A stretch of 64,000 nt of DNA, taken from Archangium violaceum. Its GTDB lineage: Bacteria > Myxococcota > Myxococcia > Myxococcales > Myxococcaceae. Position numbers and translations under genes: made by a program. Location of the stretch: positions 8,187,501 to 8,251,500 of the forward strand of contig NZ_CP069338.1 of NCBI RefSeq assembly GCF_016859125.1. Reading direction: 5' to 3'. Positions within the stretch are counted from its first letter, which is position 1. Every line of letters starts with the position of its first letter. The notes under the pieces were generated by a model. That model saw only the letters and a program-made list of their open reading frames with translations, had not been told where the DNA came from and ran no database searches. Positions 1-64,000 of the stretch are shown in pieces.

Positions 1-2336
<2,336 letters not shown>

Positions 2337-2505
2337 ACCTCAATCTCTCACAGGCTCCACCCCAAGGGGGGAGTAAGGGATTCGAGGCCAAGGTCGAGGC
2401 CCCTGAGCGCGCTCCGAAGCGAGCGGCGCCGGGCCCGGAAGAAGGCACCAGCTTCTGTCAGCAGGAAATTGAAAACTACCCTTTGTATGTACGAGTCACA
2501 TGTTT
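2337..2505 (+). other. 23S-5S internal transcribed spacer
   Basis: About 170 nt between the 23S and 5S genes. No tRNA cloverleaf or reading frame with a plausible start is seen. It is expected to be transcribed and then removed during rRNA processing. Confidence 0.7.
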
Positions 2506-2621
<116 letters not shown>

Positions 2622-2668
2622 TTTTTTTGAAGGCCCCGGGTCTCACGCCACGTGAGACCCGGGGCCTT
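2622..2668 (+). terminator. Hairpin ending the rRNA operon, preceded by a T7 tract
   Basis: A perfect 18-bp inverted repeat, 2630-2647 and 2651-2668, with a 3-nt CCA loop. Seven T residues (2622-2628) come before the hairpin, not after it; downstream there is only a short pyrimidine run. The 5S terminal helix followed by T7 could itself act as an intrinsic terminator, with the long hairpin as a second barrier. Confidence 0.75.
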
Positions 2669-3089
2669 CCCCTTTGCGGGCTGCCGCGGCGCGCGCTCCT
2701 GCCCCCGGGCCGACGTTGGGTGGTGGCCTGCTCCGCCGGGTGGCGCCGCACCGGTGCCTGGTCGGGCACCTCTGCCTTCCGTACGCCCGAATCGCTGCGA
2801 GACGCGCTCCGCCTCGCGCGGTGCTGCGCGGCGTGTGGATTCGCCCTGCTTGATGGCAGTGCTCGTTGTGGTCTCCGCCTTCGCGAATTCGGACGGAGTG
2901 ACTCCCGGCCAGCCGTTCGGTGGATGCTTGTATGGCCCAAGTGGCTGGAACTCTTGGAGAATCCGCCCTCCGGGGTGGTTTGACTCACCGTCCGTGCTCC
3001 GACTAAAGTCCCGGGTTCGTCCGGTTTTTCCACCCACCGTTCCCCCCTGAGCGGCGCTGTGGCCTTCCGGGTGCGGGCGGATCCACGCA
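2669..3089. other. Intergenic region between 5S rRNA and kinase gene
   Basis: About 420 bp without a convincing gene. The open frames here lack a ribosome-binding site and have unconvincing composition. The only element supported is the promoter-like pair at 2980-3009 in front of the kinase gene. Confidence 0.5.
2980..3009 (+). promoter_or_regulatory. Candidate housekeeping-sigma promoter for the Ser/Thr kinase
   Basis: TTGACT at 2980-2985 and TAAAGT at 3004-3009 are separated by 18 bp. This is a good match to -35/-10 consensus, and it lies about 80 bp before the kinase start. Prediction from sequence only. Confidence 0.5.
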
Positions 3090-5900
<2,811 letters not shown>

Positions 5901-5914
5901 TCACGCATTCGTTG

Positions 5915-5976
5915 CCCTCTTTCCAATGTTGGGTAAAGAGGGGCCTCTCCCAGGGCTTCCTGTTCCCAGGCCCTGG
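5915..5976 (+). terminator. Two consecutive hairpins after the kinase gene
   Basis: CCCTCTTT (5915-5922) pairs with AAAGAGGG (5935-5942), and CCAGGGC (5950-5956) pairs with GCCCTGG (5970-5976). Neither has a U-run. They may end the kinase transcript or form a leader structure ahead of the radical SAM genes. Confidence 0.35.
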
Positions 5977-5996
5977 TTCCATTAAGGTTGGTTGCC

Positions 5997-7370
5997 ATGA
6001 CGACGACGCCCATCCGCGGCAAGGCCTCCTCGGCCGGCCCCGCGCAGCAGCCTTTCTCCTATCCTCTCCGCCGTGAATTCGTGGAGCCGGACTGGAGACG
6101 CCTGCCCGGCTACAAGAACGTGACCCAGGCCGAGTGGGAAAGTTCCGTCTGGCAGCGCAAGCACACCGTCAAGAACCTCAAGGAGCTCCAGGCCGTCCTC
6201 GGCCATCTGCTGCCCGAGGATCTCCTGGCCAGCATGGAGCGCGATCAGCGCGAGCGCGCGACGATGTCCATCCTCGTCCCGCCCCAGATGATCAACACCC
6301 TGGACGAGACGGACCTGTGGAACGACCCGGTCCGCCGTTACATGCTACCCGCCTTCGACGACCGGCACCCCGAGTGGCCCAACCACCCCAAGGCCAGTCG
6401 CGACAGCCTCCACGAGGCGGACATGTGGGTCGTGGAGGGCCTCACCCACCGCTACCCCACCAAGGTGCTGGCGGAGATGCTCCCCACCTGCCCCCAGTAC
6501 TGCGGCCACTGCACCCGCATGGATCTCGTGGGCAACGACGTCCCCCAGGTCCAGAAGCACCGCTTCAACATCCCCCAGAAGGAGCGCTACGAGCAGATGC
6601 TCGACTACCTGCGCCGGACGCCCACCGTCCGCGACGTGGTGGTCAGCGGCGGTGACATCGCCAACCTCCCCATCCAGGCCCTCGAGCCGTTCGTCAGCGC
6701 GCTGCTCGATATCCCCAACATCCGGGACATCCGCCTGGCCAGCAAGGGCCTCATGGCCATCCCCCAGCACTTTCTCCAGGATCAGGTGCTGCAGGGACTG
6801 GAGCGCCTCGCCAAGAAGGCCAACGAGCGCGGCGTGGACCTCGCGCTCCACACCCACGTCAACAACGCCCGCCAGCTCACCCCGCTCGTGGGCAAGGCCG
6901 TGCGCAAGTTGCTCGACATGGGTTTCCGCGACGTGCGCAACCAGGGCGTGCTCCTGCGCGGCGTCAACAGCTCCCCCAAGGAACTCCTCGAGCTGTGCTT
7001 CACGCTGCTCGATCACGCGAAGATCCTCCCGTACTACTTCTACATGTGCGACATGATCCCCAACTCGGAGCACTGGCGGCTCAGCGTGGCCGAGGCCCAG
7101 CAGCTCCAGCACGACATCATGGGGTACATGCCCGGCTTCGCCACCCCGCGCATCGTCTGCGACGTGCCCTTCGTCGGTAAGCGCTGGATCCACCAGGTGG
7201 CCGATTACGACCGCGAGCGCGGCATCTCGTACTGGACCAAGAACTACCGCACCGGCATCGAGGGCAATGACCCCGATGCCCTCTCGCGCAAGTACGAGTA
7301 CTTCGACCCCATCTACACGCTGCCCGAGTCGGGCCAGCAGTGGTGGCGCGAGCAGGCCAAGGCGGCGTGA
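5997..7370 (+). CDS. KamA-family radical SAM aminomutase, divergent paralogue
   Basis: A 457-aa protein of the lysine 2,3-aminomutase family, whose members use SAM, a 4Fe-4S cluster and PLP to move an alpha-amino group to the beta carbon. The cluster motif is Cys165-x3-Cys169-x2-Cys172 (CPQYCGHC). The C-terminal segment CDVPFVGKRW supplies a candidate PLP lysine, Lys395, with Asp389 six residues earlier. Canonical enzymes have PGGGGK with a seven-residue spacing, so the active site differs and the substrate may not be lysine. ATG 5997 is preferred over an in-frame TTG at 5988 because AAGG sits 9 bp upstream. It overlaps the next gene by one base. Confidence 0.88.
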   Translation: MTTTPIRGKASSAGPAQQPFSYPLRREFVEPDWRRLPGYKNVTQAEWESSVWQRKHTVKNLKELQAVLGHLLPEDLLASMERDQRERATMSILVPPQMINTLDETDLWNDPVRRYMLPAFDDRHPEWPNHPKASRDSLHEADMWVVEGLTHRYPTKVLAEMLPTCPQYCGHCTRMDLVGNDVPQVQKHRFNIPQKERYEQMLDYLRRTPTVRDVVVSGGDIANLPIQALEPFVSALLDIPNIRDIRLASKGLMAIPQHFLQDQVLQGLERLAKKANERGVDLALHTHVNNARQLTPLVGKAVRKLLDMGFRDVRNQGVLLRGVNSSPKELLELCFTLLDHAKILPYYFYMCDMIPNSEHWRLSVAEAQQLQHDIMGYMPGFATPRIVCDVPFVGKRWIHQVADYDRERGISYWTKNYRTGIEGNDPDALSRKYEYFDPIYTLPESGQQWWREQAKAA

Positions 7371-8581
7371 TGTTCCCCTCAGCGCCGCCCTCCAAGGGCG
7401 CTCCCTCGCGTCCGGCTTCCGAGGCCGGGCGCCGGGCCCTCTTTCCCGAGGCCACCGACGCCGAGTGGTCCGACTGGCGCTGGCACCAGCGCCATGCCGT
7501 GCGCAACCTCGCGCAGCTGGAGAAGTTCGTCCCCCTCACGCCCGATGAGCGCGCCGGCGTGCAGGAGACCTCGTCCCTGTTCCGCATCGGCATCAGCCCG
7601 TATTACCTGTCCCTCATCGACCGGGACCATCCGCTCTGTCCCATCCGGATGCAGTCCATTCCCGTGCGCGCCGAGGCCCGCATCCGCCCCGGTGAGCTCG
7701 CGGATCCGCTCGGCGAGGACAAGACCCGGCCCGAGGAGGCCATCGTCCACAAGTACCCGGACCGCGTGCTCTTCCTCGCGCTCGACACGTGCTCCGTCTA
7801 CTGCCGCCACTGCACCCGCCGCCGTATCACCAAGGGCGGTGAGGCCGAGCTCTCCAAGGAGCAGATGCGCCGCGGCATCGAGTACATCCGCCGCCACCCC
7901 GAGGTGCGCGACGTGCTCATCTCCGGTGGGGATCCGTTCCTCCTCTCCGAGGAGCGGCTGGAGGAGCTGCTCGCGCCCCTGTACGACATCCCCCACGTGG
8001 AGATGGTGCGCATCGGGACCCGCGTGCCCGTGTGTCTGCCCATGCGCGTCACCGACTCGCTGGCCCGTCTCCTGCGCCGCTACGCCCCCCTCTACGTCGT
8101 CACCCACTTCAACCACCCGAAGGAAGTGACCCCCGAGGCCCGCGAGGCCTGCGAGCGGCTCGTGGACCACGGCGTCCCCGTGGAAAACCAGGCCGTGCTC
8201 ATGCGGCGGCTCAACTCGGATGCCCGCATCATCAAGGAGCTCTCCCACGCCCTCCTGCGCATCCGCGTCCGCCCGTACTACCTCCACCAGATGGACGTGG
8301 CCGAGGGCTGCGAGCACCTGCGCACCCCCATTTCCAAGGGCATGGAGATCCTCCAGCAGTTGCGCGGTCACACCACCGGGCTCGCCGTGCCCCACCTCGC
8401 CGTGGACCTGCCCGGCGGCGGCGGCAAGGTGACGCTCCAGCCCGATTACGTGCTCGAGCGCGGTGAGCAGAAGACCGTATTCCGCAACTACAAGGGCGAG
8501 CGCTACGACTACCCCGAGCCCGAGGAGACCGACTGCTCCTGCCCCTACGACTCCGTGTGGCAGCAGAAGCGTTGGGGGTAG
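7370..8581 (+). CDS. kamA: L-lysine 2,3-aminomutase (KamA family)
   Basis: A 403-aa radical SAM/PLP enzyme converting L-lysine to beta-lysine. Visible features: cluster cysteines 141, 145 and 148 (CSVYCRHCTRRR); VDLPGGGGK with PLP Lys353; Asp346, corresponding to Asp330 of the Clostridium subterminale enzyme; and an Asp in QMDVAEG corresponding to its Asp293. These two aspartates bind the lysine side-chain amine in the known enzyme and are replaced in glutamate 2,3-aminomutases, so lysine is the likely substrate. The ATG overlaps the upstream stop (TGATG), implying translational coupling of the two paralogues. No beta-lysine acetyltransferase or EF-P gene is next to it, so the fate of beta-lysine is unknown. 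Confidence 0.9.
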   Translation: MFPSAPPSKGAPSRPASEAGRRALFPEATDAEWSDWRWHQRHAVRNLAQLEKFVPLTPDERAGVQETSSLFRIGISPYYLSLIDRDHPLCPIRMQSIPVRAEARIRPGELADPLGEDKTRPEEAIVHKYPDRVLFLALDTCSVYCRHCTRRRITKGGEAELSKEQMRRGIEYIRRHPEVRDVLISGGDPFLLSEERLEELLAPLYDIPHVEMVRIGTRVPVCLPMRVTDSLARLLRRYAPLYVVTHFNHPKEVTPEAREACERLVDHGVPVENQAVLMRRLNSDARIIKELSHALLRIRVRPYYLHQMDVAEGCEHLRTPISKGMEILQQLRGHTTGLAVPHLAVDLPGGGGKVTLQPDYVLERGEQKTVFRNYKGERYDYPEPEETDCSCPYDSVWQQKRWG

Positions 8582-8618
8582 GGGAGGGGGGTTACTTCTC
8601 CTCGGACGGACCCTGCGC

Positions 8619-9107
8619 CTATTTGGCCGGGGTTTCCTCTCCAGAGGGCAGGCCGTGCTCCACCGCGGGCAGTGAGCCCTCCTGCTCCTCCAGTGTCACC
8701 GGATTCTCGTCGCTGAACCCCTGCTGGACCTGGATCTCCCCGGGCCCATGGGCCTTCGAGGCCGCGGCCTTCTCCTTCGCCTCCAGTTCCTTCTCCGCGG
8801 CATCTACCTCCGCGTTCTGCTTCGGCCCCATCCGGGCCGTCTGCCGCGCGTAGTCCTTCCGCGACACCCCATTCTTCTCCATCACTTCCTGGAGGGCTTC
8901 CTGCTGCTCGCGGATCATCTGCCGCCGCTCGGCGTTGGTCATCTCCGACGGCTTCTTGTTGCCGTGCGCCGCGTTCACCTTCGCCTCCGCGGCCTTCTCG
9001 TCGCGCCGGATTCGGGCGAGCTGCTCGGGCGTGAGATCCTCGGCGAGCACGAGGCCCGGCACGGTGAGCCAGCTCGAGAACAGCAGGATGGAGAGACGGC
9101 GGGACAT
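8619..9107 (-). CDS. Secreted small protein of unknown function, Lys/Glu-rich
   Basis: 162 aa with a signal peptide (MSRRLSILLFSSWLTVPG then AEDL). The rest is charged and helical, with the segment KPSEMTNAERRQMIREQQ and a Glu/Ala-rich coiled-coil-like stretch. ATG 9107 is chosen because AGGAG lies just upstream and the signal peptide starts there; a longer frame upstream reads through non-coding sequence. I do not recognise a family. It converges with the aminomutase operon. A palindromic repeat separates it from the next leftward gene. Confidence 0.75.
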   Translation of the reverse strand: MSRRLSILLFSSWLTVPGLVLAEDLTPEQLARIRRDEKAAEAKVNAAHGNKKPSEMTNAERRQMIREQQEALQEVMEKNGVSRKDYARQTARMGPKQNAEVDAAEKELEAKEKAAASKAHGPGEIQVQQGFSDENPVTLEEQEGSLPAVEHGLPSGEETPAK

Positions 9108-9196
9108 GGAGGCTCCTGGGTGGGCCTGGTGGGCCTCCCCATCGTATGGGAGGTTGGGGACCCGTGGGTAATCTCGTGGGAAGAACCCAGGAGCCG

Positions 9197-9233
9197 ATAC
9201 CCTCACCCCGACCCTCTCCCAGCGGGAGAGGGA
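9197..9233 (+). repeat. Dispersed palindromic repeat, copy 1
   Basis: A TACCCTCACCCC lead, then CCCTCTCCC (9212-9220), loop AGC and GGGAGAGGG (9224-9232): a perfect 9-bp stem. It follows the stop of the leftward lipoprotein gene at 9241. The same unit recurs near 17260, 21715, 21780 and 50690. Confidence 0.85.
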
Positions 9234-9240
9234 GATGGGT

Positions 9241-9567
9241 TCAGCGATCCCGGCAACGCGTGCAGCTGTCCGTCGTTTCCGCGCAGGACTCCCTCGCCCG
9301 AACGCACCGCCGCGGGAGATCCGTCCGGTCCGGATGGTCCGTCACCACGTCGCAGAGGTCTTCCGCCACGCCGCACGTCTGGGTGGAGAGGGTGCACCGG
9401 TCCGAACAGGACATGTCTCCCGCGGAGGCGCTTCGGGCTCGTAGCTCCTCGAGCCGCGCCTCGTAGGTGGTGAGCTGGTCATCGTCCGAGCCGGCCACCC
9501 GGGTATCCACCTGCTTGGGACATCCCACGAGGGCCAGCGTCAGCAGGGCAAGGCTCGCAGCGCGCAT
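9241..9567 (-). CDS. Small cysteine-rich lipoprotein, function unknown
   Basis: 108 aa. An N-terminal lipobox (ALVGC, Cys16) predicts lipidation by signal peptidase II. The mature part contains a short helical region (TTYEARLEELRARS) followed by about eight cysteines in a compact C-terminal segment (SCSDRCTLSTQTC onwards), suggesting disulfides or a metal site in the periplasm. No family is recognised. It lies between two other leftward genes with short gaps and probably shares a transcript with the sigma-like gene at 9609-10169. Confidence 0.75.
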   Translation of the reverse strand: MRAASLALLTLALVGCPKQVDTRVAGSDDDQLTTYEARLEELRARSASAGDMSCSDRCTLSTQTCGVAEDLCDVVTDHPDRTDLPRRCVRARESCAETTDSCTRCRDR

Positions 9568-9608
9568 GCGTCTCCCTTATGCGTCGGCCGCCCGCTCCGT
9601 CCAGGGCC

Positions 9609-10169
9609 TCAGCGTTCGATGGACCGCGGTTGGACAGGTGGAGGGCGCTCCTCGGGGCGATTGCAGTACAGGTATGCCGTCAGTCCCAACAGGGCCAGCA
9701 CCGCCAGCTTCCTCAGCCAGTCTTCCCGTTGGCGCTTCGGAGAGTCCTCCTCCTCGTGCTCGGCCGCCTCGAGCGCCGCCGCTACCTCCGGGCCCAGTTC
9801 GCGCAGTCGCCGGCACAGCGCCACCGTCCCCGCCAGCGCGGGCGGCACCGCCGCCGTCTCACGCTCCAGCGCCTCGGCGAGTGCCCGCGCCCAGACGTCC
9901 TCCTCCGTGTCGTTCTCCGGCTGCCGGCAGGGGAGGGCCGCCTCCTTCGTCAGGGCCAGGCCGGCCCTCAGCAGGTGGACCGAGAACGCCTCCTTCGAGA
10001 TGCCGTAGAAGGTCGCGCTGTCCTCCTGCGAGCGGTTCTGCACCAGCCGCGTCACGAGGAAGGCGGAGGTGCGGTACGGCAGCGCTCGGAGCGCCGCGCG
10101 GAGCTCGGCGGTCGAGGAGAGGCGGGAGGCGTCGGGGGCAGGGGACACGGGGGCGGCATTCTCCGTCAT
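9609..10169 (-). CDS. Membrane-tethered protein with a sigma-70 region-4-like helix-turn-helix
   Basis: 186 aa. Residues around 25-75 (ALPYRTSAFLVTRLVQNRSQ, then GISKEAFSVHLLRAGLAL) resemble region 4 of ECF sigma factors. There is no region 2. A membrane helix (RKLAVLALLGLTAYLYC) lies near the C-terminus, with a short proline-rich tail outside. It could be a regulator tethered to the membrane, or a degenerate sigma factor; DNA binding is not shown. The start is uncertain: ATG 10169 is used, but an in-frame GTG at 10199 has a G-rich stretch before it. It is divergent from the SpoIID-like gene. Confidence 0.65.
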   Translation of the reverse strand: MTENAAPVSPAPDASRLSSTAELRAALRALPYRTSAFLVTRLVQNRSQEDSATFYGISKEAFSVHLLRAGLALTKEAALPCRQPENDTEEDVWARALAEALERETAAVPPALAGTVALCRRLRELGPEVAAALEAAEHEEEDSPKRQREDWLRKLAVLALLGLTAYLYCNRPEERPPPVQPRSIER

Positions 10170-10219
10170 CCGCCGGCCGATTTCTTGAGCCTCGTGCACC
10201 GCCCCCTACACTGACCGGC

Positions 10220-11326
10220 ATGTTGCGTCCTGTCGCACTGCTGCTGCTCCTGCTCGCGCCCCTCCGCGCGCTCGCCGTGGAGACCATGCGCATCGCCATG
10301 GGCGACGCCCAGAGCGAGGTGCGTGTGAGTGGGAAGGGTCTGTCCTTCGGCTCCGATACCGAGGATGCCCGCTTCTCCCCACTCGACCAGGACAGCGTCG
10401 TCGTCCGGCGCAAGGGCTCGCGCCTGGAGCTCAACGGGGCCCCCGTCATCGGTAACTCGGTGCGTTTCCGCGCCGGCCTGGACGCGCAGGACGCGGGGGT
10501 GCCCGGCTCCTCACCCCTGCGCGCGGGTGACATGGAGGTTCGTGGCGACGTCGTCGTGCGCATCTACAAGGGCGGACTCCAGCTCATCAACGTCATCCCG
10601 CTCGAGGACTACCTGGCCGCCGTGCTCGGCAGCGAGATGCCCGTGTCCTTCCCCCTCGAGGCCCTCAAGGCCCAGGCCGTGGCCGCCCGCACCTACGCCC
10701 TCCAGAAGAAGCTCGAGACCTACGGCAGCCCCTTCCACATGGGCAGCAGCGTGCTCCACCAGGTCTACGGTGGCGTCAATCGCGAGGACGCGCGCACCCG
10801 CTCCGCCGTGGAGGCCACCCGGGGAGAGGTGCTCACCTACGAGCTCGCCCCCATCGAGGCCTACTTCCATGCCTCCTGCGGCGGCCGGACCGAGACCGGC
10901 CAGAATGCCCTCGGGCGCGCGCTCCCCTATCTGCGGGCCGTGGACTGCCCGTGTGGCCGTCTGCCCGCCAGCCGCTGGAGCGCCACCCTCTCCGACTCCG
11001 AGCTGCGCTCCGCCCTGGGCCAGTCCACCGAGGGCTTCCGCGTCACCTCCCGCACCAGCACCCACCGGGTGAACCGGGTGGTCACCTCCAGCGGCGCCTC
11101 GCTCGATGGGGCGACCCTCCGGCGCAAGCTCGGCTACACGAAGCTCAAGAGCCTGGAGTTCGACGTGGAGCACACTTCCGGTGGCTGGCACTTCAATGGC
11201 CGTGGCTACGGCCACGGCGCCGGCCTGTGCCAGTGGGGCGCCAAGGCGCTCGCGGACGAGGGGCTCTCCTACCGGGACATCCTCCTGCACTACTACCCGG
11301 GGACCGAGCTGCAGCATCTCTACTGA
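10220..11326 (+). CDS. SpoIID/LytB-domain secreted protein
   Basis: 368 aa with a clear signal peptide (LRPVALLLLLLAPLRALAV). The C-terminal two thirds match the SpoIID/LytB family: LGSEMPVSFPLEALKAQAVA, then AARTYALQKK, YGGVNREDARTRSAV, ASCGGRTE and GYGHGAGLCQWGA. In Bacillus, SpoIID is a lytic transglycosylase acting on denuded glycan strands; in Gram-negatives a similar periplasmic peptidoglycan role is inferred. ATG 10220 begins the signal peptide; a much longer frame upstream is antisense to the leftward genes. queA follows after about 50 bp. Confidence 0.88.
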   Translation: MLRPVALLLLLLAPLRALAVETMRIAMGDAQSEVRVSGKGLSFGSDTEDARFSPLDQDSVVVRRKGSRLELNGAPVIGNSVRFRAGLDAQDAGVPGSSPLRAGDMEVRGDVVVRIYKGGLQLINVIPLEDYLAAVLGSEMPVSFPLEALKAQAVAARTYALQKKLETYGSPFHMGSSVLHQVYGGVNREDARTRSAVEATRGEVLTYELAPIEAYFHASCGGRTETGQNALGRALPYLRAVDCPCGRLPASRWSATLSDSELRSALGQSTEGFRVTSRTSTHRVNRVVTSSGASLDGATLRRKLGYTKLKSLEFDVEHTSGGWHFNGRGYGHGAGLCQWGAKALADEGLSYRDILLHYYPGTELQHLY

Positions 11327-11375
11327 TACATCCCGTTTCGTCGAGGCGCCCGGGCTGTTAGAAGCGCCTCCTCCC

Positions 11376-13659
<2,284 letters not shown>

Positions 13660-13902
13660 CCCTGGCGGCCATCCAAACGGCCGGTTCCCGGGGTCCGCCG
13701 GAGCCTCTCCAGAGTGGCGGACGAGGCCTCCGGGAGAGGTGGGCGGGCGGGCATGACACGTCACGGAAAGGCCGGGGCCGCCTCGCCGTTCACTTGCCCG
13801 GGGTGTGCGCCTGCTGCTAAGAGGCCCCCCTTTCCGATTAATCCGTTGTCCGAGGGTGGACGGCGGCTCGGGCGGAACCCTTTCCAAGCGAAGAGGCGGT
13901 TT

Positions 13903-14259
13903 GTGGCTGACAGCTTTCTGATCCTGGCGCAGGCAGCGGGCGGAACCGGCGGATGGACGAACATCGTGTTCATCATCGGCCTGTTCGCGATCATGTACTT
14001 CATCATGATCCGGCCGCAGCAGAAGCAACTCAAGGCGCACCGCGAGCTGATCTCCAGCCTGAAGAAGGGTGATGAGGTCATCACCCAGGGCGGCCTCATC
14101 GGACGCATCCATGTGGTGGCCGAGCGAGAGGTGACGCTCGAGGTGTCCAACGGAGTGCGCATCCGCGTGCTCAAGACTTCCGTGGCTGGCAGGTACGCCG
14201 CTCCTGGCGAGACGCCGGCCTCGGTCGCGAAGACCGACGAGAAGAAGGAGGAGAAGTAA
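13903..14259 (+). CDS. yajC: Sec translocase accessory subunit YajC
   Basis: 118 aa. A single N-terminal membrane helix (NIVFIIGLFAIMYFIMI) is followed by the family motif RPQQKQLKAH and a small cytoplasmic domain (LKKGDEVITQGGLIGRI). YajC associates with SecDF in the inner membrane. GTG 13903 is chosen: GAGG lies just upstream and the product then has normal YajC length. An upstream in-frame ATG would add 63 unrelated residues. Its stop overlaps the secD start by one base (TAATG). Confidence 0.94.
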   Translation: MADSFLILAQAAGGTGGWTNIVFIIGLFAIMYFIMIRPQQKQLKAHRELISSLKKGDEVITQGGLIGRIHVVAEREVTLEVSNGVRIRVLKTSVAGRYAAPGETPASVAKTDEKKEEK

Positions 14260-16028
14260 TGGACCGCGGCTGGTACTGGAGGCTGGGCCTGATCATCGGC
14301 GTGACGCTGCTGACCATCTGGTGCCTCATTCCCTCCTATTATTCCCTGTTCGTGCTCGACAAGAGCCAGCGCAACAACCTGGCCCTGCTCGAGGAGAAGC
14401 TGCCCGCGTGGGCGCCCCCGGCGAAGTACCGCATCAACCTGGGGCTGGACCTGCAGGGTGGCATCCACATGGTGATGCGGGTGGACACCAAGACGGCGCT
14501 GCAGAAGCGGACCGAGCGCCGGGGGGATCAGATCGCCCGCTACATCAACGACAAGCAGCTGGGCCAGGTGACCGTGGACACGGACGCCGAGGCGCTCCAG
14601 CTCACGCTGACGGCGCAGGATCCGGCCACCATGGACGCGATCGAGAAGGAGGTGCTCGCCACCTTCACCGACTTCGTCCGGGTGTCGCGTGACGGCAACA
14701 AGCTGGTGCTGGCGCCGGACGAGGGCCAGGTGAACCTCTTCCGCGAGGAGTCGGTGGACCAGGCGATGCTCGTCATCCGCCGCCGCATCGACAAGTGGGG
14801 CGTGGCCGAGGTGGACGTGCGCAAGCTGGGCACCGACGCCATCCAGATCTCCCTGCCGGGCCGCAATGATCCCGAGCAGGCCAAGGAGCTGGTGGGCACC
14901 ACGGCGCAGCTCGAGTTCCGCATGGTGGACGACACCACGGACTTCTTCGGGAAGACCTTCCAGGAGTCCCCGCCGCCGGAGGGCAGCAACATCACGCTGA
15001 CCACCGCCGAGGGCTTCCCCCAGCTGCAGGGCCCCAACCGCGAGGCGCTGCTGGCGTACCTGAAGGACAAGACGCCCCAGGACCGCGAGGTGCTGATGGA
15101 GTGCATCCCCAGCGCGACGAAAAAGGGCGTGTGCGACAGCTACCGCACCTACCTGGTGGAGAAGGACGTGCCGCTGACGGGCGAGAGCCTGACGGGCGCG
15201 GACGCTTCGCTCAGCCAGCTCAACGAGCCGGAGGTGAACGTCAGCTTCGACGCGGCTGGCGCGCGTGAGTTCGAGCAGCTCACCGAGAAGGGGGTGGGCC
15301 GCCGCATGGCCATCGTCCTGGACGACTACGTGCAGTCGGCGCCGCGCATCAACGAGCGCATCGGTGGTGGCCGGGCGCGCATCACCATGGGCCGCTCGGG
15401 TGGCCGTCCCCTCCAGGAGTGGCTGTCCGACGCGCAGACGCTGGCGCTGGCCCTCAAGGCGGGCGCGCTGCCGGCGCCGGTGACCACCGGTGAGATCCGC
15501 CAGGTGGGCGCCTCGCTGGGCGACGAGCTCATCCGCAAGGGCGGCCTGGCCGCGGGCGTGGGCGTGCTCTGCGTCATCGTCTTCATGGCCCTCTACTACA
15601 GGTCCGCCGGCCTCATCGCGGACGTGGCGCTGCTGCTCAATGGCCTGCTCATCCTCGGTGGCCTGGCGCTCTTCAACGCCACGCTCACCCTGCCGGGCAT
15701 CGCCGGCTTCGTGCTGACGCTCGGTATCGCGGTGGATGCCAACGTGCTCATCAACGAGCGCATCCGCGAGGAGCTCAGCCACGGCAAGACGGCTCGCGCC
15801 GCGGTGGACCAGGGCTACGATCGTGCCTTCTGGACCATCTTCGACGCGCACGTCACCGCGCTCATCGCCGGCTTCATCCTCTTCTTCACGGGCACGGGTC
15901 CGGTGCGCGGTTTCGCCACCACGCTCATCATCGGCCTGCTGGCGTCGCTCTTCACGTCCATCCTCGTGACGCGCGTCATCATGACCTACTTCGTCCACGG
16001 TCGTAACGCCCAGACGGTGTCCGTCTAG
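14259..16028 (+). CDS. secD: Protein translocase subunit SecD
   Basis: 589 aa. SecD and SecF use the proton gradient to pull exported proteins through SecYEG. There is one N-terminal helix, then the LGLDLQGGIHMVM motif, the large periplasmic P1 domain, and five C-terminal helices with the RND-type signature (GIAGFVLTLGIAVDANVLINERIREEL). The P1 region contains a Cys pair (MECIPSATKKGVC) that could form a disulfide. It is coupled to yajC by a one-base overlap; secF follows 23 bp later. Confidence 0.97.
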   Translation: MDRGWYWRLGLIIGVTLLTIWCLIPSYYSLFVLDKSQRNNLALLEEKLPAWAPPAKYRINLGLDLQGGIHMVMRVDTKTALQKRTERRGDQIARYINDKQLGQVTVDTDAEALQLTLTAQDPATMDAIEKEVLATFTDFVRVSRDGNKLVLAPDEGQVNLFREESVDQAMLVIRRRIDKWGVAEVDVRKLGTDAIQISLPGRNDPEQAKELVGTTAQLEFRMVDDTTDFFGKTFQESPPPEGSNITLTTAEGFPQLQGPNREALLAYLKDKTPQDREVLMECIPSATKKGVCDSYRTYLVEKDVPLTGESLTGADASLSQLNEPEVNVSFDAAGAREFEQLTEKGVGRRMAIVLDDYVQSAPRINERIGGGRARITMGRSGGRPLQEWLSDAQTLALALKAGALPAPVTTGEIRQVGASLGDELIRKGGLAAGVGVLCVIVFMALYYRSAGLIADVALLLNGLLILGGLALFNATLTLPGIAGFVLTLGIAVDANVLINERIREELSHGKTARAAVDQGYDRAFWTIFDAHVTALIAGFILFFTGTGPVRGFATTLIIGLLASLFTSILVTRVIMTYFVHGRNAQTVSV

Positions 16029-16051
16029 CAAGGCCTCGAGGTTCAGCAGAC

Positions 16052-17224
16052 ATGCAACTGCTCAAGAACAAGACGAACATCGACTTCATCGGCAAGCGCA
16101 AGCCGGCGCTCTTCATCTCCACGGCGATCAACCTGATCATCCTGATCGGCATCGCCGTGTGGGGCTTCAACCTCGGCGTGGACTTCGCCGGCGGTACGGT
16201 GGTGGAGGTGAAGTTCGACCACCCCATCTCCGCGGCGGAAGTCCGCAAGCGCGCCGAGTCCGGCGGGCTGCACGACGTCGCCGTGCAGAGCATCGGCTCG
16301 GCGGACGAGAACTCGTTCCTGCTGCGCCTGGGTGGCGTGACCCAGCTCACCGAGGAGAGCGCCGGCAAGGCGGCCTCGGCCCTCCAGGCCCTGGGCCCGG
16401 TGGACCCGAAGAACGTCCGCTCGGACCTGGCCAACGGCATCATCAACTTCCGCTCCGCGCAGCCCCTCGACGCCGAGCAGGTCCGCGCGGCGGTGGAAGG
16501 GGCCGGCACGGGCGTGGAAGAGGTGCGCGAGCTGGGTCAGGCGCAGGCCGGTGGCTTCGACTACCAGGTCGTCGCCAGCGGCATGGCGGACCGGATCCGC
16601 AGCGCGCTGATGTCGGGCGTGCAGCAGGACAAGCCGGACTTCGAGATGCGCCGCACCGAGTACGTGGGTCCGCAGGTCGGCAAGCAGCTGCGCAACCGCG
16701 GCGTCATGGCCCTGCTGTACTCCATGATGGCCATCCTCGTGTACGTGGCGTTCCGGTTCGACTTCAAGTTCGGCCCCGGCGCGCTGCTCGCCATGCTCCA
16801 CGACGTCGTGATGGTGGCCGGCTTCTACCTGTTCAGCCGCGCCGAGTTCAGCCTCACCGCCATCGCCGCGCTGCTCACCGTCGTGGGTTACTCGGTCAAC
16901 GACACCATCGTGGTCTACGACCGCATCCGCGAGGACATGGGCAAGTACAAGGGCAAGCCGCTGGCCGAGGTCATCAACATCGCCGTCAACGACACCCTGG
17001 CTCGCACCATCCTCACCTCGGGCACCACGGCCCTCTCCCTCGTCGGTCTCATCATCTTCGGCGTCGGTGAGATCCGCGACTTCGCCTGGGCCATGCTCGT
17101 GGGCATCATCGTCGGCACGTACTCGTCCGTGTACATCGCCAGCCCGCTCACCATCTGGCTCGATGAGCGCGCCGCCGCTCGCGAGGCCAAGAAGGGCGGC
17201 ATGGAGCAGCCCAAGGTCGCCTGA
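16052..17224 (+). CDS. secF: Protein translocase subunit SecF
   Basis: 390 aa. Partner of SecD in the inner membrane. It shows the first helix followed by GVDFAGGTVVEVKF, a periplasmic loop somewhat longer than in E. coli SecF, and the C-terminal membrane domain with VVGYSVNDTIVVYDRIRE and NDTLARTILTSGTTALSL. It is the last gene of the queA-tgt-yajC-secDF run; a palindromic repeat and a strong hairpin follow. Confidence 0.97.
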   Translation: MQLLKNKTNIDFIGKRKPALFISTAINLIILIGIAVWGFNLGVDFAGGTVVEVKFDHPISAAEVRKRAESGGLHDVAVQSIGSADENSFLLRLGGVTQLTEESAGKAASALQALGPVDPKNVRSDLANGIINFRSAQPLDAEQVRAAVEGAGTGVEEVRELGQAQAGGFDYQVVASGMADRIRSALMSGVQQDKPDFEMRRTEYVGPQVGKQLRNRGVMALLYSMMAILVYVAFRFDFKFGPGALLAMLHDVVMVAGFYLFSRAEFSLTAIAALLTVVGYSVNDTIVVYDRIREDMGKYKGKPLAEVINIAVNDTLARTILTSGTTALSLVGLIIFGVGEIRDFAWAMLVGIIVGTYSSVYIASPLTIWLDERAAAREAKKGGMEQPKVA

Positions 17225-17252
17225 GCCACAGTGGGGGTACAGAGGGGTACAT

Positions 17253-17287
17253 ACTCTCACCCCAGCCCTCTCCCAGTGGGAGAGGGG
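17253..17287 (+). repeat. Dispersed palindromic repeat, copy 2
   Basis: CTCTCACCCCAG lead, then CCCTCTCCC (17266-17274), loop AGT and GGGAGAGGG (17278-17286). It lies just after secF and in front of a convergent gene. Confidence 0.85.
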
Positions 17288-17296
17288 GCATACACG

Positions 17297-17339
17297 GAAG
17301 GCCCTCGTGCTCCGCGGATCCGCGGCGACGAGGGCCTTC
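17297..17339 (+). terminator. Strong hairpin between convergent secF and barrel gene
   Basis: 12-bp perfect arms GAAGGCCCTCGT (17297-17308) and ACGAGGGCCTTC (17328-17339). The loop itself holds the palindrome CCGCGGATCCGCGG. The position between converging stops suggests a bidirectional terminator. Confidence 0.7.
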
Positions 17340-17362
17340 GGTGTTTCTGGGGCGTCCCCCCC

Positions 17363-17962
17363 TTAAAATCGGCCTCCTACCGTGAGGTTCGTGCCCAGGA
17401 TGCCGCCGCTCGCGTCACCCGGCACCGCCGCGTCCGCGAAGTTGTCGTCCACCAGCACCCGGTAGGTCCCTCGGATGCCCGCCGTCAGTGCCCCGCTGTT
17501 GAACTCGACCCCCGCCGCCAGCGGCAGCTCCTCCATCAGGTCCGAGCTGTACGGGCCATTTCCCGCCCCCCGCACGTACACGTAGGACACCCCCAGCCCC
17601 GCCCCCACGAAGGGACGCACCCGCTCCATGAAGGGGGGCGATAGCTTCACCAGGCTGGTCGCCCCATGGCGCATGAGCGAGGGCGCCTCGGCGGACCGGA
17701 AGCGATCGTCCGTCACGTCGTTCTTCGAGCCGTCGTAGCCCACCTCGAAGCCCAGCATCTTGTAGGGTTGGAGGTTGAGGGTGACGCCCCACGTGGGACC
17801 CGTGGCGGACAATCCTCCAAGGTCTCCCGTGTACCCACCGATGCCGCCGCCCAGGAAGACGTTCACATCTCCTTGCTTCGGGTCCCCTCCTCGTGCCATC
17901 GCGCTACCCGCGAGCCCCAATCCGAGCGCCAGGGCCGTCATCCGGATGCCCCTCGAAGTCAT
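17363..17962 (-). CDS. Outer-membrane beta-barrel protein
   Basis: 199 aa. The signal peptide runs MTALALGLGLAGSAMA from about residue 8. The body is Gly- and aromatic-rich with alternating strands (VNVFLGGGIGGYTGDL, RPFVGAGLGVSYVYV, LAAGVEFNSGALTAGIRGTY) and ends in Phe (LTVGGRF), the typical terminal residue for BAM recognition. It resembles OmpA/OmpW-like 8-strand barrels; no ligand can be assigned. ATG 17962 has AGGAG six bases upstream. A much longer frame in this orientation is an artefact antisense to recJ. Confidence 0.82.
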   Translation of the reverse strand: MTSRGIRMTALALGLGLAGSAMARGGDPKQGDVNVFLGGGIGGYTGDLGGLSATGPTWGVTLNLQPYKMLGFEVGYDGSKNDVTDDRFRSAEAPSLMRHGATSLVKLSPPFMERVRPFVGAGLGVSYVYVRGAGNGPYSSDLMEELPLAAGVEFNSGALTAGIRGTYRVLVDDNFADAAVPGDASGGILGTNLTVGGRF

Positions 17963-18181
17963 GCCAAGCTCCTTGTTCTCTGGTTTGCAGTCGAAGCTGT
18001 GCATCCCTGGCAACGCCGGGGCCGGGCAGGCATCCAACAGGCGCTCGTCCGCCCGTCCGCTCCATGGACGGAGGCGCGAGCCCCAGGTCGGGTTCCCTCG
18101 GAGAGACTTCCGAGGTAGACTGGGGGTGTATTCTTGTTGGCCCATGTGCCCGGAGCGGGCACCCCAGGAGGGGAGGCGAAC

Positions 18182-19894
18182 GTGCGTTGGTTGATGCCGG
18201 AAGTACCCCAGGAGCAGGCAGCGTCGCTGGCCGCTGAGCTGGGGCTGCATCCGCTCTCCGCGCGCGTGCTCGTGCACCGGGGCCTGCGCACCCCCGAGGC
18301 CGCCTCGGCCTTCCTGTCGGACCGGCTGGCGGACCTCCCCGATCCCTTCCGGATGAAGGGCATGGCCGCCGCCGTGGATCGGCTGTTCCGCGCCATCCGC
18401 GAGAAGGAGCGCATCACCCTCTACGGCGACTACGACGTGGATGGCGTGTGCTCCACCTCGCTCGTGTGCCTGTTCCTGCGCGAGCTGGGCGCCAGGCCGG
18501 CCACGTACATCCCCCACCGGTTGGACGAGGGCTACGGCCTCAACCTCCAGGCGGTGGAGAAGATCGCCTCGGACGGGACCCGGGTCCTGGTGACACTCGA
18601 CTGCGGCGTCACCTCCGTGGCGGAGATCTCCCGGGCGAAGGAGCTGGGCCTGGACGTGGTGGTGGTGGATCACCACACGGTGCCCCCCACGCTGCCCCCG
18701 GCCGTGGCGGTGCTCAACCCGCACCAGCCCGGCTGCGAGTACCCCACCAAGCACCTGTGCGCCGCCGGCGTGGCCTTCAACCTCTGCATGGGCCTGCGCA
18801 AGAAGCTGCGCGAGGACGGCTGGTTCGCCACCCGCAAGGAGCCCAACCTCAAGGCGCTGCTCGATCTGGTGGCCATGGCCACGGTGGCGGACGTGGTGCC
18901 CCTCACGGGCGCCAACCGCATCCTCGTCCACCATGGGCTGCAGGAGCTCTCCGCGGGCCGCCGCTACGGCGTGCGCGCGCTCAAGGAGGTCGCCGGCCTC
19001 GAGGCGGACAGCCCCGTCACCGCCGGGCAGGTGGGCTTCCGTCTGGGGCCTCGCATCAACGCCGCGGGCCGTCTGCATGACGCCTCGCTGGGGCTTCAGC
19101 TGTTGTGCTCCGAGTCACTCGACGCGGCGCGCTCGCTGGCGCAGGTGCTGGATCGCGCCAACGCCGAGCGGCAGGGCATCGAGAGCAGCATCCTCACCGA
19201 GGCGCTCGCCCAGGCGCAGGAGCGGGCCGAGCACGCGCGCGGCTTCGTCCTCTACGCGGACGGCTGGCACCCGGGTGTCATCGGAATCGTGGCCTCGCGC
19301 GTGGTGGAGCGCTTCCACCGGCCCACCGTCATGATCGGAGTGAAGGACGGGGTAGGGAAGGGCTCGGCGCGCAGCATCGAGGGCTTCCACCTCTACGACG
19401 CGCTCAGCGGTTGCGCGGACCTGCTCGCGCGCTTCGGTGGGCACAAGCACGCCGCCGGCCTCACCGTGGAGGCGAAGCACCTGCCCGCCCTGCGTGAGTC
19501 CTTCGAGCGCATCGCCCGGCAGCGGCTCACGCCGGAGGATCTGATTCCCCGCTGCAAGGTGGACGCGGTGGTGCGCGTGAACGAGCTGGACGAGCGCGCG
19601 GTGGAGGCGCTGCAGCGGCTCGGGCCTTTCGGACAGGGCAACCCCGAGCCCGTGCTGGTGCTGCGCCATCAAGTGGCTCGCCCGCGCGTGCTGCCGCCCA
19701 AGTCCGGAGGCGCCGGCCACCTCAAGCTGGCCCTGGTGGACGCCCCCTCCGTGGACGCCATCGGCTTCGGCATGGCGGACCGGCTGGCGCTCACCGAGGG
19801 TCCGGTGGACCTGGCCTTCCAGGCTGGCTTCGACACCTTCCGCGGGCAGCGGCGGCTGTCCCTCAAGCTCAAGGACCTGCGCGTCGCGGCCTGA
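18182..19894 (+). CDS. recJ: Single-stranded-DNA-specific exonuclease RecJ
   Basis: 570 aa, the normal RecJ length. RecJ is a 5'-3' ssDNA exonuclease in RecF-pathway recombination and repair. DHH-family motifs are visible: Asp83-Tyr-Asp-Val-Asp87-Gly (DYDVDG), DCGVTS, Asp163-His-His (DHHTV), and the DHHA1 part with GVIGIVASR and GGHKHAAGL. A C-terminal OB-like domain follows. GTG 18182 gives the family N-terminus and is preceded by GGAGGGGAGG; a longer frame starts at 18134. It converges with the YHS gene with a six-base gap. Confidence 0.95.
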   Translation: MRWLMPEVPQEQAASLAAELGLHPLSARVLVHRGLRTPEAASAFLSDRLADLPDPFRMKGMAAAVDRLFRAIREKERITLYGDYDVDGVCSTSLVCLFLRELGARPATYIPHRLDEGYGLNLQAVEKIASDGTRVLVTLDCGVTSVAEISRAKELGLDVVVVDHHTVPPTLPPAVAVLNPHQPGCEYPTKHLCAAGVAFNLCMGLRKKLREDGWFATRKEPNLKALLDLVAMATVADVVPLTGANRILVHHGLQELSAGRRYGVRALKEVAGLEADSPVTAGQVGFRLGPRINAAGRLHDASLGLQLLCSESLDAARSLAQVLDRANAERQGIESSILTEALAQAQERAEHARGFVLYADGWHPGVIGIVASRVVERFHRPTVMIGVKDGVGKGSARSIEGFHLYDALSGCADLLARFGGHKHAAGLTVEAKHLPALRESFERIARQRLTPEDLIPRCKVDAVVRVNELDERAVEALQRLGPFGQGNPEPVLVLRHQVARPRVLPPKSGGAGHLKLALVDAPSVDAIGFGMADRLALTEGPVDLAFQAGFDTFRGQRRLSLKLKDLRVAA

Positions 19895-19900
19895 GTCCGC

Positions 19901-20122
19901 TCAGGCAATGCCCCAGCGCACCCGTCCCGGCGTCAGCAGCGCTCCCGCGCGGGCCAGGTCGTTCATGCGGAATCGCTCGGCCTGACGCTCGAACGCCGTG
20001 CGGCACCGCTCCGAGCAGAAGAAATACCGACGCTTCTTGTACTCCGTGGACGGACGGCTCTCGGGCGCCTCCAATTGCTTGCCGCAGACCGGATCCAGGT
20101 GTCGCTTCGATACGTCCTTCAT
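19901..20122 (-). CDS. YHS-domain small protein (putative metal-binding)
   Basis: 73 aa. The YHS pattern is clear: DPVCGK (Cys13), then EYKKRRYFFCSERCRTAF with Cys36 and Cys40. Such domains occur in metal-handling proteins and copper transporters; the role here is unknown. ATG 20122 has GGAGG upstream. Two longer frames in other phases cover the same DNA, but only this one shows a conserved domain. Confidence 0.82.
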   Translation of the reverse strand: MKDVSKRHLDPVCGKQLEAPESRPSTEYKKRRYFFCSERCRTAFERQAERFRMNDLARAGALLTPGRVRWGIA

Positions 20123-20373
20123 TTCCCCGCCTCCCCACCAGACTCGCCTTCCTTCGTGGCGACTCAAAGCAGCGGGCGTGCCAACGGCGTGACTCGTGGA
20201 TTCGCGGGGTTGGGCGGGTGAGAGTCCGACAAAGAGGCAAGGGGCGGCCAGCGGGGGGAAAACTTTTTCTTGCCCGCGGGTGCCGGATTGCACCCCGGTA
20301 CGAGGCCCGGTGGGTAAGAGGGATCCTCATCCCTCCTCTTGCCCGACCTCGCCGCTCACGTTGAGATCACCCC

Positions 20374-21699
20374 GTGCCAACCCCTTCGATCCCAGAAACC
20401 CAGCCGATTCACGCACAGCGACCGCTCACCGGACAGGACGCCAGGACGCTCGCTCTGGCGGCGCTGGGTGGCGCGCTCGAGTTCTACGACTTCATCATCT
20501 TCGTGTTCTTCGCCCGGGCGATCGGCCAGCTGTTCTTCCCGGCCGACACGGCGGAGTGGCTGCGCCAGCTGCAGACGTATGGGCTGTTCGCGGTCGCCTA
20601 CCTGGCGCGTCCCCTGGGCGGCATCGTGATGGCGCACTTCGGCGACCGCAGTGGCCGCAAGCGGATGTTCGCGCTGAGCGTGTTCATGATGGCCGTGCCG
20701 ACGCTCCTCATCGGCATGCTGCCCACCTTCGCCACCATGGGTTACGGAGCGCCCCTGGCGCTGCTGGTGCTTCGTATGCTCCAGGGCGCGGCCGTGGGCG
20801 GTGAGGTGCCGGGTGCCTGGGTCTTCGTCTCCGAGCACGTGCCGGCTCGTCGCGTCGGCTTCGCCTGCGGCACGCTCACCTCGGGGCTGACGTTCGGCAT
20901 CCTGCTCGGCTCGCTCGTGGCGACCGCGATCAACAAGATCTACACCCCGGACGAGGTGCTGGCGTTCGCGTGGCGCGTGCCCTTCCTGGTGGGAGGCGTG
21001 TTCGGCTTCTTCGCCGTGTTCCTGCGCCGCTGGTTGGCCGAGACGCCGGTGTTCGAGGAGATGCGCAAGCGCCGGGCCCTGGTGGAGGAACTGCCGCTCA
21101 AGGCCGTGCTGCGCGGCCATGTCGCCGGGGTGGTGGTGTCCATGCTGCTCACCTGGGTGCTCACCGCCGGCATCGTGGTGGTGATCCTCCTGACGCAGGA
21201 TCTGCTGCAGAAGCTCTACGGCATCGCGCCGGCCCAGGCGCTGGAGGCCAACAGCGTCGCCACGCTGAGCCTCACCCTGGGGTGTATCTGCTTCGGCCTG
21301 CTCGCGGATGGCTGGGGCGTCGTCCGGGCGCTGACCCTCGGCTGTGCCGCGCTGCTCGTGGCGACGTACGTGTTCTACACCGGCGTGGGCCAGTCTCCGG
21401 GGCACCTCGTTCCGCTGTACGCGATGGCGGGCTTCTGCGTCGGCGTGGTCGGCGTGGTGCCCACGGTGATGGTGCACGCCTTCCCTCCGGCCGTGCGCTT
21501 CTCGGGCATCTCGTTCTCGTACAACGTGGCCTACGCCATCTTCGGCGGGCTCACGCCCATGGTCGTCACCCTGCTCACGAAGACGAGCCCGATGGGGCCC
21601 GCTTTCTATGTGGCCGGGGTGTGCTGCGTGGGGCTGCTCGTGGCGCTCTACCTGGGATTCGCGAGCCGCTCGCGTTTCTCCGCCATGAGCGCCTCGTAG
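20374..21699 (+). CDS. MFS transporter, metabolite:H+ symporter (ProP/ShiA-like) family
   Basis: 441 aa with about 12 membrane helices. The conserved cytoplasmic loop between helices 2 and 3 is present (AHFGDRSGRKRMF), as are GALEFYDFIIF at helix 1 and PLGGIVMAHFGDR, typical of the sugar/metabolite:H+ symporter branch (citrate, shikimate, proline/betaine carriers). The substrate cannot be read from sequence. GTG 20374 is the first start in frame. It is monocistronic, with two palindromic repeats after its stop. Confidence 0.87.
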   Translation: MPTPSIPETQPIHAQRPLTGQDARTLALAALGGALEFYDFIIFVFFARAIGQLFFPADTAEWLRQLQTYGLFAVAYLARPLGGIVMAHFGDRSGRKRMFALSVFMMAVPTLLIGMLPTFATMGYGAPLALLVLRMLQGAAVGGEVPGAWVFVSEHVPARRVGFACGTLTSGLTFGILLGSLVATAINKIYTPDEVLAFAWRVPFLVGGVFGFFAVFLRRWLAETPVFEEMRKRRALVEELPLKAVLRGHVAGVVVSMLLTWVLTAGIVVVILLTQDLLQKLYGIAPAQALEANSVATLSLTLGCICFGLLADGWGVVRALTLGCAALLVATYVFYTGVGQSPGHLVPLYAMAGFCVGVVGVVPTVMVHAFPPAVRFSGISFSYNVAYAIFGGLTPMVVTLLTKTSPMGPAFYVAGVCCVGLLVALYLGFASRSRFSAMSAS

Positions 21700-21707
21700 G
21701 CTCGCTG

Positions 21708-21742
21708 ACCCTCACCCCAGCCCTCTCCCAGGGGGAGAGGGG
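21708..21742 (+). repeat. Dispersed palindromic repeat, copy 3
   Basis: CCCTCACCCCAG lead, then CCCTCTCCC (21721-21729), loop AGG and GGGAGAGGG (21733-21741). It starts nine bases after the MFS stop. Confidence 0.85.
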
Positions 21743-21773
21743 GCATTCACGGGGGGAACCCGGGGGGCGAGAT

Positions 21774-21808
21774 ACCCTCACCCCGTCCCTCTCCCGAGGG
21801 GAGAGGGG
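21774..21808 (+). repeat. Dispersed palindromic repeat, copy 4
   Basis: TACCCTCACCCC lead, then CCCTCTCCC (21787-21795), loop GAG and GGGAGAGGG (21799-21807). It is in the same orientation as copy 3, 66 bp further on, so the two form a direct pair between convergent genes. Confidence 0.85.
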
Positions 21809-21819
21809 GGATTGATTGA

Positions 21820-22671
21820 TTAGAACGCGGTGCCCAGGCTCGCGCCCAGGAACGTGTCGTCCATGTAGCCTCGCCGGAAGCGCAGCAGCTCCACACGCCA
21901 CGCCAGCCGCACGTTCGACTCCGACGACAGCTTCGTCCGGCCTCGCAGGCCCACTCCGTATTGGATGAGCGGCTTGATCTCGTCCATCGGCGTCAGCTTG
22001 CCGCCAATCTCCAGCGTCGTGTGCTCGTACGCGATGCCTCCGCCCACCTGTGCGTAGACGCCATAGTCCGAGCCCTCCCCGAAGGTCAGCTCGTACGCCG
22101 GCGCGATCGTGGCGTAGTGCAGCCGCGTGTCTCCCACGATGAGCTGCGTCCCCTCGCGCATCCCGGCGTACGTGTAGCGCACGTCGAACCAGAGCGCCTC
22201 GCGCAGCGGCTCCACGTTCAGCAGCCGGCCGTACTCCCAGGTGAAGCGTCCACCGATGGCCGGCAGGATGTCCCCGAGCTGCTGCCCACGTGCGCTGCTC
22301 AGGAACATCGCGCCGCCGAGCACCTCGAAGGCGATGCCCGTGTTCGGGTCATCCATGCGCGCCAGGTGCTCGAACTTCTTCTCCTCGTCCTCCTCCTCGG
22401 CGAGCCGGCGGAAGTCCGATGACGTGTCCTCCGAGCGGGAGCGGCGTCGGCGCGGCGTGTCCCTCTGCTCGGACTGCTCCTCGTCCGGGTAGGCGTAGGG
22501 CGAGTCATCGTCCTGGGCGTGGCGTCGGCGCGAGGAGCTCGTCTCCTCGGGCTGTTCGTCGTCCGGGTAGGCGTAGGGCGAGTCATCGTCCTGGGCGAAC
22601 GTGGGCGCGGCGAGAGTGAGGCCCCCGAGGAGGCAGGGCAGGATCCAGGAATGCACGGCAGCGTTCCTCAT
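21820..22671 (-). CDS. Outer-membrane beta-barrel protein with duplicated acidic N-terminal segment
   Basis: 283 aa. A signal peptide (LPCLLGGLTLAAPTFA) is followed by two copies of an acidic unit, AQDDDSPYAYPD(D/E)EQ, and an Arg/Glu-rich stretch. From about residue 110 the protein is barrel-like (GIAFEVLGGAMFLSS, YGVYAQVGGGIAYEHTTLE, LIQYGVGLRGRTKL) and ends in Phe (ASLGTAF). Function unknown. The ATG overlaps the stop of the upstream lipoprotein gene by four bases (ATGA), so the two are translationally coupled and may act together at the outer membrane. Confidence 0.83.
   Translation of the reverse strand: MRNAAVHSWILPCLLGGLTLAAPTFAQDDDSPYAYPDDEQPEETSSSRRRHAQDDDSPYAYPDEEQSEQRDTPRRRRSRSEDTSSDFRRLAEEEDEEKKFEHLARMDDPNTGIAFEVLGGAMFLSSARGQQLGDILPAIGGRFTWEYGRLLNVEPLREALWFDVRYTYAGMREGTQLIVGDTRLHYATIAPAYELTFGEGSDYGVYAQVGGGIAYEHTTLEIGGKLTPMDEIKPLIQYGVGLRGRTKLSSESNVRLAWRVELLRFRRGYMDDTFLGASLGTAF
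22481..22597 (-). repeat. Internal 39-bp direct duplication in the barrel gene
   Basis: Positions 22481-22519 and 22559-22597 are identical over 39 bp, at a 78-bp (26-codon) period. They encode the repeated DDDSPYAYPD unit in frame. Confidence 0.85.
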
Positions 22672-23957
22672 GGGTTGATCGACTCGCAGACGCCAACGAG
22701 GGTGGTGGTGCTGGCAGGGCAGTCATCCGAGGTCGCGTCCCCCGTACTGACACCGGTGAGATCTTCGACCGGAATCTGCAGGCGGGTGGCGAACTGGCTG
22801 CACACCCGCTGTTTCAGATTGAAGTCACTGATGTGCCGGATGATGGCCCTGGCGGCCCGGGCCAGCGTGAACTTCGTCTGATCTGTCAGCGCCGCTTGGG
22901 CCAGCTGGTTGAAGCCGGGCTTGCTCGGATTCGTGTCCGAGTACGCCGCCGCCACCTCGCGCGCCAGCATCTCGCGGTCAGCCGCCGACTGCTCGGCGTT
23001 GACGAGCGCGCTCGCGAGGATGGTGCCCACCTGGTACTCGTGGCCGGAGAACACGGAGTTGAAGTTGGCGGTCTCCAGCAGCTCGCGCAGCTCCCGGCTC
23101 ATGCACGTGGTCTTCGACAGGTCGCGATCCGACTCGGACTTGTCCTCGAAGGAGGTGTACAGCACGCGCTTGTTGCAGCCGAACGTCGAGCGGCACGAGG
23201 CCACGTAGGCGTGGTAGTCCGCCAGGCCCTCGTCCAGCGACTTGATGACATTGAGGGCCGGGGTGTAGATGCCCCCGCTCAACGACCAGGCGGTGATCGG
23301 ATCCGGAAGCGAGCGGCCGTTGTACACGCGCCGGTTGAAGACCATGTGCGCGTACTCGTGGGTGAGGACCGAGGCGTTGATGGCCAGCGGCGCCTTCGTG
23401 ATGGTCTCGAAGGGCAGCACCATGAAGGACTGCGTCGGAGCGAAGAAGATGGCGTTGTCGCGCATCGGCTTGTCGCTCGTGTCGGCGATGATGAACTCGG
23501 GGAAGTAGTAGGCCGTCATCTGCGGCAGCTCGGCCTGCTTCACGTCGACGACCTTGTTGAAGTAGTCCCAGGCGCGCTCGAGGTTGTAGTACGTGGTGAC
23601 GAGGTTCCACGTGTGGAAGTCCGCCGGCCACAGCACGCCCTGCTCGTCGGTGATGTAGTGGGCGGTGACGGGCTGGCCCTCCTCCTTGAGCAGGGCGCGC
23701 AGGAACGCTTCCTCGGTCTTGGCGGCATTGGCCTCGGGATCGTTCGAGTCCAACACGACGCGGGCGCCGCCCCGCATCTTCGCCACCTGGCCTTCCAGGG
23801 CCACGATGTCCGTGACCGTCTGGAGCTCCACTTCCGTGGGCACGTACTCGCCATTGCCGGAGAGCACGAGCGCGCGCACCTTCACGGGATTCTGGGTTTC
23901 CGGCGCGCACGAGACGACGAGCGTCGCGAGCGCGGCGGCTGTCAGCTTTCGGACCAT
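22668..23957 (-). CDS. Lipoprotein with HExxH zinc-metalloprotease signature
   Basis: 429 aa. A lipobox at residues 13-17 (LVVSC, Cys17) predicts a lipidated envelope protein. Residues 198-206 read LTHEYAHMV, so His200, Glu201 and His204 form HExxH. The segment LDEGLADYHAY (Glu243, Asp247) fits the downstream ligand helix of gluzincin-type peptidases. Four or more cysteines follow (ASCRSTFGCNK and others). It is probably a periplasmic or outer-membrane metallopeptidase; the substrate is unknown and I cannot name the family. ATG 23957 starts the lipoprotein signal. It overlaps the barrel gene by four bases. Confidence 0.75.
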   Translation of the reverse strand: MVRKLTAAALATLVVSCAPETQNPVKVRALVLSGNGEYVPTEVELQTVTDIVALEGQVAKMRGGARVVLDSNDPEANAAKTEEAFLRALLKEEGQPVTAHYITDEQGVLWPADFHTWNLVTTYYNLERAWDYFNKVVDVKQAELPQMTAYYFPEFIIADTSDKPMRDNAIFFAPTQSFMVLPFETITKAPLAINASVLTHEYAHMVFNRRVYNGRSLPDPITAWSLSGGIYTPALNVIKSLDEGLADYHAYVASCRSTFGCNKRVLYTSFEDKSESDRDLSKTTCMSRELRELLETANFNSVFSGHEYQVGTILASALVNAEQSAADREMLAREVAAAYSDTNPSKPGFNQLAQAALTDQTKFTLARAARAIIRHISDFNLKQRVCSQFATRLQIPVEDLTGVSTGDATSDDCPASTTTLVGVCESINP

Positions 23958-24053
23958 GCCGGCCTTCTTACTACGGGTCCGGGGACCATCAGAAGCCGGG
24001 GGAACGGTGGACCGGAGCCCTCCTTCCGCTTGCCCGGCTCCTTCTCGGATTCC

Positions 24054-24083
24054 TTGACGCGTCGTTTCCGCGCTCTCTATGGT
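24054..24083 (+). promoter_or_regulatory. Candidate promoter for aspS
   Basis: TTGACG (24054-24059) and TATGGT (24078-24083) are spaced by 18 bp. The predicted transcript start would lie about 30 nt before the aspS ATG. Confidence 0.5.
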
Positions 24084-24118
24084 GCCGCCCTTCAATCTCC
24101 CTCTGTGCAGGCGGTGTC

Positions 24119-25939
24119 ATGGCGGTCCCGTTCATTACCGAGGTCAAGCGTACTCATACCTGCGGGCAGCTCACCAAGGCGAACATCGGTGAGGAGGTCG
24201 TCCTTTTCGGCTGGGTGCAGAACAGGCGAGACCACGGCGGCGCGGTCTTCATCGACTTGCGTGACCGTGAGGGTCTCACGCAGGTGGTTTTCGAGCCGGA
24301 CATCGCGAAGGAGGCCCACGAGCTGGCGGGCCAGCTGCGGCTCGAGTTCTGCATCGGCATCAAGGGCAAGGTCGTCTCGCGCGGCGCTCAGGTCAATCCC
24401 AAGCTCAAGACGGGAGAGATCGAGATCAAGGCCTCGGATCTGACCATCTTCAACCGCTCCGAGCCCACGCCGTTCCTCGTCGAGGACACCGTCGACACGG
24501 CGGAGGAGAAGCGCCTGGCGTACCGCTTCCTGGATCTGCGCCGCCGGCCGCTGCAGCAGACGCTGATGACGCGCTCGAAGATGAACGCGATCACGCGCTC
24601 GTACATGGTGGACAACCGCTTCCTGGAGCTGGAGACGCCCTTCATGGGCAAGTACACCCCGGGTGGCGCGCGCAACTTCCTCGTCCCCAGCCGCCTCAAC
24701 CCGGGCAAGTTCTACGCGCTGGCCGAGAGCCCCCAGCTCTACAAGCAGCTCTTCATGGTGGCGGGCTTCGACCGCTACTTCCAGATCGTCAAGTGCTTCC
24801 GCGACGAGGACCTGCGTCTGGACCGGCAGCCCGAGTTCACGCAGATCGACGTGGAGATGAGCTTCGTCACCCAGGACGACATCTTCACCATCGTCGAGGG
24901 GCTGCTGAAGCGGCTGTGGGGCGAGGTGCTGGGCATCGACATCCCCACGCCCTTCATGCGGATGGACTTCGACGAGTCCATGGCGAAGTACGGCAACGAC
25001 AAGCCGGACCTGCGCTTCGGGCTGGAGCACGTCGTGCTCACGGACGTCATCCGCCAGCACGGCGCCGGGGGCGGCGTGCCGATGATGTGGGAGGCGGTGG
25101 AGCAGGGCGGCATCGTCAAGGCCATGGTCATCCCCGCGGACAAGCCGATGAGCCGCGCGGAGAGCGACAAGCTCGAGGACTTCGCCAAGCAGAACGGCGC
25201 CAAGGGGCTGGCCCGCGCCAAGGTGGGCGAGGGCGGTGAGTGGACCCAGTCCCCGCTGTCCAAGACGATCACCCCCGCGCTGCGCCAGGCCATCAACCAG
25301 GCATGCAACGCGAAGACGGGCGACCTCCTCGTGTTCCAGTTCGGCCGCGAGTCGCTGGTGCACACGGTGATGGCGAACCTGCGCGTGCACGTGGCCAAGA
25401 AGCTGGGCCTCATCCCCGAGTACGGCAGCGGCGGCGTGTGGAAGTTCCTCTGGGTGGTGAACCCGCCCCTCTTCGAGTACGACGAGGAGACCAAGACGTG
25501 GGCGGCGGCGCACCACGCCTTCACCCGGCCGCACGACGAGGACGTGCAGTACCTGCTGACGGAGCCGGGCCGCGTGAAGTGCCACCGCTACGACGTGGTG
25601 CTCAACGGCTTCGAGATCGGCGGCGGCTCCATCCGCCTGCATGATCCGAAGGTCCAGGCGGAGGTGTTCAAGGCGCTGGGCATCTCGGACGAGGAGGCGC
25701 GGGTGAAGTTCGGCTTCCTGCTGGACGCGCTGAAGTTCGGCGCGCCGCCGCACGGAGGCATCGCGCTGGGCATGGATCGTCTGGTGATGCTGCTCACGGG
25801 CGCCGAGTCGCTGCGTGACGTCATCCCGTTCCCCAAGACGAAGACGGGCACGGACCTGATGACAGGCGCGCCGGGAGACGTGGACGAGCGCCAGCTGCGC
25901 GAAGTGCACGTGCGCACCACGCCGCCCCCGCAGAAGTAA
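24119..25939 (+). CDS. aspS: Aspartyl-tRNA synthetase (bacterial type)
   Basis: 606 aa. A class II synthetase charging tRNA-Asp (or both tRNA-Asp and tRNA-Asn if non-discriminating). It shows the N-terminal OB anticodon-binding fold (VVLFGWVQNRRDHGGAVFID), motif 2 (FRDEDLRLDRQPEFTQIDVE), a GAD insertion domain (about residues 290-420) as in bacterial AspRS, and motif 3 (GGIALGMDRLVMLLTG). Discrimination between tRNAs cannot be judged here. A good promoter precedes it. The lipid kinase gene follows after 24 bp. Confidence 0.96.
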   Translation: MAVPFITEVKRTHTCGQLTKANIGEEVVLFGWVQNRRDHGGAVFIDLRDREGLTQVVFEPDIAKEAHELAGQLRLEFCIGIKGKVVSRGAQVNPKLKTGEIEIKASDLTIFNRSEPTPFLVEDTVDTAEEKRLAYRFLDLRRRPLQQTLMTRSKMNAITRSYMVDNRFLELETPFMGKYTPGGARNFLVPSRLNPGKFYALAESPQLYKQLFMVAGFDRYFQIVKCFRDEDLRLDRQPEFTQIDVEMSFVTQDDIFTIVEGLLKRLWGEVLGIDIPTPFMRMDFDESMAKYGNDKPDLRFGLEHVVLTDVIRQHGAGGGVPMMWEAVEQGGIVKAMVIPADKPMSRAESDKLEDFAKQNGAKGLARAKVGEGGEWTQSPLSKTITPALRQAINQACNAKTGDLLVFQFGRESLVHTVMANLRVHVAKKLGLIPEYGSGGVWKFLWVVNPPLFEYDEETKTWAAAHHAFTRPHDEDVQYLLTEPGRVKCHRYDVVLNGFEIGGGSIRLHDPKVQAEVFKALGISDEEARVKFGFLLDALKFGAPPHGGIALGMDRLVMLLTGAESLRDVIPFPKTKTGTDLMTGAPGDVDERQLREVHVRTTPPPQK

Positions 25940-25963
25940 TCGCTCCCCCCAGGACAGGGCTTG

Positions 25964-26881
25964 ATGAAGACGTTCCTCGTGGTGAATCCGCGCAGCGCTG
26001 GAGGCCAGACGGGCAAGCGCTGGGCGGAGATCTCGGGCCAGGTGACTCGGGCGATCGGCGACTTCGGCTTCGGATTCACCGAGCGCCCCCTGGATGCCGT
26101 GCGGCTGACGCGCGATGCACTCGCGGACGGTTACGAGTGCATCGCCGCGGTGGGCGGCGACGGCACCATCAACGAGGTGGTCAACGGCTTCTTCGCCGAC
26201 GGCAAGGCCATCAACCCCCAGGCCGCCCTGGGCCTCATTCCCCGAGGCACGGGCGGTGACTTCCGGCGTGCCTTCGGCTGGGACCTGGAGTTGGACTCGG
26301 CCCTGGCGCGGCTGCGGACCGACAAGACCGAGCCCTTCGACGTGGGGCTCGCCGAGTACGTCAACTTCCAGGGCGAGAAGGAGTCGCGCTACTTCGCCAA
26401 CATCGCCTCCTTCGGCGTGAGCGCGGCGGTGGCCCACGAGGTGAACATCGGCAGCAAGGCGCTCGGTGGGAACCTGAGCTTCTTGTGGGGCACGGTGAAG
26501 ACGATGGCGAAGTACAGGGACCGGAAGGTGCGCCTGCGCGTGGATGGTGGTGAGCCCGAGGAACTGGGCATCACCGTCGTCGCCGCGTCCAACGGGCGCT
26601 ACTTCGGCAGTGGTATGTGCGTGGCCCCGAAGGCCGTCACCCACGACGGGCTCTTCGACCTGACCATCTGGCACGACTACGGCCTGCAGGACTTCATCAT
26701 CAAGTCCAAGGGCGTCTACAACGGCGACCACATCACCTGGAACAAGACGCGCTACCTCCAGTGCCGCACCCTCGAGACCGAGAGCGACGAGGAAGTGTTC
26801 CTGGAGATGGATGGCGAGGTGCCCGGCAGGTTGCCGTGCCGCATCTCCATCCTGCCCGGCGCCATCCGCCTCAAGGTGTAG
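25964..26881 (+). CDS. Diacylglycerol/sphingosine-kinase-family lipid kinase
   Basis: 305 aa. The DAGK catalytic signature GGDGTINEVVNG starts at residue 64, followed by LGLIPRGTGGDFRRAF and the C-terminal beta-sandwich region (FLEMDGEVPGRLP). The family phosphorylates diacylglycerol or related lipids (DgkB/YegS-like) at the membrane; the actual lipid is unknown. ATG 25964 is preferred over the TTG three bases earlier because AGGACAGG precedes it at suitable spacing. It is probably co-transcribed with aspS. Confidence 0.88.
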   Translation: MKTFLVVNPRSAGGQTGKRWAEISGQVTRAIGDFGFGFTERPLDAVRLTRDALADGYECIAAVGGDGTINEVVNGFFADGKAINPQAALGLIPRGTGGDFRRAFGWDLELDSALARLRTDKTEPFDVGLAEYVNFQGEKESRYFANIASFGVSAAVAHEVNIGSKALGGNLSFLWGTVKTMAKYRDRKVRLRVDGGEPEELGITVVAASNGRYFGSGMCVAPKAVTHDGLFDLTIWHDYGLQDFIIKSKGVYNGDHITWNKTRYLQCRTLETESDEEVFLEMDGEVPGRLPCRISILPGAIRLKV

Positions 26882-26893
26882 CCCGCGCCCTGT

Positions 26894-26925
26894 GCCCGGC
26901 TGTTCGCGGGACGGGCGGCCTTTTT
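26894..26925 (+). terminator. Possible intrinsic terminator after the lipid kinase
   Basis: GCCCG (26894-26898) can pair with CGGGC (26912-26916). The stem is followed within five bases by TTTTT (26921-26925). The stem is short. Confidence 0.4.
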
Positions 26926-26962
26926 CGCGCGACTTGACCTTGGAAGTCTGGCCGTTACGGCT

Positions 26963-26980
26963 TACTCTAGAAATAGAGTA
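26963..26980 (+). promoter_or_regulatory. Perfect palindrome just upstream of the DUF72 gene
   Basis: TACTCTA-GAAA-TAGAGTA, with 7-bp perfect arms, ends 14 bp before the ATG at 26995. It is AT-rich in very GC-rich surroundings, as expected of an operator for a dimeric repressor. TTGACC at 26934-26939 may be an associated -35 element, but no good -10 is seen. Confidence 0.5.
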
Positions 26981-26994
26981 CGCCGGAGCGCGCC

Positions 26995-28050
26995 ATGTCA
27001 GAACGTGACCCCTCCCAGCTCGATCTCTTCACCGGGGCTCCCAGCCCCACGCCGCCCCGAGGGCGCCGGCGCGGGCATGAGGAGCCCGTGGGCCCCGCCG
27101 AGCAGCCCGAGGAGGTGAGGGCGCTCGGGGAGCAGCTTCCCGCGGGGCTCTACCTGGGCACCTCGTCCTGGACGTTCCCGGGTTGGCTGGGGAAGGGGCT
27201 CGTCTACGACCGCCAGGCCACCCCGGCGCGTCTGTCCCGCGAGGGGCTCGCCGCCTATGCCCAGCACCCCGTGCTGCGCACCGTGGGCGTGGACCGGACC
27301 TTCTACGCCCCCGTTTCCGCCGCCACCTTCGCCGAGTACGCCGCGCAGGTGCCTCCCGGCTTCCGCTTCCTCGTGAAGGCACATGAGGCCTGTACCCTCG
27401 CGCGCTGGCCCGTCCACCAGCGCTATGGCGACCTGCGAGGTCAGCTCAACGAGCGCTTCCTGGATGCCGCGTATGCGCGCGATCTCGTGGTGGCGCCCTT
27501 CGTCGAGGGCCTGGGTGAGAAGGCCGGGCCGCTCGTCTTCCAGCTCCCGCCGCAGGATCCGCAAGACCTTGGTGGGGTAGGGCCCTTCGTGGAGCGGCTG
27601 CATGCCTTCTTCTCCGCGCTGCCCCGCGGGCCCCTCTACGCCGTCGAGCTCCGCAACGAGTCGCTGTTGACGGAGGCCCTGGCCCAGGCGCTCGCGGAGG
27701 TCGGCGTGTGCCCCGTGCTCGCCGCCTGGAAGAACATGCCCCCCGTGGAGCGTCAGGCCGTGCGCATGCGCGCGCTGCGGGCCCCGGCCCTCGTGGTGCG
27801 CTGGATGCTGCCGCCGCACCTCGACTACGAGGAGGCCCGCAAGCGCTACTTCCCCTTCGACAAGCTGGTGGACGAGGACGTGCGCACCCGCGAGGCCGTG
27901 GCCCGCGCCTCCGTCGCCGCCCTGGGCGCCGGCAGGCCCGTCTTCGTGACGCTCAACAACAAGGCGGAGGGAAGTGCACCCCTTTCCGCCGTGCTCCTGG
28001 CTCGGAGCGTCATGTTCCGCATGCGAAACATTGGGACTGTGGACTCTTGA
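26995..28050 (+). CDS. DUF72 (YecE-like) family protein
   Basis: 351 aa. It has a TIM-barrel-like DUF72 domain starting near residue 48 (GLYLGTSSWTFPGW), with FYAPVSAATFAEYAAQVPPG, FLVKAHEACTLARW and PLVFQLPPQ, and a C-terminal conserved FVTLNNKAEGSAPLSA. The biochemical role of the family is not established. An N-terminal extension of about 45 residues (SQLDLFTGAPSPTPP onward) is low-complexity and charged. It has its own upstream palindrome and is probably monocistronic. Confidence 0.9.
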   Translation: MSERDPSQLDLFTGAPSPTPPRGRRRGHEEPVGPAEQPEEVRALGEQLPAGLYLGTSSWTFPGWLGKGLVYDRQATPARLSREGLAAYAQHPVLRTVGVDRTFYAPVSAATFAEYAAQVPPGFRFLVKAHEACTLARWPVHQRYGDLRGQLNERFLDAAYARDLVVAPFVEGLGEKAGPLVFQLPPQDPQDLGGVGPFVERLHAFFSALPRGPLYAVELRNESLLTEALAQALAEVGVCPVLAAWKNMPPVERQAVRMRALRAPALVVRWMLPPHLDYEEARKRYFPFDKLVDEDVRTREAVARASVAALGAGRPVFVTLNNKAEGSAPLSAVLLARSVMFRMRNIGTVDS

Positions 28051-28135
28051 TCACCTCAGGTGTGGGTTTATGGTGGGTGGTGTCGCGGCATGAACACCCG
28101 TTGGCTGAGCACGCGGTTTGCTTGGAGGGGGGATC

Positions 28136-28387
28136 ATGAGATCGGTCCTTGTTGCAGCGCTCGTGGTACGCGTTTCAGCGGCCGGAGGGGCGGGCGCTGG
28201 TGTCGAGGAAGACGCGCGACGCCAGCAAGTGGGCAACACCTGGGAAGACGTGCGTAAACATTTCTCCGCCCTGCGAAGCGAGATTTCCACCTTGGAAAAT
28301 GAGTTTCGCGACGCCCAGGAGCGCCACCGGCTTGACGCGGAGCGCAAACGGCTGGAGTCGGAGCGCGCGCGTCGTGGGCAGCCCTGA
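28136..28387 (+). CDS. Small coiled-coil protein with signal-like N-terminus, hypothetical
   Basis: 83 aa. A strong ribosome-binding site (GGAGGGG) precedes ATG 28136. The N-terminus ([20 protein letters not shown]) is signal-like. The rest is a charged helix ([20 protein letters not shown] and [20 protein letters not shown]) typical of a coiled coil. Third-codon GC bias is weak in the first 35 codons and strong afterwards; in the first part another frame shows the stronger bias, so a frameshift or a mis-set start is possible. It overlaps the Smr gene by 14 bp. No family recognised. Confidence 0.55.
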
Positions 28388-28685
28388 GGATTCCGACGAC
28401 TCGTTCGACCCCGAAGCACCCGTCGAGCTCCCCCTGGATGGGAACCTCGACCTGCACCTGTTCCACCCCCGTGACGTGAAGGACGTCGTCACCGAGTACC
28501 TCTGGGCCTGCCGTCAGAAGGGCGTACTCGACATCCGCATCATCCACGGCAAGGGCACTGGCGCGCTGCGGCGCACCGTGCAGTCGCTGCTCCCCCGACT
28601 GCCCGAGGTGGAGTCGTTCCGCTCCGCTTCCGAAGGCGATGGAGGGTGGGGCGCCACCTGGGTCCGGTTGAAGCCCCTGGACTGA
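28374..28685 (+). CDS. Smr-domain protein
   Basis: 103 aa, almost entirely one Smr domain: [20 protein letters not shown], then [20 protein letters not shown] and a C-terminal [10 protein letters not shown]. The LDLHxF and HGKGTGxLR motifs are those of MutS2-type Smr domains, which bind or cut nucleic acids. Stand-alone Smr proteins include nucleases and ribosome-associated factors; no activity can be assigned. GTG 28374 is inferred because the frame upstream reads another gene. The stop codon abuts the stop of the convergent helicase with no gap. Confidence 0.85.
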
Positions 28686-31487
28686 CTAGGACAGCCAGAA
28701 GTAGGCGGAGGCGATCAGCGAGCGCTTCTCCGTCACCTTCGACTTGTTGGCCAGGTCCGCCACTTGACGGTCCTTCGCCGCGTAACGCTTCTCCTCCTCG
28801 TTGCGCAGCGAGGCCAGCTTCTTGCGGTACTCGCGCTCCAGGCGCTCCGCGTGCCCACGGGCCTTCACGCGCTCGGCGGGGTCTTCCTGCGCGCACACCA
28901 CCTTGCGCGCCTCCTGCCAGGCCTCGCGTGCCCGCTCCACCTGCTCGCGCGACTCCAGGAGGCAGTCCTCCGCGTACCGGTCCGCCCGCTCCCGCGCCAG
29001 ATCCATCTCCAGCGCGTTGCGCCGCTCCGCCGCCCGGAGGATCTCCTCCTTGGCCGCCATCAGCGCCTGCTCCTGCATCAGCGACACGGACACCGGAGGC
29101 GGCTGCCGGCGCCGCTCCTCCTTCGCCGCCAGCTTCACGAAGTGCTCGCCGTCCGCCAGCGGCAGCGCCCGGAAGCCCTTGCCGTCGCGCTCCAGCACCA
29201 GCACCAGGTGCACCATCTTCTCTTCGGCCTTCAGGCCCGTCGTCTCGAACTTGTAGACGAACCACCAGCCCTCGCTGCCCGCCAGCCGGGCCAGCCGCGC
29301 CGGCAATCCCGCCGCGTTGAGCTGCAGGTAGTTGATGGCGTCGTGCGTCCTGTCCCGGACGGCATAGGCCGCCTTGGCCACCTGGAGCCGGCCCGAGGCG
29401 CTGCTGTTGCCCAGCACCGAGCCCGTCAGCGCGCGCGCACCCTGCTGGCGCTTCTCCAGCGCCTCCTTCGCCACCGCCCCGGCGATGCGAAGCCGCCGCC
29501 GCACATCGCCGTCGAAGCGCTCCATCAGCACCGAGCGCGCTTCCGTCATGCGCGCGCTGATGCGGCCCTCCATGTCCGAGCGCAGCTTGTCGAACGCCGC
29601 GTTGATGTCATCCGGGTGGCGGCAGGACTGGTAGATGTCCAGGATGCGCCGCTCGAAGTCCACGCCGCTCTCCAGCGCGCCGAGGATTTCATCCGACGCG
29701 CCGAACACGCCGTCGAAGAGGCTGAGCTTCTTCTCCAGCAGCTCGTATAGCCGCGCGTCCGCGGCGTTCTGCCGGTTGAGGAAGTTGATGACGAGCACGT
29801 CCCGCTGCTGGCCGTAGCGGTGGCAGCGGCCGATGCGCTGCTCCACCCGCTGCGGGTTCCACGGCAGATCGTAGTTCACCACCAGGTTGCAGAACTGGAG
29901 GTTGAGCCCCTCGGCGCCCGCCTCGGTGCAGATGAGGATCTGCGTCTTCTCGCGGAACTCCGTCACCAGCGCGCGGCGCTCCTCCGGACCGCCTCCGCCA
30001 TCGCCGGAGAGCAGGGAGATCTTCCCCGCGTAGCCGTTGGCCGACAGCAGGTTGAAGAGGTACTGCTGGGTGCGCTTGGACTCGGTGAAGATGAGCGCCT
30101 TCTCCGGCCAGCCCTGGGCCTTCATCACCTTGAAGGTGCGCTCCAGCGCGCGCTTGAGGGCCTCGCCCTTGGCGTTCACCTTGATGGAGTCCGCGAGGTC
30201 CGCGTACTGCTTCAGCTCCCACATCTCGTTCTCGAGCGTGCGGATGCTGACGGGCTTGGCGGGATCATCGGCCCACTCCTCGCCCTCCTCGACGTACTGC
30301 CTGGCCTCCTCGGGCTCGAAGAGGGCCAGGGCGCGCTGGCCCAGCTTCGCCGCCTCCAGACGTTTGGCGAGGTTGTCCGCCAGCCGCCGCAGGGTGGGGG
30401 CGATGGCGTACGTGGAGGAGGCCAGCAGCTTGCGGTAGCAGAGCGTGAGCAGCGTCTTCTTGCCCGGCTCGATGGCCGCGACCTCGGAGCGCCGCAGGTA
30501 CTCGCTCACCTTCTCGTAGAGATCCTGCTCCTCGGGCGAGGGCGCGAAGTCCTCCACGATGGAGCGGCGGTTGGTGTAGCGGACGTACTCGCGCACCTGC
30601 CGGCGCAGCGTGCGTTGCACCACGGGGGCCAGCCGCTCCTTGAGCTCGTTGACGGCGTCCGTCTGCAGCCCGCCCGTCTCCGCCTCCAGCCGGTAGCGGC
30701 TGCGGAAGGCGTGCTCGGGGCCGAGGATCTGCTCGTCCAGGAGCGTCACCAGCCCGAACAGCTCCATCAGATCGTTCTGCAGGGGCGTGGCGGTGAGCAG
30801 CAGCTTGGGGCGGCCGCTGAGCGCGGAGCGGAGCGCCTGGCCCGTCTTGTGGCCCGCCTTGTAGGCGTTCCGCAGACGGTGGGCCTCGTCGATGATGACC
30901 ACGTCCCACGGAATCTCGGCCACCAGCTGCGCCTTGTTGGCGGCGAACGGGTGCGAGCAGATGACGGGGAAGGGCTGATCGAAGCAGTTGCCCGTGGCGC
31001 GCACCGTGCGGCCATCCACCATCACCGATTCCAGGTCGAACTTCTCGCGCAGCTCGCTGTTCCACTGCGCCCGCAATACGGCCGGGGCGAGGATGAGGAT
31101 GCGCGTCTTCCCCTCGGCCACGAGCTGGGCGATGACCATGCCCGCCTCGATGGTCTTCCCCAGACCCACCTCGTCCGCGAGCATGCAGCCGCCGCGCGAC
31201 AGCGAGTCCAGCGCGAAGCACGCGGCCTCGAGTTGGTGGGGGTTGAGATCCACCCTGGCCTCGGCGAGTGCTCCCGCGAGCCGCTCGCGCGAGTCGGAGC
31301 TCTTGATGGTGAGCTCCTCGGCGAGCAGACGCTCGTGGAACGATGTCAGCGGCTGGCCCTGCTCAGCGTCCCCGCGGACCTCCGTCCCCGACGCCACCGC
31401 CGCCGCCGCCGCATCCACCTCCACCCGCAGGTCCCTGAACTCCCTGGCGACTTCCGACAAGTCCCTGTCTCCATCCGTAGCTGACAA
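28686..31487 (-). CDS. SNF2/RapA-type superfamily 2 ATPase with C-terminal coiled coil
   Basis: About 933 aa. Helicase motifs: Walker A GLGKT (about 108-112, in LADEVGLGKTIEAGMV), DEAH (about 200-203, in VVIIDEAHRL), TATPLQN, and the C-terminal RecA-like domain with STEAGAEGLNLQ-type motif (ICTEAGAEGLNLQFCN) and QRIGRCHRYGQ. A long Glu/Arg-rich coiled coil fills the last 250 residues. The set matches RapA/HepA-like SNF2 proteins, which remodel RNA polymerase or DNA-protein complexes; DISARM DrmD is a relative, but no DISARM partners are nearby. The start is uncertain: TTG 31487 has GGGAG upstream, GTG 31511 is an alternative, and the frame opens to 31598. Confidence 0.85.
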   Translation of the reverse strand: MSATDGDRDLSEVAREFRDLRVEVDAAAAAVASGTEVRGDAEQGQPLTSFHERLLAEELTIKSSDSRERLAGALAEARVDLNPHQLEAACFALDSLSRGGCMLADEVGLGKTIEAGMVIAQLVAEGKTRILILAPAVLRAQWNSELREKFDLESVMVDGRTVRATGNCFDQPFPVICSHPFAANKAQLVAEIPWDVVIIDEAHRLRNAYKAGHKTGQALRSALSGRPKLLLTATPLQNDLMELFGLVTLLDEQILGPEHAFRSRYRLEAETGGLQTDAVNELKERLAPVVQRTLRRQVREYVRYTNRRSIVEDFAPSPEEQDLYEKVSEYLRRSEVAAIEPGKKTLLTLCYRKLLASSTYAIAPTLRRLADNLAKRLEAAKLGQRALALFEPEEARQYVEEGEEWADDPAKPVSIRTLENEMWELKQYADLADSIKVNAKGEALKRALERTFKVMKAQGWPEKALIFTESKRTQQYLFNLLSANGYAGKISLLSGDGGGGPEERRALVTEFREKTQILICTEAGAEGLNLQFCNLVVNYDLPWNPQRVEQRIGRCHRYGQQRDVLVINFLNRQNAADARLYELLEKKLSLFDGVFGASDEILGALESGVDFERRILDIYQSCRHPDDINAAFDKLRSDMEGRISARMTEARSVLMERFDGDVRRRLRIAGAVAKEALEKRQQGARALTGSVLGNSSASGRLQVAKAAYAVRDRTHDAINYLQLNAAGLPARLARLAGSEGWWFVYKFETTGLKAEEKMVHLVLVLERDGKGFRALPLADGEHFVKLAAKEERRRQPPPVSVSLMQEQALMAAKEEILRAAERRNALEMDLARERADRYAEDCLLESREQVERAREAWQEARKVVCAQEDPAERVKARGHAERLEREYRKKLASLRNEEEKRYAAKDRQVADLANKSKVTEKRSLIASAYFWLS

Positions 31488-31635
31488 CGTGCTCCCACAG
31501 GCGTGTAGCACGAAAGGGGGGCCATTTTGTTGAGCGTGAAGGATGTGTAAAGGGGGTCTTCTCCAAGGCCGAAAAATCGGCTCCAGAGCGCTTGGCACGG
31601 TTTTTCGTCGGGAGCGTCGCCGCGAGTGCGGAAAA

Positions 31636-31759
31636 AGCTACAGCATCCCTCGCGCCTTCACGTGCAGATACGTGTTGACGGCGGCGGCGCCGAAGCCCTT
31701 CGCGGGAGCACGCACCACGAGTGCACCCGAGTCCCGAAGCGTGAGCGCCGTGCGCTGGT
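31636..31759 (-). repeat. 124-bp direct repeat, distal copy (copy A)
   Basis: Identical over all 124 bp to 32830-32953, in the same orientation, 1194 bp away. It repeats the last 40 codons and stop of the DUF58 gene. Beyond 31759 the next seven bases still match at five positions, so the homology extends slightly with divergence. Confidence 0.95.
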
Positions 31760-31766
31760 GGTTCTC
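31638..31766 (-). pseudogene. Detached 3' end of a DUF58 gene
   Basis: Read on the minus strand this encodes the DUF58 C-terminus ([16 protein letters not shown] onward to KARGML and a stop at 31638). The intact gene has YQRTAL at the same place. It has no start, lies about 20 bp after the DUF4265 stop, and is a remnant created by the insertion or duplication event around the HNH/DUF4265 pair. Confidence 0.85.
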
Positions 31767-31784
31767 AAAACCGTCCGGCCTTCA

Positions 31785-32234
31785 TCAAGCAAGCCCCTCG
31801 TGACGGATGCAGGCGTCCTCGAACTCCAAGGACCCCGATGATTGCTTCTCCATGAGCCATTTGCGCACGGCTTGGAGATCGATCCGGGGGGGCACGTCCA
31901 CGCCCAGCATCTTCGAGACGTTCAGCTCCGTCGAGCAGCCGAGCTCCTGCAGCTGGCGACGCACCTCTTCTACGTGGGATTCGTCGAAGACGATGATGCG
32001 CAGCGTGCTGCTGCCTGAAGCCCGAACCAGTTCCGAGAACACCACCTCTCCCTCGCCCTGCCGTGCGGCGACCACATCGCCGACACTGATACCCCGGACG
32101 AAGAAGGGGATGTTGTCGATCTCGAACAAGCCCTCTCCCAGGGGTCTGGCCCAGAGCCGCTCGTACTCGACGGGAGGATAATCCTCATCCTCCTTTTCGA
32201 GCTCGAACAGGACCCTCACGTATTCATCCGGCAT
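31785..32234 (-). CDS. DUF4265 protein, candidate immunity protein for the HNH toxin
   Basis: 149 aa, cytoplasmic and acidic, with no signal peptide. The DUF4265 core is evident: PPVEYERLWARPLGEG, FEIDNIPFFVRGISVGDVV and LRIIVFDESHVEEVRRQL. ATG 32234 has GGAG upstream and gives the usual N-terminus (MPDEYVRVLFELEKED); a longer frame reaches back into the HNH gene. It starts 17 bp after the HNH stop. Toxin followed by a small acidic protein is the usual order of nuclease/immunity pairs, so immunity is inferred from context only. Confidence 0.78.
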   Translation of the reverse strand: MPDEYVRVLFELEKEDEDYPPVEYERLWARPLGEGLFEIDNIPFFVRGISVGDVVAARQGEGEVVFSELVRASGSSTLRIIVFDESHVEEVRRQLQELGCSTELNVSKMLGVDVPPRIDLQAVRKWLMEKQSSGSLEFEDACIRHEGLA

Positions 32235-32251
32235 GAAACCGCGCTCCCGGG

Positions 32252-32788
32252 TCAGAGCTTGTCGCTCTTCTCGTTGTTGCACTCCCTGCATAGGACCTGT
32301 CCATTCGAGGGCGCTCCGTCTCCGCCCTTCGCTCTCGGAATGACGTGATCCACCTGGGCCTCATGGCTCGGTGGAGTGACTCCTTTCTGGCTCTTCTGGG
32401 CCTCAACGGTCGTGACACCACAGTTCTCGCAGCGCTTCTCGCCATCGTATTTTCGGGCGTTCTCCGCCTTGACGTCCTTCTTTCCCTTGGGAGTGAATCG
32501 CATGTAGGCCCGTTCGCCATTCGCGGTGCCTTTCGGATGCGACTGTCCACCTTTCTTGCCTGCCGCGATGGCTACGGAGTCAACGGGCAGAACCTGTTGT
32601 GCGAGAGGCTCGAGCACAGTGGCTTCCGCGGTTCGAGCCACTCCTGTTCCCGCGCCCATGGATGGCTGTGCGAAGGACGGTATGGCTGCGAGCCCAGCAA
32701 CCAGCAGCAGCAGGGGTATCCACTGGAGCAGGTTCCCTGGGAATGCCGACGTGCCGCGGTGAGCCCGCCTCATGTCGCGTGCGTTCAT
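32252..32788 (-). CDS. Secreted HNH nuclease, candidate polymorphic toxin
   Basis: 178 aa. A long N-terminal signal peptide (LLQWIPLLLLVAGLAAIPSF, then AQP) is followed by a linker and a C-terminal HNH/Zn nuclease domain: Cys120-x2-Cys123, Asp147-His148, Asn162 (SNGQVLC), Cys167-x2-Cys170 and Asn171. The nuclease motif sits at the extreme C-terminus, as in polymorphic toxins. No lipobox is present, so it is not a SitA-type lipoprotein as it stands. Codon use is less GC3-biased than in the flanking genes. ATG 32788 is used; GTG 32806 is possible. It starts about 45 bp after the end of the DUF58 gene, between the two 124-bp repeats. Confidence 0.82.
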   Translation of the reverse strand: MNARDMRRAHRGTSAFPGNLLQWIPLLLLVAGLAAIPSFAQPSMGAGTGVARTAEATVLEPLAQQVLPVDSVAIAAGKKGGQSHPKGTANGERAYMRFTPKGKKDVKAENARKYDGEKRCENCGVTTVEAQKSQKGVTPPSHEAQVDHVIPRAKGGDGAPSNGQVLCRECNNEKSDKL

Positions 32789-32829
32789 TCCGTTCTCTTT
32801 CTCCACGCAGCCGCGTAAAGGCCGATAGC

Positions 32830-32953
32830 AGCTACAGCATCCCTCGCGCCTTCACGTGCAGATACGTGTTGACGGCGGCGGCGCCGAAGCCCTTCGCGGG
32901 AGCACGCACCACGAGTGCACCCGAGTCCCGAAGCGTGAGCGCCGTGCGCTGGT
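32830..32953 (-). repeat. 124-bp direct repeat, gene-proximal copy (copy B)
   Basis: Forms the genuine 3' end of the DUF58 gene (stop at 32832-32834). Identical to 31636-31759. Together the copies bracket the HNH/DUF4265 cassette. Confidence 0.95.
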
Positions 32954-34157
32954 AGTCCTCCTCGAGCCGGGCGGCGGCCTGTCGCGCGTAGGCGTCCTGC
33001 ACCGAGGCGGGGATGCCGGTGGCGGCGGACTGGAGATCCTCGTCCAGGAGCGAGGCCACCACGGGCAGGTGACGGGGGCGCAGGGCCAACGTGCGCGCCA
33101 GCAGCGAGCCCGAGGCGTCCGGATCCACCAGGTCCGTGAAGAGCACCACCAGCGAGCGCCGCGAGGAGCGGGCGAAGGCGAAGTCGTAGGCGCGGCCATA
33201 GTCGCTCTCCTCGAGGGCGGCCTCGGCGCGGTAGAGGGACTCGGTGAGCAGGCGCAGGTGCTCGCGGCCCTTGCGCGGCGGGAGGTAGGCGCGCACGTCA
33301 CTGGCGAAGGCGAGCACGCCCACCATGTCGCCCGCGTCCAGGCTCACCTTGGCCAGGCGCAGCGCCGCGTCCATGGCGTGGTCCAGCTTGCGGCGGCCGT
33401 CCACCCGGCCCGCCATGTGGCGCCCGCAGTCGAGCAGCAGCAGCACCGGTTGGTTCCGCTCGGGCTGGTACACGCGCACCATGGTGCGGCCCCGGCGCGC
33501 CGAGGCCTTCCAGTCCACCGTGCGGTAGTCATCTCCGGTGCGGTACTCGCGCAGGGATTCGAACTCGCGGCCCTCGGCGGAGCGGCGCAGGGTGCGCTCG
33601 GAGGGCGCGTCCGAGGCGACGGCGAGCTCCAGCGCCTCCCGCGTGAGGGCCGTGAGGTCCGGGTACACCTTCACGTCCTGGCCCGCGGGCACCCGCACCT
33701 GGCGCGCGCACAGTCCCAGCGGGCCTGTCAGGCGCAGGTGCACGTCCCCGAGGCGCAGGTCTCCACGCGCGGGCGGGGTGAGGGTGTACGAGACGATGGC
33801 TCGGGGCGCGTCCGGCGAGAGGGAGAAGGGCTGCTGGTGCCCGCGCACGTCCACGCCCGGAGGGACCCCGTCGCGCACCTGTCCGCGCACGGGCCGCTGG
33901 CCGGACAGGCTCAACTCCAGGCGGACCGGGTTGGAGACGCCCGAGGAGAGGACGGGCTCCACCGTGCGCCGCACCTCCACGTCCGCGGCACGCGGGGCGG
34001 CGAGGAAGTCCCAGACGCACAGCAACAGCACCGCCACGTCCAGGGCGATGGCGAGCCACAGGAAGACGGCTCCGGCCACGGCGAGCGCCGCGGGCACCAG
34101 GGCCGCCGCGACGAGCGCCACGGCGAGCCCCGTGGGAACGGGTCGGCCGAGGCTCAC
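32832..34157 (-). CDS. DUF58-domain membrane protein with VWA-like fold
   Basis: 441 aa. Two N-terminal membrane helices are followed by a beta domain and the DUF58 signature [21 protein letters not shown] (about residues 207-227, shown for position only), then [17 protein letters not shown], a von Willebrand A-like core. It lies directly downstream of a MoxR ATPase, overlapping it by four bases; MoxR/DUF58 pairs are thought to act as chaperones for protein complexes or metal-cofactor assembly. Its last 40 codons are duplicated 1.2 kb downstream. ATG 34157. Confidence 0.92.
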
Positions 34158-35128
34158 CGGGGAACCTGGACGCGCTCCAACGTCTGGCGGAGCACGTCGT
34201 CCGCGGTGAGGCCCTCCACCTCCGCCTCGGCCTTGAGCAACAGGCGGTGGTTGAGGACGCTGGGGCAGACAGCCTTCACGTCGTCCGGGGTGACGAAGTC
34301 GCTCCCGTTGAGGGCCGCGCGCGCCTTTGCCGCCGCCAGCAGGGCCTGGGCCGAGCGCGGTGAGGCACCCAGGCGCACGCGCGGGTTGGCGCGCGTCTCG
34401 CGGATGAGGCGCACCGTGTAGGCGAGGACGGACTCGTCGCAGGCCACGCTCGCCGCCTGGGCCTGCAACTGCGTGAGGGTCGCGGCGTCCAACACCCGCT
34501 CCACCTGGGCGGCCCGGCCCTGGCGCTGGTGGAAGGCTCGCACCATGTCCAGCTCGGCCTCGGGGGGCGGGTAGCCCACGCGCACCCTCATGAGGAATCG
34601 GTCGAGCTGCGCCTCGGGCAGCGGGTAGGTGCCCTCCAGCTCCAGCGGGTTCTGCGTGGCCACCACGAAGAAGTGCGGCGGCAGCACGTGCGTGGTGCCG
34701 TCGATGGTGACCTGCCGCTCCTCCATGGCCTCCAGCAGCGCGGCCTGCGTCTTGGGCGGAGTGCGGTTGATTTCATCCGCCACCAGCACCTCGGTGAAGA
34801 CGGGGCCCTTCACCAGGTGGAAGGCGTTCTCCTGGGGCCGGAAGACGTTGGTGCCGAGGATGTCGCTCGGCATCAGGTCCGGGGTGAACTGGACGCGGGT
34901 GAACTCGAGCCCGAGCGCGGCGGCCATGCTGCGCGCGGTGAGCGTCTTGGCCACGCCGGGGACACCCTCCAGCAGCACGTGTCCACGCGCGAGGAAGGCG
35001 GTGACGAGGTCCGCCACCACGTGCGGCTGGCCGAGCACCGTGTTCTTCAGCGCGTCGAGGAGCCGCTGCAGGGCCGGGCCCCCCTGGGACGAGGCGAGCG
35101 CGGTCGCCGGAGAGGATGAGGTCGTCAT
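34154..35128 (-). CDS. MoxR-family AAA+ ATPase
   Basis: 324 aa. Walker A is GVPGVAKT (residues 55-62), Walker B is VLVADEINR, and sensor-like segments follow ([31 protein letters not shown]). The C-terminal lid domain is typical ([18 protein letters not shown]). MoxR ATPases remodel partner proteins. The gene overlaps both neighbours by four bases (ATGA at each end), forming a tight operon: zinc-ribbon protein, MoxR, DUF58. ATG 35128 is chosen; a longer open frame runs antisense through the upstream gene. Confidence 0.94.
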
Positions 35129-36171
35129 GACGCGGGCTTCTCCTTCAGTCCGAGCAGCGTGCCTCCCAGGCTCGTCAGCGCGCCGAGCAGGCCGAGGAAG
35201 ACACCGAAGCTGGGCGAGGAGTTCATGATGGTCGCGTTGCCCATGGGCGAGGGCACCTCGGTGGCGTCGTACGAGACCTTCATGAAGATGATGCACCAGA
35301 GGATGCTGAAGGCGGACAGGCCGAGCTGCGCCAGCCAGGGGACGAGCACGTTGAGGTGGGGCATCAGCCGGCGCACACGCACGGCGATGGCACCGAGGAT
35401 GCCGATGGCGGCCAGGACGGCGATGAGCCCCAGGCTCATCAGGCCGAGGATTTCTCCCTCCGCGGCTGTCTCCTTCCAGGGCAGGAAGGCCGAGATGATG
35501 AGGGTGACGCCACCCGCGAAGGCGATCTTGTCGGAGCGGCCCAACACGCCCACGAAGTCTCGGAAGTCCTCGATGACCTGCTCGGGCGCGACGATCTGCC
35601 CGGTGCCGGAGTTGGAGTAGGGATCGCGCGTGGGGACGTAGTTGATGTCGGACGGGTCGAGCTCGGTCTCCGGAGCGCGCCGGGGCGTGGGGGCCGCCGC
35701 GCGGGGAGTGCCGGTGCCCGCGGTGCGCGCGGCGGGACGGGAGCCGGTGGCGGCGCGTCCACCCGTGGGGCGCTGGGGCGCGTTGCGGACGATCTCGTCC
35801 ATGGACTTGATGTTGGTGGCGTCTTCGTCGGCGGGCGCTGGAGCGGGCGCGCGGCTACTCGAGGTAGCGGGGACCCGGGGCCGCGAGCCGGTGCCCGCGG
35901 GACGCACGGCGGGACGGGAGCCAGTGGTGCCTCCGCGCGCACCCGAGGCGGTACGCACCGGGCGGGACGAGGGAGCGGACTGTCTGCGCGGCGGGGGCGG
36001 GCTGGCCTCGGAGCCATCATCGTCCGAGCCCTGGGGGGCATCCGTCGAGATGAACGAGGCGTCGATGATGTAATCGCACGAAGGGCAGATGGAGGTGCCA
36101 TCCGCGACCTTGGTGCCACAGCCAGGGCAGTTCAGGACCGGCGCTCCTTGAGTCTGGAAAGCGCCGCGCAT
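35125..36171 (-). CDS. Zinc-ribbon membrane protein, function unknown
   Basis: 348 aa. An N-terminal zinc ribbon (Cys15, Cys18, Cys29, Cys32 in NCPGCG and ICPSCD) is followed by a long disordered Pro/Arg/Thr/Ala region, then four membrane helices ([63 protein letters not shown]). No family name can be given. The start is unclear: ATG 36171 is used, but a CTG 42 bp further in, eight bases after AAGGAG, would begin directly at the zinc ribbon. It is the first gene of the MoxR operon. Confidence 0.78.
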
Positions 36172-36245
36172 CTTCCGGTGCCGGATGGTCCAAGTCAAAC
36201 GGCTTACAGGCTAACCCCTGGATTTTCGCGGAGAATTGGCCTAGG

Positions 36246-36472
36246 CTGACGGAGGCGCTGCTCGCCGCCGAGGCCTCGGAGAAGGACGAGCGCGTGCGGC
36301 GCACCCTGCTCGAGTCCCTGGGCAAGCTGGCAGCCAGTTCTTCTTCACCCGCTCGCCGCAGCCGCACCTGGATGGCCGCTACACGGCCTTCGGCGAGGTG
36401 ACGCACGGCATGGAGGTGGTGGATCGCCTGCTGGAGGGCGACACCGTCCTGGACGTGGAGGTGTCGCCCTGA
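36246..36472 (+). pseudogene. Decayed HEAT-repeat/cyclophilin gene remnant
   Basis: The plus strand encodes a HEAT-like helix pair ([20 protein letters not shown], then [10 protein letters not shown]) from 36246, and in another frame from 36335 a cyclophilin C-terminus ([20 protein letters not shown], then [16 protein letters not shown]) ending at TGA 36470-36472. The two parts meet near 36334 with a frame change, and the cyclophilin core between them is missing. HEAT repeats fused to cyclophilin-type prolyl isomerases occur in myxobacteria, so this looks like an internal deletion product. No start or promoter is seen. Confidence 0.75.
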
Positions 36473-36502
36473 GGGAGGAGGAGGAGGCGAGCGCGGACGC
36501 GC

Positions 36503-37609
36503 TCAGCTCGCGACGCGGTTGGGCACCTTGCCCGGCGTGAAGCCGGCCCAGAGCGCGTTCTCCGCGTTCTCCATGTCCTCGACCTTCTTGCGGATGCGCT
36601 GCCACTCCGCGTCCGGAATGCGCAGGAAGGCCTCGGCCAGCTCGGGGTCGAACTGCGTGCCCGAGCAGCGTTTGATCTCATCGCGCGCCACGGACATCGG
36701 CCGGCCCTTGCGGTACGGGCGGTCCGAGGTGATGGCGTCCACCGTGTCCGCGATGGCGAAGATGCGCGCCCCGATGACGATGTCCTTGCCCTTGAGGCCC
36801 TGCGGATAGCCCTTGCCGTCCCACCGCTCCTGGTGATGCAGCACGATGAGCGAGGCCTCGTGCAGGTAGGGCATCTTCGCGAGGATCTTGTAGCCGTACT
36901 CGGGATGCTTGCGCATCTCCACCCATTCCTCGGGCGAGAGCGGCCCGGGCTTGAGCAGGATGGTGTCGCTCACGCCGATCTTCCCGATGTCATGCAGCAG
37001 GGCTCCCTGCTCCACCACCTCGAGCTGCGTGGGCGTCAGGCCGATCTCCTCGCCGATACGGCGCGAGTAGAGCGATACCCGGCGCGAGTGCCACTGCGTC
37101 TCGGTATCGCGGTAGTCGAGCGCGCTGATGAGGCCATCCAACAGGCCGTTGGTGCGCTCCACCACCATGCGCTCGAGATCGCGGTTGATCGTCGTCAGCT
37201 CCGCGTTCTTTTCGGCGACCTCTCGCGTGAGCCTCTCATTCGCCTCGACCAGCCGGAAGTGCTCGAAGGCCTGGCGCACCGCGCTGGTCAGCTCGCTGAG
37301 CGACCACGGCTTGCCCAACAGTCGGAACACCTCACCCCGGTTGACCGCCTCGGATGCCGTGCGGAAATCCGCCGCCGCCGTGAGCATCAGGCGCACCGCG
37401 CGTGGATTCTTCTCACGCAACGTGCGCAGCAGCTCCACGCCGTTGAGCAACGGCATCATGAAGTCCGTCAGCACCACCTGGAAGCCCTCTTCCTTGGCGG
37501 CCTGGGCGGGATCCGTGTGGGTGACGACCTCGTAACCCTCCGACTGGAGGATCCGCGACAGCGCGGCAAGAATGAGAGGATCGTCATCCACCACGAGGAT
37601 GCGGTCCAT
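36503..37609 (-). CDS. Response regulator with HD-GYP domain (cyclic-di-GMP phosphodiesterase type)
   Basis: 368 aa. An N-terminal receiver domain has phospho-acceptor Asp49 (LTDFMMP) and Lys100. A coiled-coil linker follows, then an HD-GYP domain with His206-Asp207 (LHDIGKIG) and Gly267-Tyr268-Pro269 (HHQERWDGKGYP). Such proteins hydrolyse c-di-GMP when phosphorylated by a partner histidine kinase, which is not in this window. ATG 37609 has GGAGG upstream; the longer frame adds 28 residues with no homology. It is monocistronic and divergent from the dehydrogenase gene. Confidence 0.95.
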   Translation of the reverse strand: MDRILVVDDDPLILAALSRILQSEGYEVVTHTDPAQAAKEEGFQVVLTDFMMPLLNGVELLRTLREKNPRAVRLMLTAAADFRTASEAVNRGEVFRLLGKPWSLSELTSAVRQAFEHFRLVEANERLTREVAEKNAELTTINRDLERMVVERTNGLLDGLISALDYRDTETQWHSRRVSLYSRRIGEEIGLTPTQLEVVEQGALLHDIGKIGVSDTILLKPGPLSPEEWVEMRKHPEYGYKILAKMPYLHEASLIVLHHQERWDGKGYPQGLKGKDIVIGARIFAIADTVDAITSDRPYRKGRPMSVARDEIKRCSGTQFDPELAEAFLRIPDAEWQRIRKKVEDMENAENALWAGFTPGKVPNRVAS

Positions 37610-37786
37610 GAATACTGCCTCCCAACCCCTAAGGGACGGACGTTGAAGAACCGGGCCGTTATACACGGGTTTCCGCCCAAAGGTCACACCCACTCTGGAG
37701 GGGGGCTCGCGCTCTTGCTCGCTTTACAACCCCTCGAAACCTCTCTCTTTTCCGGGAAAGGGGGGAGGACCTGTCTCACGAGCCGC

Positions 37787-37837
37787 TTGCCTGTCCGGCT
37801 GGGGGTGGTCTATGGTGCGCCACATTGCAGCATGTGG
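37787..37837 (+). promoter_or_regulatory. Promoter with palindromic operator over the predicted transcript start
   Basis: TTGCCT (37787-37792) and TATGGT (37811-37816) are 18 bp apart. Immediately downstream lies CCACAT-TGCAGC-ATGTGG (37820-37837), 6-bp perfect arms, covering the expected +1. The dehydrogenase gene starts at 37869. A repressor bound here would block initiation. Confidence 0.55.
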
Positions 37838-37868
37838 TGTAACTCCTTGATTTTTGGAGAGTTCTCCG

Positions 37869-38870
37869 ATGCCTAGAGCCTCCGCAGGGCCGGTCCCGGT
37901 GGTGGTCATGGGGTTGGGAGTCATCGGGCAGGAGATCGCCAGAGTGGCCCAGCTCTCACCCGAGGTGGAGCTGATCGGCGCGATGGACGCCAACCCTCAA
38001 TTGGTCGGTCGCCCCCTGGGTGAGGTGCTCGGGGTGCCCGCGTTGAAGGGGAAGGTGGCCGGCTCACTGGAGGCCGCGGTGGGACGGCGCAAGGGCGTCG
38101 TGCTGCTGCATGCCACGGGCTCGCGGCTCGAGCAGGTGATGGATCAACTGCTCGAGGCGGTGAACCTCGGCATGCCGGTGGTCTCCACCTGTGAAGAGCT
38201 GGCCTTCCCCTTCCTCAAGTATCCCGAGCTGGCCGACAAGCTGGAGCGCGCGGCGCAGAAGGCCGGGGTGGCGGTGCTCGGCACCGGCGTCAATCCGGGC
38301 TTCGTGATGGATCGCCTGGTGGCCACGCTGGGCCAGGCGTGCGGCCCGGTGCGCCACGCCACGGTGACGCGCGTGGTGGACGCCCGCACGCGCCGTGAAG
38401 CGCTGCAGCGCAAGGTGGGCGCGGGCCTGTCCGAGGACGAGTTCTTCGCCCTGGTGGACAAGGAGCAGATGGGCCACGTGGGGCTGGTGGAGAGCGCGGC
38501 CCTGTGCGCGCTGGGGCTCGGCCTGGACTGCGACGACTTCGAGGAGGAGATCGTCCCCGTCTTCGCCGAGGAGGACATCACCGGCGGCGCCTTCCCCGTG
38601 AAGAAGGGGCGGGTGGCGGGCATCTTCCAATCCGCGGTGGGTCTGGAGGAGGGTCAGGAGCGGGTGCGGTTGGAGCTCACCATCGCGGTGGGGGCTGACA
38701 ATCCAGGAGATCGCATCGAGATTGAGGCGGATTCCAAGCTGGAACTGGAGATTCGGGGAGGCGTTCCCGGTGACCGGGCTACCGCCAACACGCTGGTGAA
38801 CGCCGCCCCGCGCGTAACGGCCGCCGAGGCCGGACTCTTGACCGTGCTCGAGCTTCCGGCCGGTCGATAA
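37869..38870 (+). CDS. DapB-like NAD(P)-dependent dehydrogenase (2,4-diaminopentanoate dehydrogenase type)
   Basis: 333 aa. The Rossmann motif near residue 14 (VVVMGLGVIGQEIARVA) and the overall order resemble dihydrodipicolinate reductase N-domains and 2,4-diaminopentanoate dehydrogenases, which are longer than DapB and deaminate or reduce amino substrates. EELAFPFLKYPELADKLE and GTGVNPGFVMDRLV are family-like segments. The natural substrate is not evident. ATG 37869 has GGAGAG upstream. A hydratase-like pair follows 12 bp later, so it is the head of an operon under the palindromic promoter. Confidence 0.75.
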   Translation: MPRASAGPVPVVVMGLGVIGQEIARVAQLSPEVELIGAMDANPQLVGRPLGEVLGVPALKGKVAGSLEAAVGRRKGVVLLHATGSRLEQVMDQLLEAVNLGMPVVSTCEELAFPFLKYPELADKLERAAQKAGVAVLGTGVNPGFVMDRLVATLGQACGPVRHATVTRVVDARTRREALQRKVGAGLSEDEFFALVDKEQMGHVGLVESAALCALGLGLDCDDFEEEIVPVFAEEDITGGAFPVKKGRVAGIFQSAVGLEEGQERVRLELTIAVGADNPGDRIEIEADSKLELEIRGGVPGDRATANTLVNAAPRVTAAEAGLLTVLELPAGR

Positions 38871-38882
38871 AGGGAGAGGGAC

Positions 38883-39332
38883 ATGTTGGACAAGAACGCC
38901 ATCGGACGGGCCTCACCGCCATTCTTGAACGAGGTGGAGAAGGGCGCCATCCGGCGCTTCGCCGAGTCCCTCGGCGACTACAACCCCATCTATTACGACG
39001 AGGAGTACGCGCGGGCCTCGGGTTACCCCACGGTGGTGGCTCCGCCGACCTTCCCCGCGTCCTTCAGCTCGGCCGCGGATCTGCGCGAGCTGCTGGGCGT
39101 GGGCATCAAGAGCCTGCTGCACGCCGAGCAGTCCTTCGAGTACGAGCGGCCCATCTTCGCCGGGGACCGCATCTTCGTCGCCACGCGCGTGGCGGACGTG
39201 CTCGAGCGCACCGGCCCGGCCGGGAAGATGGATGTTGCCGTCATCGAGGACGAGGGCCGCGACGAGGAGGGGAACCTCGTGTTCCGCGCCCGCCGCACGC
39301 TCATCGTCCGCGCCGCCAAGGAGAATCCGTGA
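38883..39332 (+). CDS. MaoC-like N-terminal hot-dog protein, HadA-type subunit
   Basis: 149 aa, a FAS1-type dehydratase/MaoC N-like hot-dog fold: FAESLGDYNPIYYDEEYARA and TVVAPPTFPASF. At the place of the catalytic His this protein has Tyr (GDYNPIYYD), as expected of the non-catalytic HadA-like subunit of a heterodimeric (R)-3-hydroxyacyl dehydratase. The next gene, overlapping by one base (TGATG), provides the Asp/His site. The pair probably hydrates or dehydrates an acyl thioester. Confidence 0.87.
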   Translation: MLDKNAIGRASPPFLNEVEKGAIRRFAESLGDYNPIYYDEEYARASGYPTVVAPPTFPASFSSAADLRELLGVGIKSLLHAEQSFEYERPIFAGDRIFVATRVADVLERTGPAGKMDVAVIEDEGRDEEGNLVFRARRTLIVRAAKENP

Positions 39333-39976
39333 TGCCCGCGCGCAAGCTCTATTTCGAAGGCCTCCGCGTCGGAGATGAACTGCCCGCGCTGGCCAAGGCC
39401 CCCATCGACCGGGTGCAGCTGGCCCGCTACGCCGGCGCCTCCGGTGACTTCAACCCCGTCCACGTGGACGAGGTCTACGCCAAGAGCGTGGGCATGCCCT
39501 CCGTGTATGCCCCGGGCATGCTCGTCATGGGCATGCTGGGCCAGCTCATCAGTGACTGGGCCCGGGGCGGCCAGCTGCGGCGCTACCACGTGCGCTTCAT
39601 CAAGATGGTGTGGCCCGGCGACACCGTCGTCTGCAAGGGCCGCGTGAGCGACCGGCACGGCGAGGGCGGCCGTTACTTCGTCGACGTGGAGCTGTGGGCG
39701 GAGAACCAGCGCGGTGAGCTGGTGATGAAGGGCAACTCCACCATCCAGCTCTTCTACTCACTGGAGGACGAGAACCGGCAGCGCGCTGGCCAGTCCCCCA
39801 TCGTCGTGGATGTGCCGCGCGAGAGCCTCCTGCAGTCCGCCCCTCAGTCCTCCGAGGGTGTCGAGGACGACGAGAGCAGGACCGCCAGCATGTCGGGCAA
39901 GAAGACGACCGGCTCCAAGCCTGCCGCCAAGACGGCCACGGCCCCCGGGGCCGCCATGAAGAAGGCCAAGAAGTAG
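39332..39976 (+). CDS. MaoC-like hydratase, HadB-type catalytic subunit, with Lys/Ala-rich tail
   Basis: 214 aa. The hot-dog domain occupies about residues 1-145; GDFNPVHVDE supplies Asp39 and His44, the dyad of R-specific enoyl hydratases. After residue 160 the protein continues with an acidic stretch and a basic Lys/Ala/Thr tail (SGKKTTGSKPAAK, ending MKKAKK), which is unusual for this enzyme family and resembles histone-like tails. ATG 39332 overlaps the HadA-type stop; a GTG three bases earlier is also in frame. An acyl-CoA dehydrogenase gene follows with its own promoter. Confidence 0.87.
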   Translation: MPARKLYFEGLRVGDELPALAKAPIDRVQLARYAGASGDFNPVHVDEVYAKSVGMPSVYAPGMLVMGMLGQLISDWARGGQLRRYHVRFIKMVWPGDTVVCKGRVSDRHGEGGRYFVDVELWAENQRGELVMKGNSTIQLFYSLEDENRQRAGQSPIVVDVPRESLLQSAPQSSEGVEDDESRTASMSGKKTTGSKPAAKTATAPGAAMKKAKK

Positions 39977-40048
39977 GTCCTCCTCTCCCTGATTTCCCCG
40001 TTCGGCGGCGAGCACTCGTTCGCCGTCCCAACGCGAGGCGTCATTCGG

Positions 40049-40078
40049 GATTGACTCCAGAATCAATCGACGTAACCT
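40049..40078 (+). promoter_or_regulatory. Candidate promoter with overlapping palindrome for the acyl-CoA dehydrogenase
   Basis: TTGACT (40051-40056) and TAACCT (40073-40078) are 16 bp apart. GATTGA (40049-40054) and TCAATC (40063-40068) form a perfect inverted repeat across the -35 and spacer, a likely regulator site. The gene starts at 40149. Confidence 0.45.
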
Positions 40079-40148
40079 TCCGGTGTCCCACTGAGGGCCG
40101 CGAACTGTCGATTGTGCGGCCGTGAGCCCTCACACGTATGGAGGGGCT

Positions 40149-41987
<1,839 letters not shown>

Positions 41988-42005
41988 AGTCGAACGAAGG
42001 TCCTT

Positions 42006-42059
42006 GAATGAATGAGGGGGGGGCGCCCTGGCTGGAGGGGCGGCCCCCCTTCTTCATTC
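42006..42059 (+). terminator. Bidirectional terminator between acyl-CoA dehydrogenase and TolR-like gene
   Basis: A long, nearly perfect inverted repeat: GAATGAATGAGGGG at 42006 pairs with CCCCTTCTTCATTC ending at 42059, with about 20 paired bases. It sits between two converging stops (41987 and 42086). Confidence 0.75.
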
Positions 42060-42085
42060 GAGGCGTGTGCGAGAGCCGCGAGGGG

Positions 42086-42538
42086 CTACTGCGCCTCGCG
42101 CACGCCGATGGCGAGCTGCCCGAGCCCGGTGCTCTTGGCCAGCTCCATCACCTGGACGACGGTGCCGTGGGGCACGCCCTCGTCGGCCTGGACGATGACG
42201 ATGGTGTCCGGGTTCTTCTGCTGGGCGTCGGCGAAGGCGCGCTTGAGCTCGTCCTCGCTGAGCACATTGCCGCCCAGGACGAAGCGTCCGTCCGCGAGGA
42301 TGGCCACGGAGAGATCCGTGGCGCGCGCGGTGATGTCCGTGGTGCCTCCCTTGGGAAGGTTCACCTTGAGGCCCTCCTGGGCGCCGCCGCCGGGGGCCTG
42401 CTGCACGATGACCGAGCTCGTCACCATGAAGATGATGAGCAGCACGAGGAAGATGTCGGTCAGCGGGGTGATGTTGATCTCGGCGAAGCCGACGTCCTCG
42501 CCGCCCTCGGAATCCCCCGGTACCTTGCCCATTGCCAT
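42086..42538 (-). CDS. ExbD/TolR-family biopolymer transport protein
   Basis: 150 aa. The N-terminal helix carries the family motif with its proton-relay Asp (EINITPLTDIFLVLLIIFMV), followed by a periplasmic domain (LSVAILADGRFVLGGNVLSE, GTVVQVMELAKSTGLGQLAI). Works with a TolQ/ExbB partner, encoded 11 bp upstream, to energise outer-membrane processes from the proton gradient. ATG 42538 is used, with GAGG upstream; a second ATG six bases inside is possible. No tonB, tolA or tolB is visible nearby. Confidence 0.92.
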   Translation of the reverse strand: MAMGKVPGDSEGGEDVGFAEINITPLTDIFLVLLIIFMVTSSVIVQQAPGGGAQEGLKVNLPKGGTTDITARATDLSVAILADGRFVLGGNVLSEDELKRAFADAQQKNPDTIVIVQADEGVPHGTVVQVMELAKSTGLGQLAIGVREAQ

Positions 42539-42549
42539 GTGAGTGGACC

Positions 42550-43263
42550 TCAGGCTTCCGGCTGGGGACGCGCTTCCACCGGGGCCGGAGCCGCGGCGGA
42601 AGAGGTGGTGGACGGGGCGTTCACCGGACGCTCGCGAAGCAGCTCGACGAACTCCTCCCCCTGGAGTCGCAGCTCCACGAGCACGCGGGACAGCCGCGCC
42701 TGGAAGTAGTTGTAGAAGGCCATGGCCTGCACCGCCACGAGGATGCCCACCGCGGTGGCCACCAGGGCCTCGGAGATGCCCGTCATCACCGCGGCGGTGC
42801 CTCCGGTGCCTCCAGCCGACACGTCCAGGCCCAGGTCCTTGAAGGATCTCATGATGCCGGCCACCGTGCCGAAGAGGCCCACGAAGGGCGTCAGCGAGCC
42901 GATGGTGGCCAGGATCCACAGGTTGCGGCGCAGCCGCAGGCCCACCTGGGCGCGCTCGCGCTCCACGGCCGAGTCCACCCCGTCACAGGAGCCCCGGGTG
43001 CGCTCGAAGCGGTCGAAGCCGGCCAGGAAGATGTCCGCCACGACGGCGTCCGAGCGCTCGGTGGCCGTCCGGGCGGCGACGACATCTCCGCGCAGCAGGT
43101 GCTTGTGAACGGTGTCCCCGAGCGTCCGGGAGCGCTCGCTCACACCCCAGAGGGCGATCAACCGCTCGATGGCCACCCCCAGCGCCACCACGGAAGCGAG
43201 GAGGAGGAGGGCAAGTGTGAAGCCGCCGATGCGTAGGTAGTGGAGGATGTCGGAAAGGCTCAT
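42550..43263 (-). CDS. MotA/TolQ/ExbB-family proton channel protein
   Basis: 237 aa with three membrane helices: near residues 13-38, and two after residue 115 including the conserved LTPFVGLFGTVAGIMRSF and GISEALVATAVGILVAVQAM. It forms the proton channel with the downstream TolR-like protein. The C-terminal 30 residues are Ala/Pro-rich and disordered. ATG 43263; the gene is divergent from the DUF4292 lipoprotein with a gap of about 40 bp. Confidence 0.93.
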   Translation of the reverse strand: MSLSDILHYLRIGGFTLALLLLASVVALGVAIERLIALWGVSERSRTLGDTVHKHLLRGDVVAARTATERSDAVVADIFLAGFDRFERTRGSCDGVDSAVERERAQVGLRLRRNLWILATIGSLTPFVGLFGTVAGIMRSFKDLGLDVSAGGTGGTAAVMTGISEALVATAVGILVAVQAMAFYNYFQARLSRVLVELRLQGEEFVELLRERPVNAPSTTSSAAAPAPVEARPQPEA

Positions 43264-43306
43264 GCAGTGGTGGCCAGGAGGGTGGGCCTGGCGCGAGACT
43301 TAAGCC

Positions 43307-44128
43307 ATGAACCGCGCAGCCGCAGCAATCTTCCTGGCCTTCATCTGTTCAGGCTGTCCCAAGCGCATCGATTTCGGGCCCACCGGCCCCATCACCCAGG
43401 CCGAGGAGCTCTTCCGGCTGACGCGCGCCGCCCAGGACCGGGTGGCCACCCTCCAGGGGGACGGGAAGCTCCGGGTGCAGTCGCCCCAGGGCTCGGGGAC
43501 CGTCTCCGCGTACCTGGCCGCCTCCCGGCCGGGCCTGCTGCGCGTGGAGATGTTCGATTTCTTCAACCGGCCCATCGCCGTGCTGGTGACGGATGGGCAG
43601 CGCTTCGGCCTCTTCCAGGCGCAGGAGAATACGTTCTACCAGGGGCCGGCGACCCCCCGGAACCTGTCTCGCTTCCTGCCCATCACCCTGCCGAGCGAGG
43701 AGCTGGTCTCCGTGATGCTCGGCAAGGTGCCCTTCATCCCCGCCGAGCGGATGACGCTCGAGCTGGACGACGAGCGGGGGCTGTATGTCCTCACGCTCCA
43801 CAAGGGGCCGGTCTCCCAGGTGCTCCACATCCACCCGAAGTACCTCCAGGTGGTGCGCAGCGAGGTGCGGGGTGCTCCCGTCTATGGCCTCGAGTACGAC
43901 GGCTTCAAGGAAACCGGGGGCGTGCTCTTCCCCCATGAGGTGAAGCTCGTGGCCCCCTCGGCCGATACCTCCCTGGGGCTGCGCTACACCGACATCACCG
44001 TCAACGAGTCCCCGGACCTCACCCTCTTCGATCTCTCCGCGCCCGAGGGCGTCCCCGTCGTCGAGGTGGATGAGGGCGGACAGACCCTGCCCCCCGTCTC
44101 GTTGCCTCCTACCTCGCCCGGTTCTTGA
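43307..44128 (+). CDS. DUF4292-type lipoprotein (LolA/LolB-like fold)
   Basis: 273 aa. Lipobox ICSGC with Cys17 predicts a lipoprotein. The body matches the DUF4292 pattern of LolA/LolB-like half-barrels: ATLQGDGKLRVQSPQGSG, RPGLLRVEMFDFFNRPIAVL, LPSEELVSVMLGKVP and KETGGVLFPHEVKLV. It may bind lipid or assist lipoprotein sorting, which is not shown. The stop codon lies inside an 8-bp-arm palindrome. Confidence 0.82.
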   Translation: MNRAAAAIFLAFICSGCPKRIDFGPTGPITQAEELFRLTRAAQDRVATLQGDGKLRVQSPQGSGTVSAYLAASRPGLLRVEMFDFFNRPIAVLVTDGQRFGLFQAQENTFYQGPATPRNLSRFLPITLPSEELVSVMLGKVPFIPAERMTLELDDERGLYVLTLHKGPVSQVLHIHPKYLQVVRSEVRGAPVYGLEYDGFKETGGVLFPHEVKLVAPSADTSLGLRYTDITVNESPDLTLFDLSAPEGVPVVEVDEGGQTLPPVSLPPTSPGS

Positions 44129-44145
44129 GCGAGTGGTCTCAAGAA
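44122..44145 (+). promoter_or_regulatory. Perfect palindrome at the end of the lipoprotein gene
   Basis: TTCTTGAG (44122-44129) and CTCAAGAA (44138-44145), an 8-nt loop and no U-run behind it. It could be a weak terminator or an operator for the MshEN gene that starts at 44218. Confidence 0.45.
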
Positions 44146-44217
44146 TTCAGCAACAGTTGGAATCTCAGGTAGAGTGAGGGGACCGGCGGGTCCGTTCGGA
44201 CTCCCCAAGACTGCGAC

Positions 44218-44958
44218 ATGGCACAGATCAAGCTTGGTGAACTGCTGATCAAGGCGAACGTGCTCCAGGAGAGCCAGCTCAAGGCGGCGCTCGCGGAGCA
44301 GGCGAAGTGGGGCGGCAAGCTGGGAGAGATCCTGGTGCGGATGAACTTCGTGTCCGAGGACATCCTGGTGAGGGCGCTGTCCAAGCAGCTCGCCATTCCC
44401 GCCGTCAACCTGGACGCGGTGAAGGAGATCCCTCAGCACGTGCTCAACCGGGTCCCGCTGCAGACGGCGCGGGACTTCGCGGTGATGCCGCTGCAGCTGC
44501 GCGATGATGGCAAGACGCTGGTGGTGGCCATCGCGGACCCGCTCAACGTGCGGCAGCTGGATGAGCTGCGCGCCGTCACCAAGTGCCGCATCGTCCCCAA
44601 CGTGGCCGGGCGTACGGCCATCGCGCGGGGCATGGCGCGCTTCTACGAGGACCAGGGCGAGCTGGCGGATGCGGACACCAACTTCAAGGTGGTGGACGCC
44701 CAGGGCCGCACTGTCGTCAAGAACATGAACCAGCCCGCCCCGGCCGCGGCGCCGGCTCACACTCCCGCCCCGATGCCCCCCGCGCCCTCTCGCGAGACGC
44801 CGGCGGTGCGCGGTGGTGGCAGCAGCCCGGTGGAGCTCCTGCGCAGCGTGGAGGAGGTGCAGCGCAAGGAGGTGGCGGCCCTCAAGGCCATGGTGGAGCT
44901 GCTCATCGAGAAGGGCGTCTTCACCCGTGATGAGTACCTGGCGAAGGTCAAGCGTTAA
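44218..44958 (+). CDS. Stand-alone MshEN/GspE N-terminal-domain protein
   Basis: 246 aa. The first 155 residues form a GspE/PilB-type N-terminal domain with two tandem MshEN-like motifs: IKLGELLIKANVLQESQLKA and KLGEILVRMNFVSEDILVRA. MshEN domains of type II secretion and pilus ATPases bind c-di-GMP. The ATPase domain is absent. A Pro/Ala linker and a short C-terminal helical unit (LKAMVELLIEKGVFTRDEYL) follow. The first motif has Lys-Leu-Gly where binding domains have Arg-Leu-Gly, so binding must be tested. A related gene follows after 24 bp. Confidence 0.85.
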   Translation: MAQIKLGELLIKANVLQESQLKAALAEQAKWGGKLGEILVRMNFVSEDILVRALSKQLAIPAVNLDAVKEIPQHVLNRVPLQTARDFAVMPLQLRDDGKTLVVAIADPLNVRQLDELRAVTKCRIVPNVAGRTAIARGMARFYEDQGELADADTNFKVVDAQGRTVVKNMNQPAPAAAPAHTPAPMPPAPSRETPAVRGGGSSPVELLRSVEEVQRKEVAALKAMVELLIEKGVFTRDEYLAKVKR

Positions 44959-44982
44959 GCCGTCCAGCCCCCCCCGGTCCTA

Positions 44983-46086
44983 ATGCGCAAGAAGATCGGC
45001 GAGCTCCTCATCGAGTCCGGTGCGGTCAGTCAGGAGCAGGTCCGCCATGCGCTCGGCCAGCAGCGGGCCTATGGCAATCGGCAGCGGCTGGGCTCGGTCA
45101 TCATCACCCTGGGCTTCGCCTCGCCCGCGGCGGTGGCCCGGGCCCTGGCGCACCAGTTCGATCTGCCCTTCGTCCAGCTGCCGGAGATCCCCGAGCAGGT
45201 GCGTTCGCTCGTGTCGCTCGACTTCCAGGCCGAGCACCGCATCGTCCTGTTCAAGCTCGAGCGGGAAGGGCGCGGCGAGCGGCTGCACGTGGCGGTGGAT
45301 GATCCCTCGGATCTGACGGTGGCCGACGAGCTGAGCTTCCAGCTCAACAAGCCCGTCCGGGTGCACGTGGCCGCCGAGGACGACATCGACCGCGCGCTCG
45401 ACCTGGTGAGTGGCCGGGCGGTGGATGCCCTCCCGCTGGAGGACGACGACGGCTCCCCCTTCGATCTACAACACGGGAGCTCGGGCGAGATCCCGGGCAA
45501 CTGGCACGACCCGGGGGAGACGACTCCGCCCTCGCCGTCCGCGGCCCTCTCGGCCCTGCTCGATTGGGATCTGCCTCCAACGCCGCCCGCCTCTCCGAGG
45601 TCCGCTTTGAATCCAAAGCCGCCGACGCCCCCGGCTCCGCCGCCCTTCGACGAGGAGGATGAGGACATCACCCTCATCACGCCTCGGGTCCCGTCGAAGC
45701 CGAAGGCCTCCGCGATGCCTCCGCCTCCTCCTCCGCAGGAGAGCGAGGATGTCCTCGATGAGCTGCTCGGGGAGCCCGAGCCCCCGGCTCCGCGTCCGCC
45801 CGCCGCCCCCGCCGAGCCCAACAAGAAGGGCGCCGTGCCGGTGGTCGTCTTCGGTGGCGCCGCCCAGGGCCTGCCGCAGCCGCCTCCGCCCCCTCAACTG
45901 CCCGACATCACCGACGAGGACCTGAAGGTGCTCGAGGACATCGAGCGGATGGCGGACGGCGCCGAGGCGACGCTGCACACGGAGAAGGTGAAGCCCGCGC
46001 GCATGGTGGCCAGCCTCATCCGCCTCCTCATCCGCAAGCGCGTCATCCGCGAGGAGGAGTTCCTGGAGGAGCTGTCCCGGAAGTGA
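44983..46086 (+). CDS. Second MshEN/GspE N-terminal-domain protein
   Basis: 367 aa. It has an N-terminal domain similar to the preceding gene ([57 protein letters not shown]), then about 180 residues of Pro/Asp/Glu-rich linker, and the same kind of C-terminal helical unit ([20 protein letters not shown]). The second motif has the canonical RLG. There is no Walker motif. The pair looks like a duplicated regulator or adaptor for a type IV pilus or type II secretion machine, or a c-di-GMP reader. oppD-like follows within 40 bp. Confidence 0.83.
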
Positions 46087-46124
46087 CGCCCCGGGCCGGG
46101 TGTTCTGGCCCGGCCGTGAGCCCC

Positions 46125-47117
46125 ATGCCCGAGCCCCTTCTCGACGTCCGTGGACTGAAGACCCAGCTCTCCCTGGAGGAGGGCCCGGTCATGGCCGTGG
46201 ACGACGTGTCCTTCTCCATTCCGCCCGGTGGCACGCTGGGGGTGGTGGGGGAGAGCGGGTGCGGCAAGAGCCTCACCGCGCTCTCGGTGATGGGGTTGGT
46301 GCCCGAGCCGCCCGGACGCGTGGTGGGCGGGAGCATCCGCTTCCAGGGCGAGGACCTGCTCGCGCTCCCCGAGGAGAAGATGCGCCGCATGCGCGGGCGT
46401 CACCTCTCCATGGTCTTCCAGGAGCCGATGACGTCGCTCAACCCCGTCTACACGGTGGGCGAGCAGATAGCCGAGGGCGTGCGGCTGCATCAGGGGTTGT
46501 CCCGGGCCGCCGCGCGCGAGCACGCGGTGGAGATGTTGCGGCGGGTGGGCATCCCCGCTCCCGAGCAGCGCGTGGACAGCTACCCGCACCAGCTCTCCGG
46601 AGGCATGCGCCAGCGGGTGATGATCGCCATGGCGCTCGCGTGTGGCCCGGAGCTGCTCATCGCCGACGAGCCCACCACGGCGTTGGACGTCACCATCCAG
46701 GCGCAGATCCTCGAGCTGCTGAAGCGATTGCAGCAGGAGCGGCGCATGGCGGTGATGCTCATCACCCACGATCTGGGGGTGGTGGCCGAGAGCTGTGACG
46801 CGGTGGTGGTGATGTACGCGGGGCGAGTGGTGGAGCGGGCCCCGGTGAAGGCGCTCTTCCACCAGCCGGCGCATCCGTACACCGCGGGGCTGTTGCGCTC
46901 CATCCCGGCGCTCCACGAGATGGGCGGGGCAGGGGAGCGCCCCCGGTTGAAGACGATTCCCGGCATGGTGCCGAGCCTCCGCCGGTTGCCCGGAGGCTGC
47001 CGCTTCCGCGATCGCTGCGAGCGCGCCCAGGACATCTGCGCGCGGGTGGAGCCGACGTTGGAACCCAAGCGCGAGGGCCAGGAGGCCGCGTGCCACGACC
47101 CGGTGCCCTCGCCATGA
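46125..47117 (+). CDS. Oligo/dipeptide ABC transporter ATPase, OppD/DppD type
   Basis: 330 aa. Walker A GESGCGKS (residues 42-49), ABC signature LSGGMRQRV, Walker [13 protein letters not shown] and H-loop [10 protein letters not shown]. The C-terminal oligopeptide-type extension has clustered cysteines ([16 protein letters not shown], then ACHDP). It hydrolyses ATP for peptide import together with OppF, but no permease or binding-protein gene is in the vicinity. ATG 46125 is used; a GTG nine bases upstream is possible. It overlaps the next gene by four bases. Confidence 0.92.
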
Positions 47118-48145
47118 CCGAGCCCCTGCTGCAGGTGCGTGAGCTGAAGACGCACTTTCCCGTGCGCAGCGGGTTGTTGGGACGCGTGCGGGGCACCGTC
47201 AAGGCCGTGGATGGGGTGGGCTTCGACGTGCGGCGCGGCGAGACGCTCGGCCTGGTGGGCGAGAGTGGCTGCGGCAAGAGCACCCTGGGACGCACGCTGC
47301 TGCGGCTCGTGGAGCCCACGGCCGGCTCCATCCGCTTCGAGGGGCGGGAGCTGACGGGGCTCTCCCAGCGCGAGCTGCGCCCCCTGCGGAGGAGGATGCA
47401 GCTCGTCTTCCAGGATCCGTATGCCTCGCTCAACCCGCGCATGTCGGTGCGCGACATCCTGGGAGAGCCCTTCGCCATCCACGGGCTGGAGCGTGGTCGC
47501 GAGCGCGAGGCGAAGGTGACCGAGCTGTTGGACCTGATGGGCCTGCCTCGCGACGCGCTGGACCGTTACCCGCACGAGTTCTCCGGCGGACAGCGCCAGC
47601 GCATCGGCATCGCCCGGGCCATCGCCCTGCGGCCGGACCTGGTCGTCGCGGACGAACCCATCAGCGCGCTCGATGTCTCCATCCAGGCGCAGATCGTCAA
47701 CCTGTTGGTGGACCTGCAGCGCGGGCTGGGGCTGACCTACGTCTTCATCGCGCACGACCTGAAGATCGTCGAGTACGTGTCCACCCGTGTGGCGGTGATG
47801 TACCTGGGCCGCATCGTGGAACTGGCGGACGCGGCGGACCTCTACCGGAAGCCGCGCCACCCATACACCCAGGCGCTGCTGTCCGCCGTGCCGGTGCCGG
47901 ACCCCGAGCGCAAGCGGACGCGCATCCTCCTTCAGGGGGATGTGCCTTCTCCACTCGCTCCGCCGCCCGGGTGCACCTTCCACCCGCGTTGTCCCCATGC
48001 CATGGACCGGTGCCGGCGCGAGACGCCGCCCCTGTATCCGCTGGGCAACGGACACACCTCCGCGTGTTTCCTGGTGGAGCAGGACGCGAGCAGGGCCACC
48101 GCGTCCGGGCCCGAAGCGGACGCGCCACGGGCTTCGGGAGGTTAG
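47114..48145 (+). CDS. Oligo/dipeptide ABC transporter ATPase, OppF/DppF type
   Basis: 343 aa. Walker [10 protein letters not shown] (about residues 49-57), signature [15 protein letters not shown], Walker [14 protein letters not shown]-loop [10 protein letters not shown], and C-terminal [15 protein letters not shown]. Forms a heterodimer with OppD. ATG 47114 overlaps the oppD stop (ATGA); the frame extends a little further upstream without a start signal. The DUF2085 gene begins one base after its stop. Confidence 0.93.
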
Positions 48146-48146
48146 G

Positions 48147-48554
48147 GTGTTCTGGCTCAGCCACCACCACGAGGAGGAGTACAACCGTACGTACCTGCTC
48201 GGAGGCGTGCGGGTCTGCGCGCGTTGCCTGGGGACGTACCCGGTGCTGCTGGCCGTGATGGTGGGCCTCTTCAAGCTGCGTGCCCCCCTGGTCTGGCGGT
48301 GGGACGTTCCGGTGGTGCTCGGCCTCACCCTGCCGGCGCTCGTGGACTGGGCGGTGGGCCGCTTCCGTCCGGCCAGTGGCTCCAACGCCGTGCGCACCTT
48401 CACCGGCGTCCTGCTGGGCGCGGCGCTCGGGCGCGCGTTGTTCATCCACGTCCAGAAGCCCCTGCCGGCGGTGCTGGTGTGGCAGGCGGCCCTGGTGGCC
48501 GTGGTCGCGCTTCCTGTCTTCCTCGCGACCTTCAGGGGTCCCCGGAACGGTTGA
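48147..48554 (+). CDS. DUF2085 membrane protein
   Basis: 135 aa. The N-terminal segment [20 protein letters not shown] is followed by [19 protein letters not shown] (a C-x2-C, then helix), two further helices, and the end [14 protein letters not shown]. It fits the DUF2085 family of small inner-membrane proteins of unknown function. GTG 48147 follows GGGAGGTTAGG. It starts directly after the OppF gene, so it is in that operon. A diverged second copy of its last codons lies 70 bp downstream. Confidence 0.78.
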
Positions 48555-48622
48555 ACCCGAAAGGCCCCTGTGCGCGCGCCTGTCCGCCCCGCGACCAGAC
48601 CGCTGTGTCCTGATGACAGGGG

Positions 48623-48687
48623 GCGCTTTCCCTGTCATTCTCGCCACTTACAGAGGGCCAAAAAACGGGTAGACCCGAATCGCCCCT
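48623..48687 (+). pseudogene. Diverged duplicate of the DUF2085 gene 3' end
   Basis: Translates as [14 protein letters not shown] and stop, matching [14 protein letters not shown] and stop at the end of the DUF2085 gene (48507-48569). The similarity continues past the stop codons (GGTAGACCCGAATCGCCCCT against GGTTGAACCCGAAAGGCCCCT). There is no start. It looks like the tail of a second DUF2085 homologue left by deletion or recombination. Confidence 0.7.
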
Positions 48688-48747
48688 CGCCCGTTGATGC
48701 GGGCAGGTCGGTGAGGACAGGCACGAGGGCCCTGAAACGGGGGACTG

Positions 48748-49377
48748 TTGGGACCGGAAACCTCAGACGAACGGCTGATGCTCGCCTTCAAGGCGGGGGA
48801 TGCGCGTGCGTTCGAGGTACTGGTGCGCAAGCACCGGACGCCGGTGTTCAACTTCATCCTTCGCTTCACGGGCCACCGGGCGCGGGCGGAAGACGTGCTT
48901 CAGGAGACGTGGCTGAAGGTGGTGCGGAGCGCGCCGGAGTACGAGGCGAAGGCGAAGTTCACCACCTGGGTCTACACGATTGCGAGGAACCTCTGCGTGG
49001 ACAGCGCGCGCAAAGAGAGCTACCGGCAGGCGGCCTCGTTGGAGGCACCCTCGACCGGTGCCGAGGGCGAGGAGGGCCGCTCCCTGGGTGAGGCCCTGCC
49101 CGACGAGGGCGCGAGCCCCGAGCGTGGCGCCTACAATGCCCGCGTGCGGCCCCTGTTGGAGCGGGCACTGGCCAGCCTCCCGGAGGAACAGCGCGAGGTG
49201 TTCGTCCTGCGCGAGTACAGCGGCATCCCCTTCAAGGAGATCGCCGAGGTGACGGGTGTGTCCGAGAACACGGTGAAGAGCCGCATGCGCTATGCCCTCG
49301 AGGGCCTGCGCCGGCGCCTGGCCGAGCTCGGGGTAGACGGCGACCTGGCAGAGGATGGAAGGACGGTGGCGGGATGA
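48748..49377 (+). CDS. ECF-type RNA polymerase sigma factor
   Basis: 209 aa. Region 2 (LMLAFKAGDARAFEVLVRKH, RAEDVLQETWLKVVR, FTTWVYTIARNLCVDSAR) and region 4 (LASLPEEQREVFVLREYSG, IPFKEIAEVTGVSENTVKSR) are complete, linked by about 40 variable residues. It directs transcription of a stress or envelope regulon that cannot be named here. The TTG start at 48748 is needed to keep helix 1 of region 2; the next ATG (48778) would cut it. It overlaps the anti-sigma gene by four bases (ATGA). Confidence 0.93.
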   Translation: MGPETSDERLMLAFKAGDARAFEVLVRKHRTPVFNFILRFTGHRARAEDVLQETWLKVVRSAPEYEAKAKFTTWVYTIARNLCVDSARKESYRQAASLEAPSTGAEGEEGRSLGEALPDEGASPERGAYNARVRPLLERALASLPEEQREVFVLREYSGIPFKEIAEVTGVSENTVKSRMRYALEGLRRRLAELGVDGDLAEDGRTVAG

Positions 49378-50672
49378 AGCCCCAGGGTGCCCACGCACAC
49401 GAGGATCGATTGCTGGACTTCGCCTATGGCGAGCTCCCGCCCTCCGAGGCCCGGTTGATGGAGCAGCACGTGCAGGGCTGTTCACGCTGCTCGGAGGCAC
49501 TCGCGGGTATCCGGGGCGTGCGCGTCTCCATGTCCCGGCTGCCGCTGGAGACCGCGCCGGACGCGGGGCTGGAGTCGCTGTTGGCGTACGCACAGCAGTC
49601 CGCGCGCCGGTCCGCGGCGGGCACCGAGCTCCCCCCGCGCTGGTGGCGCCGCCTGCTCGCGCCCGCGCTGGGCGTGGCGGCCATGAGCGTCTTCGGCGTC
49701 GTGGTCGTGCAGGTGGACCGCGACGTGAACCTCAGTCCCGCGCTCAAGCAAGAGGCCGCGCGGGAGAAGTCTCCGCGCGGTGGGGACAAGGACGAGGCCG
49801 TGGCGGCGGAAGTCCCCCCAGCCTCTGCTCCAGCCACTTCGGCCGTACCCGCTCCCGCTCCGGTACCCGCGGAGCTCGCGAAGCTGCACCAGCAGTACGA
49901 CGACAAGATGCGCGACGATCTGAGCGCGGAGTCCCTGCAGATGAAACCGGCGCCCAAGCCGGTGAGTCGCTCCCTTCAGCCGAACTGGTCCAACACGGGG
50001 GCGGGCAGCGGAGGAGGTTTCCCGCCCAAGAAGGTCGCACTGGACACCGACGAGGAGTCGCGCGGCTCCGATGCGTTCGGGTCCCGGGAGTCATGGAAGC
50101 TCAAGGGCGGCATGGTGGCCCGTAAGAACCGGCCCTCGAGTTCGACGGAGGGAGATGCCGAGCCCGCTCAGGTCCTGGCTGAGGCGGAGCAAGGGGCCCC
50201 CGCGCTCCAGGAGCCGAGGCCAGGCGAATCCCTGGTGGCCAGTGCCGCGCCTCCGCCGCCACCGCCCACCGCTCAGTATCAAGCTCCCACGGCGTCAGTC
50301 GGCGCCTTCGCGCGGGCGGAGGGATTGGAAGCCAAGAGAGCCGACAGGTCGGCCTTGAGGGCCGCTCCTTCTCCCGCGGAGCTCTTGATGCGAGCCGATG
50401 AAGCGAGCCGCTCGGGGAATAGGGAGCAGGAGGTGGCCTTGCTGCGTGATGCGCTGGCCGCTGGAGCGCAGGGGGCACAACGGGTGGATGCGCTCTCCCG
50501 GCTGTGTGATGCGGAGACCGCGCTGGGCCGTCGGCGGATTGCCATCGAGGTCTGCAAGCAGGTGGTGATGATGGCGGCGCCCGGCTCGAGAGAGGCGCGT
50601 CTGGCGGAGCGTCGTCTGGAAAACGAGCTCCAGTCACCTGCGGACGAGATCGAATCCCCCGTGACGAAGTAG
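49374..50672 (+). CDS. Zinc-finger anti-sigma factor with long periplasmic tail
   Basis: 432 aa. The N-terminal zf-HC2 anti-sigma domain has His-x3-Cys-x2-Cys (HVQGCSRC) and an upstream His in AHEDRLLDFAYGEL. A membrane helix lies near residues 98-116 (LLAPALGVAAMSVFGVVVVQ). The extracytoplasmic part is long, low-complexity, and ends in a TPR-like helical region (SPAELLMRADEASRSGNREQ). It sequesters the sigma factor encoded just upstream and releases it on an unknown signal. Translation is coupled by the ATGA overlap. A palindromic repeat follows its stop. Confidence 0.9.
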   Translation: MKPQGAHAHEDRLLDFAYGELPPSEARLMEQHVQGCSRCSEALAGIRGVRVSMSRLPLETAPDAGLESLLAYAQQSARRSAAGTELPPRWWRRLLAPALGVAAMSVFGVVVVQVDRDVNLSPALKQEAAREKSPRGGDKDEAVAAEVPPASAPATSAVPAPAPVPAELAKLHQQYDDKMRDDLSAESLQMKPAPKPVSRSLQPNWSNTGAGSGGGFPPKKVALDTDEESRGSDAFGSRESWKLKGGMVARKNRPSSSTEGDAEPAQVLAEAEQGAPALQEPRPGESLVASAAPPPPPPTAQYQAPTASVGAFARAEGLEAKRADRSALRAAPSPAELLMRADEASRSGNREQEVALLRDALAAGAQGAQRVDALSRLCDAETALGRRRIAIEVCKQVVMMAAPGSREARLAERRLENELQSPADEIESPVTK

Positions 50673-50675
50673 ACC

Positions 50676-50712
50676 TCCCTCTCCCTCCGGGAGAGGGTCG
50701 GGGTGAGGGTAT
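50676..50712 (-). repeat. Dispersed palindromic repeat, copy 5 (reverse orientation)
   Basis: CCCTCTCCC (50677-50685), loop TCC, GGGAGAGGG (50689-50697), then GGGGTGAGGGTA, the reverse complement of the lead seen in the other copies. It starts four bases after the anti-sigma stop and faces a convergent gene. Confidence 0.85.
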
Positions 50713-50757
50713 TCGGGTCCGAGCCCGAGCCCGAGAGCCCGAGCCCCACATCGGGAA

Positions 50758-51495
50758 TCAACGCGAGTCGCGAGCGCTCGGAATCAGGTCCGGGTTGAAG
50801 GCGCCGCGGAAGACGAGTGGCTCTCCGCCGGGCTCCCGCAGACGCCAGGGCTCTCCGGAAGGAGACAGACCCACGGGATGAATCTCGTAGGCCACGCCGC
50901 CCTGCATGACGTAGAGGAGCAGGGTGCCAGGAGGAACATCCTCGGGGAGCGCGTCCGGCGAATCGACTTTCTGGATGACGAAGGGCAGCGGCGCGAACGA
51001 GCGCGAGCGCACCGGAGTGGGCAATCCGTGCGAGACCTCTTGCAGCGCGGCCTGCCAGGAGCCCACGTCCTCGGGAGCGGAACCCCTTTCCTGTAGCGCG
51101 TCGACCGTCCGGCCGTGGAGCTCTCGCGCCACCTGCAGGATCTTCAAATTGGCCGAGTCAGCGGTACGTCCCGCCACGAGACCCTCGCGATTGCCCCAGA
51201 GGGAAATCACCAGGGCGCCGAGGATGAGCAGGGACCACTGGAGCCGCGCGCTGCGCCCGCGCACGGCTTGCACCAGCACGACCAACATGCCCACCACCGC
51301 CGCGAGCACCGCCCACAGCAGCTCCGGACGTGGGGGAGGCCCGGCGTGGAAGGGCTGGAGCTGGGTGCGGACCAGATGCTCCAGCTCCGGCCAATCCGCC
51401 GCGAGGCAGAGCGCGGAGAACCCTCCGAAGACGACTCCGTGGAGGACTCGGAGCGGGAGTGGGGAGGAAGTCCGCGCGGCGGAGGAGTACCTCAC
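50758..51495 (-). CDS. Membrane protein of unknown function in the Tad pseudopilin operon
   Basis: 245 aa. Helices lie near the N-terminus (LRVLHGVVFGGFSALCLAA), around residue 60 (LLWAVLAAVVGMLVVLVQAV) and residue 85 (LQWSLLILGALVISLWG), followed by a soluble C-terminal domain (ILQVARELHGRTVDALQERG, PPGTLLLYVMQGGVAYEIHP). Not recognised. GTG 51495 overlaps the preceding stop (GTGA); the open frame upstream is antisense noise. It is the last gene of a seven-gene leftward operon. Confidence 0.75.
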   Translation of the reverse strand: MRYSSAARTSSPLPLRVLHGVVFGGFSALCLAADWPELEHLVRTQLQPFHAGPPPRPELLWAVLAAVVGMLVVLVQAVRGRSARLQWSLLILGALVISLWGNREGLVAGRTADSANLKILQVARELHGRTVDALQERGSAPEDVGSWQAALQEVSHGLPTPVRSRSFAPLPFVIQKVDSPDALPEDVPPGTLLLYVMQGGVAYEIHPVGLSPSGEPWRLREPGGEPLVFRGAFNPDLIPSARDSR

Positions 51496-51719
51496 GGGAA
51501 CGGCAGGTTCAGCACGAAGTAGAACGAGTCGTAATAAATCTGGTACGCGCGCAGGAAGGCGTCGACGACGTTCATCTTCTCGTCGCCTTTGCCGAAGTCG
51601 ACGCTCATCATCACGATGAGCCCGAACAGCAGGATCCAGTTGATGAAGGAGTACTCCACCATCGCCTGTCCGCGGCGGTGACGGCGGCGGAGTTGGGAAC
51701 GGGGGGGAGGCGTCTTCAT
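51492..51719 (-). CDS. Flp/TadE-like prepilin, 75 aa
   Basis: 75 aa. A basic leader (SQLRRRHRRG) precedes a class III-type prepilin site: Gly17 then QAMVEYSFINWILLFGLIVM, with Glu at +5 and Tyr at +6 as in Flp pilins, and a hydrophobic helix. The short C-terminus (DAFLRAYQIYYDSFYFVLNL) is aromatic-rich. Likely processed by a TadV/CpaA peptidase encoded elsewhere. It overlaps both neighbours by four bases. Longer than typical Flp at the C-terminus, so it could equally be a minimal TadE-type minor pilin. Confidence 0.78.
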   Translation of the reverse strand: MKTPPPRSQLRRRHRRGQAMVEYSFINWILLFGLIVMMSVDFGKGDEKMNVVDAFLRAYQIYYDSFYFVLNLPFP

Positions 51720-52513
51720 GGGCGGTTCTCCTCGTGATCCGAACCGGTACCAGACTGTGGCTGTAGTTGGAAGTGGGGCGGCAGGTTGCCGGATGGCTCC
51801 AATGTAATCTTTTTGTCTCCTGGCGCGGGAGGGACCATGCGCGGCCGGGCGTCCAAGCCATGGTCGCGGACCTCCAGGGTGTAGCGGATGGGTGGGAACT
51901 CGAGCTTCGCCAGGCGGAGGATGGGGATCTCCCGGCTGACCCAGTAACGCTTGAGGACGAGCTGCCGGTGGCGGACCTCCAGGGGCTCGGCCAGCACCGT
52001 GCCCGCGCGCGTCATGAGACGCGTGGGCGTGCCCCGGTTCACGGTCGAGCCCTGGCCCGCGGGAAGCCACGCCGTGGGCGGAGGACGGACCGGGCGGGAG
52101 GTACCCCTCTCGGGAGCACCGAGGAAGAAGGGCAGGGCGTTCGTATCCACCTCCTGCAACTTCTCGAAGCCCTGGGTGACGAACAGCCGCGAGACCCCCT
52201 CCGCGCGCAGCCCCGTATCGCGAGCCACCAACAAGAGGAACTGAGCCAGGGGCGCCTTCAGCTCCGAGTGCTGACCAAACTCCAGCTCGACCCAGACGGC
52301 GTCCCGTCCCTGGGCATCCTTCTGCTCGGCCACGACGGCCAGACGCAGGAAGCCCTGCTGGGGGCCTCCGTCCATCTGGTACGTCACCCACTCGCCCACG
52401 CGCGCGTCCAGCCGCTCGGGGGGGGCCTCGAGGAGTAGCCGCCCCTCACGCGACAGCCCCGTTGGCGCGCCGCCCAGCAGCGCCAGCGACAGGACGCAGA
52501 GAAACGCGTTCAT
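51716..52513 (-). CDS. Secreted protein of unknown function in the Tad operon
   Basis: 265 aa with a signal peptide (MNAFLCVLSLALLGGAPTGL). The body appears mostly beta (VGEWVTYQMDGGPQQGFLRL, DAVWVELEFGQHSEL, PPIRYTLEVRDHGLDARPRM) with a Pro-rich C-terminus. No family recognised. The overlap of its stop with the Flp-like gene and of its ATG with the stop of the gene before it (four bases each) ties it to the pseudopilin operon, so an envelope assembly or pilus-associated role is inferred. Confidence 0.72.
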   Translation of the reverse strand: MNAFLCVLSLALLGGAPTGLSREGRLLLEAPPERLDARVGEWVTYQMDGGPQQGFLRLAVVAEQKDAQGRDAVWVELEFGQHSELKAPLAQFLLLVARDTGLRAEGVSRLFVTQGFEKLQEVDTNALPFFLGAPERGTSRPVRPPPTAWLPAGQGSTVNRGTPTRLMTRAGTVLAEPLEVRHRQLVLKRYWVSREIPILRLAKLEFPPIRYTLEVRDHGLDARPRMVPPAPGDKKITLEPSGNLPPHFQLQPQSGTGSDHEENRP

Positions 52514-53283
52514 GGCTTCCCCTCCCGCACCGGGTCCACGCGGAGGGCGTCCTCGCGAGCCTGTCGCACGGTATCCGCGTTGGGCATGCCATCAGGCCGG
52601 TCCGTGCCCACCCACGTCTGCGAGACGGCGACCCTCGAGGGCTCCAGCTCCACGAGCGTGGTGAGTGCCTGTTCGGCCCCTCGGGCGTATTCGAGAACGA
52701 AGGTGCGTTGTCCATCCAGCCGGCCCCCGGACTCCCGGACCGGCTTGTAGCCGGCGGCCGTGAACCGGGTGACGAGCTCCTGTCGCACCGCATCCAGGCC
52801 ACGCTCCACCACCTGTGTGCGATGTCGCGAGCCTCCAGCCTCGTCGTGCGAGCCCACATCCGCGTTGAAGATCGAGCCTTCCACCTGGATGAAGTGACGC
52901 CCACTGTCATCGGGTGGCTTCTCGTACAGCCACAGGTCCTTCAGCACGGTGAAGCCCACCGTCCTTCCCAGGTGGGTGCGCAACACCACGGCCCGTTGGA
53001 GTCCCTCGCGCGTGTAGAAGGCCGACACCACCGCCTCCTGTTTCAGGTCTCCGTCCACGACGACCGGGTAGCCCTGCTTCGTCCACGAGTCGTGGAAGTA
53101 CCTGGCCACCTTCACCAGGGAGTCCGTCGTGGTGAAATAGGCCATGCGGTGGTACTGGCCGCCGATGCGCAGATCATTGCCGATCCGCGTGTGCACGGCA
53201 CCGGGGTAGACCGCGAGCTCCTGCTCGGCCCACGAAGGAGCGGCCCACAGCAGAATCAGGAGGGGAAGGACACCTACTCGCAC
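52510..53283 (-). CDS. Periplasmic protein of unknown function in the Tad operon
   Basis: 257 aa, signal peptide RVGVLPLLILLWAAPSWA. Segments such as AVYPGAVHTRIGNDLRIGGQ and VKVARYFHDSWTKQGYPVVV recall soluble alpha/beta periplasmic domains, and a related pattern recurs in the second half (RQELVTRFTAAGYKPV), suggesting an internal duplication. GTG 53283 overlaps the TadE-like stop by 10 bp. I cannot name a family. Confidence 0.72.
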   Translation of the reverse strand: MRVGVLPLLILLWAAPSWAEQELAVYPGAVHTRIGNDLRIGGQYHRMAYFTTTDSLVKVARYFHDSWTKQGYPVVVDGDLKQEAVVSAFYTREGLQRAVVLRTHLGRTVGFTVLKDLWLYEKPPDDSGRHFIQVEGSIFNADVGSHDEAGGSRHRTQVVERGLDAVRQELVTRFTAAGYKPVRESGGRLDGQRTFVLEYARGAEQALTTLVELEPSRVAVSQTWVGTDRPDGMPNADTVRQAREDALRVDPVREGKP

Positions 53284-54422
53284 GGGATCCTCTGCGCGTT
53301 CTTGTCCTCGGACGTACTGGGGTCGAGGTCGGGTGTGTTGGGCATGTCCGCCTGGGCGTTCTTGCAGCCCATGAAGTTGGCACCACGGGCCATGAACATC
53401 TTCCGGTAGAGGGAGTGGTCGTAGTCCTGGGTGTCACGGAACGGGGCGGTGTCGAAGCAGCGCTGGGCGGGGTCGTCCAGGCCGGGGTAGGCGTTCAGGT
53501 TGTTGAGGCCCATGGGGGCGCCATGCCGGGTCTTGTTGCAGCCGCGGGCGCTCTCTCCTGGCACGTAGTTGTGGGACACCACGAAGGTGCCCAGGAAGTC
53601 CGGGACGAGGAAGCGGGCCACCGCACCGAGCCGGTCCAACCCCACCCGGTCCAGGTAGCTCCCCACGCCCAGGAACTTCATCCGGTCCACCTGCAGGGAG
53701 AGACCGTGCCGGGAGCCGCCGTCGTGTACGCCGGCCCTCTTGGCTTTCACCAGGGCATCCGTGCCATCGGGCAGATGCCATCCGTTGGCGATGAGGGTGT
53801 AGCGGTCCTTCACCGGCAGGTGACTCAGGTCCCTGCCTCCCCAGTTGTCCACGTCGAAGAAACCGTGAGGCTCCTTCTGCAGGAAGCGCCGGGGGAGCAT
53901 GGAGCTGGAGAGCTCGCTGGTGACCTCCACCTCCACCTGGCCCCGGGTGTTGAAGCGGAAGTGCTCCAGGAAGAAGTCGAGTCTCTTTCCCACCGCGACG
54001 GCCGCCTCGGGGCGGGTTCCTCCCGCGACGTCGGGAAAGACGCGGCCCAGGTCGATGCCCGTCACGGGCTGGTTCTGGATGCTCACTTGCGGCGGCGCGG
54101 CACGCAGCAGGGTGCCGAATCTGCCTCCGGACTCGATGGAGTCGAGATCCGCGTAGCGCTCGGCCGCCTCCTTCGCCGAGGCCCGCATGGCGGCGTCGAA
54201 GGCCCTTTCATGATCAGCCGTGGCGTAGTCGCTCAGGGTGTAGCTGCTCATCTCCCACGCGACATACCGGCTGGCTTCCTGCAGCTTGAGCCGGGCCCGG
54301 ATGATGTCGCTCAGGAAGACGCTGAACATCAGGATCGAGACCAGCAGCGGCACCACGAGCGCGAACTCGACGATGGCGGCGCCGCGCCGGACGGCCTTCG
54401 ACTGGACGAGGAGGCGGAACAT
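53274..54422 (-). CDS. TadE-family pseudopilin
   Basis: 382 aa. Class III-type site: Gly14 followed by AAIVEFALVVPLLVSILMFS, with Glu and Phe at +5 and +6, and one N-terminal helix. The rest is a large extracytoplasmic domain with a few cysteines (GCNKTRHG, RCFDTAP, GCKNAQ, IPCE). Much longer than classic TadE proteins. ATG 54422 is chosen; the preceding frame extends without a start signal. It lies nine bases after the TadG-like gene. Confidence 0.87.
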   Translation of the reverse strand: MFRLLVQSKAVRRGAAIVEFALVVPLLVSILMFSVFLSDIIRARLKLQEASRYVAWEMSSYTLSDYATADHERAFDAAMRASAKEAAERYADLDSIESGGRFGTLLRAAPPQVSIQNQPVTGIDLGRVFPDVAGGTRPEAAVAVGKRLDFFLEHFRFNTRGQVEVEVTSELSSSMLPRRFLQKEPHGFFDVDNWGGRDLSHLPVKDRYTLIANGWHLPDGTDALVKAKRAGVHDGGSRHGLSLQVDRMKFLGVGSYLDRVGLDRLGAVARFLVPDFLGTFVVSHNYVPGESARGCNKTRHGAPMGLNNLNAYPGLDDPAQRCFDTAPFRDTQDYDHSLYRKMFMARGANFMGCKNAQADMPNTPDLDPSTSEDKNAQRIPCE

Positions 54423-54430
54423 GGCGGGTC

Positions 54431-56389
54431 TCAGTGGGTGATGAGCTTCGTCGGCGAGTCCCGGAGGGCCTCCGGCAGTGCGTTCGCCATCGTGTTGATC
54501 AACGGCAACGAGTCCTTCCCCTGCCACACGGCCGCCAGACGTGGCCGCCAGTACGGGTTGAAGAAGTTGGGCTGCTCGGTCCAGTTGCCGGGCCGGTGGT
54601 AGTACGTCTGGCCTCGCGAGATGACGAACATCTCGCCGTCGTTCTTCAGGTCCAGCGTCTCGGGTGACCCGTCGAAGGCGAAGGTGAGCCTGCCCTGGGA
54701 ATTGAGCTGGCCCGGAGTGCGCTGGCTCTCCTTCGGGCCCTTGGTGAGGAGCACCCAGGTGGAGGGTTGGTTGAAGTCGTCCTTGCGCTCGGCCACGGCG
54801 GTGGGAGCCGGCGTCTCGTTCAGACCTTTCGCGCAGTCCTTCTCGTAGTCACCCGGCTCGAAGTGGGGGAAGGGCGCCAGTCCCGACCAGGGGTGGTTGT
54901 CGTCATTCGGATCGATCCGGACGTTGGCCACGTAGACGGACATCTCGAAGACACACGTGCCCTGGTACCGGGCGATGCAGGGCCTGGATTCATAGAGGCC
55001 CACGTCCCGGTCCTCCTGCTTCGAGGCCTCCCCGGGGAACACCACCCGCCAGTGGATGCCATTCGGGCGCAGGTCCGTGTTGCTCATGGCCCAGATGCTG
55101 GTCTTGAGCGTGTCGTTCTTGTCCTCGCGCGGATCGCCCCAGCAGTCACGCCAGGTTCGCGGGTCCTTCACTCCGGGCTGCGTGGGGCAGCGGAAGGGAT
55201 TGAAGACCTGGATGCCCCCGAGGTCGATGGAGGCCGGTCCCGGGAACTTGATGGAGTAGGGGTCGTCCGCGCCGATGACATCGCCCTGGGCGAGCATGCC
55301 CATGGGGCGGTCGGGGAGATCCCTGGACTCGCGGAGGTTGTTGCGGCCCCTGGACGCCTTGCCCCATGTTGCCTCCCCGCCGCCCTGGCCGAGCCGGTAG
55401 GTGAGGAAGCGCGTCTGGCCCCACTTGGGGAAGCCATCGAGCACGGTCTTCAACGGTGCGAGCCAGTGGGGGATGGGCATGAGGCTCCCCATCCGCCGGT
55501 GGGTGACCATCGTCTCCGGGCAGGCCCCGCCCTTCGCGTCGCACGAGAAGCGCGTGGCGTTGGTGATCCCCGCCATCACCCGCTTGGCCCGGGCGCTCTT
55601 GTCGCCCTCTCCATGCCGGGTGGGATCCAACGGCTCGAAGGGGTTGACCGGGTTCGAGGGTGTTCCGTTGGCTTCCCTGTAGTGCGCGCGGTCGTAGAGG
55701 CACTGGTTGATGAAGCCCGCCAGCGTCCGCGGGACGAGCGAATCCACGTCGGGATCATTCGCGGCGATGATGGCGCTGGAGGTGCCCATCACATACGAGG
55801 ACGTGGACAGCATCACCGCGGTGGCGGCACCGGCCAGGACCGAATTGAGGACCCGGTGTCCGGGGACCACGACCCTGCCGATGGCTTGATCAATGGGCTC
55901 CATCACCGGCTTCATGAGAAGCAACATCCCCCGGAGCACCGTGAAGACGAGGTCCAGCGCCTTCATGAGCACCTGGATGAAGGGGAGCTGGTCGAGGAGG
56001 GTGCAGACCGCCATCCAGAAGGCACCGTCCCGGCCATGACTCGGGAAGCACGGGCCGATGGTCCGCATGAACCCGTAGATGTCCGTCAGGAAGGCCTGGA
56101 CGGAGAACAGGAACGAGTCCAGCGATTGCCACATCATCGCCGAAACGTAGTGGGACACCTGCGTGCGGTTGGTGAACGCGTAGAAGTTGAACGCGCGCGC
56201 CTCCATGGCCGCCGTGGACCAGGCCGCCGCGTCCGCCGTGTTCTGCAGGCGGATGCGCTCGTGTACCCCGTGTCCGATGTTGACCGTCGTGATGAGCGCG
56301 ATGCTCAGCATGAGCATCAGCACACAGGCGAGCACGAGGGCCTGGCCTTCCTGTCGCTCGAGACTCCGGCGGAGTGTGCGGGTCATCAT
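54431..56389 (-). CDS. TadG-like large pseudopilin/assembly protein
   Basis: 652 aa. The N-terminal segment GQALVLACVLMLMLSIALIT is a TadG/TadE-like helix, but the +5 Glu of processed pseudopilins is replaced by a hydrophobic residue, as in TadG-type proteins. NTADAAAWSTAAMEARAFNF is the typical post-helix segment. Additional hydrophobic helices occur around residues 140-220. The long C-terminal domain is rich in Cys, Pro and Trp. Starts four bases after the stop of the upstream TadE gene. Confidence 0.85.
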   Translation of the reverse strand: MMTRTLRRSLERQEGQALVLACVLMLMLSIALITTVNIGHGVHERIRLQNTADAAAWSTAAMEARAFNFYAFTNRTQVSHYVSAMMWQSLDSFLFSVQAFLTDIYGFMRTIGPCFPSHGRDGAFWMAVCTLLDQLPFIQVLMKALDLVFTVLRGMLLLMKPVMEPIDQAIGRVVVPGHRVLNSVLAGAATAVMLSTSSYVMGTSSAIIAANDPDVDSLVPRTLAGFINQCLYDRAHYREANGTPSNPVNPFEPLDPTRHGEGDKSARAKRVMAGITNATRFSCDAKGGACPETMVTHRRMGSLMPIPHWLAPLKTVLDGFPKWGQTRFLTYRLGQGGGEATWGKASRGRNNLRESRDLPDRPMGMLAQGDVIGADDPYSIKFPGPASIDLGGIQVFNPFRCPTQPGVKDPRTWRDCWGDPREDKNDTLKTSIWAMSNTDLRPNGIHWRVVFPGEASKQEDRDVGLYESRPCIARYQGTCVFEMSVYVANVRIDPNDDNHPWSGLAPFPHFEPGDYEKDCAKGLNETPAPTAVAERKDDFNQPSTWVLLTKGPKESQRTPGQLNSQGRLTFAFDGSPETLDLKNDGEMFVISRGQTYYHRPGNWTEQPNFFNPYWRPRLAAVWQGKDSLPLINTMANALPEALRDSPTKLITH

Positions 56390-56393
56390 GGCC

Positions 56394-57383
56394 TCACACC
56401 TCCCAGTCCGGGTTCAGGTGCATCAGCCACTTGAAATAGAAGTTCGACTGCATCCGCATGCTGTAGGTGGCCGTCAGCGGGATGAAGTAGCGCTTCCCCA
56501 TCCGCCCCGACAGGAGCGGGATGGCGCCGGTGGCCAGCCCCCACAGCACGGTCATCTCCGGCCGGTAGAGCGTGTCGTAGCCTCGTTGGTTCTCCATCCC
56601 ACGCACGGGGGCCAGGCCCACCTCGCGCATTCCTCCCTGCCCGTGGGTGATGCGTGCCTTCGAATTCAAGGTGGGCTGGTGGATGGCTCCCCCCAGCGCC
56701 ATGCCCGCGTTGGCCGCCCACCACGTGGTGAAGAGGATCCAGTTGGCGAAGGGCACCCGCAGCTCGTACCAGTAGCGCACCCGTATGCTCAGCACGGTGG
56801 CCCCGCGGAAGAGCTCCTCGTCGTCATCCGGCAACGGGAGGTCGAAGAACTTCGCGAGCCTGCTCTCCAGCGCGGGCACCTGCGGCCAGGCATCCGGCCC
56901 ATCGAAGTCCAGCTCCTCCCAGTTCCGGGCCGAGCGCAGCTTCCACACGCTCCGCACGGGCGAGTACCAGGATGGGTTCACCGTATCGACGCGCACCTGT
57001 CCGAAGAGGGGAGCGCCATTCACCGAGGCCGGCACCACCGAGTCCTTCGTCGGCCAGGCCAGCGACTGCAATGCCTCGTCCTGGAGCCGGGCCCGCTTCC
57101 ACGTCCGGGCCAGACCCGTCGGGTCGTCCGTGCGGCCCAGGGTTGGCAGCAGCGCCACGAGCGCCGCGTCATGCATGCGCTCGGTGTTGCCGTTCCAGAC
57201 GATGCCCGCCCGGGCCGCGCAGTACGCCGCGTACTCGGTCATCAGCTTCGCGTGCTGCATCTGGGTCAGTTGGAGGATGCCCAGGCCCAGGAAGACCATG
57301 AGCGGCAGCACCAGGGCCGCCTCGACCGCGGCCTGACCCGATTCCCGGCGCTGGTGGGGATGTTCACTCATGGACGAGGCCAT
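56394..57383 (-). CDS. TadE-family pseudopilin, first gene of the leftward Tad operon
   Basis: 329 aa. Gly16 is followed by QAAVEAALVLPLMVFLGLGI, with Glu at +5. A post-helix QMQHAKLMTEYAAYCAARAG is typical of TadE proteins; a mixed extracytoplasmic domain follows. ATG 57383 or the in-frame ATG at 57371 may start it; neither has a strong ribosome-binding site. Its promoter must lie in the 263-bp gap shared with cpaB. Confidence 0.87.
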   Translation of the reverse strand: MASSMSEHPHQRRESGQAAVEAALVLPLMVFLGLGILQLTQMQHAKLMTEYAAYCAARAGIVWNGNTERMHDAALVALLPTLGRTDDPTGLARTWKRARLQDEALQSLAWPTKDSVVPASVNGAPLFGQVRVDTVNPSWYSPVRSVWKLRSARNWEELDFDGPDAWPQVPALESRLAKFFDLPLPDDDEELFRGATVLSIRVRYWYELRVPFANWILFTTWWAANAGMALGGAIHQPTLNSKARITHGQGGMREVGLAPVRGMENQRGYDTLYRPEMTVLWGLATGAIPLLSGRMGKRYFIPLTATYSMRMQSNFYFKWLMHLNPDWEV

Positions 57384-57520
57384 GTAGCGACATCCGTGCC
57401 ACCGCCCACCTCACTCAGGGGCCGTCGTGGCGGGGGGTCTCAGAGGGAAGACAGCCCCTCCCAGACCCGGGACGGGGACCCGCGAAACCGGACCAGCCTG
57501 CCAGCCGAGTCATCGTGACT

Positions 57521-57550
57521 TTGACACTTTGCGTGACTGCTGGATAACAT
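57521..57550 (+). promoter_or_regulatory. Promoter for the cpaB operon
   Basis: TTGACA (57521-57526) and TAACAT (57545-57550) are 18 bp apart, with a perfect -35 box. cpaB begins about 97 bp after it. It stands in the gap between the divergent Tad operons. Confidence 0.6.
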
Positions 57551-57646
57551 CCTACCCGCTGGTGCCCCGGGCCCCCACCTTGCAAAGCAGCTCCTCCACC
57601 TACGCCGCCCCGCCGGGCGCCCCCCGCTTTTGGAGGTCTTCGAGAC

Positions 57647-58471
57647 ATGCTGAAGGGTAAGACTCCGCTCATCATCGCATTGGCGCTCGGCCTGCTGGCC
57701 GGCATCATCGCGTGGTCGGCGATCAAGAAGAAGGAAGCGGACGTGCGTCGCGGCTGGAACCTGGTGCCGGTGGTCGTGGCCTCCCAGGATGTCCCCGAGG
57801 GCACCGTCATCTCCTTCGACATGATCAGCCAGCGCTCGGTGCCGGAGCAGTTCGTCACCTCGTCGGTGGTGAAGCCGGACTCGGCGACCTACGTGGTGGG
57901 CCAGAAGGTGCTCGTGGCGCTGCAGGCGGGAGATCCGCTGCTGTGGAGCCAGTTCGAGACCACCAAGGCCGCCGAGCGCCTCTCCACCAAGGTGCAGAAG
58001 AAGGTGCGCGCCATCACCGTGGAGGCCAAGCCCACCACGTCCGTGGGCGGGTGGATCCGCCCCAACGATCACGTGGACGTGATCGGCACCTTCCGAGATC
58101 CGCAGACGGACGAGAGCGTGGCGGTGACGCTGCTGCAGAACGTCATCGTGCTCGCCACGGGCAAGGTGACCGGCACCACCAACGTCAACCTCATCCCCGA
58201 GCACCAGCGCGAGTACAGCAACATCACGCTGATGGTCATCCCCGAGGAGGCGGAAATCCTCACGCTGGCCAGCGAGCTGGGCAACCTCACGATGTCGCTG
58301 CGCAACGAGGAAGACGTGGACATGATCGAGGAGCGCGGCCGCGCCACCATCAGCACGCTGCTGTCGGGTGAGCGCACCCGCGTGCTCGAGCAGAAGCGTC
58401 GCGAGATCATCCAGATCATCAAGGGCAACGCCACCGAGAAGAGCGCGGTGGGCTCCACGGGCGCGCCGTAG
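57647..58471 (+). CDS. cpaB: Flp pilus assembly protein CpaB/RcpC
   Basis: 274 aa. N-terminal membrane helix (PLIIALALGLLAGIIAWSAI) and then an SAF domain (VPVVVASQDVPEGTVISFDM), followed by the RcpC/CpaB domain (RAITVEAKPTTSVGGWIRPNDH, quoted for position; VDVIGTFRD; NITLMVIPEEAEILTLASE). CpaB is a periplasmic subunit that interacts with the CpaC/RcpA secretin. In most tad clusters the secretin gene follows at once; here tadB follows instead, 53 bp later. A consensus-like promoter precedes it. Confidence 0.92.
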   Translation: MLKGKTPLIIALALGLLAGIIAWSAIKKKEADVRRGWNLVPVVVASQDVPEGTVISFDMISQRSVPEQFVTSSVVKPDSATYVVGQKVLVALQAGDPLLWSQFETTKAAERLSTKVQKKVRAITVEAKPTTSVGGWIRPNDHVDVIGTFRDPQTDESVAVTLLQNVIVLATGKVTGTTNVNLIPEHQREYSNITLMVIPEEAEILTLASELGNLTMSLRNEEDVDMIEERGRATISTLLSGERTRVLEQKRREIIQIIKGNATEKSAVGSTGAP

Positions 58472-58524
58472 TCCTTTCCCCCCTCGTGCTTCCTCTCCCC
58501 CGCAGCTGAAGGAAGTCCCCGCGC

Positions 58525-59370
58525 ATGCTGGCCGGAATCGTCCTCCTCCTCGTCACCGGGTCGGTCTTCTTCTTCAGCCTGGTGATCTTCACCGTCCTGG
58601 CGAAGGCCTACGAGCAGTACCAGGAGCGGTACGTCGTCAAGTCGATGAACGACTTGAGCGACATGTTCCTCTTCATCGATGCCCGTCAGCTGCTGGTGCT
58701 CAACATCGCCAGCATGTGTCTGTTGGGCATCCTGTCGTACATCATCTTCAACCCCATCATGTGCGTGGGGTCCACGATCTTCGGCTTCTTCCTGCCGATC
58801 ATCCTGGTGAAGCACTACCGCAAGCGGCGCATCAAGAAGTTCAACGTGCAGCTGGTGGACGCGCTGCAGGCCATGGCCAACGCGTTCAAGGCGGGTCTCA
58901 CGTTCCCGCAGGCCATCGAGCACGTGGCGCGCGAGGCGCAGCCGCCGCTGTCGCAGGAGTTCGGTCTCTTCGTGAAGGAAGTGAAGCTGGGCGTGCCGCT
59001 GGAGGAGGCCCTCATCAACATGGGCCGCCGGGTGGGCAGTGACGACCTGGAGCTGGTCGTGGTGGCCACCAACATCGCGCGTCAGCTCGGCGGCAACATG
59101 GCGGAGATGTTCGAGACCATCTCGAGCGTCATCCGCGAGCGCTTCCGCCTCGAGGGGAAGATCGACGCGCTCACCGCCCAGGGCAAGCTGCAGGGCTGGG
59201 TGGTGGCGGCCATGCCGGCCATCCTCGGCATGGTGCTCAACTACATGCGTCCGGACCTGATGGAGCCCATGATGGACCACTGGTTCGGGTATGTGCTGGT
59301 GACGGTCATCGCCATCATGGAAGTCCTGGGCGTGATCATCATCCGGCGCATCGTCAACATCGACATTTAA
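58525..59370 (+). CDS. tadB: Inner-membrane platform protein TadB (type II secretion F family)
   Basis: 281 aa. N-terminal helix, a pair of helices near residues 60-95, the cytoplasmic T2SSF helical domain (VQLVDALQAMANAFKAGLTF, PQAIEHVAREAQPPLSQEFG, VVATNIARQLGGNMAEMFET) and two C-terminal helices. TadB and TadC together form the platform that couples the assembly ATPase to pilus growth. ATG 58525. tadC begins nine bases after its stop. Confidence 0.92.
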   Translation: MLAGIVLLLVTGSVFFFSLVIFTVLAKAYEQYQERYVVKSMNDLSDMFLFIDARQLLVLNIASMCLLGILSYIIFNPIMCVGSTIFGFFLPIILVKHYRKRRIKKFNVQLVDALQAMANAFKAGLTFPQAIEHVAREAQPPLSQEFGLFVKEVKLGVPLEEALINMGRRVGSDDLELVVVATNIARQLGGNMAEMFETISSVIRERFRLEGKIDALTAQGKLQGWVVAAMPAILGMVLNYMRPDLMEPMMDHWFGYVLVTVIAIMEVLGVIIIRRIVNIDI

Positions 59371-59379
59371 GGAGCGGCC

Positions 59380-60267
59380 GTGAGCGACGTCCTCACCTAT
59401 ACGTTGATGGGGGGCTCGGCGCTGATGTTCGCGGCGTCCGCGGGGTTCCTCGGCTTCGGTGTCTACCAGAACTACTTCTCGCAGCTCGTGTCCGAGATGC
59501 GGGATGACCCGGGTGGAGTCCAGAGCCTGGGCTCCGTCGCCATCCGCAGGCTCGGCGCACTCAACCGGCGGCTGATGTGGCCGAGCTACGAGAACAAGAT
59601 GCGCCGCAGCCTCATCAAGGCCGGCGAGCCCCAGGCGTTCAAGCCCGAGGACATCATGGCGCTGCAGGAGATCAGCGCCGTGCTGGGCCTGCTGGCGGGG
59701 CTCATCCTGATGAACGCGGTGGGCGAGAACCTGGCCTGGTCGCTCGCCTTCATGCTCTTCGGGCTCTACTACCCGATCATCTGGGTGAATGATCAGGTGA
59801 AGAAGCGTCACCTGCTCATCTCCCGGGCGCTGCCCTACAGCCTGGACCTGCTGACGTTGTCGGTGGAAGCGGGTCTGGACTTCACCGGAGCGCTGGCGAA
59901 GGTGGTGGAGAAGGGCAAGTCGGGCCCGCTGCGCGAGGAGCTGCAGATCGTCCTCAAGCAGCTGAAGATGGGCAAGACGCGCGAGGAGGCCCTCAAGTCG
60001 ATGATCGTCCGCGTGGACCTGCCGCCGCTGACCACCTTCGTCACCGCGCTCATCCAGGCGGACAAGATGGGCACCAGCCTCGGCAAGGTGCTGCGCATCC
60101 AGTCCACCCAGCTGCGCATCGATCGCACCCAGCGCGCGGAGAAGCTGGCGGGCGAGGCGCCGGTGAAGATGCTCTTCCCGCTCATCGCGTGCATCTTCCC
60201 CACGGTGTTCATGGTGCTCTTCGGGCCCATCGTGTTCCAGTTCATGTTCGGAGACGTCGGGGGATAG
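59380..60267 (+). CDS. tadC: Inner-membrane platform protein TadC (type II secretion F family)
   Basis: 295 aa. Same T2SSF architecture as TadB: N-terminal helix, helix pair near residues 95-135, cytoplasmic domain (LPYSLDLLTLSVEAGLDFTG, ALIQADKMGTSLGKVLRIQS) and a last helix (LIACIFPTVFMVLFGPIVFQ). The GTG start at 59380 follows GGAG. It is followed within five bases by the FHA gene if that gene starts at CTG 60272. Confidence 0.92.
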   Translation: MSDVLTYTLMGGSALMFAASAGFLGFGVYQNYFSQLVSEMRDDPGGVQSLGSVAIRRLGALNRRLMWPSYENKMRRSLIKAGEPQAFKPEDIMALQEISAVLGLLAGLILMNAVGENLAWSLAFMLFGLYYPIIWVNDQVKKRHLLISRALPYSLDLLTLSVEAGLDFTGALAKVVEKGKSGPLREELQIVLKQLKMGKTREEALKSMIVRVDLPPLTTFVTALIQADKMGTSLGKVLRIQSTQLRIDRTQRAEKLAGEAPVKMLFPLIACIFPTVFMVLFGPIVFQFMFGDVGG

Positions 60268-60271
60268 GGCC

Positions 60272-61891
60272 CTGGGTTTCCAACTCACCATCTCCAAGGG
60301 TCTGCAGCAGGGGAAGGAACTTCTCTTCGAGCAGGCCGAGATCCATATCGGACGCACCGCGGACAACGACGTGGTGCTGCAGGATGCCGGTGTGTCGCGC
60401 AAGCACGTGCGCATCTCGGATCGGCTCGGGCGCTTCTATGTCCAGGACCTGGGCAGCTCCAACGGCACCCTGGTCAACGACAAGCCCCTCTCCGGCGAGC
60501 AGGAACTGCAGAACGGGGACCGGATCGCCCTGGGGCCCGTGGAGTTCCTCTTCAAGGAGGTCGTGAGCTCGGACGACGCCACCCGGCCCTTCATGCCGGT
60601 GGAGGAGGACGATGACGCCACCCGGCCCATCCGTCGCAACCTCTACCCGCTCTCGCGCGCGGAGACGGAGGATGGGATGGAGGCGCCGATGTCGGATCTG
60701 TCTCCGGTCGGCCCCGAGCTCGAGACCACGCTCCCCTTGCCTCGTCCCTCGGCGCCGCCCGTGCTTCGTCCCGTGTCGGAGGCCTCGTCCCGGGAGGCAT
60801 TCTCCCGCGCGGACACGGTGGGGGAGATGGAGGTCGTGCCCGAGCCTCGTGCCCCCGCTCCCGTCAAGGCGGCTCCCGCTCCGGCGCTGGCCCCCGTTCC
60901 GGCTCCCGCCGCTGTCGCCGCTCGGGCCTCGTCCGGGGCGGCGGGCCCGTCCGCCGCCGATCTGGCCCGGCGCCGGCGCGAGTTGAGCAACACCCTGGGT
61001 GGACAGCTCGCCCTGTGGTGGCTCGAGATGCCGCGTGGCGGGAAGGTCGCGCTGCTCACCGTGGCCACCAGCTTCCTGGTGGGCATGGTGGCCGCGCTCG
61101 TCATCGTCTTCCGTCCCGAGGTGGACACAGGTCCCACCGGCCCGGAGCCCACGTCGCTCGGCCTCCAGGCGCTGCCGGACTCGTTCGGCCTGGGCGAGGG
61201 CGTGACGTGGGAGCAGCCGGACATGAAGGCGTTCGACTTCGAGTTCGTCTCGCCCACGCGCGCGGTGGCCGTCCTCAGCTACCAGGCTAGCGGCATCTCC
61301 AAGGAAGAGGTCTCCCTCTCCGTCAACGCGACGGCCGTGGGGTGGGTCCCGCCGGACACGACCCACTCCACCGAGCGGGAGCTCCAGCAGATCCTCCCGC
61401 CGTCCGTGCTCGAGCGTAACGCGAGCAACCAGCTCGTCTTCGACAACGTCCGCAATCCCCCGGGCCAGGACAGCTGGCGGGTGTGGAACCTGCGGCTGGA
61501 GATCATCCCCGTGCCGGACCTGCCGCCCGAGCAGCTCCTGGAGACGGCGCGTACCTACGTGGCCAAGGCGCGCAACTTCTACGAGCGCAAGGACGTCGGC
61601 GCGGAGAACCTCACCCTCGCCTGGGAGAACTACCGCTCGGCGTGGATCACCCTCGAGGCGTTGGACGAGAAGCCCGACCTCTATCAGGACGTGCGCCACA
61701 TGATGGGCCAGGTGGCGGTGGACCTGGACCACAAGTGTGGCCAGCTGATGCTGGATTTCCAACGGAACATCCAGTTCAAGGACAGGAAGCGGGCGGCCCG
61801 GGTGCTCGATGAGATCAACAGGCGCTTCCCTACACCGGCGCATCGCTGCCACAATCTGGCGGCCGAAAAGGCCAGCGAATACGGGCTGTGA
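60272..61891 (+). CDS. FHA-domain membrane protein of the Tad operon (probable CTG start)
   Basis: 539 aa. N-terminal FHA phosphothreonine-binding domain: IGRTADNDVVLQDAG (Gly27, Arg28), SRKH (42-45), and SSNGT (62-66). A Pro/Ala-rich linker follows, a membrane helix near 257-280, and an extracytoplasmic helical domain. The frame has no ATG, GTG or TTG upstream of the FHA core; GTG 60371 would delete the Gly-Arg motif. CTG 60272 restores the first strand (GFQLTISKGLQQGKELLF) and sits behind a G-rich sequence, five bases after tadC. FHA proteins often relay Ser/Thr kinase signals to secretion systems. Confidence 0.8.
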   Translation: MGFQLTISKGLQQGKELLFEQAEIHIGRTADNDVVLQDAGVSRKHVRISDRLGRFYVQDLGSSNGTLVNDKPLSGEQELQNGDRIALGPVEFLFKEVVSSDDATRPFMPVEEDDDATRPIRRNLYPLSRAETEDGMEAPMSDLSPVGPELETTLPLPRPSAPPVLRPVSEASSREAFSRADTVGEMEVVPEPRAPAPVKAAPAPALAPVPAPAAVAARASSGAAGPSAADLARRRRELSNTLGGQLALWWLEMPRGGKVALLTVATSFLVGMVAALVIVFRPEVDTGPTGPEPTSLGLQALPDSFGLGEGVTWEQPDMKAFDFEFVSPTRAVAVLSYQASGISKEEVSLSVNATAVGWVPPDTTHSTERELQQILPPSVLERNASNQLVFDNVRNPPGQDSWRVWNLRLEIIPVPDLPPEQLLETARTYVAKARNFYERKDVGAENLTLAWENYRSAWITLEALDEKPDLYQDVRHMMGQVAVDLDHKCGQLMLDFQRNIQFKDRKRAARVLDEINRRFPTPAHRCHNLAAEKASEYGL

Positions 61892-61929
61892 GGTCCGTAT
61901 CCGTGCACGCAACGAAGTGGTGACTTCCC

Positions 61930-63777
61930 ATGTCGAACGGTTCCCCCCCCGCACGCCGTCGTCCCACGTCGGGCTCCCCGTCGGGCTCCCCCTCGGGCTC
62001 CCCCTCGGGTGGAGCCACGGGTTCGCGCCCCGCGGTACGCAGGACCTCCACCGGCACCGCCCCCCGCACCGCGCCCGAGCCGGTGCTGGGGACGAAGCTC
62101 GTCTGCTCCGCGGGCCCCTCCTCCGGTGAGGAGTTCGGGCTGGAGGATGGCGAGTACGTCGTTGGCCGGGCCAACGACAACCCCATCTGCATTCCGGACA
62201 CCTCGGTGTCCCGCAGGCACGTGCTCATCCGCCGCGTGGGCGGAGGCTGGGCCGCGAGCGACCTGGGTTCCGGCAACGGCACCCTCCTCAACGGCGAGCC
62301 CCTCACCGACGAGATGCCGCTGACGCACGGCGACATCCTCACGCTCGGCGACACGGAGCTGACGTTCAACGACACCTCCAACGCCACGATGATGATGCCG
62401 ATGCCGGTGGCGCCCCCGACGCGGCCGGCCCGCTCGCGCCCCGCGGCCAGGCCCGCTCCCGCCGCCGACGCCGGGGATGAGGCCGATGCCGAGGGGAGTG
62501 GAGAGGTGTCGTCCTCCGTTCCGCGCCGCCCGCCGCCCCGTCCCGAGGGCCGCGTGCGCTCCTCGCGGGGGCGAGCGGCGACGGCGGCGGCGGCGCCGGA
62601 TCCGAAGGCGCAGCAGCGCAAGAAGCGCCTGTTGCTCCTCACCGCGGGTGTCTTCGTGATGCTGGTGGGCCTGCTGGCCATCATGAAGGTGCAGCAGCAG
62701 CGGGAAGAGGAGGTCCTGCGCGCCAAGGCGCGGATCGCCCAGGAGCGGCGCGAGCAGATCGAAGCGCTCTTCCAGGAGGCCAAGAACCTCATCCGCGACG
62801 GCAAGTGGACGGCCGCCAAGGCGAAGCTGCTGGAGCTGCAGGAGGCGGAGCCCAACCACGTGCAGCTGCCGGACTACCTGGCGCGCGTGCAGAAGGAGAT
62901 CCCCAACCAGGAGGCGCTCGACGTGGCCAAGGCGGCGCTGGACAAGAATCAGCTCGGCCCCGCGGCCGCCGCCCTGGCCAAGGTGAGCAAGGACACCCAG
63001 CTCTTCGAGCTGGCGCGTACCCTCCGGGTGTCGCTGACCGACAAGGCCGACAAGCGCGTGCGTGAATCGCAGACGCTGTTGGAGCAGAAGCAGCTCGATC
63101 AGGCCAAGGCCATCACCGACGACGTGCTCGCGGCGTTTCCGGAGCACCGCGACGCCAAGGTCATCAACGAGCAGGCGGCGCAGGCCATCGCCATCCGCGA
63201 CGCGCCTCCGCCGCCCCCCACGCCGAAGGAGGCGCCCAAGCCGTGGGAGCAGGCCGTGGATCGCTTCCGCGATGGAGATCTACAGGGCGCGGTGGCCATG
63301 GCCAACGCCTGCTCGTCCAAGCACTCCCAGTGCAAGGTCCTGATGGGGCAGCTGACGGACTTCGGCAACCTCTACAAGAAGCTGGAGGACCTGGACGCCA
63401 AGGGCCTGGCGCGCCTGCTGGACCTGGACAAGAAGATCACCAACGGTCGCGGGAGCAAGCTGTCGCGCTCCGCGGGCACGCGCGCCGCCAACATCTTCTT
63501 CAAGAGCGCCTCGGCGGCGAAGGCGGCCGGACAGTACGGCCGCGCCATGGAGAACGCCCAGCGCGCCCTCCAGGCCGACCCCGGCCATGTCGGTGCCACC
63601 AACATCGTCAGCGAGCTGCGCGCGAAGGCCAAGGACGTCTACCTGCAGGCCTATGCCCTCAAGGACACCAATCCCGAGGACGCCGTGCTCAAGTTCAAGG
63701 AGGTCCTCGCCATGAGCCCGGCGGAAGACGAGACGCACCAGAAGGCGAAGTCCTGGATCGAGAAGCTCCAGCGATGA
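61930..63777 (+). CDS. FHA-domain protein with membrane helix and TPR-like repeats
   Basis: 615 aa. A disordered N-terminus with Ser-Gly-Ser-Pro repeats is followed by an FHA domain (VVGRANDNPICIPDTSVSRRH, cited for place; DLGSGNGTLLNGEPL) near residues 55-140, a membrane helix near 234-253 (LLLLTAGVFVMLVGLLAIM) and about 350 residues of helical TPR-like repeats outside (GKWTAAKAKLLELQEAEPNH; AMENAQRALQADPGHVGATN). With the FHA protein before it and the Ser/Thr kinases common in this genome type, a phosphorylation-responsive Tad regulator is inferred. The start lies just before a run of eight C. Confidence 0.87.
   Translation: MSNGSPPARRRPTSGSPSGSPSGSPSGGATGSRPAVRRTSTGTAPRTAPEPVLGTKLVCSAGPSSGEEFGLEDGEYVVGRANDNPICIPDTSVSRRHVLIRRVGGGWAASDLGSGNGTLLNGEPLTDEMPLTHGDILTLGDTELTFNDTSNATMMMPMPVAPPTRPARSRPAARPAPAADAGDEADAEGSGEVSSSVPRRPPPRPEGRVRSSRGRAATAAAAPDPKAQQRKKRLLLLTAGVFVMLVGLLAIMKVQQQREEEVLRAKARIAQERREQIEALFQEAKNLIRDGKWTAAKAKLLELQEAEPNHVQLPDYLARVQKEIPNQEALDVAKAALDKNQLGPAAAALAKVSKDTQLFELARTLRVSLTDKADKRVRESQTLLEQKQLDQAKAITDDVLAAFPEHRDAKVINEQAAQAIAIRDAPPPPPTPKEAPKPWEQAVDRFRDGDLQGAVAMANACSSKHSQCKVLMGQLTDFGNLYKKLEDLDAKGLARLLDLDKKITNGRGSKLSRSAGTRAANIFFKSASAAKAAGQYGRAMENAQRALQADPGHVGATNIVSELRAKAKDVYLQAYALKDTNPEDAVLKFKEVLAMSPAEDETHQKAKSWIEKLQR
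61969..62010 (+). repeat. 12-bp tandem repeat in the FHA-TPR gene
   Basis: About three and a half copies of a 12-bp unit (TCGGGCTCCCCG or its one-base variant) encode Ser-Gly-Ser-Pro. In frame, so changes in copy number would not shift the frame. Confidence 0.8.
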
Positions 63778-64000
63778 AGAAACGGCGAGGGACGGGAGAG
63801 GCTCCGCCGGAGGACTCCGCCACCGGGCAGGGAGACCTCTTCGGCGGCGCGTTGGGGACACCGAAGAAGGCGAAGGCGGTGGTGGTGGCGGCCCCGAAGC
63901 CGCCTCCCGAGGCTCCGCCCAGGCCCGCCGTGCCTCCGGCTCCCTCGGAGCTGGAGGACGTGTCCGCGGCGCTGCCGTCGCTGCCCGGTGCGCCCTCTCG
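63774..64000 (+). CDS. Unidentified Tad-operon gene, 5' part only
   Basis: The first 75 codons, open to the window end. The sequence is low-complexity: GQGDLFGGALGTPKKAKA and a Pro/Ala-rich stretch (KPPPEAPPRPAVPP). The ATG overlaps the stop of the preceding FHA gene by four bases (ATGA), so it belongs to the same operon. No domain is reached, so no function can be assigned. Confidence 0.7.
   Translation, partial: MKKRRGTGEAPPEDSATGQGDLFGGALGTPKKAKAVVVAAPKPPPEAPPRPAVPPAPSELEDVSAALPSLPGAPS

Follow-up and report, generated by a model that had tools for sequence, protein, structure and literature searches.

The 3′ end of a non-toxin gene appears to have served as the entry point for a small toxin/immunity-like cassette in the genus Archangium. 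In the window, meaning the whole analyzed stretch of 64,000 nucleotides from Archangium violaceum, a putative HNH nuclease gene and a DUF4265 gene lie between an intact DUF58 gene and a second copy of the end of this gene. The spread of small integrase-free toxin/immunity cassettes has so far been described largely by models. Here, a single site can be aligned in its empty, filled, and scarred states, a sister genome makes the polarity readable, and the scar consists of the end of a harmless neighbor gene. The insertion probably occurred through homologous recombination anchored in the neighbor gene, combined with illegitimate joining on the other side.

The duplicated gene end and the enclosed genes

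The DUF58 3′ end is present in two directly repeated copies, identical over 124 bp and separated by a period of 1194 bp (Table 1), and the extended repeat reaches 131 bp at 98%. The repeated sequence covers approximately the last 39 codons of the DUF58 gene, its stop codon, and 2 bp past the stop, where the similarity ends. At the other edge, only 7 further bp can be aligned, 5 of which match, before the similarity stops as well. The locus is single copy in a genome of 12.68 Mb assembled in one contig. In the gene direction, the order is DUF58, HNH, DUF4265, second tail, and SNF2 helicase, all on the minus strand. Among the open reading frames between the copies, compared with Pfam, only the HNH and DUF4265 genes were recognized, and none encoded a transposase or an integrase.

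The preliminary description had claimed a mismatch-free duplication with this period, the two genes between its copies, and the absence of a transposase or integrase; repeat alignment, Pfam, and the list of reading frames confirmed these points. The same description took the edge mismatches (HQRTAL against YQRTAL) as a sign of a foreign or partly homogenized distal tail. Such a short edge, in which two mismatches within 7 bp account for the His versus Tyr difference, is uninformative. One other direct repeat was detected along the window, a 231-bp pair at 61% (60329–60558 and 62143–62372), in seven scans, six of 10 kb and one of the last 4 kb.

Table 1. Features of the DUF58–helicase locus in the window
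Feature	Position	Strand	Basis
DUF58/vWA-like gene, upstream neighbor, presumed recombination anchor, intact, 441 aa	32832..34157	-	Pfam DUF58 8e-32, VWA_2 1e-9
Tail copy 1, 3′ end of the intact DUF58 gene	32830..32953	-	exact 124-bp repeat
Putative HNH nuclease toxin gene, 184 aa, Sec-type signal-like N-terminus, without lipobox	32252..32806	-	HNH_5 5e-10, HNH 8e-10; domain relatives are Rhs-protein C-termini; signal rule
DUF4265 gene, presumed immunity protein, alternative longer start at 32291	31785..32234	-	DUF4265 2e-32; directly 3′ of 33/33 HNH relatives
Tail copy 2, apparently displaced native DUF58 3′ end, remnant	31636..31759	-	exact repeat; runs into flank alignable to empty-site relatives
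Native intergenic flank ahead of the helicase gene	31599..31635	-	alignment to empty sites of G004 and G034
SNF2-family helicase gene, downstream neighbor	28686..31598	-	DISARM DrmD relative, 627 bits vs model cut-off 950

The HNH and DUF4265 genes form a recurrent pair. In all 33 HNH hits, a DUF4265 gene follows directly 3′ on the same strand, 15–115 bp downstream, and 24 of the 57 hits to DUF4265 stand without an HNH hit. From the 71 database hits of the HNH protein, ten were chosen for length, and in eight of these Rhs_assc_core is present above the cut-off, N-terminal to HNH. Because longer relatives carry the Rhs core ahead of it, the HNH domain represents a polymorphic-toxin tip in a stand-alone form. 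According to a crude rule applied to 30 HNH loci, the N-terminus is signal-like in 20 and the HNH motif recognizable in 22, and a possible lipobox occurs in one, which is not that of the window. The HNH protein of the window gave no hit to SitA-type families at E ≤ 1e-3. The toxicity, immunity, and delivery of the pair are presumed from its sequence.

The interval between DUF58 and the helicase across the family

A DUF58 match at E ≤ 1e-60 is present in 88 of the 96 family genomes, in some of them through a second paralogue only. The stretch behind the gene was read in 60 genomes, with divergent genera and several short contigs set aside, and the helicase lies on the same stretch in 59 of them (the contig of G080 ends before it). 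In 48 of these 59 loci, the gap between DUF58 and the helicase is at most 205 bp and the site is empty. The interval is occupied in 11 loci, with gaps from 708 bp to 7.1 kb: four of six in the genus of the window, three of four in g6, one of one in g8, one of seven in g7, and the distant G043 and G044. No occupied interval was encountered among the 39 genomes read from g4, g5, and g19.

The cargo of the interval differs between genomes. The HNH/DUF4265 pair occupies it in the genome of the window (G000) and in G003, G005, and G006. In G003 (L094, 4501–8409), it is accompanied by AAA ATPase and PD-(D/E)XK/DUF2357 genes, read as a McrBC-like pair. The cargo of G031 includes a protein that weakly matches DUF2380 and whose N-terminus resembles that of lipoproteins. 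Eight other insert proteins received no NCBIfam name. DUF2380 itself has 21 hits in G000, and among 18 stretches around them (L222–L239), which stand outside the bracketing test described below for HNH/DUF4265 modules, direct repeats are listed for three (L225, L234, and L238). The empty sites of G002 (L097) and G034 (L102) leave approximately 23 bp from DUF58 to the estimated helicase start, with approximately 50 bp less flank than in G004, and their junctions look as if they had been secondarily emptied by deletion.

On the side of the helicase, a remnant of the DUF58 3′ end is retained in all four occupied Archangium loci, with lengths of 124, approximately 54, 16, and 16 bp. The shortest remnants, in G003 (no mismatches) and G005 (two mismatches), are 16-bp pieces of the DUF58 end located between the cargo and the native flank, and these two genomes have no long second tail. 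The same piece occurs in G006, with one mismatch, just ahead of the native tail. The 16-bp motif was picked after the data were seen; a search along the gene strand in the 60 DUF58–helicase stretches, allowing up to two mismatches, found it only at DUF58 ends and at the three places in G003, G005, and G006, and it had no match in 880,000 control positions. DUF58 ends thus bracket all four Archangium insertions. Outside Archangium, the insert of G031 contains an internal DUF58 piece of 224 bp (nt 919–1142, 93%) and that of G033 one of 213 bp (nt 926–1138, 87%), so that DUF58 material was displaced in a second genus too, with other end points. The displaced pieces begin at nt 1198, 1273, 919, and 926 of the gene, although decay of their ends may have shifted these positions.

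The native copy of the gene end

The order of events can be approached with the host tree, (G000,((G006,G004),(G003,(G005,G002)))), in which three of the four inner branches are starred and one has a support of 92/96. The filled G006 and the empty G004 are sisters (support 100/100). The downstream remnant of G006 is identical to the DUF58 end of G004 at 54 of 54 positions, and the flank that follows differs at 1 of 14, whereas the upstream DUF58 end of G006 itself differs from that of G004 at 6 of 54. Compared in 50-bp windows, the two genes agree at 96% between −100 and −50 and at 88% over the final 50 bp. Since the downstream copy is identical to the tail of the empty sister while the upstream end differs, the downstream copy in G006 is the native one and the DUF58 end of the upstream gene the newcomer. 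The copies of the window show no difference over the last 54 bases, and 7 of the 14 positions beyond the stop differ. Copy 2 runs on into a flank that resembles and aligns with empty sites, which places it in the native context.

The nearest rival to recombination with a homologous donor end is a long target duplication of the kind attributed to restriction-modification (R-M) systems, in which the 124 bp of the recipient itself would be duplicated and donor homology would be needless. The identity of the two copies in the window agrees with such an origin, as does the near identity of those at the L192 locus described below; both speak against a foreign donor end unless a further assumption is made. 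For the identical tails of the window, this assumption may be an exchange at or near the stop codon, the same tail in donor and recipient, or later gene conversion. According to PMC3031569, R-M systems of every type are able to insert with target duplications that are long and of variable length. The pattern in G006 is the reverse of what self-duplication predicts, because there the remnant, which is the unconstrained copy, is unchanged with respect to the empty sister and the constrained upstream copy is 6 of 54 bases off. Target duplication is considered rather unlikely on this account.

The preliminary description proposed a hot spot at a gene end with an intact host gene, and the empty sites and differing cargo support it. 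The states it predicted in relatives were also encountered: DUF58 tails directly before the helicase region in the 48 empty loci, other cargo in the same interval (e.g., in G003 and G031), and unequal tails in G006, G003, and G005. Its suggestion of a foreign origin for the distal tail has to be turned around, as the distal tail lies in the native context and the non-native tail in G006 is the one fused to the upstream gene. The entry of a toxin/immunity-like pair at this gene end, leaving the host gene intact, gains support from the empty sites, the differing cargo, and the unequal tails taken together. The shuffling of kin-discrimination modules between lineages, which the description also raised, was not demonstrated, the module tree departing from the host tree without significance. 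No paper naming this site was found in literature listings, full texts aside.

Other loci of the HNH/DUF4265 pair

The bracketing of modules by direct repeats was examined in 44 modules out of 57 DUF4265 places found, with 13 left out. Direct repeats bracket seven of the 44 modules and none of 132 control placements in 44 sequence windows, 14 of which contain some direct repeat. The bracketed modules are those of the window, G006, L205, L189, L192, L199, and L216, and in the first five of them the repeat involves the end of a neighboring gene. The other 37 of the 44 are unscarred, and with only seven bracketed, end duplication was rejected as a rule for all HNH/DUF4265 loci.

One other site with the same 3′ anatomy as in the window is L205 (G005:C75, 4245–5578). 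A 105-bp stretch ending 6 bp before the 3′ end of a lipoprotein-like gene, for which Pfam gave no hit, recurs at 77% behind a decayed HNH gene and an intact DUF4265 gene. The counterpart in G004 is empty, with only a few bases between the stop of the lipoprotein gene and the downstream flank, and the place of the cassette in G002 is taken by an alpha/beta hydrolase gene. Of the two copies in G005, the upstream end is nearer to the sister G002 (alignment score 100) than the downstream copy is to G002 (66), which counts against the anchored insertion; the downstream copy has some diagnostic bases in common with G002. These few bases and the flank only weakly hint at the polarity of L205.

Two further loci show the mirror image of this anatomy, at the 5′ end of the downstream gene. 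In L189 (G006:C1:4706576-4716824), a 96-bp piece (97%) of the 5′ part of the downstream AMP-binding-domain gene is displaced before HNH, and an 81-bp promoter/start stretch is common (93%) to this gene and the upstream OmpA-domain gene. The search for an empty site of the gene in sister genomes found only relatives of at most 75% identity. In L192 (G031:C15), a repeat of 269 bp at 99.6% (4325–4593 and 5449–5717) consists of the last part of the DUF4265 gene and the 5′ part of the downstream gene, recurring before HNH. Among 58 genomes, 28 have a match to this downstream gene, which in G032 and G033 stands behind a DUF4265 gene without an HNH hit. Tandem duplication followed by partial deletion is a possible origin of L192.

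The remaining two bracketed modules have repeats of another kind. In L199 (G041), the module is placed within 102-bp repeats at 73.5% (4723–4823 and 6849–6950), the second of which partially matches the tmRNA 3′ end (Rfam, E 3e-4); a tRNA search at this locus was negative. The tmRNA 3′ end is a classic attachment (att) site, and the repeats of L199 are possibly old attachment sites. In L216 (G056:C131), the module lies within a 127-bp repeat at 77% (4633–4756 and 6062–6188), and the gene ahead of it is read as Rhs. The repeats of L192 and L216 had also been considered as duplicated DUF4265 genes; this interpretation was discarded when reading in the gene orientation gave the 5′ part of the downstream gene in L192 and an unnamed stretch in L216.

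Proposed mechanism of insertion

In the proposed course, the incoming DNA would carry a DUF58 3′ end together with the two-gene HNH/DUF4265 cassette. The incoming DUF58 end would recombine by homology inside the resident DUF58 gene. Illegitimate joining would attach the other end of the incoming DNA within the resident tail, just upstream. The product of such an event would be an intact DUF58 gene followed by the cassette and the displaced native tail, which adjoins the helicase gene. The pattern fits homology-facilitated illegitimate recombination, because the anchor is intact, the upstream end in G006 is non-native, the native end is displaced, the end points vary, and no integrase is present. 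At the right junction in the window, the 124-bp copy has an abrupt start behind DUF4265, where five of seven further bases match, and microhomology was not demonstrated there.

The arrangement of tail, cassette, and tail may also be taken as a mobile unit in its own right, although this extension is unlikely. Recombination between the tails would release a circle of 1194 bp, which would re-enter the DUF58 tails of relatives by a single crossover without any integrase. Such a circle would carry the toxin, the immunity gene, and one DUF58 tail, and its pop-out would restore the empty site exactly. The end of a non-toxin gene would then act as an attachment site, used by RecA, for weapon cassettes across Archangium.

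The anchored insertion has to be weighed against a single ancestral insertion in Archangium, inherited vertically and lost in G002 and G004, with gene conversion or slow decay keeping the tails of the window identical. In our reading, presence with two losses is more parsimonious on the host tree, and a homologous leader of approximately 96 bp after the DUF58 stop is common to G000, G003, and G005. The empty site of G002 resembles a deletion scar, and tail–tail recombination in G004 would likewise leave a tail of the downstream type. In the module tree, unlike in the host tree, G000 and G005 group together (support 82/87). The AU test does not reject the host grouping (p 0.146); the discordance is therefore not significant, and it was dropped as a proof of transfer. 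The difficulty for a single insertion lies in G006, where the leader is unrelated (score 11, shuffle maximum 14), which speaks for a separate entry, and where the native tail after the 16-bp vestige suggests that a second insertion took place at an empty site like that of G004. One insertion for the whole genus is quite improbable in the light of G006, and for part of the data vertical inheritance with loss is possible.

Direct repeats of the 3′ end of a gene are also the typical anatomy of att sites, and the locus may be seen as the remnant of a site-specific integrative element, with the DUF58 3′ end as att and the integrase lost or supplied in trans. The repeats of L199 and their tmRNA match point in the same direction. 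Such an element is very improbable at the DUF58 locus, where the interval holds no integrase and the scattered starts of the displaced DUF58 pieces reveal no fixed core, even if decay could shift these ends; in L189 and L192 it is the 5′ end of a gene that is involved. An assembly artefact, for which perfect short-range repeats are a known hazard, has next to no probability here, given a genome in a single contig, a unique sequence between the copies, and unequal remnants at the same place in the assemblies of G006, G003, and G005.

Relation to known systems

Insertion of R-M genes with long target duplication was reportedly described by Nobusato in 2000 and Furuta in 2010 in Helicobacter and others. 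The accessible parts of PMC3031569 and PMC4978471 present it as suggested from genome comparison. The resemblance lies in a small gene pair placed within long direct repeats of the target sequence; the present cargo differs as a putative toxin/immunity pair with a secretion-type N-terminus, and the copies in G006 differ from each other as expected of a donor tail.

Homology-facilitated illegitimate recombination is reported from E. coli conjugation (PMC3240628), and in the available text of PMC5361080 it is proposed for the displacement of type VI secretion (T6SS) effector-immunity genes in Vibrio cholerae. As far as that text describes the Vibrio process, it shares with the Archangium locus a one-sided homology, the shift of old 3′ material downstream, the repetition at one locus, and no known integrase. 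The anchor and the displaced parts in Vibrio are effector and immunity genes, whereas here the end of an unrelated DUF58 gene is involved and the gene is kept intact. What sets the proposed Archangium mechanism apart is the use of a non-toxin gene as an anchor.

Displacement of the C-terminal ends of Rhs/CDI proteins, with orphan toxin tips, is mentioned in the same excerpt of PMC5361080. The HNH tip class found on Rhs proteins and the old ends left downstream are common to both situations. The difference, within what the excerpt covers, is that a whole stand-alone cassette was apparently inserted here with no exchange of a tip, and that the displaced end is not that of a toxin gene. The sitBAI cassettes of myxobacteria are likewise toxin/immunity cassettes, thought to be horizontally acquired, in which the SitA lipoproteins are passed on by outer membrane exchange and are often encoded near mobile elements (according to the accessible part of PMC5562445). 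The HNH protein of the window differs from SitA, as characterized in that part, in the lack of a lipobox and of the family hits considered above.

Displaced gene ends beside cassettes may provide a signature, searchable genome-wide, of how frequently cassettes move by homology to a neighbor. On the downstream side, the hot spot is adjoined by the SNF2 helicase gene, whose product is related to DrmD at a score below the model cut-off (Table 1).
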